From Fimbriimonadaceae bacterium (GTDB taxonomy: Bacteria; Armatimonadota; Fimbriimonadia; Fimbriimonadales; Fimbriimonadaceae), in the NCBI GenBank assembly GCA_025934835.1, contig JAICWL010000025.1, positions 1 through 37,862 of the forward strand: DNA of 37,862 bases, written 5' to 3'. A program made the position numbers and the translations under genes. The notes beneath the pieces were generated by a model that was not told the DNA's origin, did not search any database, and saw only the letters and a list, made by a program, of their open reading frames with translations. Below, piece after piece: positions 1 to 37,862 of this stretch (positions within the stretch are counted from its first letter, which is position 1; every line of letters starts with the position of its first letter).

Positions 1-1950
1 ACCGTTCACGATCTTCGTCCATGTTCGGCCGAAGTCGTGAGTGCGATAGAGGTATGGCGCGGGATCGTCGTTCTGATAGTTGTTGACGGCCAGATAAGCG
101 GTTCCCTCGTCGGTCGGCGAAGCCTCGACCGTGCTGACGCGGCCCCACTTGGGCATGTTTTTCGGCGTCACATCGGACCAGCTCGCACCACCGGTTCGGG
201 TTACGTGCACGAGGCCGTCATCCGAGCCGGCCCATATCGTCCCGGGCGTCACCGGCGATTCCGCCAGAGCGAACACCGTGCCGTAGTATTCGACGCTCGT
301 GTTGTCCTTCGTTATGGGACCGCCGGAGGATTGCAGCGTCGAAGGGTCGTGTCGCGTCAAGTCGGGGCTTATCCGCGTCCAGCTATTGCCGTCGTTGGTG
401 GTCTCGTAGATGTACTGCGACGCCGTATAAAGGACGTTCGGGTCGTTCGGCGAGAATACGATCGGAAAGGTCCACTGGAACCGGTCCTCGATATCGATGG
501 CCGCATGGCCCATCGGATTGTCCGGCCATGGGTCCACGGACCGGCTCACGTTGGTCCGATGATTGAATTCCTCGACATTGCCCCCGTAGTTGCCGCCGAA
601 AACTAAATCAGGGTTACTCGGCTTGGCGACGACGAACCCGCTTTCTCCTCCTGCGGTGGATGTCCAGTCCGTGGGCCCGATACCCGCGCCTCGACCTTCG
701 CTCGCGATACGCACCGAAGAGCTGTCCTGCTGAGCCCCGAGCAAGTGGAATGGAAAGTCGTTGTCGGCGCTAACGTGATAGAACTGGCCGGTCGGCATGT
801 CCTCGGCCGTCCAAGTCCGACCTCCGTCGGTGCTCACGGCAGCACCGCCATCGTTCGACTCGATCATCCGCTCCGGATTGTCCGGCGCGATCCATAGATC
901 ATGGTTGTCTCCGTGCGGCGCCCGGAAGCCGTGAAAAGTCTTGCCCCCATCGGTCGACTTGCCCGCCCCGACGTTCAAAACGTACACGGTGTCCTTGTCC
1001 TTCGAGTCGGCGTAAATGTGCGTGTAGTACCAGGCGCGTTGGCGCCACTCACGGTCATCGGAGGTGCGCTTCCACGTGGAACCGGCGTCGTCGGAAACGA
1101 AAATGCCGCCGTCCTCCGCCTCGACGTTCGCCCACACTCGGTTAGAATCGACTGGCGAGACGCTCAGGCCGATCTTTCCCAAGACCCCCTTGGGCATACC
1201 GGGCGCGCGAGAGAGGTCGCGCCAGGTCTTACCTCCGTCAGTCGTCTTGAAGAGCCGGCTTCCTGGTCCGCCGCTGCTAAGTGAATATGGGGTTCTCCAC
1301 GCTTCCCAAGTGGCGGCGTAGAGCGTTTCCGGGTGCGCAGGATCCATGGCGAGGTCCACGGCGCCCGACCGGTCGTCCACGAACAACACGCGGGTCCAAG
1401 TCTTGCCCGCGTCGGAGGACTTGAATACGCCACGCTCCGGATTTCGGCCATAGATGTGCCCCAGCGCGGCCACATAGACTACATCCGGATTCGACGGGTC
1501 GATTTGAATGCGCGAGATCGTGCGCGTGTTCTCGAGGCCGGCGCGGGTCCACGTCTTGCCATCATCGGCGGATCTGTACAAGCCGTCGCCCTCGGAAATA
1601 TCTCCTCGGATGTCGCGCTCGCCCGTGCCTGCGAAAATCACGTCCGGGTTCGAAGCTGCGATAGCTATCGCGCCGACGGACGATGAGCCCAGGTAGCCAT
1701 CGGACACGCAGGACCAGTTCGCCCCGGAGTCGGTCGTCTTCCAAATTCCGCCGCCAGTGGCGCCCATGAAAAACTCCGTTGGGCGCTGCTTCGATCCGCA
1801 AACGGCCAGGGACCTGCCCCCTCGAAAAGGCCCGATCAGCCGATACTTGAGGCCCGAAAGCAGTGAAGGGTCTACCTGTGAGAAGACCGTCGCCGGCACG
1901 AGCGGCGCAAGCAAAGCGAGGGACATCAGCAACGAGCGGGACGAATGCAC
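1..1950 (-). CDS. Secreted BNR/VPS10-type beta-propeller protein, C-terminus cut by window edge
   Basis: This reading frame is open from a GTG at 1950 to the window edge, giving 650 codons without a stop. A GGAGGT ribosome-binding site lies six bases before the GTG. The N-terminus is a signal peptide ending near FSQ (about residue 25). The mature protein begins with a segment containing IGPFRGGR and GGGIWKTTD. Many Asp-box/BNR-like units follow, such as SADDGKTW, SSDAGKTW, TTDGGKTW, STDGGRTW and THDFGRTW, as in sortilin/VPS10 and photosystem II assembly-factor-like propellers. Proteins of this layout are usually around 1000 residues, so roughly a third is missing. It is probably exported and may bind glycans or peptides; no enzymatic activity can be assigned. 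It lies 48 bases downstream of folP on the same strand and could be read through from that operon. Confidence 0.88.
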   Translation of the reverse strand, partial: MHSSRSLLMSLALLAPLVPATVFSQVDPSLLSGLKYRLIGPFRGGRSLAVCGSKQRPTEFFMGATGGGIWKTTDSGANWSCVSDGYLGSSSVGAIAIAASNPDVIFAGTGERDIRGDISEGDGLYRSADDGKTWTRAGLENTRTISRIQIDPSNPDVVYVAALGHIYGRNPERGVFKSSDAGKTWTRVLFVDDRSGAVDLAMDPAHPETLYAATWEAWRTPYSLSSGGPGSRLFKTTDGGKTWRDLSRAPGMPKGVLGKIGLSVSPVDSNRVWANVEAEDGGIFVSDDAGSTWKRTSDDREWRQRAWYYTHIYADSKDKDTVYVLNVGAGKSTDGGKTFHGFRAPHGDNHDLWIAPDNPERMIESNDGGAAVSTDGGRTWTAEDMPTGQFYHVSADNDFPFHLLGAQQDSSSVRIASEGRGAGIGPTDWTSTAGGESGFVVAKPSNPDLVFGGNYGGNVEEFNHRTNVSRSVDPWPDNPMGHAAIDIEDRFQWTFPIVFSPNDPNVLYTASQYIYETTNDGNSWTRISPDLTRHDPSTLQSSGGPITKDNTSVEYYGTVFALAESPVTPGTIWAGSDDGLVHVTRTGGASWSDVTPKNMPKWGRVSTVEASPTDEGTAYLAVNNYQNDDPAPYLYRTHDFGRTWTKIVNG

Positions 1951-1998
1951 GCAATACCTCCGAAAGCCGCTTAAACGATAGCCCAACCCCGACGGTTC

Positions 1999-2823
1999 TT
2001 ACGAGCCCTCTCGGCTCATAGCCGATAAAACGTCGATCACTTGCCGCGCTTCCCGAACGTCATGCGCGCGGATCACGCTAGCACCGAAGAGCTGTGCCGC
2101 CGCTTGGAGTGCGATACTCCCAAGCAGGCGATCTTTCGCGGCAGGCGGGTTTTCGGCATCGAGCAGCCGGCCGATAAAACCTTTCCTGCTAACGCCTAAC
2201 AAAATGGGGTAGCCAGTTTCAACGAACTGCGCCAAGTTTCTGATCAGCGCCAAATTGTGCGAGCTTGTCTTCCCGAAGCCGATACCCGGGTCGACCCATA
2301 TCCGATCACGGGCGATGCCGTGAGCTTGCGCCTCGGAAGCCCTGGCGAGTAGGAATTCTCTGACCTCGGCCACCACATCTTGGTAGCTCGGCGAGTGCTG
2401 CATGGTCGCCGGCTCGCCCTGCATGTGCATGAGGCAAACCGTGCAGGTCGAATCGGCGCAAACGTCGATCATGCCCGGCTCGCGCAGAGCCTTGACGTCG
2501 TTGATTACCTGGGCCCCCGCCTGCAGCGCGTCGCGAGCAACGGTGGGCTTGGAGGTGTCCACAGACACTGCAACGCCGCGCGATGCGATGCGCTCCACCA
2601 CCGGAATCACGCGAGCGCGCTCCACGTCCTCCGGCACGGGATGAGAGCCGGGTCGGGTCGACTCTCCACCTACGTCGATCAGGTCCGCGCCTTCATCGAT
2701 CATCCGCAGCGCCGCGTCGATCGCTTCTGTGTTTCCCGCGTATGCGCCCCCGTCACTGAACGAGTCAGGCGTGACGTTCAGGATCGCCATCAGCGCCGGC
2801 CGACCCGCCGGAAGTTCGAACAA
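1999..2823 (-). CDS. folP: Dihydropteroate synthase
   Basis: This enzyme condenses 6-hydroxymethyl-dihydropterin diphosphate with p-aminobenzoate to give dihydropteroate in cytosolic folate synthesis. The 274-residue TIM-barrel protein shows the family landmarks in order: NVTPDSFSDGG near the N-terminus, GGESTRPG around residue 53, DPGIGFGKT in the middle and GVSRKGFIGR towards the end. The length is typical. The chosen start is a TTG directly after the TGA stop of the aspartokinase gene, with no gap. This arrangement implies translational re-initiation, since no separate Shine-Dalgarno site is needed. An internal ATG at the MAILNV motif would remove only about 11 residues and cannot be excluded. 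It is the fourth gene of the AKR-ACT-lysC-folP run. No other folate gene is present in the window. Confidence 0.97.
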   Translation of the reverse strand: MFELPAGRPALMAILNVTPDSFSDGGAYAGNTEAIDAALRMIDEGADLIDVGGESTRPGSHPVPEDVERARVIPVVERIASRGVAVSVDTSKPTVARDALQAGAQVINDVKALREPGMIDVCADSTCTVCLMHMQGEPATMQHSPSYQDVVAEVREFLLARASEAQAHGIARDRIWVDPGIGFGKTSSHNLALIRNLAQFVETGYPILLGVSRKGFIGRLLDAENPPAAKDRLLGSIALQAAAQLFGASVIRAHDVREARQVIDVLSAMSREGS

Positions 2824-4176
2824 TCAGCTAACCTCTGCCAACCCGAACCTATCGTGCAGCAGGCGCACGGCCCTCAGCGTTTCGGATTCCGGAACCAGGC
2901 AGCTCAGTGAAAAGTCGCTGTCGCTCGTTTGGAGCACGGTTACTTGACCGTCGGAGAGCGTGGTCAGCACGGCCAGGAAAACGCCAGGCTGCTGAAGGTA
3001 GTCGTGGCCCACGAGCGAGACCATCGTGCATCCTTCAGTGACCTCCGCTACGACCCTACGCACCTCACCAAAGCCCTGCAGTAGCGAGGCTTGAGTCTCG
3101 ACTTCACGGGACGCTTGGGCGCCGAACTGGAACAGGTGGACCCTTCGTTCGGACTCCCCAACGGGAATAACGAGGCCGTCGAACACGTCGAGAACCAGCG
3201 GGAACTGGCCCCGGGGGACGGCAAAGCCCGTGCTCGTCGGGCTCAAATTCAGCATGAACAGGTTTACGTTGTATCGCGCGGTGGTCTCGTAGATCCGCTG
3301 CTCCAGCTCCACGCGGTCCTGTTCGGAAACGTTCGAAAGATCGAACTGGACATACACCATCTTCCCGGTGTGCGTGACTCCGGTCACGCGCCTGCCCGGA
3401 AACTTTTCCCGCTTGACGATTTCGGTGCCTTCGTCCTCCGAGAAGGTGTTCTTTACCCACAGCGGAATATCGTATTGCATCGCGATCTCAGCCGCTCTGG
3501 GATGCACTACTTTCGCGCCCAGGTGTGCGATCTCCGCAACCTCGTCATAGGTCACCTTTCGCAGAGTGGGCGCATCCGGTACGGCGTCCGGGTCGGCTGT
3601 TTTGACACCGTCGACGTCGGTGTAGATTTCGACCGCGTGCGCCTTTAGCGCCGCGCCGATCGCAGATCCGGTCGTGTCCGACCCGCCTCGGCCCAGGGTC
3701 GTCAGCTCGCCACCCGGAGCTCCATCACCCGAGACGTGAACGCCTTGGAACCCGCAAATAATCGGGATAAACCCGGCTTCGATACTGCGGAAAACGCTTG
3801 CCGGATTGATACTCGTGATACGGGCATTGCCATAAACGCCGTCGGTGCGAATCCCCGCCTGTCCGCCTCGAAAAGCTTGAGCCTGGTGCCCCAGCGTTTT
3901 CAGGGTGTGCGCGAAAATCACTGCCGACATAATTTCGCCGCAGGCGACGAACATGTCGAGCTCCCGAGGGTCCGGCTCGACGCTCGGATCGATCTCCCTG
4001 AGAACGTTGATGAGCGTGTCGGTAGCGTACGGCGCTCCCCGACGCCCGATTGCGCTTACGACCACCACAGGGCTGAATCCCTGCTCCTTTGCGGAGATGA
4101 CTCGCAGGGCCGACGTCATCCTCGAATCGGTCGTGGCGACGCTCGTGCCGCCGAATTTCATCACTTTGACCCTCAT
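2824..4176 (-). CDS. lysC: Aspartate kinase (aspartokinase)
   Basis: This enzyme phosphorylates L-aspartate, the first step towards lysine, threonine, methionine and diaminopimelate. The 450-residue protein opens with the amino-acid-kinase signature KFGGTSV. It carries GRGGSDTT around residue 165 and TDVDGV around residue 190, both part of the nucleotide and aspartate sites. The kinase domain ends near residue 260. The remaining roughly 185 residues form an ACT-type regulatory region, so it is monofunctional, without a fused homoserine dehydrogenase. Its ATG overlaps the stop of the upstream ACT-domain gene as ATGA, and its TGA touches the folP start, so expression is likely translationally coupled. 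A separate ACT protein encoded immediately upstream may take part in feedback control; that link is inference. Confidence 0.96.
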   Translation of the reverse strand: MRVKVMKFGGTSVATTDSRMTSALRVISAKEQGFSPVVVVSAIGRRGAPYATDTLINVLREIDPSVEPDPRELDMFVACGEIMSAVIFAHTLKTLGHQAQAFRGGQAGIRTDGVYGNARITSINPASVFRSIEAGFIPIICGFQGVHVSGDGAPGGELTTLGRGGSDTTGSAIGAALKAHAVEIYTDVDGVKTADPDAVPDAPTLRKVTYDEVAEIAHLGAKVVHPRAAEIAMQYDIPLWVKNTFSEDEGTEIVKREKFPGRRVTGVTHTGKMVYVQFDLSNVSEQDRVELEQRIYETTARYNVNLFMLNLSPTSTGFAVPRGQFPLVLDVFDGLVIPVGESERRVHLFQFGAQASREVETQASLLQGFGEVRRVVAEVTEGCTMVSLVGHDYLQQPGVFLAVLTTLSDGQVTVLQTSDSDFSLSCLVPESETLRAVRLLHDRFGLAEVS

Positions 4177-4724
4177 CGGCCCAAGCGCTCCTCGGCCTCG
4201 AGCGAGGTCTTAATGTGTTTGCCCACGCGGTCTGCATCGGACGTAGGCACCACCATAAGCATACGGTCGTGCATGTCGCCGATGTGGTCGATCGTGGTGC
4301 CGCAGCCGATCGCAAGCTGCACGATATTGGCGATCAGCCCTTCCTCGTCCCGCATGTTCACTGCATGCACGAGCACAATGCTGCGGCCCTTCCGCACGGA
4401 GAAGTGCAGATTCGTGGCTCGCAACGCATCCTCCACCGCGGACGACTTGTCCTCCGGCACGAGGAATGACATTCCAGATGGCGTGAGCTTCAGGAAGTCG
4501 ATACTGACGCCGGCTTCCGCAACTGCCCGCAACGCCTCGAGCCGCCTCGACATCAGGTTTTGCTCAATTTGCGAAACGTGGCATTGCGCGAATCCGCGTC
4601 GGACCTCGATCCGGCTCACTCCGCGCCGCTTCTCGAAATCCGTTTCCCGGGGCGCGGGCTTTGGGACCGTGGAGGAGGCCACGTCGCAGGTCAGGGGATC
4701 GGTCACAAAACCAGAGCGTCTCAT
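4173..4724 (-). CDS. Stand-alone ACT-domain protein, likely aspartokinase-related regulator
   Basis: This 183-residue protein has about 35 unconserved N-terminal residues followed by what look like two tandem ACT-like units. The first, about residues 38-105, includes EAGVSIDFLKLTPSGMSF, which resembles the first ACT domain of aspartokinases. The second, about 106-170, contains the ACT-like stretch NMRDEEGLIANIVQLA. No kinase domain is present. The gene overlaps the aldo/keto reductase stop upstream and the lysC start downstream, each by four bases (ATGA). That position suggests a regulatory partner of the aspartokinase or another amino-acid-sensing role, but the target and ligand are not visible from sequence. 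It is a real gene: the overlaps are exact and the composition is protein-like. Confidence 0.85.
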   Translation of the reverse strand: MRRSGFVTDPLTCDVASSTVPKPAPRETDFEKRRGVSRIEVRRGFAQCHVSQIEQNLMSRRLEALRAVAEAGVSIDFLKLTPSGMSFLVPEDKSSAVEDALRATNLHFSVRKGRSIVLVHAVNMRDEEGLIANIVQLAIGCGTTIDHIGDMHDRMLMVVPTSDADRVGKHIKTSLEAEERLGR

Positions 4725-5671
4725 CGCGAGAGAATCTCTTCAGCTTTCGCCCAAGTCTCGTCGGGGAGCTTCACGCCGCTCGCCGACGCGTTCGCCTCGA
4801 CCTGCTCGGGCTTCGATGCTCCGATGATTACCGAACTTACTCCCGGCAGCCGCAGGCACCAAGCGAGCGCGAGCTGCGGAAGCGACAGTCCCTGGCTCTC
4901 GGCGAACTTCTTGAGTTCCTGCACCTTGCTGAGAGTCTCGTCGCCGAGCTGATCCTTCATAAACATGTTCGAGCTCTCGTCGGCGCCGCGCGAACCGGCA
5001 GGTGGAGGCTGTCCCGGCAAGTACTTGCCGGTTAGGATGCCTTGAGCCAGCGGCGAGAAAACCACCTGTCCCATGCCGAAAGACTCGCTCGCGGGCACTA
5101 CGCTCTTCTCGATATATCGGTGAAGCATGTTGTACGCGGGCTGATTGCTCACCGGGGGGTGAGCGTTCATCGAGCGCGAGATATAGACCGCCTCGGCGAT
5201 CTGATGCGCCTGCCACTCGCTAACACCCCAGTACAGTGCTTTGCCTTGCCGAACCAGGTCGTCCGCGGCCCGCACCGTTTCTTCGATTGGCGTTTCGGGG
5301 TCGAACCGATGGAACTGCATGATATCGACGTAGTCCATCTTGAGCCGCTTCAGCGAAGCGGCGAGCGACTCCATGATGTGCTTTCTGCCAAGCCCGCGAT
5401 CGTTCGGCTTGTCGCTCATCGGAAAGTAGCATTTGGTGGCGATGACCAGGTCTTCCCTTCGAATCCCTGAAACCGCATGGCTCAGAGCCGTCTCCGCTTC
5501 ACCGCGGTTATAAACGTCCGCCGTGTCGAAAAAATTGATGCCTAGATCGAACGCCTTGCGAACGATGGCCGAGGTCGTATCATCGCCAATCGATCGCCCG
5601 TGGGTCAGCCAGCCGCCGACGGCTACTTCGCTGACGCGAATTCCCCATTTTCCAAGCTTGCGATACTCCAT
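4721..5671 (-). CDS. Aldo/keto reductase, Kv-beta-like family
   Basis: This is an NADPH-dependent oxidoreductase of the aldo/keto reductase fold, related to voltage-gated potassium channel beta subunits and YghZ-type enzymes. The catalytic tetrad is visible: Asp and Tyr in FDTADVY, Lys in ATKCY and His in MQFHRFD. The late motif IIGASKPEQ belongs to the cofactor-binding C-terminus. The open frame extends 13 codons further upstream to 5710, but MEYRKLGKWGIRVS at 5671 is the usual N-terminus of the family, so the ATG at 5671 was preferred; only a weak GGAA precedes it. The protein is 316 residues, a normal length. It is first in the run leading to lysC and folP; the physiological substrate is unknown and a metabolic link to them is not evident. 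Confidence 0.92.
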   Translation of the reverse strand: MEYRKLGKWGIRVSEVAVGGWLTHGRSIGDDTTSAIVRKAFDLGINFFDTADVYNRGEAETALSHAVSGIRREDLVIATKCYFPMSDKPNDRGLGRKHIMESLAASLKRLKMDYVDIMQFHRFDPETPIEETVRAADDLVRQGKALYWGVSEWQAHQIAEAVYISRSMNAHPPVSNQPAYNMLHRYIEKSVVPASESFGMGQVVFSPLAQGILTGKYLPGQPPPAGSRGADESSNMFMKDQLGDETLSKVQELKKFAESQGLSLPQLALAWCLRLPGVSSVIIGASKPEQVEANASASGVKLPDETWAKAEEILSR

Positions 5672-5799
5672 TCGATTCCGAGAAGCGTACCCGGCGGGCC
5701 CCCTTCTCACTGGGCTGCGAGGGGGTTCGGAGCCAATCGAGCGACTCGCCCGGCAATCCCGCCCGTCAAGTATTCTGAGCAGGATTCAGGGAGGAACCT

Positions 5800-6806
5800 A
5801 TGCCGTTTTTGCCAGCCGTTCTCGCGTTCGCCCAACCGATCACCGTTACGCCCGGAAAGATCATTCAGGGGCTGAGACCCATCGCTTTCGCGTCCGCACC
5901 GTTCGGGTCGAAGTTCGTCGCCACGATGGAAGATGGGACGGCGCGCATTATCGATTCGAGGACGCGCCAGACAGTCCGCAACCTGGCCACCCATCCGGGC
6001 CCTGCGTACGCGGCCGCGTGGAGTCCGAACGATCTGGCCGTCGCCACGGGCGACGAGACTGCGCGGATATGGCTCGAGAATCCGGACAACGGTCAGAAGA
6101 TCCGCGAATATCGAACTCACACCAAAGGCATCGAAAAGCTCAGCTTCAACCTGCCGGGAACGAGTCTGCTGAGCACAGGCAAAGACGACGAGATCAAGAT
6201 TTACGATCTGACGAGCCCCAAGCCGAAAGAGGCGGAGCACATTCTCGGCCACGGGCTGAACTTCTACGGAGCCACTTTCAGCCCACGCGCGCCGTACTTG
6301 TTCGCGACCGGCTTCTTGGGCATTGGCGGCACACGGCTCTACAACGCGCTCCAAGGGACCGTGATCGGATACTTCAATGGTCATTCAGACCAGGGCGTTT
6401 TCGACGTGGCATTCTCACCCGACGGGACTCGGCTGGTAACGGCGGGCCGCGATGCGAACGCGATCGTCTGGGACGTTAAGCACTACGAGAAACTCCAAAC
6501 TCTGCGAGGACATGGCGACTGGGTGAACAACGTCGCGTTCTCTCCGAACGGCCGGCTTATCGCCACATCCTCTACTGATCGCACGGTCAAAGTCTGGGAC
6601 GCGAGGACGTTTGCCAAGATCGCGGACCTCGATAACCAAAGCTCCGTCGGCTCGCCGCTGTGCTTTACCGCGGACGGAAAGAATCTGATCACAGTGACCG
6701 GCGAGGGGTACCTTCAGTACAACACGGTGGACCCGCCCCAATCCGAGGTGGGTGCGCCTGTCAGGGCCCAACGGCCCCAACACCGGCCCAAGCGCCGTCA
6801 CCGAGG

Positions 6807-6825
<19 letters not shown>
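5800..6825 (+). CDS. WD40-repeat beta-propeller protein
   Basis: The protein is 341 residues and carries WD40 repeats. The clearest units are AFSPDGTRLVTAGRD...IVWDVK and AFSPNGRLIATSSTD...KVWDAR near residues 205-290, with more degenerate blades before them. A GGGAGG ribosome-binding site sits five bases before the ATG. The first 12 residues end in AFAQ, which could be a very short signal sequence, so the cellular location is uncertain. The C-terminus is a basic tail rich in Arg, Pro and Gln. WD40 propellers are scaffolds and carry no intrinsic activity here. The last 19 bases overlap the 3' end of the convergent glpX gene. It is divergent from the AKR-lysC-folP block, with which it shares a 128-base promoter region. 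Confidence 0.88.
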
Positions 6826-7772
<947 letters not shown>

Positions 7773-7855
7773 TGTTGACCTCCGGGCTCTCGCCTACTTT
7801 CGGCTGGGGCCTGTTGCTATTATCGCCGTCTTTCCACGGGGTTACAATCTCGAAC

Positions 7856-9343
7856 GTGTCCTCATTTGCATCCCTCATGGAGCTTTACGGCGATTACGTG
7901 GCGCTCGGTGCGGCGCGCTCACTCCTGAGTTGGGACCAACAGGTGCTTATGCCGCCGGGAGGCGCGGCCGCTCGAGCGGCGCACCTGGGTGTACTGACGA
8001 GCCGGGGTCATGCGATCTTGACGTCGGACGGCCTTCGCCGCATGCTCGAATCCGCCGAGCGGGAAACAGACCCGGACTCGGATGAAGCGGCCATGCTTCG
8101 CGTGCTCCGACGAGACGTCGATCATGAAACGAAACTGCCCGCCGAGCTCGTGGACCGGAAGGTAAGAATCGGATCCGAGGCGTACCAGATCTGGAAAACA
8201 GCGAAGCCCGTGAACGATTACGGCGCCTTGGAATCGCATTTTCAGCAGCTCTTCGACCTGGCGAAAGAAACCGCCGACCACTTGGGATATAAGCAACACC
8301 CCTACGACGCGTTGATCGACCAATTCGAGGAAGGGGCCACTTATGCCTCTGCGCGGGCGATGTTCGACGAGATCAGACGGCCGATCATCGAACTCGTGCG
8401 CGAGATCCGGGATAAGGGCAGGAAAGTTGACGACGGCAAGCTGAGAGGAGGTTGGGACAGCGCCGCTCTGCGAGACTTCACGGAAGCCGCTGCCACCGAG
8501 ATCGGCTACGACTTCAGACGAGGAAGGCTGGACATCGCCCCGAATGCGTTCTGCTCGACATTCGACCGAGGAGACGTCCGCATGACGACGAGGCCCAGCG
8601 ACCACATCAAGGGCGTCGTGTCGTCGTCGTTCCACGAAATGGGCCACGGCCTTTACGAGCAGGGCTCGCCGGCCAAATGGGAGACGACGCCTTTGAGCGG
8701 AGGCATTTCGCTAGCTGTACACGAAAGCCAGTCCAGGATGTGGGAGAACATCATCGGCCGCTCGCGCGGCTTCTGGAGCTATTTCCTCCCCAAGCTCAGG
8801 ACACGGCTCGGCGGCAGGCCGGATTGCGATTTGGATGAGTTTTATCGCGCGATCAATATCGTCAGACCCGAGTTCGTGCGGGTCGGCGCGGACGAGTTGA
8901 CGTATAACCTGCACATTCTGGTGCGCTTCGAGCTCGAGGTCGAGATCGTCACAGGCAAGGTGACTGCAAAGGACCTGCCGGATGCTTGGAACGCGAAATA
9001 TGCCGATTACCTCGGCATCACTCCACCTACCGACACAGTTGGCGTGTTGCAAGATGTGCACTGGACGAGAGGGTCGATCGGCTACTTCCCCACTTATGCC
9101 ATGGGCAATCTGATCGGCGCCCAGATATGGGAGGCGCTACTCAAAGACATCCCGGAGCCCCAGGGTCTCATGGCTCGCGGAGAGTTCCGACCGATTTTGG
9201 AATGGCTCCAGACCCGCATTTACGCGCTTGCGAGCCGCTATCCACCCTCCGAGCTGATCACCCGAGTGACCGGCGAGCCGATGACCGCCAAGCCTTGGCT
9301 GCGCTACGCGAACGAGAAATACAGGGCGATTTATGAGCTTTGA
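7856..9343 (+). CDS. Carboxypeptidase Taq-type metallopeptidase, family M32
   Basis: This zinc metallocarboxypeptidase removes C-terminal residues from peptides. The family markers are present: SWDQQVLMPPG near the N-terminus, the zinc motif HEMGH preceded by SSF around residue 261, and HESQSRMWEN shortly after, which provides the third ligand. The protein is 495 residues, near the Thermus aquaticus enzyme in length. The open frame continues back to 7472 but there it runs antisense to glpX, so the start is either GTG at 7856 or ATG at 7877. Neither has a convincing Shine-Dalgarno site; 7856 was chosen to keep family length. It has no signal peptide and should be cytosolic. Its stop overlaps the following DUF3052 gene by 11 bases. 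Confidence 0.93.
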   Translation: MSSFASLMELYGDYVALGAARSLLSWDQQVLMPPGGAAARAAHLGVLTSRGHAILTSDGLRRMLESAERETDPDSDEAAMLRVLRRDVDHETKLPAELVDRKVRIGSEAYQIWKTAKPVNDYGALESHFQQLFDLAKETADHLGYKQHPYDALIDQFEEGATYASARAMFDEIRRPIIELVREIRDKGRKVDDGKLRGGWDSAALRDFTEAAATEIGYDFRRGRLDIAPNAFCSTFDRGDVRMTTRPSDHIKGVVSSSFHEMGHGLYEQGSPAKWETTPLSGGISLAVHESQSRMWENIIGRSRGFWSYFLPKLRTRLGGRPDCDLDEFYRAINIVRPEFVRVGADELTYNLHILVRFELEVEIVTGKVTAKDLPDAWNAKYADYLGITPPTDTVGVLQDVHWTRGSIGYFPTYAMGNLIGAQIWEALLKDIPEPQGLMARGEFRPILEWLQTRIYALASRYPPSELITRVTGEPMTAKPWLRYANEKYRAIYEL

Positions 9344-9770
9344 GCCCGCCGGCTATTCCGGCACGCCGCTTCCCAAGAAGCTGGGCGTAAAACCCGGCTC
9401 GCGTGTTCTCGCCATCGGAGCGCCGGCTGCCGTAGTTTCCGAGATCGCTCGGATAACACCGGTCGACGCGCTAGACAGTGTGCCCTGTTCCGGCCTATGG
9501 GACGTTATTCTGCTGTTCGCACCCAATCGCGCGAACTTCGAGGCAAGTCTCCCGAGCGCTCAGGCGATCCTGCACCCCGATGGAGGCTTATGGATCGCCT
9601 GGCCGAAGAAGTCCTCGGGAGTTCGCACCGATATGACCGAGGACTATATCCGCGAGATCGCACTGCCCAGAGATCTGGTGGACAACAAGGTATGCGCTAT
9701 CGATGCAACGTGGTCTGGCTTGCGCTTCGTCGTGCCGGTCGCGAAACGCGCCGGTATCGAGCGCGTTTGA
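9333..9770 (+). CDS. DUF3052 family protein
   Basis: This 145-residue cytosolic protein matches the DUF3052 pattern closely: AGYSGTPLPKKLGVKPG at the N-terminus, WDVILLFAP in the middle, then LWIAWPKKSSG, LVDNKVCAID and TWSGLRFV. No activity has been established for the family; the LWDVILLF...GGLWIAWPKK layout resembles a reduced Rossmann or methyltransferase-like core, but no cofactor motif is clear. It overlaps the M32 carboxypeptidase gene by 11 bases, so the two are very likely co-translated. Its TGA directly abuts the convergent glyQ stop, the pair forming a TGATCA palindrome. Confidence 0.92.
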   Translation: MSFEPAGYSGTPLPKKLGVKPGSRVLAIGAPAAVVSEIARITPVDALDSVPCSGLWDVILLFAPNRANFEASLPSAQAILHPDGGLWIAWPKKSSGVRTDMTEDYIREIALPRDLVDNKVCAIDATWSGLRFVVPVAKRAGIERV

Positions 9771-10733
9771 TCAGCCAGCGGACCGGGCAGGTTCGACAAC
9801 CTTGAACTGCTCGACATACTTGAGGCAGCAAGCCCGGACGCGATTTCGGATCCGGTTGATGTACGCCGCACGCTGCGTGACGCCGACAGCACCGCGGGCG
9901 TCCAGCAGGTTGAAAACGTGGCTGCATTTCAGGGCCAAGTCGAGCGCGGGATATACCAGAGCAAGGGGCCCCGTCTCCCGTGGGTCGGCCGGTGGGAGCT
10001 CCTCCGGTTTGGTCGCCGTGAGGATATGTTGGCCGGCGTCCCAATACACCGGAGTCTCGATCACGCGCTTCGACTCCGCCTCGTAAAGATCGAAAAGTTT
10101 GTACAGCAAGTCCGTAGAGGCGACCTCAAAGTTGTAAACGTTGTTCTGCATTTCGAGCTGCCAATCGGCATCTCGGTAGCTCAGGGTGTCGCTCCACATC
10201 AGATCTTCCCAGAAGGAGCTTTGCCGGCTAAGCATTAGGCAAAGGCGCTCGGGACCGTAGGTGATCTCAGCGCACACCGGGTTGCATTCGATACCGCCCA
10301 TCTGCTGGAAGAAAGTGAACTGGGAAACCTCGGTGCCGTTGACCCATACCTCCCAGCCGACTCCGCTGGCGCCTGCGGCCTGGCTTTCCCAGTCGTCTTC
10401 CACCAGCCGCACGTCGTTCTTGCCCGTGTCGAAACCGAGCGCGTCGAGCGAGCCCATGTAGAGATCCACAATGTTCTCGGGTGACGGCTTCATGATCACC
10501 TGATACTGGTAGTAGCGTTGGCTTCGCTGTGGATTCAGAGTGTAGCGGCCGTCCGCTGGCCGACGCGAAGGCTGCACATAAGCCACGTTCCATGGGTCCG
10601 GGCCAAGCACCCGGAGGGTGGTCGCAGGATGCATGGTGCCCGCTCCGACCTCGATGTCATACGGCTGCAGGATCGAGCAGCCCTGCGCAGACCAATAGTC
10701 GTCGAGCAGGCGAATCATCTCCTGGAAGGTCAT
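9771..10733 (-). CDS. glyQ: Glycyl-tRNA synthetase alpha subunit
   Basis: This is the catalytic subunit of the bacterial alpha2beta2 glycyl-tRNA synthetase, which activates glycine and charges tRNA-Gly. The sequence follows the family from end to end: LLDDYWSAQGCSILQPYD, VGAGTMHPATTLR, AYVQPSRRPADGRY, YYQYQVIMKPSPENI and SQFTFFQQMGG, then FNLLDARGAVGVT near the C-terminus. The length, 320 residues, is slightly above the usual 290-305; the extra residues fall in the region around YRDADWQLEM and the tail. The beta subunit gene glyS normally follows immediately, but here the next gene downstream is convergent, so glyS must lie elsewhere. Regulation is not apparent: no T-box-like leader fits in the 79 bases upstream. 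Confidence 0.97.
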   Translation of the reverse strand: MTFQEMIRLLDDYWSAQGCSILQPYDIEVGAGTMHPATTLRVLGPDPWNVAYVQPSRRPADGRYTLNPQRSQRYYQYQVIMKPSPENIVDLYMGSLDALGFDTGKNDVRLVEDDWESQAAGASGVGWEVWVNGTEVSQFTFFQQMGGIECNPVCAEITYGPERLCLMLSRQSSFWEDLMWSDTLSYRDADWQLEMQNNVYNFEVASTDLLYKLFDLYEAESKRVIETPVYWDAGQHILTATKPEELPPADPRETGPLALVYPALDLALKCSHVFNLLDARGAVGVTQRAAYINRIRNRVRACCLKYVEQFKVVEPARSAG

Positions 10734-10812
10734 CGCAAGAAGATTACCGTCCGTGCATGGCCATTGGTCCCGGAGCCCGTGATGGTACGGTTACGATGAA
10801 GCGAGACCGAAC

Positions 10813-11610
10813 ATGCATAACCAAATCAAGACAACCATCGCAGCCTTGGCAGGGCTCGCGCTCGCAGGGTGCGCACTATCGATAATGCATGGGGGCAGTG
10901 TCCTCGGCCCGTCCGTACGAGGCTCTGGGAATCTGGTAACCGACGTGCGTCACGTTGGAAGCTTCTCCAAGGTGGACGCGGGTCAAGCTTTGGAGATAGT
11001 GTACACAGCGGCATCCTCGCCGAAGTGCGAGCTGAGTGGCGACGACAACGTTCTCGCACTGATCACTACCGAGGTCAAAGACGACACGCTGATAATTCGG
11101 TCGGATCAATCGTTCTCTACGGCTCGTCCCGTCCGCGTGACGATCGCGAGCGAAAGGCTCTCTGCCGCGAACATCCACGGAGCAGCGACGTTCGACGCGA
11201 CAGGCGTGAACGCAGAGAGTTTTCTCGTCGGTGCGAGCGGAGCTTCCAAGGTCACCCTGAACGGCTCGGTGCGCGGCTTGGAGATGCACCTGTCGGGTGC
11301 GAGCACCCTCACGGCACAATCGCTGAGCGGAGACCAAGTTCGCGGTGAACTGTCCGGCGCCAGCGACGCACATCTGTCCGGCAATGCAGAGCAAGTTGAT
11401 CTGAAGCTGAGCGGGGCGTCTCGCGGTGACCTTGCCAAGCTAACGGCGACCGACGTCAGGATCGACGCCAGGGGTGCGTCCCAGGCGGCGGTCGCGGCCG
11501 ATGGCTCGCTGAGCGTGTCGGCGAGCGGGGCGTCGTCGGTGCACTATAAGGGGAATCCCAAGGTGTCTACCGATCTCACCGGAGCCAGCTCCGTCGGAAC
11601 AGTCGGCTAG
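10813..11610 (+). CDS. DUF2807 (GIN-domain) lipoprotein
   Basis: The 265-residue protein starts with a lipoprotein signal peptide with the lipobox LALAGC, placing the lipidated cysteine at residue 19. The mature part opens with GSGNLVTDVRHVGSFSKVD, typical of the DUF2807/GIN domain. A right-handed parallel beta structure follows, with repeated short units built on LSGAS: SGASTLTAQ, SGASDAHLS, SGASRGDLA and SGASSVHYK. Such proteins are envelope-anchored and their function is unknown; homologues are often called putative autotransporter adhesin heads. It is transcribed away from glyQ and ends convergently with carA, the two genes sharing the four bases CTAG so that each strand reads TAG. Confidence 0.9.
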   Translation: MHNQIKTTIAALAGLALAGCALSIMHGGSVLGPSVRGSGNLVTDVRHVGSFSKVDAGQALEIVYTAASSPKCELSGDDNVLALITTEVKDDTLIIRSDQSFSTARPVRVTIASERLSAANIHGAATFDATGVNAESFLVGASGASKVTLNGSVRGLEMHLSGASTLTAQSLSGDQVRGELSGASDAHLSGNAEQVDLKLSGASRGDLAKLTATDVRIDARGASQAAVAADGSLSVSASGASSVHYKGNPKVSTDLTGASSVGTVG

Positions 11611-12707
11611 CCCGCTCGCATCCTCCGGACAAACTCACCGAAGTACGGGCGAGAATCCCAGGGCCCCGGCGCTGCTTCGGGGTGGTACTGGATGCTGGAA
11701 GCGTCCTTGCCGCGAATCTGGATGCCTTCTACGGTGCCATCGTTCAAGTTGATCTGCGTCACTTCGCCGTCGGTCCCTTCGAGACTCGATGGGTCCACGG
11801 CGTAGCCGTGATTCTGGCTCGTGATCGTCACCTTTCCTGTCACCAGGTCCTTCACCGGGTGGTTCGCGCCACGGTGACCGAACTTGAGCTTGTAGGTCGA
11901 GCCTCCCACCGCATGACAGAGCAGTTGGTTGCCGAGGCAAATCCCGAAAATCGGTCGCTCGCCGAGCAGGCTTTTCACGGTCTCGACGACGGAGCCCAGC
12001 CTGCGGGGGTCGCCGGGTCCCGGACTGAGTAAGACGCCGGCGGGGTCGGAGGCCAGAATCTCGTCGGCCGTCGCGGTTGCCGGGAACACTCTCGGCGAGC
12101 ATCCCCAACGATAGAACCGGCGCAAGATGTTGAATTTGAGCCCGCAATCAATGACGGCAAGGCGAACACGTCCAGTCTCGTCAGCGGTGTCCAAGGGCTC
12201 CTTACCTTCCGGCCCCCACTTGTACCCTTCGGCCGTCGTCACCCCAAAAACAAAATCCTCGTCGTCGTAAAGCTGAGCCTTATCGAGCGCCGCCTTTCCT
12301 GCGTCGAGATCACTGCACACAACGCCCATGGAAACGCCGCCGGTGCGGATGTGCTTGGTGATCGCCCGGGTATCAACCCCTTGAATGCCGACCGTGCCTC
12401 GCTCCTCTAAGAGCTGGTGCAGAGATTTGGTCGCCCGCCAGTTGCTTGGGACATCGCACGCTTCCCGGACGATAAGTCCCGCCGGCTGGATTCTGTCCGA
12501 CTCGAAGTCGTCCTCGTTGATGCCGTAGTTGCCGATGAGCGGATAGGTGAAAAGAACGATCTGCCCGGCGTAGCTCGGATCGGTGAGGATCTCCTGATAC
12601 CCGGTCATGCCAGTGTTGAAAACGACTTCGCCAACCGCCTCGCCGTCCGCGCCGAGCGGTTGACCGACGTACGTTGCGCCGTCGCTGAGATAGAGGTAGC
12701 GCTTCAA
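11607..12707 (-). CDS. carA: Carbamoyl-phosphate synthase small (glutaminase) subunit
   Basis: This subunit hydrolyses glutamine and channels ammonia to the large subunit CarB to make carbamoyl phosphate for pyrimidine and arginine synthesis. The N-terminal domain has the family stretch GEVVFNTGMTGYQEILTDPS. The C-terminal class I glutamine amidotransferase domain has the nucleophile in FGICLGNQLL and the His/Glu pair in QYHPEAAPGP. The length, 366 residues, is normal. The ATG at 12707 (MKRYLYLSDG) matches the family N-terminus. carB is not in this window. About 500 bases of mostly noncoding sequence lie upstream, where a pyrimidine- or arginine-responsive control could sit, but no recognisable element was found. 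Confidence 0.97.
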   Translation of the reverse strand: MKRYLYLSDGATYVGQPLGADGEAVGEVVFNTGMTGYQEILTDPSYAGQIVLFTYPLIGNYGINEDDFESDRIQPAGLIVREACDVPSNWRATKSLHQLLEERGTVGIQGVDTRAITKHIRTGGVSMGVVCSDLDAGKAALDKAQLYDDEDFVFGVTTAEGYKWGPEGKEPLDTADETGRVRLAVIDCGLKFNILRRFYRWGCSPRVFPATATADEILASDPAGVLLSPGPGDPRRLGSVVETVKSLLGERPIFGICLGNQLLCHAVGGSTYKLKFGHRGANHPVKDLVTGKVTITSQNHGYAVDPSSLEGTDGEVTQINLNDGTVEGIQIRGKDASSIQYHPEAAPGPWDSRPYFGEFVRRMRAG

Positions 12708-13209
12708 GATTCGTCCTGAAATCGCAGGCGCAAGGCACCCGTGGCTACGCGCTGGGATTCTGTTAGTGATACCCGATTCAGCCCTGATTTCGAGGCTGCG
12801 GGAGCAGCTCGGCGGCTACCTTTACGACCCCATGTTGGGGCGAATCTCGTACGGCCGGATCGATTTTCGCGTTGCCTGACACGAAATCCGAGGCGTCCAC
12901 TCGCAAAGCGTAAGATCGGGGCTCGGTCATCCTCTTCGCTGCGTGGCCGTTCGCGCTTCACGTTGACGCCCAGGTATCAGCCGTGAACCGGCTCGAGCCG
13001 CGCTCCGGTGTTTTATAGCGTAACTGCAGTGGGCTCCGTGGGCCGCTGGTAGAACTCGCGCACCGTAGGGGGTGCCGGTCCTTATGGGTCGGATGACGGC
13101 GCGCAGAGGTTTCGAAGCTCGCAACGCTATCCCGAAAGATCAGCGCCGCCGCGAGCATGCAAGCCAGCACAATCGATGATGAGAACGCGCTTCGGGTCCT
13201 AGGGGTTTT
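12708..13209. other. Mostly noncoding stretch between carA and a PLP enzyme gene
   Basis: This 502-base gap lies upstream of carA and downstream of the desulfhydrase-like gene, both on the minus strand. No tRNA, known riboswitch or convincing terminator was seen. Most open frames across it are Arg-rich and look like noise. Two weak candidates are worth noting: a 50-codon minus-strand frame at 12778-12930 (listed separately) and a minus-strand frame around 12958-13190. The latter begins with a hydrophobic, signal-like segment (VLACMLAAALIF) but continues into sequence that does not look like protein, so it may be a decayed gene. Confidence 0.5.
12778..12930 (-). CDS. Possible small protein of 50 residues, unknown
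   Basis: An ATG at 12930 opens a 50-codon frame ending in TGA. Its product (MTEPRSYALRVDASDF..., then VVKVAAELLPQPRNQG) has a balanced composition, unlike the Arg-rich shadows around it, and no family was recognised. An AGAGG lies directly against the ATG, too close for normal ribosome binding. It would be transcribed towards carA and end 70 bases before it. This could equally be chance open sequence. Confidence 0.22.
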   Translation of the reverse strand: MTEPRSYALRVDASDFVSGNAKIDPAVRDSPQHGVVKVAAELLPQPRNQG

Positions 13210-14196
13210 TCAGGGCGAAATAGGCGATTCCATTGCGAAAAGCGCTGGAGTGCCACCTGTGTGCCAGAACAGAACCTTCCCGGAAATCTTTCCACGCTTC
13301 GTGAGATCGCAAAGGCCGCCGAACGCCTTTGCAGAATAAATGGGGTCGAGCAGAATGCCTTCACGCCGGGCGAGAGTGCGAATTGCTTCGTTGCCTTGTT
13401 CGCTCGGTATGCCGTACCCGTCGCCCACGTAGGAGGCGTCGACGAGGAAATCGGCGGGGGGAAGCTGCAAGCTCGATCCGACGAGCGCGTCGAGCCGAAT
13501 GCCGAGCTCCGCGAAGTCCTGGGCTATTCCCGGCTCCGGGTCCGCAAGAATCCCGAGCACTCTTGTTTTCGTTCCCTGTACGGCATGCGTCAGGCCCGTC
13601 TGGGTCCCGCCGCTCGAGCTCGCGACGACGATCCAGTCGAAGCTGCCGAGGTCGTCCACTTCCTCCGCGGCGCGAAGAAACGCGTATGCCGCAAGGGCCG
13701 AAGACCCACCTACCGGCACGCGGTAGACACGCTTGCCTTCAGCTTCCAGCTCCGAGGCGAGAGATTCCGCATGCTGGTAAAGCGTCTCCCAGGGCCCGTC
13801 GGGAAACACGCGCATGTCCACACCGAGCAGATCGTCGATGAGTCGGTTGCCTCCGACCTCTTTGAGGCCGCCGCGGCGCGGTTTGCCCGCGGGAGCGTCA
13901 AACGGCATGTCCATCACCGCCGCAGCGCAGCCGAGACCAAGCATTGAGCAGCCTGCCCCAAGCTGCCGAATAAAGTTCGATTGGATCGAGCCGCAGGTGG
14001 ATACAAAATCAGCCCGTTGGGCGAGCACGTCGGCCAGGATGTACTCGAGCTTGCGCGCCTTGTTGCCCCCGAGGGCCAACCCGGTGAGATCGTCACGCTT
14101 GATCCACAGATCGAGTCCGAGGTCCTCGCTCACCCTGGGTAGGCGGTGCACCGGCGTCGGCAGCGCGGCCAGCGCGATGCGCGGCGGGCGATTCAT
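13210..14196 (-). CDS. PLP-dependent D-cysteine desulfhydrase / ACC deaminase family enzyme
   Basis: This is a fold-type II pyridoxal-phosphate enzyme of the 1-aminocyclopropane-1-carboxylate deaminase/D-cysteine desulfhydrase group. The motif LWIKRDDLTGLALGGNKARK contains the Schiff-base lysine, followed by CGSIQSNFIRQ; ASSSGGTQTGL provides the phosphate-binding loop and LFWHTGGTPALF lies near the end. The open frame reaches 14253, but MNRPPRIALAALPTP at 14196 fits the family start and leaves 38 bases to the divergent neighbour, whereas the longer version would overlap it. The protein is then 328 residues. D-cysteine desulfhydrase activity (D-cysteine to pyruvate, sulfide and ammonia) is more likely than ACC deaminase, but substrate cannot be decided from sequence. 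Confidence 0.9.
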   Translation of the reverse strand: MNRPPRIALAALPTPVHRLPRVSEDLGLDLWIKRDDLTGLALGGNKARKLEYILADVLAQRADFVSTCGSIQSNFIRQLGAGCSMLGLGCAAAVMDMPFDAPAGKPRRGGLKEVGGNRLIDDLLGVDMRVFPDGPWETLYQHAESLASELEAEGKRVYRVPVGGSSALAAYAFLRAAEEVDDLGSFDWIVVASSSGGTQTGLTHAVQGTKTRVLGILADPEPGIAQDFAELGIRLDALVGSSLQLPPADFLVDASYVGDGYGIPSEQGNEAIRTLARREGILLDPIYSAKAFGGLCDLTKRGKISGKVLFWHTGGTPALFAMESPISP

Positions 14197-14234
14197 GCCG
14201 CGAGTGTACTGGCCAAGCCATAATTCCAACGAGC

Positions 14235-14804
14235 ATGCCGAGTCCGCGAGCAAAAAGATTTGGTTTGGGCTGCCTCGGGGTCTTCGTCGTGGGCTTCGCT
14301 ATTCTCTACTTCAGCGGCCCGGGAAAGGCGTTTCGCGACCTTTGGAAGCATGGCGTGGTCCAAAGCATGATATCGAGCGACGACGAACGCAAGTACGAAG
14401 CCAGCTCGACCGGAAATCTGCGGTCGATGTACCAGGCGATGCGCAATTACCTTGATTCGGAAGGGCAGTTCCCGGATTCAGCCAAGTGGATGGACGAAAT
14501 CGCATCGCGCGGCCAAGCGAGCGACCTTGCCGAGGGTGAAGCCGATAAGAAGTTCCACGACCCGAGCCTTGCCGGCGGCGGCTATGGGTATGCCATGAAC
14601 GACTCGGCTTCGGGCAAATTCTACGATCCCCGTAGGAAGAAGAAAGATGATTTCACCGATCCTAAGATGCCGCTAATCTTTACTTCGAGTGAAACCGCAC
14701 GAAACGCGCACGGCTCACCAACAAAGCTCGCGCCTGCGCCGCCGCGAAACGGAAATCTGGCTATAACAGTCGACGGCACGATTATCCGCCTCGCGCACCA
14801 GTAA
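14235..14804 (+). CDS. Membrane-anchored pseudopilin-like protein, function unknown
   Basis: The 189-residue protein has a short basic N-terminus (MPSPRAKRF), one transmembrane helix at about residues 9-27, and a soluble remainder outside. The stretch NLRSMYQAMRNYLDSEGQFP recalls the post-helix region of prepilin-like and DUF1559-type proteins, and VDGTI near the C-terminus recalls their final DG motif. A canonical prepilin cleavage site (Gly followed by Phe-Thr-Leu-x-Glu) is absent, so processing as a pilin is doubtful. A Lys-rich segment RRKKKDD sits in the middle. It is divergent from the desulfhydrase and 80 bases upstream of the subtilase gene on the same strand. Confidence 0.75.
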   Translation: MPSPRAKRFGLGCLGVFVVGFAILYFSGPGKAFRDLWKHGVVQSMISSDDERKYEASSTGNLRSMYQAMRNYLDSEGQFPDSAKWMDEIASRGQASDLAEGEADKKFHDPSLAGGGYGYAMNDSASGKFYDPRRKKKDDFTDPKMPLIFTSSETARNAHGSPTKLAPAPPRNGNLAITVDGTIIRLAHQ

Positions 14805-14884
14805 TTTTTGTCAGGATTTCAATTCCGGATGACCGGTATTGCGTCAACTCTGGTGCAAAGTTTACGTTGGAAGGTGTAATTCCC

Positions 14885-17344
14885 ATGAATTACCGGATGA
14901 CCCGAGCCTGCGCAGCACTCCTGGCCGCGACGATCATAGGTACTGCTGCCGCCCAAACCTCGCCGTCGCTCGCCGACTTCGCTCGAACTGTCGGCAGACG
15001 TCAGGCTACCGAAAAGGCCAACGCCCTGGCGTTCGCCAAAGCGAAGGGAATCGCTCCTCGCGTAGTGACTGCTCTCGGCCGCACCTATGAGCTGATTGCC
15101 ATTCGTCGGGACCGGCCGGTTTTCCTGGCAACGCAGGGGCTTACCTCGGCAGAGACCGTTGACGCCACCCAGCTTTGGCCCGGCGGCACATCCGGGCTCT
15201 CTCTCACCGGACAGGGCCTGAACCTGGGTATCTGGGATGGCGGCAAGGTCGATGGCACCCATGCCGAGCTGACCGGCCGTGTTTCCGTCGGCGACTCAGT
15301 TTCCAGCGTCGGCACCCACGCCACTTTCGTCGGCGGAGTCATGATTGCGACCGGCATCGACCCGAATGCCATCGGCATCGCGAACGGTGCGACTCTTACC
15401 TCGTTCGATTGGAACAACGACGTCTCCGAAATGGCAGCAGCCGCTGCCGGCGGGATGCGGCTATCCAATCACAGCTATGGAATCTCCTGCGGGTGGGTAA
15501 ACAACCTCCGCGGAGACGGCCTTTGGGCGTGGCTCGGCGACCCCACGATAAGCACGGCCCAGGACTGGCAATTTGGCTTCTATGATCAAACTGCTCATGA
15601 TCTCGACGAGGCCGTTCGTGTGGCCGGAACCTATCTCCCGGTCTTCGCCTCGGCAAACAACCGACTCAATGGGCCTTCTTCACAACCCGTGACGCACTGG
15701 GAGTGGAGCGACTCGACGGGCACTTGGGTGAAATCGACCGAGACAAGGCCGCTCGATGGAGGCACCACCGGTTACGACACCCTTCCGCTCGGCTACCAGA
15801 ACGCCAAGAACGACTTGGTCGTCGGCGCGGTCAAGACGATCTCCACCGGATACCAATCGCCTTCCGACGTGGTTCTCGCGTCGTTCAGCTCATGCGGCCC
15901 GACCGATGACGGCCGGATCAAGCCAGACGTCGTCGCACCGGGCGTCGGAATTTACTCCACCGAGCCAAACAACACCTACGCTTCGGGAAGTGGAACATCG
16001 TATGCTGCACCGGCGGCGGTAGGGTCCCTCGCATTGCTCGAACAGGAGTACAAGAATTCGCACCGGAGCGCCACTCCGCTTTCGGCTACCATTCGCGCGC
16101 TGGCCATTCACACAGCGGATCAGGCCACATCGACAGCCGGTCCGAGCTATCAGTTCGGATGGGGTCTGCTCGATGCCAAGGCTGCCGCGACGCTGATCGC
16201 ATCCGACGGCCTCTCGCACAGCAACATCTTCGAGACGTCTCTTTCCTCGGGCGGCGTATACAGCAAGACCGTCACCGCCACCGGCACGCAACCTCTAAAG
16301 GTCACGATCGCTTGGAACGACCCCGGTGCGACCCCGCTCTCACCGGCTTACAACAACAGAACCCCGAGGCTCGTAAACGACCTGGATCTGAGGGTCACGC
16401 TGAACAACCAGACGTACATGCCTTGGGTGCTGAACCCTGACTCTCCTAGCGCCGCGGCGACCCAAGCCGACAATTCCCGGGACAACGTCGAGCAGGTACT
16501 CATTCCCGCCCCGACGGCCGGCAGCTACACGATCACCGTTCGAGCAAAGAACGCGACCCTTGCACCGTCGGGGTCACAGCCATTCTCGCTCGTTGTGACG
16601 GGAAACCGTTCCCTAACGCCCAGCGTGCCTGGCTTCGTCGGCCAATACGGCGACGGCACGATCGCTTTTTGGAAAATGTCCGGCAACAAGGTCGTAAGTT
16701 GGAACGAGATAGGAAATCCAGGTTCGGGTTACGTTATTCGCGGGATCGGCGACACCGACGGCGATGGTCAGGCCGATATGATCGGTCAGCTTCCCACTGG
16801 GCCGATCGCGATTTGGCGAATGTCCGGCGACAGCGTCATCGGATGGCAATCGATCGGGAGCCCTGGACCTAATATCGTGATTCGCGCGGTTGCCGACTTC
16901 GATGGCGACGGCAAAGCGGACCTGCTGGGCCAAAACACCGTTACCGGCGACATGGCGATCTGGTACATGAACGGGTTTTCTGTCAAGGGGTGGGCAGATA
17001 TCGGCGTCCCCGGCGCGGCGGTCATCGGAGCAGGCGACTTCGACGGTGACGGCAAACCGGACGTGCTCGCAAAATACGCGGACGGCGGTCTCGCGATATG
17101 GTTTATGAACAACAACCATGTCGTGAATTGGAAGCCCCTTGGGAGCCCAGGCTCGAGCACGAACATCTTCGGTGTCTCAGACTTCGATGGGAATGGCCAT
17201 GCCGATTTTATCGGCCAATCGACCTCTTCGCGCATCATCGCAATCTGGTTCGGCAACGGATCGGGCGGAGTCGCCAATTGGCAGGAAGTCGGGGACCCTG
17301 GGCCCACGGTTACCGTGCGCTGCGCCGGAATGTTCTCGAACTGA
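14885..17344 (+). CDS. Secreted subtilisin-family (S8) serine protease with C-terminal FG-GAP/VCBS-like repeats
   Basis: The exported protein is 819 residues. The signal peptide ends near GTAAAQ (about residue 24). The catalytic domain has the triad in the expected order: Asp in GIWDGGKVD, His in GTHATFVGG and Ser in GSGTSYAAPAAVG, with FSSCGPTDDGRIKPDVVAPG just before the last. A beta-rich P-domain-like region follows (about residues 440-580). The last 230 residues hold at least four calcium-binding FG-GAP-like units, recognisable as DTDGDGQAD, DFDGDGKAD, DFDGDGKPD and DFDGNGHAD, each followed by an AIW-x-M/G strand. The ATG at 14885 was preferred over an upstream TTG at 14867 because the TTG overlaps the GGAAGG ribosome-binding site. 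It probably digests extracellular protein; no sorting or anchoring signal is seen at the C-terminus. Confidence 0.93.
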   Translation: MNYRMTRACAALLAATIIGTAAAQTSPSLADFARTVGRRQATEKANALAFAKAKGIAPRVVTALGRTYELIAIRRDRPVFLATQGLTSAETVDATQLWPGGTSGLSLTGQGLNLGIWDGGKVDGTHAELTGRVSVGDSVSSVGTHATFVGGVMIATGIDPNAIGIANGATLTSFDWNNDVSEMAAAAAGGMRLSNHSYGISCGWVNNLRGDGLWAWLGDPTISTAQDWQFGFYDQTAHDLDEAVRVAGTYLPVFASANNRLNGPSSQPVTHWEWSDSTGTWVKSTETRPLDGGTTGYDTLPLGYQNAKNDLVVGAVKTISTGYQSPSDVVLASFSSCGPTDDGRIKPDVVAPGVGIYSTEPNNTYASGSGTSYAAPAAVGSLALLEQEYKNSHRSATPLSATIRALAIHTADQATSTAGPSYQFGWGLLDAKAAATLIASDGLSHSNIFETSLSSGGVYSKTVTATGTQPLKVTIAWNDPGATPLSPAYNNRTPRLVNDLDLRVTLNNQTYMPWVLNPDSPSAAATQADNSRDNVEQVLIPAPTAGSYTITVRAKNATLAPSGSQPFSLVVTGNRSLTPSVPGFVGQYGDGTIAFWKMSGNKVVSWNEIGNPGSGYVIRGIGDTDGDGQADMIGQLPTGPIAIWRMSGDSVIGWQSIGSPGPNIVIRAVADFDGDGKADLLGQNTVTGDMAIWYMNGFSVKGWADIGVPGAAVIGAGDFDGDGKPDVLAKYADGGLAIWFMNNNHVVNWKPLGSPGSSTNIFGVSDFDGNGHADFIGQSTSSRIIAIWFGNGSGGVANWQEVGDPGPTVTVRCAGMFSN

Positions 17345-17346
17345 TC

Positions 17347-18396
17347 TTACGCGAAGGGATACGTCCAGCGCCTTAGCCCGAACTGGCTGAGGCGCACCGG
17401 AATGTGAACAAACGATGCGTCGATTTCCAACAACTCGCGAATCAGGGCTCGCTTGGCAACATGGTCAGCTCCCGAGATGATCGTCAAAGACCCACCGTCT
17501 CCGCCGGCTCCGTTGATCTTGTAGCCACAGACGCCATGTCCCTCGGCTACGTGGATTGCTGCCCGAGCGTCGTCTGAAACCAGCCCCGGATTGAGCGCAG
17601 CCTGAGCCTCGGTATTGTCGATGGCCGCTCGTCCGAACGCGTCCAGATCTCCCGAGCTCAGGGCGTCCCTGCCGCGCCTCGCTGCGGCCCGCAGCCTTTC
17701 GAGCGCCTGCGGGTCGCTGGAGGGCGACGTAAGCTCGGCAATGACGGTCTCATGAATGTCCGACGAGAGATGGGAGCGGCCTAGGAACAACAAGATCAGG
17801 CGGCTCTCCAGCTCCCACAGGACGTCTTGTCGAACCGGAATCTGCGAGGCTGCCGCGAACGGATACTTGACGATGTCGATGAAGTTGATTCCGCCGTAAA
17901 CCGAGGCCAGCTGATCCTGGACGCCGGACTGCTGGCCCAAGGTCTCGACTTCCACGCGATGGGCCTCCATCGCGATCTCATGCGCCGACATACGCCCTGG
18001 CGTCAGGCAGTCCAGGGCGCCGACGAGCGCAACGAGCACCGACGCAGACGTGCCTGTCGAGGCGCCCGGAGGCACATCCGAATAAACCGAAATCTCCAAG
18101 CTCACGTCGCTGGGTGGCTCGAGGTGTTGGATTGCCGCCTCGATGAGCGGGTAGCGGTACCTGGCCTCGCTCCCGTGGGAAAGGTCGAAGCGCTCTCGAA
18201 AGTTCTCCGCGTGAACGGTGATGCGAGCGGAGCGGCTATCCGCCGGGAACACCCGAATCAGCACTTCAACGCACGGGGCTACGGCGATGTTGCACACGCA
18301 GCCGTGCTCTGCGAACCACGTATCCGTCCAGCCCCCCAAGTCGCATATCCTCACGGGGGCGATGGATTTCACGACGCTAAGCGGGCGCTCCAACAT
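17347..18396 (-). CDS. GHMP-family sugar kinase
   Basis: This 349-residue ATP-dependent small-molecule kinase belongs to the galactokinase/homoserine kinase/mevalonate kinase superfamily. The three motifs are visible: substrate-side GGWTDTWFAEHG near residue 20, the ATP loop PPGASTGTSASVLVALVGA around 108-126, and NGAGGDGGSLTI near residue 300. The early APVRICDLGGWTD and the EVETLGQQSGVQDQ segment resemble heptose-7-phosphate kinase (HddA) and fucokinase-type enzymes more than mevalonate kinase. The sugar substrate is not certain. It faces the subtilase gene tail to tail with two bases between and is divergent from the E1 dehydrogenase gene. No other heptose or nucleotide-sugar gene is present. 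Confidence 0.87.
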   Translation of the reverse strand: MLERPLSVVKSIAPVRICDLGGWTDTWFAEHGCVCNIAVAPCVEVLIRVFPADSRSARITVHAENFRERFDLSHGSEARYRYPLIEAAIQHLEPPSDVSLEISVYSDVPPGASTGTSASVLVALVGALDCLTPGRMSAHEIAMEAHRVEVETLGQQSGVQDQLASVYGGINFIDIVKYPFAAASQIPVRQDVLWELESRLILLFLGRSHLSSDIHETVIAELTSPSSDPQALERLRAAARRGRDALSSGDLDAFGRAAIDNTEAQAALNPGLVSDDARAAIHVAEGHGVCGYKINGAGGDGGSLTIISGADHVAKRALIRELLEIDASFVHIPVRLSQFGLRRWTYPFA

Positions 18397-18466
18397 CTCG
18401 TTTCGAGTTTAGTTCGCGGACGCGCCCGACCCAACTCGGCCCGGCAATCTTTACCGGCCTGGAAGC

Positions 18467-18472
18467 TATAAT
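18467..18472 (+). promoter_or_regulatory. Candidate -10 box for the E1 dehydrogenase gene
   Basis: A perfect TATAAT lies 57 bases before the chosen ATG of the E1 gene. No good TTGACA-like sequence is seen 16-18 bases upstream. If real, transcription would begin near 18479, which argues against the alternative TTG start at 18472. Confidence 0.35.
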
Positions 18473-18528
18473 TGGTGCGTCAAGTTCACGAGCCGCGGAC
18501 TTTCAAAGCGGAAAGTCGCGAAACCATC

Positions 18529-20487
18529 ATGTCTGCCATACGCGCTCAAAAGGCTTACACAAAACTCGATTTCCTAAGGCTCATGCTCCTGAGCCGAGAG
18601 GGGGACCGGCGAGAAGGCATCCTCCTCAGACAAAGCAAGGGCTGGTTTCAGGTAAGCGGCATGGGGCACGAGGCGCTCGGCGCGCTCGCGTACTGCCTGC
18701 GGGCGGACGATTACGTATTCCCTTACTACCGCGATCGAGCCTTGATGCTGGCACGAGGGATTTCGAATTACGACATGGCGCTCGCGTATTTCGCCAAGCG
18801 CGAGAGCTCATCCGGAGGTCGGCAGATGCCGGGCCACTACTCGAGCAGCGAGCTCAACGTCTTTAGCGTTTGCACCCCCACCGGGGGCTCATTACTGCCC
18901 GCATGCGGAGCCGCCTGGGCTATGAAAATGGAGGGCAAGGATACGGTTTGCCTGGCGACCGTCGGAGACGCCGCGAGCCGGCAAGGCGAATTCTTCGAGG
19001 CAATCGCCTTCGCCTCCCAAGAGTCGCTGCCGGTCGTGTTTATCGTCGAGGACAACAAGTACGGCATCTCGACTCCCACGAAGAAGTTTCTTCCGTTCCA
19101 CCTGGACATTCTCAGCGATGACAAGGTCGTCAAAGTCGACGGCCGGCATCCGGACTACGTTTTCGAAGCGGGCACGGAGGCAGTCGCCAAAGCGCGGCAT
19201 GGCCAGGGCCCGACCATCCTGTGGTGCGATATCGACCGTCTGTCTTCGCACACTTCCAGCGACGACCACAGGGTCTATAGGTCGCTCCAAGACATCGAGG
19301 AGATGACCGAGCGAGACCCGATCCGCCTGCTCGCCGAGGAGCTGATAAGCGCGCGAGAGCTCGACGAATCCACCTGGACGCGGCTGCAAGAAGAGACCGG
19401 CAAAATGGTAGACGAAGACTACCTGCGCGCCGAGCGCGCGCCAGACCCTTCGCCCAGCGATGTGCTCGCCCACAACTTCGGGCCAGAGATCCCCGCGGAG
19501 GAGCCCCCGATTCAACCCGGCCGCATGACGATGGTGGGGGCGATCAATACGACCTTCCGCAAGGCGCTCGAAAACGACCCCAAAGTCGTGTTCTTTGGCG
19601 AAGATATCGAAGACCCGAAGGGCGGTGTCTTTGGGTTGACGAAAGGACTCAGCGACAGCTTTCCGAACCAGGTCTTCAATAGTCCGCTTGCCGAAGCCAC
19701 CATCATGGGGTGCGCGGTCGGACTGGCTGCGTACGGCTGGCGGCCCGTCTTCGAGCTCCAGTTCGTCGACTTCATGGCTCCCGGATGGAATCAGATCACA
19801 ACGAACATGAGCACCCTTCGATGGCGCTCGTTCGGCGACTGGAAATGCCCGCTCGTCGTCTACGCCCCATGCGGCGCGTACCTACCCGGTGGTTCGCTGT
19901 GGCATAGCCAGAGCAACGAGGCGCTCATCGCGCACAACCCGGGGATCAAAGTCGCCATCCCATCGACTCCGGAGGACGCCGCAGGACTGTTTTGGACCGC
20001 CATCCACGGCGACGACCCGTGCTTTATTCTCGTGCCGAAGCACATCTTCCGCATACAACAGGACGTCGGCAAGGCGCATGCACTGCCTTTCGGCAAGGCT
20101 CGGGTCGTTCGCGAAGGTAAGGACGTCACGCTTGTCGCCTGGGGGAACTGCGTCGAGCTTGCTCAAACCGCGGCGGACCAGGCCGACTGCGACGTTGAGG
20201 TCGTAGACTTGCGATCGCTGGTTCCGTGCGACTACGAGACAATCTCGGCTTCGGTTTCGAAGACAGGGCGACTTGTCGTCGTTCAGGAAGACAACCATAC
20301 GTGCGGCTTCGGCCAGGCCGTCATAGCCGAAATGACACGGGTGCCGGAGCGATGGAATCTATTCCTCTCGCCACCGCAGCTAGTGGCCCGCGAGGACGTC
20401 CACATAGGATTCAACCCGATTTACGAGTATGCCGCGCTGCCTGCGGCTGAGCAAGTTCTGGCGGCCATTCGGGTCACGCTCGAATAG
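18529..20487 (+). CDS. 2-oxoacid dehydrogenase E1 component, alpha-beta fusion
   Basis: This thiamine-diphosphate enzyme decarboxylates a 2-oxoacid and transfers the acyl group to a lipoylated E2. In one 652-residue chain it carries both halves that are separate in most branched-chain dehydrogenases. The alpha half (to about residue 320) has GMGHEALG, PYYRDRALMLARG, and the cofactor motif from VGDAASRQGEFFEA to EDNKYGIST. The beta half (from about 340) has VFFGEDIEDPKGGVFG, FNSPLAEATIMG and LVVVQEDNHTCGFGQAV. It resembles 2-oxoisovalerate dehydrogenase more than pyruvate dehydrogenase, but substrate is unproven. No E2 or E3 gene is adjacent. The open frame could start at a TTG at 18472, inside the TATAAT, so ATG 18529 was chosen. 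A terminator-like hairpin follows. Confidence 0.92.
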   Translation: MSAIRAQKAYTKLDFLRLMLLSREGDRREGILLRQSKGWFQVSGMGHEALGALAYCLRADDYVFPYYRDRALMLARGISNYDMALAYFAKRESSSGGRQMPGHYSSSELNVFSVCTPTGGSLLPACGAAWAMKMEGKDTVCLATVGDAASRQGEFFEAIAFASQESLPVVFIVEDNKYGISTPTKKFLPFHLDILSDDKVVKVDGRHPDYVFEAGTEAVAKARHGQGPTILWCDIDRLSSHTSSDDHRVYRSLQDIEEMTERDPIRLLAEELISARELDESTWTRLQEETGKMVDEDYLRAERAPDPSPSDVLAHNFGPEIPAEEPPIQPGRMTMVGAINTTFRKALENDPKVVFFGEDIEDPKGGVFGLTKGLSDSFPNQVFNSPLAEATIMGCAVGLAAYGWRPVFELQFVDFMAPGWNQITTNMSTLRWRSFGDWKCPLVVYAPCGAYLPGGSLWHSQSNEALIAHNPGIKVAIPSTPEDAAGLFWTAIHGDDPCFILVPKHIFRIQQDVGKAHALPFGKARVVREGKDVTLVAWGNCVELAQTAADQADCDVEVVDLRSLVPCDYETISASVSKTGRLVVVQEDNHTCGFGQAVIAEMTRVPERWNLFLSPPQLVAREDVHIGFNPIYEYAALPAAEQVLAAIRVTLE

Positions 20488-20569
20488 CGAGTGTCCAAGG
20501 GCTGGAAAAACGAATGTCATGCCGCGCAGTAAGGCGGCGTAGCAAGAGACGTAACGGCTAGTGGACAGG

Positions 20570-20610
20570 GCCCGGTTTCCGCAAGGATTCCGGGCTCAAT
20601 TTGTTTATTT
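20570..20610 (+). terminator. Likely terminator after the E1 gene
   Basis: GCCCGG and CCGGGC pair, followed by a two-base mismatch, then TCC/GGA closing a GCAA tetraloop; the hairpin spans 20570-20595. It is followed by TCAATTTGTTTATTT, T-rich but interrupted. It sits about 80 bases after the E1 stop. Confidence 0.6.
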
Positions 20611-20842
20611 GGGACAGGGGGACGAACTCATCGGTGATCGGCGCCAGGGAGTCGCCAAACTTACCGTTTCAACGCTCTACATCTGAGAGGCCAGCTTAAC
20701 AGTTATAACTGCCTGGGCGATGCTCGCCACAGAGTCCCACGGAGCCCTAAGCGGGTATATTGACCCAGTTAAACCTAGCAAGCGGCCAAGTGCAGTCGGC
20801 TGCACGGAAGCGCCCGAAACTGTGGGGGTCTCCAACTCAATC
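20611..20842 (+). other. Long leader upstream of the pyrophosphatase gene
   Basis: About 230 bases separate the E1 terminator from the chosen pyrophosphatase start. The sequence holds several small palindromes: GGCGCC near 20639, a GGCG/CGCC hairpin at 20716-20728 and a perfect six-pair hairpin (GTGCAG, loop TCGG, CTGCAC) at 20790-20805. An open frame from ATG 20720 runs into the gene, but its 41 extra residues look untranslated. No known riboswitch class matches convincingly, so a structured or regulatory leader is only a possibility. Confidence 0.4.
20700..20711. promoter_or_regulatory. Perfect 12-base palindrome, possible operator
   Basis: CAGTTATAACTG reads the same on both strands and contains TATAAC, a -10-like hexamer. 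There is no matching -35 box at normal spacing. It could be an operator overlapping a promoter for the pyrophosphatase gene, or chance. Confidence 0.3.
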
Positions 20843-23800
20843 ATGAAGTTTCTTCAGCGCGCGAAGGATGGCGGTTTGTCGCTCACTTCGCCTCGAGCGC
20901 TCGGGCTTGCGATCATTTCGCTGCTCAGCGCCCTCGTTCCCACCCAGGCGCTTGCCGCGGAGGGTGAGAACGTTCATCTGACGTTCAGCAGCACGGACAA
21001 AGCGTGGCTCATAGCCTCGCTGATTCTCGGGCTGGTTGCGCTGGCCTACGGCCTGGGCTACTTGCGGTCGTGGGTGCTCGGTCAGTCTCCGGGCAGCGCG
21101 AAGATGCAGGAAGTCGGCGGCGCTATCCGCAGCGGTGCACTCGCCTACTTGCAGCAGCAGATCAAGACGATGTCGATCTTCATCGTCGTGCTGTTTGTCG
21201 GGCTCGTCAGCCTCTATTGGTCTGCTGGGCCAGCCATAGCGTTCGGCGTGGGCATCTGCTTCGTCGCCGGCGTTTCGGCCTCCTACATCGCCGGCTATTC
21301 CGGCATGCTTATGGCCGTCAATGGCAACATGCGCACGGCTAATGCCGCGCTCACGAGCTATAAGCGCGCGCTCGAAGTGGCATTCCGCAGCGGCGCGGTC
21401 GCCGGCATGGTCACCGTTGGAGTGGGCCTTGTCGGCGCGAGCCTCATCCTCTTGCTTGCTCCGCAGTATGCAACGACGCTGCTTGTCGGCTTCGGGTTCG
21501 GCGGATCGCTGGCCGCTCTGTTTATGAGGGTCGGCGGTGGCATCTTCACGAAGGCCGCGGACGTCGGCGCTGACCTTGTCGGCAAAGTCGAAGCTGGCAT
21601 TCCCGAAGACGACCCTCGCAATCCTGCGACGATCGCGGACAACGTAGGCGACAACGTAGGCGACTGCGCCGGTATGGCCGCCGATATTTTTGAATCGTAC
21701 GAAGTAACGCTAGTCGCCGCGATCGTGCTTGGCGCAGCGACTTCTGCCATTTTCGACCAGACCACCTGGACGAAGCTCATCATGTTCGCGATGCTTGCTC
21801 GAGGCGTCGGAATCCTAGCCTCGATCGTTGGAATCCAGTCCGTAAAGGGCACCGACGACCTGGACGCCGATCCTCTCGCCCGCATCCGAAAGGGCTTCTA
21901 TTCGTCCGCGGTTATAGCCGCGGTTCTCACCGCAATCCTCGCGTTCGTGATGATGGGCGGCATCGGCCAGCCGATCACCACCGCGCAGGTCACGAACTCG
22001 CAGAGCGCACTGTTCGACGAAGTCAAGCTGGTCCAGTCGGTGCGCAATCGCATTGCGGTCGCCGACCACAAGCAGCCGTGGGAAATCGCGCCGAAAGAGA
22101 TCTTGAACGATCCGGTCATTAAGGCCGAGGGCTTCACGGCAAACGACGAGGATACGATCCGAAGCTACGCGAACGCGCAGCTCACGACTCTGCCCGCGCC
22201 GAGGCCTCTGGGCGGCTACCAACTGGTCACAAACCCGACCGACCCCAAGGTGCCGGAGCTGCAGTACGCGACCCAAAACCGGTCTGCCGCTGCTTCGCCG
22301 ACCAACCCGTTTTCGACCGTCGGGGAGGTCTTCGGAGCCACGGGTTCCGATCAGCCCTTCATCGTGAAGGTGCATATCCAGGGCAAGACTGCGGCTCGTC
22401 CGGCCCAAGCCGGCCTGCCGGCGCAGCCTGCCAAGGATATCGACCAAACACAGTATCTCGGCCCGGCTCCGCTCGCCCAGCTGCAAAGCGAAGTCAAGAC
22501 GAACGCATCGCAGGCAAAGGCCAGCGGCATCACGACCTACGAGATCACCGACCAGATCCCGATGCAGCTCTACCTCGGCCAAGACGGCAAGCTAGCGCTC
22601 GTCGCCGGCAAGCCGATCGACAAGCCTTATCTGCTCGGGCTCATTCAGGTGCCCAACTACTTCCCAGAGAGCGTTGATAACGTCAACAAGCTGATCGCTC
22701 AAATGCGCGCCGGCGCAACGACCGAGACGCCTCCGACGGAGCAAATCCCCGTCGGCTTCCTGCGACATGATCCCGTGCCCTGGTGGACGTTCTTCCTCGC
22801 AATCGCCTTCGGAATCGTCATGGCGTTCGCGATCGAGCTGTTGACCGATTACTACGTCTCGACCCATAAGAAGCCGGTTCAGGAAGTTGCCGGAGTGTCG
22901 AGTGCGGGCCCGGCGCCGATGATCATCCAGGGATTCGCATACGCCTCGGAATCCAGCGTGTTCATGGTGTTCTCCATCGTAATCGCGCTGCTGTTCCCGC
23001 TGTTCCTGTTCCCGCCGGCCAAGTTCGGCTACATCCTGAGCTTCTACGGCATCGCCCTCGTGGGTCTCGGACTCTTGACGACGACCGGTTACGTGCTCGC
23101 TATGGACACGTTCGGCCCGATCTCGGACAACGCACAGGGCGTGTACGAGATGAGCGGAGAGGAGCACGACAATATAGCCGCTGCGAAGGCAGTGCAAAGG
23201 CTCGACGCAGCGGGCAATACCACGAAGGCCCTTACGAAGGGGTTCGCGATCGCCACCGCGGTCGTTGCTGCTGTCGCGCTCTTCCACTCGTATCTCGAGG
23301 GAGCGCGCCTTGGCGACATCGGCTTGCGGCTGGACGTGCCAGAGATCTTCCTCGGCCTGCTCATCGGTGGAGCGGCGCCCTATCTGTTCTCCGCGTTCGC
23401 AATTAACGCTGTCGGTCGCTCATCGTTCGAGCTGATCAACGAGGTTCGGCGGCAGTTCCGCGCGGACCCCGGCATCATGGAGGGCACGAGCAAGCCGGAC
23501 TACGGCAGATGCGTCGCCATCGTAACCAAGGCCGCTCAAAAGGAGCTGCTCGGGCCTGGCATCCTTGCGATTGCGCTACCCGTTGCCGTAGGCTTCGGCT
23601 TCAGCATCGGAAAGGCGCCAACTGAAATCGCCGGTCACTTGTACAACCTGACCGGCGCCGAGGCGCTGGGAGGCTTCCTAGCAGGAGCGATCCTCAGTGG
23701 CCAGCTTCTCGCGGTGCTGTTGGCGAACTCGGGCGGCATGTGGGACAACGCCAAGAAGCTGATCGAAGATGGGCTCTACGGCGGCAAAGGCACCGAGGCT

Positions 23801-24163
23801 CACAAAGCGGGCGTCGTTTGCGATACGGTCGGCGATCCGTTCAAGGACACTGCCGGTCCCGCTCTGAACCCGCTCATCAAGGTCATGAACCTCGTGGCCC
23901 TGCTTCTGGCTGGGGTGATTATCGAGCCGTTCAACAATATAGTGCTCTCGATTATCACTATCGTTGCACTGGGTCTGCTCGCTATTTCGATCTACTACTC
24001 GAAGAAGGGATCCATGTCTACCGCTATGGCCGAGGCGAAGGGCGCCGGGGCCGAGGCGGAAGCACACTTCGATAGCGGCGCTCCGGCTATCGAGAGTCCT
24101 GCTCCCAAGCGTCGAATCACGGTGGAGGACGAACCCGAAACCGTGAACGAAGGAAAGGAGTAG
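20843..24163 (+). CDS. hppA: Membrane proton-translocating pyrophosphatase with large inserted domain
   Basis: This integral membrane enzyme couples pyrophosphate hydrolysis to ion pumping. The acidic active-site motifs are all present: DVGADLVGKVEAGIPEDD and NVGDNVGDCAGMAAD (about residues 240-275), TDYYVSTHKKPV (about 668), GPISDNAQGVYEM (about 758) and GDPFKDTAGPALNP (about 997). Lysine in GNTTKA (about residue 795) marks the potassium-independent group, which pumps protons. The chain is 1106 residues, against roughly 650-800 normally. The excess is a hydrophilic block at about residues 373-645, between two membrane helices on the predicted extracytoplasmic side, plus a 50-residue acidic and basic tail. 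The start at ATG 20843 gives a signal-like first segment ending in ALAAEG. A strong terminator follows. Confidence 0.95.
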   Translation: MKFLQRAKDGGLSLTSPRALGLAIISLLSALVPTQALAAEGENVHLTFSSTDKAWLIASLILGLVALAYGLGYLRSWVLGQSPGSAKMQEVGGAIRSGALAYLQQQIKTMSIFIVVLFVGLVSLYWSAGPAIAFGVGICFVAGVSASYIAGYSGMLMAVNGNMRTANAALTSYKRALEVAFRSGAVAGMVTVGVGLVGASLILLLAPQYATTLLVGFGFGGSLAALFMRVGGGIFTKAADVGADLVGKVEAGIPEDDPRNPATIADNVGDNVGDCAGMAADIFESYEVTLVAAIVLGAATSAIFDQTTWTKLIMFAMLARGVGILASIVGIQSVKGTDDLDADPLARIRKGFYSSAVIAAVLTAILAFVMMGGIGQPITTAQVTNSQSALFDEVKLVQSVRNRIAVADHKQPWEIAPKEILNDPVIKAEGFTANDEDTIRSYANAQLTTLPAPRPLGGYQLVTNPTDPKVPELQYATQNRSAAASPTNPFSTVGEVFGATGSDQPFIVKVHIQGKTAARPAQAGLPAQPAKDIDQTQYLGPAPLAQLQSEVKTNASQAKASGITTYEITDQIPMQLYLGQDGKLALVAGKPIDKPYLLGLIQVPNYFPESVDNVNKLIAQMRAGATTETPPTEQIPVGFLRHDPVPWWTFFLAIAFGIVMAFAIELLTDYYVSTHKKPVQEVAGVSSAGPAPMIIQGFAYASESSVFMVFSIVIALLFPLFLFPPAKFGYILSFYGIALVGLGLLTTTGYVLAMDTFGPISDNAQGVYEMSGEEHDNIAAAKAVQRLDAAGNTTKALTKGFAIATAVVAAVALFHSYLEGARLGDIGLRLDVPEIFLGLLIGGAAPYLFSAFAINAVGRSSFELINEVRRQFRADPGIMEGTSKPDYGRCVAIVTKAAQKELLGPGILAIALPVAVGFGFSIGKAPTEIAGHLYNLTGAEALGGFLAGAILSGQLLAVLLANSGGMWDNAKKLIEDGLYGGKGTEAHKAGVVCDTVGDPFKDTAGPALNPLIKVMNLVALLLAGVIIEPFNNIVLSIITIVALGLLAISIYYSKKGSMSTAMAEAKGAGAEAEAHFDSGAPAIESPAPKRRITVEDEPETVNEGKE

Positions 24164-24176
24164 GGCCATCCGATCG

Positions 24177-24213
24177 GCGGGCGACCTGCTGCAGGTCGCC
24201 CGCGATTTTCCTT
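24177..24213 (+). terminator. Rho-independent terminator after the pyrophosphatase gene
   Basis: The arms GCGGGCGACCT and AGGTCGCCCGC form a perfect 11-pair stem around a five-base loop at 24177-24203, followed by GATTTTCCTT. It lies 13 bases after the hppA stop codon. The T-run is short but the stem is very strong. Confidence 0.85.
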
Positions 24214-24233
24214 CGTAGGATAGAATCAGGCCA

Positions 24234-24482
24234 ATGAAGGATCCCAAGGATCTGGTTGGCCTGAAGGCCGCGCGGTCGGTGCTGTCTCGGCGAGGAATCG
24301 ATACCACCAAGGCCGACGTCCGGGTCATGCACGGTGTGCTGGTCATACGTGGGCAGGTCACCGCGATTCGAGGTTCCACTGTCAAGGACGTCAAAGCGGA
24401 AATGGAGAACATCAGCAAGGTTCTCCGTCAAAAGCCCGAAATCCGGGACGTCGTGCTCGACTGCGTCTATCCCGGCATATAG
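24234..24482 (+). CDS. Small conserved-looking protein, BON-like
   Basis: This 82-residue protein starts at the ATG at 24234, 21 bases after the pyrophosphatase terminator. Its alternating strand-helix pattern (DVRVMHGVLVIRGQVTAIRG, then VKDVKAEMENISKVLRQ, then IRDVVLDCVYPG) resembles a single BON-type domain, in which VxxGxVxLxG strands pack on helices. It has no signal peptide or membrane segment, so is probably cytosolic. Balanced composition supports a real gene, but the family assignment is tentative and no function can be given. The next gene begins 42 bases later on the same strand. Confidence 0.7.
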   Translation: MKDPKDLVGLKAARSVLSRRGIDTTKADVRVMHGVLVIRGQVTAIRGSTVKDVKAEMENISKVLRQKPEIRDVVLDCVYPGI

Positions 24483-24524
24483 GTTGCCGGGAACCCGATG
24501 AACCTCTGACGCTGCCCAACCTGT

Positions 24525-25961
24525 GTGGCTGCGTCAGCGATATCTGGGCCAGGCATTCAGCCGCGGCCGAAGCCCGCTGCAACGGCGGACCCCGGGCACT
24601 CGCGACTACTCGCGCTCGACGCGCTGCGCGGGCTCGCCATCCTGGGAATGATGCTCGCAGATTGCGAGCCCTGGACCGAATTGCCCGGCTGGATGTACCA
24701 CGGCCAAGAGCCGCTGCCCGCGCATAAGCTCGTCATGGGTCATGCCGGCATCACGTGGGTCGATCTCGTTTTCCCGTTCTTCCTTTTCTCGCTCGGCATG
24801 GCGATTCCGCTAGCCGGGCGCAGACGAATCGAGCGCGGGCAAACCCCGTGGCAGGTCGTGCTGTGTGGGGTTTGGCGAAGTATCGCGCTGGTCGGATTCG
24901 CCTTCTTCGTACAGCACCTGGCGCCGTATTCGATGTCCGATAACCCGACCGATGGAATGTTCCTGATCGGATTGGTCGGCTTCGGGCTTGCGCTCCCGAT
25001 ATTCTCCCGGCTCCCATCGAACTGGTCCCGGCTTGTCCGCTGGGGCACTCGTATCGTCGGATGCGTTCTGGCTCTGGCGCTGATCCAATCGATCCGGTAC
25101 CCACAGGGCCTCGGGTGGTCCTGGGATCGAAGCGATGGGATCATTCTCATCCTGGCGACCGTGTTCCTGATCGCGAACGCCGCATGGGTCTACACGCGGA
25201 ACAACCCGGCGGCGCGCTGGTGGATCGTTGCCGTGGTGCTCGCGGCATCGCTTGGCGCGGACGCTCCAGGCTCGCCGATCAAGTCGGTTTGGGATTGGAA
25301 CGGCCTTCACTGGGTGTTCCAACCTGCGTTCCTCCTATACCTCACGATAGCGCTTCCGGGGACGATTGTCGGTGACCGAATCGCGACGCAAGGAGTGGCG
25401 TTGCCGTCCGCGCCGAAGATATCGCTGGGGCTCGCGAGCGCGTGCCTCGGGATGATCCCTGCGATGCCGGTCGCGTATTACGCCAGGCTAAGTCCATGGC
25501 TACCCGAGTTGGGCCTGGGCGCAACGATACTTTGCCTGAACCTTCGCTTTCACGATCGCACTCAGACCCAGATTCTTTCCATGGGTCTTGCTTTGCTCAC
25601 GGTGGGAAACGTACTCGAGCCGTTCCAGGGCGGCATCAAGAAGGTGCCGGAGACGCTGAGCTACCTGCTCGCCACGACTGGCCTAGCGATACTTGTACTG
25701 GTTGGGTTTATCCAGCTCTTGAATGCGCGGCCCAATCTGAGCGGCATCAATTTCCTCGCCGGAGCGGGCCAGAATCCGCTTCTCGCCTATCTCGCAATGA
25801 CGAACCTCGCCGAGCCGATTTGGGAGCTGACCGCCGGCAAATGGATCGGAGGGTTCGATCTGTTGCCTTGGCCAGAGCTGGGCCTCGCGATCATCCAAAC
25901 GATGTTCCTTGGCGTGCTCGTTATCCTCTTCAGTCGCAAGCGCGTGGTGTTCCGGGTGTGA
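24525..25961 (+). CDS. DUF5009 / HGSNAT-like multi-pass membrane acyltransferase homologue
   Basis: The 478-residue polytopic membrane protein has about ten to twelve hydrophobic segments. The first, LLALDALRGLAILGMMLAD, and the following WVDLVFPFFLFSLGMAIPL are typical of DUF5009 and of heparan-alpha-glucosaminide N-acetyltransferase relatives. In those proteins, acyl groups move from cytosolic CoA to an extracytoplasmic sugar. The C-terminal GQNPLLAYLAMTNL is also a family feature. The GTG at 24525 is the start chosen; no better ATG exists before the conserved segment and no clear ribosome-binding site is seen. The substrate is unknown. Exact enzymatic activity is inferred from the family only. 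Confidence 0.87.
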   Translation: MAASAISGPGIQPRPKPAATADPGHSRLLALDALRGLAILGMMLADCEPWTELPGWMYHGQEPLPAHKLVMGHAGITWVDLVFPFFLFSLGMAIPLAGRRRIERGQTPWQVVLCGVWRSIALVGFAFFVQHLAPYSMSDNPTDGMFLIGLVGFGLALPIFSRLPSNWSRLVRWGTRIVGCVLALALIQSIRYPQGLGWSWDRSDGIILILATVFLIANAAWVYTRNNPAARWWIVAVVLAASLGADAPGSPIKSVWDWNGLHWVFQPAFLLYLTIALPGTIVGDRIATQGVALPSAPKISLGLASACLGMIPAMPVAYYARLSPWLPELGLGATILCLNLRFHDRTQTQILSMGLALLTVGNVLEPFQGGIKKVPETLSYLLATTGLAILVLVGFIQLLNARPNLSGINFLAGAGQNPLLAYLAMTNLAEPIWELTAGKWIGGFDLLPWPELGLAIIQTMFLGVLVILFSRKRVVFRV

Positions 25962-25987
25962 GCCGGTTTGGACGGTAGACTCGCGCT

Positions 25988-26752
25988 GTGACCGACGAAC
26001 AGAAGATCACATTCGAGGCTCAGGGGTTCCTCACGATCCCGAACGCGCTTTCGAGCGAGGAGCTGAGGAACGTGCGCGAAGCCGCCGAGCGGGCTTATAG
26101 GAAGTGGATTTCCGACCCTTCGCTACCCGGCGGTCGGGGAGAAACGCTGGAACAGGTCCAGTGCCCAATCGAGTACGACGACGTTCTGCTCAGGCTTCTC
26201 TGGCATCCGAATGTGTTTCCCTTGGTGCGCCACGCCGTCGGCGACGATGTGATGATGATCGACAACGACATGTTCGTGACGCCGCCGAACACCAAGCACA
26301 CCCATGCACACTGGCACCACGACGTCGGTATGCCGGGGGTTTACCACCCGATGTCCGTGATGATGGTCAAAGTGTTCTTCCTGCTGACGGACGTCAACGA
26401 GAACTCGGGCGGCACCGCCATGGTGCCGGGCTCCCATCGGTTTCCTGAAGGGTTCCAGTTTCCGACCGTCGAAGATCCCCGAGCGATGCCGGCGGCCGTC
26501 CAGATGACAGGCAAGGCAGGGGCCGCCTATATGTTCAACGGACGCATCTACCACTGCGCTGTCAAGAACGAAAGCGACGCGCCGCGTAAAGTGCTGATTT
26601 ATAACTACGGACATTTCTGGATGAAAATGTGGTCGGGGTATGAGCCGTCCGCCGAGCTACTGAATCGCGTGGAACAAAGCGGTGATCCGGTTCAGATGCA
26701 GCTGCTCGGAATTGGAGATGCCTACGGGCAGAGGCTCGCGGCGACGGCCTGA
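25988..26752 (+). CDS. Phytanoyl-CoA dioxygenase (PhyH) family protein
   Basis: This is a non-haem iron(II)- and 2-oxoglutarate-dependent dioxygenase of 254 residues. The iron triad is visible as His-x-Asp within HAHWHHDVG (about residues 103-111) and a distal His in YHCAVKNES (about 184). The 2-oxoglutarate-binding arginine would be in the following PRKVLIYNY. Family members hydroxylate diverse small molecules, so the substrate is unknown. A GTG begins the gene (MTDEQKITFEAQGFL), giving the usual N-terminal FEAQGFLTIPN. The stop overlaps the start of upp as TGATG, so the two are translationally coupled; no obvious metabolic reason is evident. Confidence 0.92.
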   Translation: MTDEQKITFEAQGFLTIPNALSSEELRNVREAAERAYRKWISDPSLPGGRGETLEQVQCPIEYDDVLLRLLWHPNVFPLVRHAVGDDVMMIDNDMFVTPPNTKHTHAHWHHDVGMPGVYHPMSVMMVKVFFLLTDVNENSGGTAMVPGSHRFPEGFQFPTVEDPRAMPAAVQMTGKAGAAYMFNGRIYHCAVKNESDAPRKVLIYNYGHFWMKMWSGYEPSAELLNRVEQSGDPVQMQLLGIGDAYGQRLAATA

Positions 26753-27372
26753 TGCCTTTACAAGTTCTGGATCATCCTTTGGCCGGCCATCTTTTGGCTG
26801 CGCTCCGGGACAAGTCCACGCCTCCGGAGCAGTTCAGACGGCTGTCGAAGAGCCTGACGACGCTGCTCGTGCTCGAGGCCACACGACGAGTGGGCACGAA
26901 GGAGATCGAGGTCGAGACTCCGATCCAAAAAACCGCGGCGAGAGTTATCGGCCAGAAGCTGGCGGTGGTTCCGATCCTTCGAGCGGGGCTCGGCATGCTC
27001 GAGCCCGCGGTCGACCTCTTTCCGGACGTCGCGGTGGGCTACATCGGCCTGGAGCGGCACGAGGACACGGCTGTGGCGCGGAGCTACTACAGCAAGCTTC
27101 CGGACCTCGAAGGCCGGTACACGCTTTGTCTCGATCCGATGCTCGCCACCGGTGGATCGGCGTCCCAGGCCGTTGCGCTGATTCGATCGTGCGGCGCCGA
27201 GCAGATCACGATGGTCTGTGTGGTCGCTGCGCCGGAGGGCGTGGCCAGGTTTGAGGCGTCGCATCCCGGGGTGCCCATCGTCGCCGCATGTCTCGACGAA
27301 AAGCTAAACGAGCGCAAATATATCGTGCCGGGCCTCGGAGACTTTGGGGACCGACTTTACGGCACTCCCTGA
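26752..27372 (+). CDS. upp: Uracil phosphoribosyltransferase
   Basis: This salvage enzyme makes UMP from uracil and PRPP. The 206-residue protein has the family signature throughout: HPLAGHLLAALRDKSTPPEQF near the start, VVPILRAGLGM around residues 75-85, and the PRPP loop DPMLATGGSA around 126-135. The length is normal for a bacterial Upp. The ATG overlaps the stop of the PhyH gene by one base. It is convergent with the CNNM gene, with 11 bases between stop codons, and no terminator was seen there. Confidence 0.97.
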   Translation: MPLQVLDHPLAGHLLAALRDKSTPPEQFRRLSKSLTTLLVLEATRRVGTKEIEVETPIQKTAARVIGQKLAVVPILRAGLGMLEPAVDLFPDVAVGYIGLERHEDTAVARSYYSKLPDLEGRYTLCLDPMLATGGSASQAVALIRSCGAEQITMVCVVAAPEGVARFEASHPGVPIVAACLDEKLNERKYIVPGLGDFGDRLYGTP

Positions 27373-27383
27373 TCTGCTACCGA

Positions 27384-28880
27384 TCACGCAGGCTCTTCTT
27401 GCTCTTCGGGCTCGTCGGCTGCGCGCTCGATCAGCAGTTTCTCGATCCTTCGGCCGTCGGTCTCCTCGACCTTGAACTGCAGCCCTTCGCACCGGATGGT
27501 TTCCCCGAGCTTGGGTTGTCGGCCGAATAGACCGAAGACGAATCCTCCGATCGTGTCGAACTCTTCGCTTTGCAAATCCGATCCGACGGCATCGTTCACG
27601 TCGTCCAGGTGCGCGCGGCCGTCGGCCAGGAATCCCTCGTCGGTCTCCACAACGTCTGGCTCCTCGACGTCGTACTCGTCTACGATGTCGCCGACCAGCT
27701 CCTCAACGATGTCCTCCATCGTGACGATGCCGGACGTTCCGCCGAATTCGTCTTGGACGATCACGAGCTGCGTTCGGGCGTTGCGCATTTCGGTTAGCAA
27801 GTCGTGCAGGTTCTTGTTCTCAGGTACGGGAATCGCCGGCCTCATCAGCTTGCGGAGGCTCACCTCGCCTTCCCCTTCGATCATCGCGAGCAGTAGATCC
27901 TTCGCGTGGATGATGCCCACGATCTGGTCGTCCGTCTCCTCGTAGATCGGGATCCTCGAATGGCCGGTCTCGTGGATAAGCTGCACGACCTTCTGCGGAT
28001 CGCTGCTCAGTGGCACGGCGTCGATATCCACGCGGGGGGTCATGACTTCCCTTGCCACGGTGTCGGTGAACTCGAAGACGGAATGCAGCATCTCCTTCTC
28101 GTCGACCTCGATCGCTCCGGTTTCTTGGGCCGATTCGACAAGGCTCTTGATCTGTTCCTCGGCCTCGTTTTCGGCACTGAACGTAGCTCGCCCGCCGAAG
28201 CGAGCGGCCAGCACGTTCGCCAGACTCACTACCAGCCCCGCCGGGACTGCGAAAATCGCGGCGACTACGTGGATGAACCGATGCAGGCGCAGTGCCACGC
28301 GCACCGGGTAGAGCGTCGCGTAGCTCTTCGGGACCAACTCGCCGAGGATCACGTTGGCCACGACGATCGGCACGGCGAGGATCAGAGCGGACAGCATGAC
28401 CGAGCCAAACGAATAAGTCCAGCCTCCGTCGCTCTCGATGTATAGAGCGAGCCCCTGGGCAAGCATGAAGCCCAGAAAGACGAGCCCCAGCCTTGCTACA
28501 TGGCTGCCTACGCTGCAAGCCGCCACGTACTTCGCTTTACGCTCCACGAGGTCGTCGAGGATCGCACCGCGACGGTCGTCGCGTTCCTCTCTAACGAGCC
28601 TTGCATGGAGTGGCTTGAGTAGATCGATTGCGGTCTCGCAGCAGATGAACAGTCCGTTGAACAGGATCACGGCCACGATGGCCAGGATCGCCGTCCAGCC
28701 TGCGCCGAGCGGCGTGCGAAAGCCTTCCGCTTGCGCTGCGGCCACTGGCGCGACGGCGGTCTCCGCCATCACCCAGATCGCCATGAGGCTAGCAGCGAGG
28801 ATCAGGCCGGCGTTGACCTCGACCCGCCTCACAAGGCTCTCCTCGACTCGTTCGGGAGGCGGCGTGCGACGACGCTTCAT
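27384..28880 (-). CDS. CNNM/CorC-type membrane transporter-like protein with CBS domains
   Basis: The 498-residue protein is a member of the CNNM/HlyC-CorC group, linked to magnesium efflux or ion homeostasis. An N-terminal DUF21 membrane domain (about residues 20-235) contains FNGLFICCETAIDLL and NVILGELVPKSYATLYPVR. A CBS pair follows, with REVMTPRVDIDAVPLSSD and RIPIYEETDDQIVGIIHAKDLL, then DEFGGTSGIVTMEDIVEELVG. A CorC/HlyC C-terminal domain starts near residue 410 (FLADGRAHLDDVND) and ends in an acidic tail. The ATG overlaps the stop of the upstream DgkA-PAP2 gene as ATGA. The rpsU-ybeY-dgkA context suggests a housekeeping membrane role. Confidence 0.94.
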   Translation of the reverse strand: MKRRRTPPPERVEESLVRRVEVNAGLILAASLMAIWVMAETAVAPVAAAQAEGFRTPLGAGWTAILAIVAVILFNGLFICCETAIDLLKPLHARLVREERDDRRGAILDDLVERKAKYVAACSVGSHVARLGLVFLGFMLAQGLALYIESDGGWTYSFGSVMLSALILAVPIVVANVILGELVPKSYATLYPVRVALRLHRFIHVVAAIFAVPAGLVVSLANVLAARFGGRATFSAENEAEEQIKSLVESAQETGAIEVDEKEMLHSVFEFTDTVAREVMTPRVDIDAVPLSSDPQKVVQLIHETGHSRIPIYEETDDQIVGIIHAKDLLLAMIEGEGEVSLRKLMRPAIPVPENKNLHDLLTEMRNARTQLVIVQDEFGGTSGIVTMEDIVEELVGDIVDEYDVEEPDVVETDEGFLADGRAHLDDVNDAVGSDLQSEEFDTIGGFVFGLFGRQPKLGETIRCEGLQFKVEETDGRRIEKLLIERAADEPEEQEEPA

Positions 28881-29602
28881 CGAGGCACCACTCCGAAGAT
28901 CAGCAGAGACAAAACTGTGCCCACGCCTGCGCCAAGCACGAGCTCGAAAATCGAGTGGATTTTGGCTTCGTAGCGGCTTTGAGCCACGATCGCGGCGAGC
29001 ATAATCGCAATCGCGCTGGCGAGCGCGTTATCGGTGACGAAAGGCACGGCGACCGCCAGAAAGAACGCGAACGCGGCATGGCCGCTTACAAGCCCGCCTT
29101 TCAATACCTGGCCGCGCTGTCCCAATCCCTTCCCGATCACAACGATCACAAAGAGCACCATCCCGCCCAGCACAAGCCGAACGACGGGAGAAAGGCCAAA
29201 GCCTTCTGTACCGAGATTGACCTTGATTGCTTCCCATCGGTTCTCGCCGATGATCAGCAGGCTGCCTACCACAAGCGCGATAATCGTCGTGATCAGCACG
29301 GCGCCGGCGGCGATGTCCTTGGCGAACTTCGCCATCGGATGGTACGTGGGCTGCACGAGATCGACCGTCGCCTCGATGGCGGAGTTGAACATCTCTGCGA
29401 CGAGCACCAGCGAGATCGTGAAAAGCAGGACGAGCATCTCGCGAAGGCCAAGGTTCACGAACATGCCGAGGAGCACCACGGTGAGAACCACGTACAAGTG
29501 GAATCTCATGTGTCGCTGGGTCTTGAAGGTGAACACCAGCCCGCTCATGGCCACCCGGAAAGGCGCCGTGAGGTCTTTCTTACCGAGCCCGCTCACTCGC
29601 AC
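28877..29602 (-). CDS. DgkA-type lipid kinase fused to PAP2-like domain
   Basis: This 241-residue membrane protein has a DgkA-type N-terminal half (about residues 1-125) with the kinase motif AEMFNSAIEATVDLV and helices either side. These proteins phosphorylate undecaprenol or diacylglycerol. The second half (about 130-241) has GLVSGHAAFAF and SRYEAKIHSIFE, matching PAP2 phosphatase motifs 2 and 3. A clear motif 1 (Lys then Arg-Pro) is not seen, so phosphatase activity is uncertain. Together they may cycle an isoprenyl lipid carrier. The start overlaps the ybeY end by 10 bases and the stop overlaps the CNNM start, placing it mid-operon. Fusions of this type occur in other bacteria; the lipid substrate is not determined here. 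Confidence 0.9.
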   Translation of the reverse strand: MRVSGLGKKDLTAPFRVAMSGLVFTFKTQRHMRFHLYVVLTVVLLGMFVNLGLREMLVLLFTISLVLVAEMFNSAIEATVDLVQPTYHPMAKFAKDIAAGAVLITTIIALVVGSLLIIGENRWEAIKVNLGTEGFGLSPVVRLVLGGMVLFVIVVIGKGLGQRGQVLKGGLVSGHAAFAFFLAVAVPFVTDNALASAIAIMLAAIVAQSRYEAKIHSIFELVLGAGVGTVLSLLIFGVVPR

Positions 29603-30069
29603 ACCTCATGTAGCAGGGATGCCCACTCGCGGTCCGGCTCGAGCCCCGCGCGCTCGGCGCAGCGGTTCATCTCGTCCACCATGGCCGCGCGCTCCGGCTC
29701 GGTCTCGTCGTCATACCCGAGCAGGTGCAGCGCGCCGTGGATGGCTAAGAACGCGAGCTCTTGCGCCAAGTCCACGCCTCGCGCGAGTGCCTGGCGCTGT
29801 GCGTATGGGATCGCGATTGCGATATCGCCGAGGGGCGCGCCCGGAAATCCATCCGATGGGAATGTAAGAACATCGGTCGGTCCACGAACTCCGCGGAATT
29901 CCCGGTTCAACTGGGCAACTCGCTCGTCGGTCGTCAGGAGGACGTCGACTTCGGCGCCTTCGTGACCATGGAGGGCCAACGCTATGCTTATCGCGGTTCG
30001 CAGCGCGGATTCATCGACTCGACGGCCCGATTCGTTGGTGACGCTGATATTACTACTGGGAGGTTCCAT
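29593..30069 (-). CDS. ybeY: Endoribonuclease YbeY (rRNA maturation factor)
   Basis: YbeY is a metal-dependent single-strand endoribonuclease for 16S rRNA 3' maturation and ribosome quality control. The diagnostic stretch is here as HGALHLLGYDDE near residues 115-125, after NREFRGVRGPTDVLTFP. In most YbeY proteins the third metal ligand, ten residues after the first His, is also His; here it is Asp, a plausible but unusual ligand. The open frame can begin at GTG 30081; ATG 30069 was chosen (158 residues) because no ribosome-binding site favours either. It overlaps the DgkA-PAP2 gene by 10 bases and lies downstream of rpsU, in the widespread ybeY-dgkA neighbourhood. Confidence 0.94.
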   Translation of the reverse strand: MEPPSSNISVTNESGRRVDESALRTAISIALALHGHEGAEVDVLLTTDERVAQLNREFRGVRGPTDVLTFPSDGFPGAPLGDIAIAIPYAQRQALARGVDLAQELAFLAIHGALHLLGYDDETEPERAAMVDEMNRCAERAGLEPDREWASLLHEVCE

Positions 30070-30212
30070 GCAGGGTGGCACACGGCCCGCTTCGCATCAT
30101 CGAGAAGCAGTAAATGCCCGCGAGGCAGATGGGGCCGCCGGCGGGCTCAGCCTCGCACCGGCTCGGTAGCGTGGTCCGTTGATCGGATCTGGACGGGAGT
30201 TTGATCTCATCG

Positions 30213-30254
30213 ACAGTCTTTCAGACTGTTCAACCCGGTCGAAAGTCTTCGACC
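30213..30254 (-). other. Tandem hairpins between rpsU and ybeY
   Basis: Two perfect inverted repeats follow the rpsU stop: GGTCGAA/TTCGACC with a four-base loop (30237-30254) and ACAGTCT/AGACTGT with a three-base loop (30213-30229). Neither is followed by a clear T-run on the minus strand. They could attenuate transcription, protect the rpsU transcript end, or both. Confidence 0.55.
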
Positions 30255-30424
30255 TATTGTCTGGAGACGCGGCGCCTCTTGAGTCGTCGTCGTTTCTCGC
30301 TGGGCTTCTCGTAATGCGAATGCTCCTTGAGCTCGCGAAGCAGTCCGCTCTGCTGCAGCTTCATATTGAAGCGCTTGAGCGCGCTGTCGATCGACTCGTT
30401 GGGCTGTACGGTTACATAGATCAA
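30254..30424 (-). CDS. rpsU: Small ribosomal subunit protein bS21
   Basis: The 56-residue basic protein reads VQPNESIDSALKRFNMKLQQ, then SGLLRELKEHSHYEKPSEKRR and an Arg/Lys-rich tail, which is characteristic of bS21. It binds near the 3' end of 16S rRNA in the small subunit. No ATG precedes the conserved region; the first usable codon is TTG at 30424 (MIYVTVQ). A GGAGG lies upstream but 13 bases away, longer than usual. It is followed by two tandem hairpins and then by ybeY, 172 bases between stop and next ORF. Being short, it would be missed by a length-filtered gene caller. The promoter was not identified; a CATAAT-like hexamer lies just upstream of the start but without a good -35. Confidence 0.93.
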   Translation of the reverse strand: MIYVTVQPNESIDSALKRFNMKLQQSGLLRELKEHSHYEKPSEKRRRLKRRRVSRQ

Positions 30425-30817
30425 AGTTGTGCGTTCGCCTCCGCGAATCTTTATTATGGCATATAGGGTCGAGATGCGCAGATGGCGGATTCGCGGCAGT
30501 TCCGGATGTTTCTTGGCGTTTCCCGGGTGTTTTTTGTTCTGCGTTTCAGGTTAGCGGTGAACCCGGCGGGGGAGTTCGTTTCGCAATTTTTACTTTTCCG
30601 ATTGGCGGGGCGGCTTGTATTTAGTTGTCAAGGAGCTTGTGGCTGCTTTTGGGGGCCAAGAGATAAATACTGAGATTCGGGCAGGTTTTCAGGGCGATGT
30701 GCATAAAGACCTAGGGGGGTTCGGCGCTTTGTCGGCGGAGAGTGTTTTGCCGATCGGGAGTTGCTGTCGGAAGCTTCAGATCGGGGCGGTTGGTGCAGGG
30801 AGCTTAGCATTCTGCAA

Positions 30818-31176
30818 CCCTCACCCCTGCCCCTCTGCCTCGGGGCGAGGGGGCGTCTTGGGCGCGGTCTTGTCTGGGAAATGCGTTTCACACGGAGTGC
30901 ACGGAGCGGACTGAGGGCACGGAGTTGCTGCAAGCGGCCTATTCACTGTCCCTGACCTCTGCTTCTGTAGCGTTCAAACCTTCACCCCTACCCCTCTCCC
31001 CCGGGGAGAGGGGATGTATTTGATGCGCGATTTTGTCGGGAATTCCATGGCTCTTGAACCCTCACCCCTACCCCTCTCCCCCGGGGAGAGGGGGTGTCGT
31101 CTTGGTGCGCGGTCTTGTAGGAAGCTCCGTGGCTTTCAAACCCTCACCCCTACCCCTCTCCCTCGGGGAGAGGGGG
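30818..31176. repeat. REP-like GC-rich palindrome array, four copies
   Basis: Four copies of a roughly 36-base unit begin CCCTCACCCCTACCCC, then CTCTCCCCCGGGGAGAGG, and end in G-rich sequence. They lie at 30818-30853 (most diverged), 30979-31013, 31059-31094 and 31141-31176. The last three start about 80 bases apart and the first two about 160, twice that. The spacer before each is also similar (GCGC, GGTCTTGT, GGAA or GAAGCTCC, GGCT), so the true repeat is about 80 bases, with one period perhaps decayed. Each palindrome can form a strong hairpin. Family and origin cannot be told from the sequence alone. Confidence 0.85.
30891..30924 (+). repeat. Three CACGGAG heptamers
   Basis: CACGGAG occurs three times within 34 bases (30891, 30900 and 30918), inside the gap between the first and second palindromes of the array, where one repeat period appears missing. 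Such heptamers occur in noncoding DNA of several bacteria; no function is implied. Confidence 0.6.
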
Positions 31177-31464
31177 GACTAAATTGCGTGTCGTAGATTC
31201 TTGTTCTCAAAGTCGCCCTGTGGAAATCCATCTGCCGGGCTGGCTTGTTCACGGCGCTCATTCCCCAAAGTGAGCCCGCGTGGGCGCCTGGGAAAACCGC
31301 GCCGCGCCTCCGAGAAGAAGTCGAGCGAGCGGCTAAGCATCAGGCGGCGAAAACTGCGTGGCGAGCATCGTTGCGGTCACCAAGCGCATCATAGGATGAG
31401 TACTACCGGCGCGTCAAGTACCCCGAGAAGATTCTTTCAAAATGTCGACTGTAATGGATGGCGC

Positions 31465-32205
31465 CTAGTGGAAGTAGCTGGCGCCATTAATATCGATGAC
31501 CTGGCCGGTCAGGTAGCCGGCATCGTCCGAGAGGAGGAACGACACGCAGGCGGCGCAATCCTCCGTAGACGCCATCCGCCCGAGTGGGATCGTTTCCAGG
31601 ATCGCACGAATTCGATCTTCGTTTCGGATCCTCGCCATAGCCGTGTCGACCCACCCCGGCGCGATTGCGAAGAGTTGGATATTCTTCCCCGCCAATTCGG
31701 CCGCCAGGCTGCGGGTCAGGTTGATCAGCGCAGCCTTCGATGCGGCGTACATGGCCGCGCCCGCTTCCGCTTTGAATCCGACCCGGCTGGCGACGTTCAG
31801 AATCTTGCCGCCGCCCGCACGCAGGAAATCCTCGCAGGCCTCCCGGGTGAGCCGAGCCGGCGACTCGAAATTGACTGCGAAGCTGCGGCGCATATTGGTC
31901 TCGAATTCCTCTCGGCCGGCTGTAGCCACGTCCAGAGCCAGGTAGATGCCGGCATTGTTCACCAGAGCATGCAATGGCCCATCGGCACTCGCCTGCTTCC
32001 ACAGAGCTTCCGCAGCCGAGGGCTCGGAAAGGTCCTGCTGGTAGACGCCGCTCGCCCTAGCGCCGATCTCGCGCGCGACTTCTTCGGCTTTCCGGCGTTC
32101 TCTCGCGCAATGCAGAGCTACTTCCCATCCGTCCGATGCGAGGCGAAGGGCAATCGCCCTCCCGATTCCTCGGGAGCTTCCTGTGACGAGAACGCGCTTA
32201 GGCAT
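31465..32205 (-). CDS. Short-chain dehydrogenase/reductase, FabG-like
   Basis: This NAD(P)-dependent oxidoreductase of 246 residues has the classical SDR layout. The cofactor loop is VTGSSRGIGRA (residues 7-17), NNAG lies near residue 87, the catalytic Ser is in NVASRVG and the Tyr/Lys pair is in MYAASKAAL. The C-terminal LTGQVIDINGASYFH is also typical. The FabG-type 3-oxoacyl-ACP reductase is the nearest well-known activity, but many SDRs share these motifs and no lipid-synthesis gene is nearby, so substrate is undecided. It is divergent from aconitase across a 135-base promoter region. Confidence 0.94.
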   Translation of the reverse strand: MPKRVLVTGSSRGIGRAIALRLASDGWEVALHCARERRKAEEVAREIGARASGVYQQDLSEPSAAEALWKQASADGPLHALVNNAGIYLALDVATAGREEFETNMRRSFAVNFESPARLTREACEDFLRAGGGKILNVASRVGFKAEAGAAMYAASKAALINLTRSLAAELAGKNIQLFAIAPGWVDTAMARIRNEDRIRAILETIPLGRMASTEDCAACVSFLLSDDAGYLTGQVIDINGASYFH

Positions 32206-32340
32206 CGCCTAGGATTGTAGAGCATCCGCCGGGGACCGCGAGCCCGCCGCGGCGAAGGTATATTGAACTAAGAATCTTCTCTGCCTCCGGACCGTGTATC
32301 GCTTCGCCTGCGCAGGGGGGCACTTCGAGGAGGTCTGGAT

Positions 32341-35109
32341 TTGGATAGCTTCGGAACGAAGGCGACGTTAACCAGCGGAGGGAAGGAACTCTCTTACTAC
32401 CGCCTCGAAGCGCTTAACGAGCACGGGTTCGATGTGCGCCGGCTTCCGTATTCGCTCAAGATCCTGCTCGAGAACCTGCTGCGCAACGAAAACGGGACGA
32501 CGGTGTTTTCGCAGGATATCGCGGCCCTTGCGCAATGGGATCCGAAGGCGGAGCCGAGCCGAGAGATCGCGTTCACTCCCGCACGAGTTATTTTGCAGGA
32601 CTTCACGGGTGTGCCTTGCGTGGTCGACCTGGCCGCGATGCGCGACGCCATGGCGAATCTTGGCGGCGACCCGGGCAAGATCAATCCCCTACAGCCGGTG
32701 GAGTTGGTGATCGACCATTCGGTCCAAACCGACGCTTTCGGCAGGGACGACGCGATTCAGATCAACCGGGACCTGGAATTCGAGCGGAACGTAGAGCGAT
32801 ACGCGTTCTTGAAATGGGGGCAACAGGCATTCGATAACTTCCGCGTGGTTCCTCCGAACACGGGCATCGTGCACCAGGTGAACCTCGAATATCTCGGTCG
32901 CGTGGTCTTTGAAAAGGACGGCACGGCATACCCGGACACGCTCGTCGGCACCGACTCGCACACGACGATGATCAACGGCTTGGGCGTGCTCGGCTGGGGC
33001 GTCGGCGGAATCGAGGCGGAGGCCGCCATGCTCGGCCAGCCCGTTTCGATGCTGATCCCACAGGTCGTAGGTTTCCGACTTCACGGCAGCCTGAACGAGG
33101 GAGTGACCGCTACCGACCTCGTGTTGACCGTTACGGAGATGCTCCGGAAAACCGGGGTGGTCGGCAAGTTCGTGGAATTCTTCGGGCCGGGCGTGCTCGG
33201 CCTGCCGCTTTACGATCGGGCCACGATCGGGAACATGTCGCCGGAGTTCGGCGCGACATGCGCCATTTTCCCCGTCGACGAAGAGACGCTGCGGTACATG
33301 AGGCTGACCGCCCGCCCCGAAGAGCAGATCCAGCTCGTGGAGGATTATTTCCGGGCGCAGAATATGTTCTATTCGGAGAGCTCGCCGGACGCCTCGTATT
33401 CGCAGGTGCTCGAGCTCGATTTGGCGCAAGTCGTCCCCAGCGTGGCCGGGCCAAAGCGGCCCCAAGACCGGTTGATGCTGAACGAAGTCAAGGACAACTT
33501 CGCGAAGGCGTTTTCATCGCAGGTTGGCGAGTCGCTTCTCGATAAGGCCCGGGCGGTGCTGAGGGGATCGCCAAATCCCAAGGCGCCCGTCGCGAACGGG
33601 ACGCCCTACGGTGGAACGCATTCGGGGTCGGTCGCCGTTATGGAGTCGCCGTCGGACGGCATGGCAGGCGACGCCGTCGTCGGCCACGGGGATATCGTGA
33701 TCGCCGCGATCACAAGCTGCACAAACACCAGCAACCCTTCGTTGATGCTGGCGGCGGGATTGCTCGCGAAGAAGGCCGTCGAACGTGGCCTCAGAAGCAA
33801 ACCCTGGGTGAAAACTTCGCTCGCTCCCGGGTCTCGGGTGGCCGGGGAGATCTTCGAGAAGGCCGGCCTGATGGAGGCGATGAAAGAGCTGCGATTCCAC
33901 ATCGTCGGTTTCGGCTGTATGACGTGCATAGGCAATTCCGGGCCGCTCCCGGCTGAGATCAGCCGGCAGGTCAACGATAAGAATCTCGTCGTGTGCAGCG
34001 TGCTAAGCGGCAACCGGAACTTCGAGGGGAGGATCAACCAGGACGTGAAGGCGAACTACCTGATGTCGCCGCCGCTCGTTGTGGCATACGCGCTCGCCGG
34101 AACTATCGCGATCGACCTTCAGAAGGACCCGATCGGCGTCGATGAGTTTGGCGAAAAGGTGTTTTTGAAGGACATCTGGCCGAGCCAGCGGGAGATCGCC
34201 GAGGCGTACCACCTCGCCGTTCACTCCGAGCTGTTCAAGGAGAATTACAAGGACGTTTTCAAGGGGGACGAGAAGTGGAACGGTATCCGCGTCGAAGGGT
34301 CGGATCGGTACGGCTGGAACCTGGATTCGACGTACATCAAGAACCCGCCCTATTTCGAAGGGATGCGGAAAGAGGCGCCGACTCGAGTCGATGACCTGGA
34401 AGGAATGAGGGCCATCGCGCTGCTCGGCGACAGCATTACGACGGATCACATTTCGCCCGCGGGCAGCATCAAGCTGAACTCCCCGGCCGGCAAGTATCTC
34501 ACCGACCACGGCGTGATGCCCGCGATGTTCAACTCGTATGGCTCTCGCCGAGGCAACGACGAAGTTATGGTGCGCGGCACATTCGCCAACATTCGGCTGA
34601 AGAACGGGCTGGCAAATGGCACGGAGGGTGGCTACACCACATACTTCCCTTCTGGCGAAGTCACGACGATCTACGAGGCGGCAATGCTGTACAAGCAGAG
34701 CGGCACGCCTCTGATCGTCATCGCGGGCAAAGAGTACGGCTCGGGGTCGTCGCGAGACTGGGCGGCCAAGGGCACGGTGCTGCTGGGCATCAAGGCGGTT
34801 CTAGCTCAGAGCTTCGAGCGCATCCACCGTTCGAATCTGATCGGCATGGGAGTCGTGCCGCTCGAATTCGTAAACGGTGAATCGGCCGAATCGCTCCACC
34901 TGACCGGGGAGGAGACTTTCGACCTTTTGGGCCTGAGCGAAGCGGTCGAACAGGAGTTCGCAAATGGCAAGACTCTGACAATGCGAGCGAAGGCTGCCGA
35001 CGGGGCCAGCAAGGAGTTTTCGGTGCGAGTGCGGATCGACACGCCGCAAGAGGCTCGTTACTACCTGCACGGCGGCATTCTTCAGTACGTTCTCCGGCTG
35101 CTGGCCTAG
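32341..35109 (+). CDS. acnA: Aconitate hydratase (AcnA type)
   Basis: Aconitase interconverts citrate and isocitrate in the TCA cycle using a [4Fe-4S] cluster. The 922-residue protein is of AcnA/IRP type. Cluster cysteines are in [11 protein letters not shown] and in [14 protein letters not shown]; substrate-binding segments include [21 protein letters not shown] and, in the C-terminal swivel domain, [20 protein letters not shown] codon begins it, supported by a GAGGAGG seven bases upstream. A TATATT lies near 32259 as a possible -10 without a clear -35, and a CCTGCGCAGG palindrome sits at 32307-32316 in the leader. AcnA-type proteins can also bind RNA when they lose the cluster; that is family knowledge. 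The next gene starts five bases after its stop. Confidence 0.97.
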
Positions 35110-35114
35110 CGGTA

Positions 35115-35867
35115 ATGGCTTTACGCGTTCGAACGGCAACTTTCAATATTCGGCTCGGCGTGGTGGACGACGGGCCGAACTCATGGGAGCACCGGCAAGG
35201 GGCGGTGATCGAGGCAGTCCGCAGCCTGGACCTTGACATCCTGGCGGTGCAAGAGGCGCACGACTTCCAATTGTCCGCGCTACGGCTCGGCCTTCGGGGT
35301 ATGAAGGACTACGCGGTTGGCCGGGAAGACGGGCGGTCGCTCGGGGAGCACGCCGCTATCTTTTGGCGGGACTCGGCGCTCGAGCCGTCCGATGCGGGAA
35401 CGTTCTGGCTATCCGAGCTTCCCGAAGAGCCAGGCTCGATAAGCTGGGGTGCTGGATGCACGCGCGTCTGCTCGTGGGTCCGGCTGCGGCATAGGCGAGA
35501 GGGAGGCGAGATTACGTTCGCCAATACGCATTGGGACCATCTTTCGGAGGAGGCTCGCCTTCGGAGCGCCGAGCTGACCGTCGAGCGTCTGGGAAGGGCC
35601 GAGAACTTGGTCCTGGCGGGAGATTATAACGCGGAACTGGGGGAGGCCTCGCTGGCTTGTCTGACGCACTCCGGCCTGAGGCACTTGGCGCCGGAGCCGC
35701 CGGATGGGACCTATCACGGCTTCTCCGGGAAACCGGACCAGGGAGCGATCGACCACATCTTCGGATCTGCCGGGATACGCTGTTCGGGTCAAGGGATCGA
35801 TATGCGAATCTCGGGGGGCAGGTTCCCTTCCGACCACTTCGCCGTGTGGGCTGTGATCGAGGTATAG
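35115..35867 (+). CDS. Endonuclease/exonuclease/phosphatase family protein
   Basis: This 250-residue metal-dependent hydrolase shows the EEP-fold landmarks in order: TATFNIRLG near the N-terminus, LAVQEAHDFQ (metal Glu, about residue 46), NTHWDHLSEE (catalytic His), AGDYNAELGE (Asp-x-Asn), IDHIFGS and PSDHFAVWA. The family spans DNases, phosphatases and sphingomyelinase-like enzymes, so the substrate is open. There is no signal peptide, hence it is probably cytosolic. It follows acnA after five bases on the same strand and is likely cotranscribed with it, though no functional link is apparent. Confidence 0.93.
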   Translation: MALRVRTATFNIRLGVVDDGPNSWEHRQGAVIEAVRSLDLDILAVQEAHDFQLSALRLGLRGMKDYAVGREDGRSLGEHAAIFWRDSALEPSDAGTFWLSELPEEPGSISWGAGCTRVCSWVRLRHRREGGEITFANTHWDHLSEEARLRSAELTVERLGRAENLVLAGDYNAELGEASLACLTHSGLRHLAPEPPDGTYHGFSGKPDQGAIDHIFGSAGIRCSGQGIDMRISGGRFPSDHFAVWAVIEV

Positions 35868-35925
35868 CCGGACGCTGCTTTGGCCCAGCGGCATAAAATA
35901 GCAACCTGACTTCGTCGGAGCACCT

Positions 35926-37599
35926 ATGTCGAGCACGAGCCCCCACAAACCGAGGGAAGCCGACCCAACGCCGCGCCTAACACTGTGTCTGGCGATGGAC
36001 CTCATGGGCTCGACTACTTCGGGGCTCAAGCTCAGCACGCGCAAGCTCGATCGCTTCAATTTGGCGCTCGTGAACCAGCTACGGCCGCATCTGAGCGCTA
36101 TGCAGCTCGAGCACGCGGTCGTAAAATTTACGGGCGACGGCTGGCTGGTGATGTCGGACGATCAGGAGCATGCCGCTCCACTTTGCTGCCTGGCGATCAT
36201 CATGGCTAAGCAGTTTCAGGCCGAAGTCGCAAGCGACGCGGGACTGCCAAAAAACGCCGTGCCGACGATGCGATTGGCCCTATGCTGGGGTCGCGATCTG
36301 CCCGTTACTCTGCCCGACGGCCAACGGGATTTCGTTGGCAACTCGGTGCGCCGCGCGGTGCGGGCGAGCCAGCTTTGCAAGGAGAATGAAATTCTCATCG
36401 ACGAAACCGTGCGCACGTGGGTAGCGCACGACTTTCGCACGGCGGCCGTCGACGTCGTCGAGCGGGTCGAGCTCTTCAAGCCTCAAAAGATGGAGGAAGA
36501 GCTCGTGCTGCATGTGCTGGTAGAGCTAAAAACGGAGTCGGCCACCGATGCGGACGCGCCGATTTGCTTCGTTAGCGCGCTATCGATCATTGGCCGCGGG
36601 ACCGAGGCGGACGACCTCGCCGGCAGAATCTCGGATCAGCTCGTTCAGGAGACGGCCAGCCACCGTTCCGGCGAGGCCGCGCTGCTCTCCAAATGGAACG
36701 ACCTGCTCGCGGCGAACCTGGATTACAGCACCGCACGATCCATGCTAGCCAGGCTCGTCGATGCCGGCCTGACGCCGGACGTGAACACGTACAACGCTCT
36801 GATCGGCAAGGCGCAGGACTACCGCGACCAGAGCAAGTGGCTGCAGCAGATGATTCAGGAGGGTATCCGCCCGAACGTTGTGACTCTGAATACGCTGCTC
36901 CGCCAAGCCAAAGACGCGGGCCAAGCTCAGCGGCGACTTCAGAAGATGGCCTCCGAGAAGGTCGAACCAAACCCGGAGACGATGGAGATATTGGTCGAGA
37001 AAGCCCCGGATTTCGATACTGCTCTGGCTTGGATGGAGCGCATGGACGCTGGGTGCGTCGAGCCAACCGCCCGCGTATACGAGACGCTGATCGAAAAGGC
37101 CGAAGATTTCAAAAGCGCCCGGGCTCTGATCGAGCGAATGTTCGACAGGGACATTCAGCCCTCGGAGACAGCGTTCATTTCGCTTTTCTCGAAGGATATC
37201 TCGGGAGTTCCGGCGGGTGATCTTCTCGCCTGGTATCTGGGGCTTCGCTACCATCCAACGCATCCTGTGAAGAGAGCCATCGCCGAATACCGGCGCAAGG
37301 GGATGATCGAGGATGCGCTGCGCCTGGCGCTCGATTATCCTCACACCGACACGGCGCTGCGTCTCATTCGCAAGTTCGCCGACCGCGCGCTGGCTTATTT
37401 CAGGTCGGTTGTGGAGCGCGACCCGGACCACCCGAACGGCGCTTACGCGCTCGGCATGGCGTTGCTGGAAACGGGAGATTCCGGCGAGGCGGAGAGATGG
37501 CTGCGGCGAGCCTACGCTCTTGCCACACCCGGCACCCGCAAGGACGAACTTGCCCGATTCCTCAGCCTGCTGGAACGCGTAAACCCTCCATCGGCATAA
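35926..37599 (+). CDS. Class III cyclase-like domain fused to PPR-type repeats and a TPR-like tail
   Basis: The 557-residue cytosolic protein has a GGAG ribosome-binding site five bases before the ATG. Residues about 18-195 resemble a class III nucleotide cyclase domain: AMDLMGST and KFTGDGW carry the two metal-binding aspartates (D25, D71). However, the position usually Asn in the VNxAAR motif is Arg (VRRAVR, residues 141-146), so catalysis is uncertain. Residues 266-425 are five consecutive repeats of exactly 32 residues, each with a Pro-Asn/Asp/Thr/Ser junction and a TYNALIGKA-like helix, as in pentatricopeptide repeats but three residues shorter than the usual 35. A TPR-like unit (ALAYFRSVVERDPDHPNGAYALG) lies near the C-terminus. 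PPR proteins usually bind RNA; that role here is inference. Confidence 0.85.
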   Translation: MSSTSPHKPREADPTPRLTLCLAMDLMGSTTSGLKLSTRKLDRFNLALVNQLRPHLSAMQLEHAVVKFTGDGWLVMSDDQEHAAPLCCLAIIMAKQFQAEVASDAGLPKNAVPTMRLALCWGRDLPVTLPDGQRDFVGNSVRRAVRASQLCKENEILIDETVRTWVAHDFRTAAVDVVERVELFKPQKMEEELVLHVLVELKTESATDADAPICFVSALSIIGRGTEADDLAGRISDQLVQETASHRSGEAALLSKWNDLLAANLDYSTARSMLARLVDAGLTPDVNTYNALIGKAQDYRDQSKWLQQMIQEGIRPNVVTLNTLLRQAKDAGQAQRRLQKMASEKVEPNPETMEILVEKAPDFDTALAWMERMDAGCVEPTARVYETLIEKAEDFKSARALIERMFDRDIQPSETAFISLFSKDISGVPAGDLLAWYLGLRYHPTHPVKRAIAEYRRKGMIEDALRLALDYPHTDTALRLIRKFADRALAYFRSVVERDPDHPNGAYALGMALLETGDSGEAERWLRRAYALATPGTRKDELARFLSLLERVNPPSA

Positions 37600-37621
37600 G
37601 AACCGACCTCCCGCCGGTCTC

Positions 37622-37650
37622 GTCCGAACGATATGCTCCACCGTTCGGAC
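37622..37650 (+). repeat. Perfect 9-bp inverted repeat around a start codon
   Basis: GTCCGAACG and CGTTCGGAC are exact complements separated by 11 bases, and that loop contains the ATG of the following gene (37633-37635). As RNA it would place the start codon in a hairpin loop; as DNA it could be an operator. It might also be the 3' hairpin of the preceding gene, though no T-run follows. Confidence 0.7.
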
Positions 37651-37862
37651 AAAAGCTACGCGATCGAGATCGATCCCGAGATCGAGGAGGAGCTGCAACG
37701 GCACGGAGTGCCGTACGCCACGCTGATCCGGGAAGCGATGGAGTTTTTGGACGACCCGGACGTGGAGCAAATGTCATTGGCGCGGATGTACATCGACCGC
37801 GGCTACTCCGAGAATCTCGCTTATTGGATCGTGCGTGAGGCCGCAGTCCGTCGAGCCGCGCC
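37633..37862 (+). CDS. Hypothetical protein, C-terminus cut by window edge
   Basis: An ATG at 37633 opens a frame with no stop to the window end, giving 76 complete codons. The product starts MLHRSDKSYAIEIDPEIEEEL and continues with REAMEFLDDPDVEQMSLARMY and GYSENLAYWIVREAAVRRAA, acidic and apparently helical. No family was recognised and no signal peptide is seen. It begins 33 bases after the PPR/cyclase gene stop, on the same strand, with its start in the loop of an inverted repeat. Protein-like composition supports a real gene, but the missing C-terminus prevents further assignment. Confidence 0.65.
   Translation, partial: MLHRSDKSYAIEIDPEIEEELQRHGVPYATLIREAMEFLDDPDVEQMSLARMYIDRGYSENLAYWIVREAAVRRAA

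Follow-up and report, generated by a model that had tools for sequence, protein, structure and literature searches.

A class III nucleotide cyclase-like domain joined to 32-residue pentatricopeptide repeats in a scattered family of bacterial and archaeal proteins

Pentatricopeptide repeat (PPR) proteins are regarded as essentially eukaryotic, and they have been described as not typical of prokaryotes (PMC4029402). The stretch of DNA analysed here (the window, 37,862 nucleotides) makes up all of one contig (C174) in the 3.3 Mb draft genome of a Fimbriimonadaceae bacterium, and an earlier note made from its letters had proposed that one of its genes fuses PPR-like repeats to a nucleotide-cyclase-like domain. 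The locus raises the question of whether both domains are what they seem, whether the repeats read RNA, and how the two parts might act together. A compact cyclase-PPR protein from bacteria or archaea would allow a direct test of the PPR code outside eukaryotes, would have a bearing on the origins of PPRs, and would offer a ready RNA-to-second-messenger switch.

A reading-frame check indicated that the gene is complete and encodes 557 amino acids. It is present in a single copy in the host genome and ends 263 bases before the end of the window. Its third-position GC (0.75) is the same as that of its housekeeping neighbours, which include an aconitase gene and an endonuclease/exonuclease-type gene (names assigned by eye). 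The parts of the gene are as follows.

35926..37599, + strand: complete gene for the cyclase-PPR-TPR protein, 557 aa (open reading frame, orthologues, third-position GC)
35971..36531, + strand: class III nucleotide cyclase-like domain, residues 16-202 (profile of relatives and model)
35998..36000, + strand: D25, first metal-binding Asp (invariant in 15/15 members)
36124..36138, + strand: K67-F-T-G-D71, substrate Lys and second metal-binding Asp (K67 and D71 invariant in 15/15)
36328..36363, + strand: D135 (adenine-type specificity position), R142 (site of the canonical Asn) and R146 (transition-state Arg) (alignment; invariant in 15/15)
36532..36684, + strand: helical linker from cyclase to repeats, residues 203-253
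36685..36780, + strand: PPR unit 1 (254-285), code N/D, predicted U
36781..36876, + strand: PPR unit 2 (286-317), code N/N, predicted U or C
36877..36972, + strand: PPR unit 3 (318-349), code N/N, predicted U or C
36973..37068, + strand: PPR unit 4 (350-381), E/T, without canonical code
37069..37164, + strand: PPR unit 5 (382-413), E/S, without canonical code
37165..37365, + strand: conserved C-terminal cap, residues 414-480, with LFSKD, WYL.L..HP and LDYP motifs (orthologue identity)
37375..37527, + strand: TPR tail, residues about 484-534 (TPR_19 above cut-off)

The same layout is kept in full-length orthologues that are 61, 54 and 52% identical to the window's protein, which argues that the arrangement is not a product of chance. 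Conservation among orthologues is highest in the cyclase domain (0.61), and the C-terminal cap has a mean pairwise identity of 0.54, against 0.36-0.50 for the PPR units. We consider the assignment of cyclase, PPR and TPR to one protein practically certain.

Searches with Pfam profiles matched the repeat region to PPR_2 with 51.2 bits (E 1.3e-13, cut-off 30) and to PPR_3 with 46.8 bits (cut-off 25), while the TPR matches were confined to residues 483-534 and none lay over the repeats. When the protein was compared with solved structures by phmmer, designer PPR proteins ranked first (E 9e-42). A position matrix placed five contiguous 32-residue units at residues 254-413 (nucleotides 36685-37164), and the same spacing held throughout the arrays of cyclase-PPR relatives; on shuffled proteins the matrix found no 32-residue units. 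Five back-to-back units of this length had been proposed earlier, and their number and length are confirmed; the register given then (residues 266-425, nucleotides 36721-37200) was 12 residues too late. The AlphaFold2 model of the full protein, built on a ten-sequence alignment, had a mean pLDDT of 88.2 and a pTM of 0.74, and the part after the cyclase domain, folded alone, gave a continuous alpha-solenoid (pLDDT 90.5, pTM 0.80). The top Foldseek matches of this solenoid were designed PPRs, with PPR10 also among the matches (Z 14-18). Its local match to cPPR-NRE (4pjr) was close, with an rmsd of 3.1 A over 170 columns; over long range, the rmsd to PPR structures was large, presumably owing to a different superhelical pitch. 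The earlier note had named a TPR profile scoring above PPR, or a structure other than an alpha-solenoid, as outcomes that would count against PPR repeats. Both were looked for, and the PPR profile scored far above TPR and the fold matched PPR structures. A TPR identity of the 32-residue units is thus ruled out by profile and fold. The TPR-like tail that had been suspected behind the repeats is present, with TPR_19 matching residues 486-529 at 30.5 bits against a cut-off of 25.

The array shares its Pfam match, its alpha-solenoid fold and the codes N/S/T and D/N at residues 5 and last with plant P-class proteins (PPR10 and the designer dPPR and cPPR proteins). However, the P-class unit has 35 residues, whereas the spacing in the cyclase-PPR arrays is exactly 32, and the proteins described here are prokaryotic and fused to a cyclase. 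In an alignment with the 35-residue designer unit, the 32-residue unit has about three residues fewer near the end of the first helix. The S motifs of plant PLS proteins (31 aa) set an example of a shortened unit that still follows the code (PMC11094755); they alternate with P and L motifs, whereas the arrays here consist entirely of one 32-residue type.

The N-terminal domain of the window's protein matched no Pfam cyclase family, even up to an E value of 1. Nevertheless, a profile built from the N-terminal domains of 12 relatives retrieved nothing but nucleotide cyclases up to E 1, in ten distinct PDB sequences; they were class III cyclases only, with a best E value of 0.003 and a weak match to the uridylate cyclase 8jsz (E 0.13). 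The model of residues 14-202 superimposed on class III guanylate and adenylyl cyclases with a Z score of 20.4 and an rmsd of 2.5 over 174 residues (6sir). The class III cyclase-like domain claimed from the letters was therefore borne out by the relatives' profile and by the model fold. Five of the six catalytic residues (D25, K67, D71, D135 and R146) are invariant in all 15 members from bacteria and archaea, including both metal-binding Asp residues that had been read earlier, D25 and D71; K67 lies four residues before D71. The sixth position, that of the transition-state Asn, holds an Arg (R142) in 15/15 members. The D/N/R of the rhodopsin-cyclase catalytic core align with D135/R142/R146, and D135 aligns with an Asp of 6aoa, an E497/C566D mutant of guanylyl cyclase. 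A Lys/Asp specificity pair is of the adenylyl type. Given this pair and the conserved residues, the domain is expected to be an active, ATP-using enzyme with an unusual site; the replacement of Asn by R142 and the absent Pfam match may mean that catalysis is altered or lost. With bacterial class III cyclases such as CyaB, Rv1625c and Cya2 and with rhodopsin-guanylyl cyclases, the domain shares its fold (Z about 20) and all but one of the six catalytic residues; the Arg in place of Asn, a sequence beyond the reach of Pfam and the attached PPR array set it apart. AtPPR-AC of Arabidopsis is a PPR protein reportedly possessing adenylyl cyclase activity, a claim that is said to rest on a short motif rather than on a class III domain.

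The search of genomes for cyclase-PPR fusions that the earlier note had proposed found members in bacteria and archaea. A contig scan with a single-sequence query yielded 0 loci, and one with an alignment query yielded 13, the closest named ones being from Armatimonadetes, Chthonomonas and Fimbriimonadia assemblies. A cyclase domain with PPR units occurs in 9 of 291 Armatimonadota genomes, and a tenth (G522) carries the C-terminal part only, at a contig end; the fusion is absent from all 19 other genomes of the window's own genus. Archaeal members were found in Candidatus Argoarchaeum, a Methanophagales assembly and a third archaeal genome, and further bacterial members in a Brocadiaceae assembly (Planctomycetota), the cultured strain Portibacter marinus and another Bacteroidota assembly. 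An Acetothermia assembly holds a broken copy (L024, G120:C73), in which stop codons and a masked stretch disrupt the reading frame. Searches for copies carried by phages or viruses found none. In the cyclase tree, two distant Armatimonadota members group with the archaeal and Brocadiaceae ones, apart from the window's group, with moderate support (81/88 and 90/82), and this placement suggests horizontal transfer of cyclase-PPR genes. Cyclase-PPR is a real, rare and scattered family.

We found no report of a cyclase-PPR fusion in openly licensed literature, in keeping with the earlier judgement that the pairing is unusual, nor did we find there any cyclase controlled by a sequence-reading RNA-binding array. 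PPR repeats themselves are known from bacterial proteins of Ralstonia, Rhodobacter and Legionella longbeachae, with twelve such proteins from two species by 2010 and two more in L. longbeachae (PMC2824747). These are few proteins from few species, and PMC2824747 reports neither a cyclase fusion nor code-following 32-residue arrays. In addition, one Avs5 protein carries PPR (PMC12931631). The family is thus a new combination of known domains and, judged from sequence, speaks for prokaryotic PPR arrays that follow the code.

Whether the units read RNA can be judged against the PPR code. Residues 5 and last choose the base, with ND reading U, NS C, SN A and TD G, and with NN reading U or C, TN A and SD G (PMC4837458). 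We counted changes in arrays of near-identical units from six relatives. Positions 5 and 32 hold 22 of 79 changes against 4.9 expected (0 of 100,000 permutations) and rank at the top of all 496 position pairs; with the richest array left out they hold 12 of 51 against 3.2 expected (34 of 200,000 permutations, or 0.6% when the same two positions were drawn for every array), these permutation figures being guides rather than strict probabilities because the units within an array are not independent, having arisen by duplication. The variation in relatives is limited to N/S/T at position 5 and N/D at position 32, and 56 of 67 T/S3-type units use ND, NN, SN, SD, TD or TN, all of which have an RNA reading (PMC4837458). 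In the Portibacter protein (L023), the 11 units carry the codes SD, ND, SN and NN and differ mainly at positions 4-5 (Tyr-Ser versus Phe-Asn) and 32 (Asn versus Asp), the other codons being almost constant. By prediction this array can address all four bases, with the target YGUYAYUGAYG, for example CGUCACUGACG, which makes the question of the code testable in one binding experiment.

The window's own copy is less telling. Its units 1-5 carry ND, NN, NN, E/T and E/S, canonical in three of five. All seven close orthologues have Asn5 in units 1 and 2, and most have it in unit 3; unit 5 has a canonical pair in none of them. Units 1-3 may read a short pyrimidine stretch, while units 4-5, the cap and the TPR tail may serve structure or protein contact; a predicted stretch of three bases would confer little specificity. 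In relatives, the variation at the code positions supports RNA rather than protein as the ligand; in the window's copy, with three of five units coded, the support is weak.

From the fold and family of both domains, the conserved catalytic residues, the fixed 32-residue units and the code-position variation in relatives, all shown here, we infer RNA binding, catalysis, the product and, by pure inference, the coupling of RNA binding to catalysis. The best reading of the whole chain, to which we give slightly less than an even chance, is a nucleotide cyclase of the cytoplasm that responds to RNA. Together with the cap and the TPR tail, the PPR array would bind a short single-stranded RNA in the plant fashion, residues 5 and last of each unit reading one base. 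As the RNA binds or leaves, the class III cyclase domain would dimerise or align differently and make a cyclic nucleotide, most likely cAMP in view of the Lys/Asp pair, and unlinked cNMP-binding proteins would read the signal; the host genome encodes seven cNMP-binding domains. RNA is thus probably the input and the nucleotide the output, opposite to the nucleotide-regulated scaffold that was first suggested. In that earlier version, the cyclase domain has lost catalysis and acts as a nucleotide sensor that governs whether the repeats bind RNA, and the Arg for Asn in all members and the absent Pfam cyclase match agree with it. However, every member, from archaea to several bacterial phyla, has the metal Asp pair, the Lys, the Asp and the transition-state Arg, and a domain that only sensed a nucleotide would have little use for two metal sites and that Arg. 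With these residues conserved, an enzyme under the control of whatever the repeats bind is the likelier reading, and we regard the nucleotide sensor as improbable and less likely than the reverse direction.

The ligand might also be a protein. PPR and TPR together would then form one peptide-binding scaffold whose partner controls the cyclase, as in TPR-linked class III cyclases. The C-terminal part is indeed TPR, units 4-5 of the window's protein carry E/T and E/S, and the Avs5 literature treats the PPR of a bacterial STAND protein as ligand-binding (PMC12931631). We nevertheless judge this rather unlikely, as positions 5 and 32 of the relatives vary only within N/S/T and N/D, a pattern that marks base reading and for which protein binding offers no evident explanation. 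A further reading is an antiviral alarm of the Pycsar or CBASS kind, with phage RNA as the ligand of the array and an alarm nucleotide as the product of the cyclase. In its favour are the patchy spread over distant phyla and archaea, the related 32-residue arrays on NTPase-type proteins (L011, L051) and one related array next to a DUF3644 gene, with type-I-restriction-like genes nearby. Pycsar pyrimidine cyclases share the class III fold and the weak profile match to 8jsz, whereas the present domain has the adenylyl-type Lys/Asp pair and not the PycC specificity residues (PMC11224242). PADLOC has no family for the window's protein up to E 1, the flanks that were read show neither an effector nor a conserved neighbour, the window's surroundings are housekeeping, and the five-unit array is constant in six Armatimonadota orthologues. 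The surroundings do not favour a defence system, the patchy spread keeps one possible, and overall we hold the alarm to be quite unlikely. Beyond the RNA-responsive cyclase itself, it is conceivable, if doubtful, that the family belongs to a natural re-programmable RNA sensor of prokaryotes, in which plant-code 32-residue arrays, also found on NTPase-type proteins, would grow and shrink by whole units, be retuned at positions 5 and 32 and report through a cyclic nucleotide, with the cyclase form having spread between bacteria and archaea.

In the flanks that were read, the members have no neighbours in common, save related archaea with common synteny, so that a conserved operon partner was discarded; likewise, no adjacent cyclic-pyrimidine effector gene is common to them, the window itself stopping shortly after the gene. 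A multi-pass membrane protein gene (L077, 3096-5137, G522:C377) lies on the same strand 39 bases after a cyclase-PPR gene. A membrane-protein partner (L020 upstream, L077 downstream) was considered and set aside, its Pfam matches being uninformative and no counterpart being present in the part of the loci that the comparison covered. A PPR gene on a Rahnella plasmid (pMEM40-2, CP036489.1, L076) was also rejected as bacterial, for its backbone of catA1, repE, sopA and a resolvase is BAC/fosmid-like; the record is probably a clone of eukaryotic DNA that was deposited as a plasmid.

Other PPR genes were seen along the way. L011 (64-2334, G032:C223), the second 32-residue PPR protein of an orthologue-bearing genome, has a P-loop NTPase (AAA_16, just below the Pfam cut-off) followed by several units, and thereby resembles a STAND-type receptor whose sensor is made of PPR units. 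L051 (538-2619, G274:C29), from Bacteroidota, has an NTPase-looking N-terminus (by eye only), then six near-identical units and degenerate ones with the codes TN, SN, TD and ND and a predicted target of UUAAGGUUY. At L089 (5079-7091, G253:C41; the PPR gene also appears as L052), a small stand-alone 32-residue PPR protein adjoins a DUF3644 gene whose product may have a HEPN-type R....H motif (by eye), with type-I-restriction-like genes close by, possibly an RNA-sensing nuclease pair. Finally, an Armatimonadota reading frame of about 1,500 codons (L064, G639:C203) encodes many PPR units with apparently ordinary 35-residue spacing.
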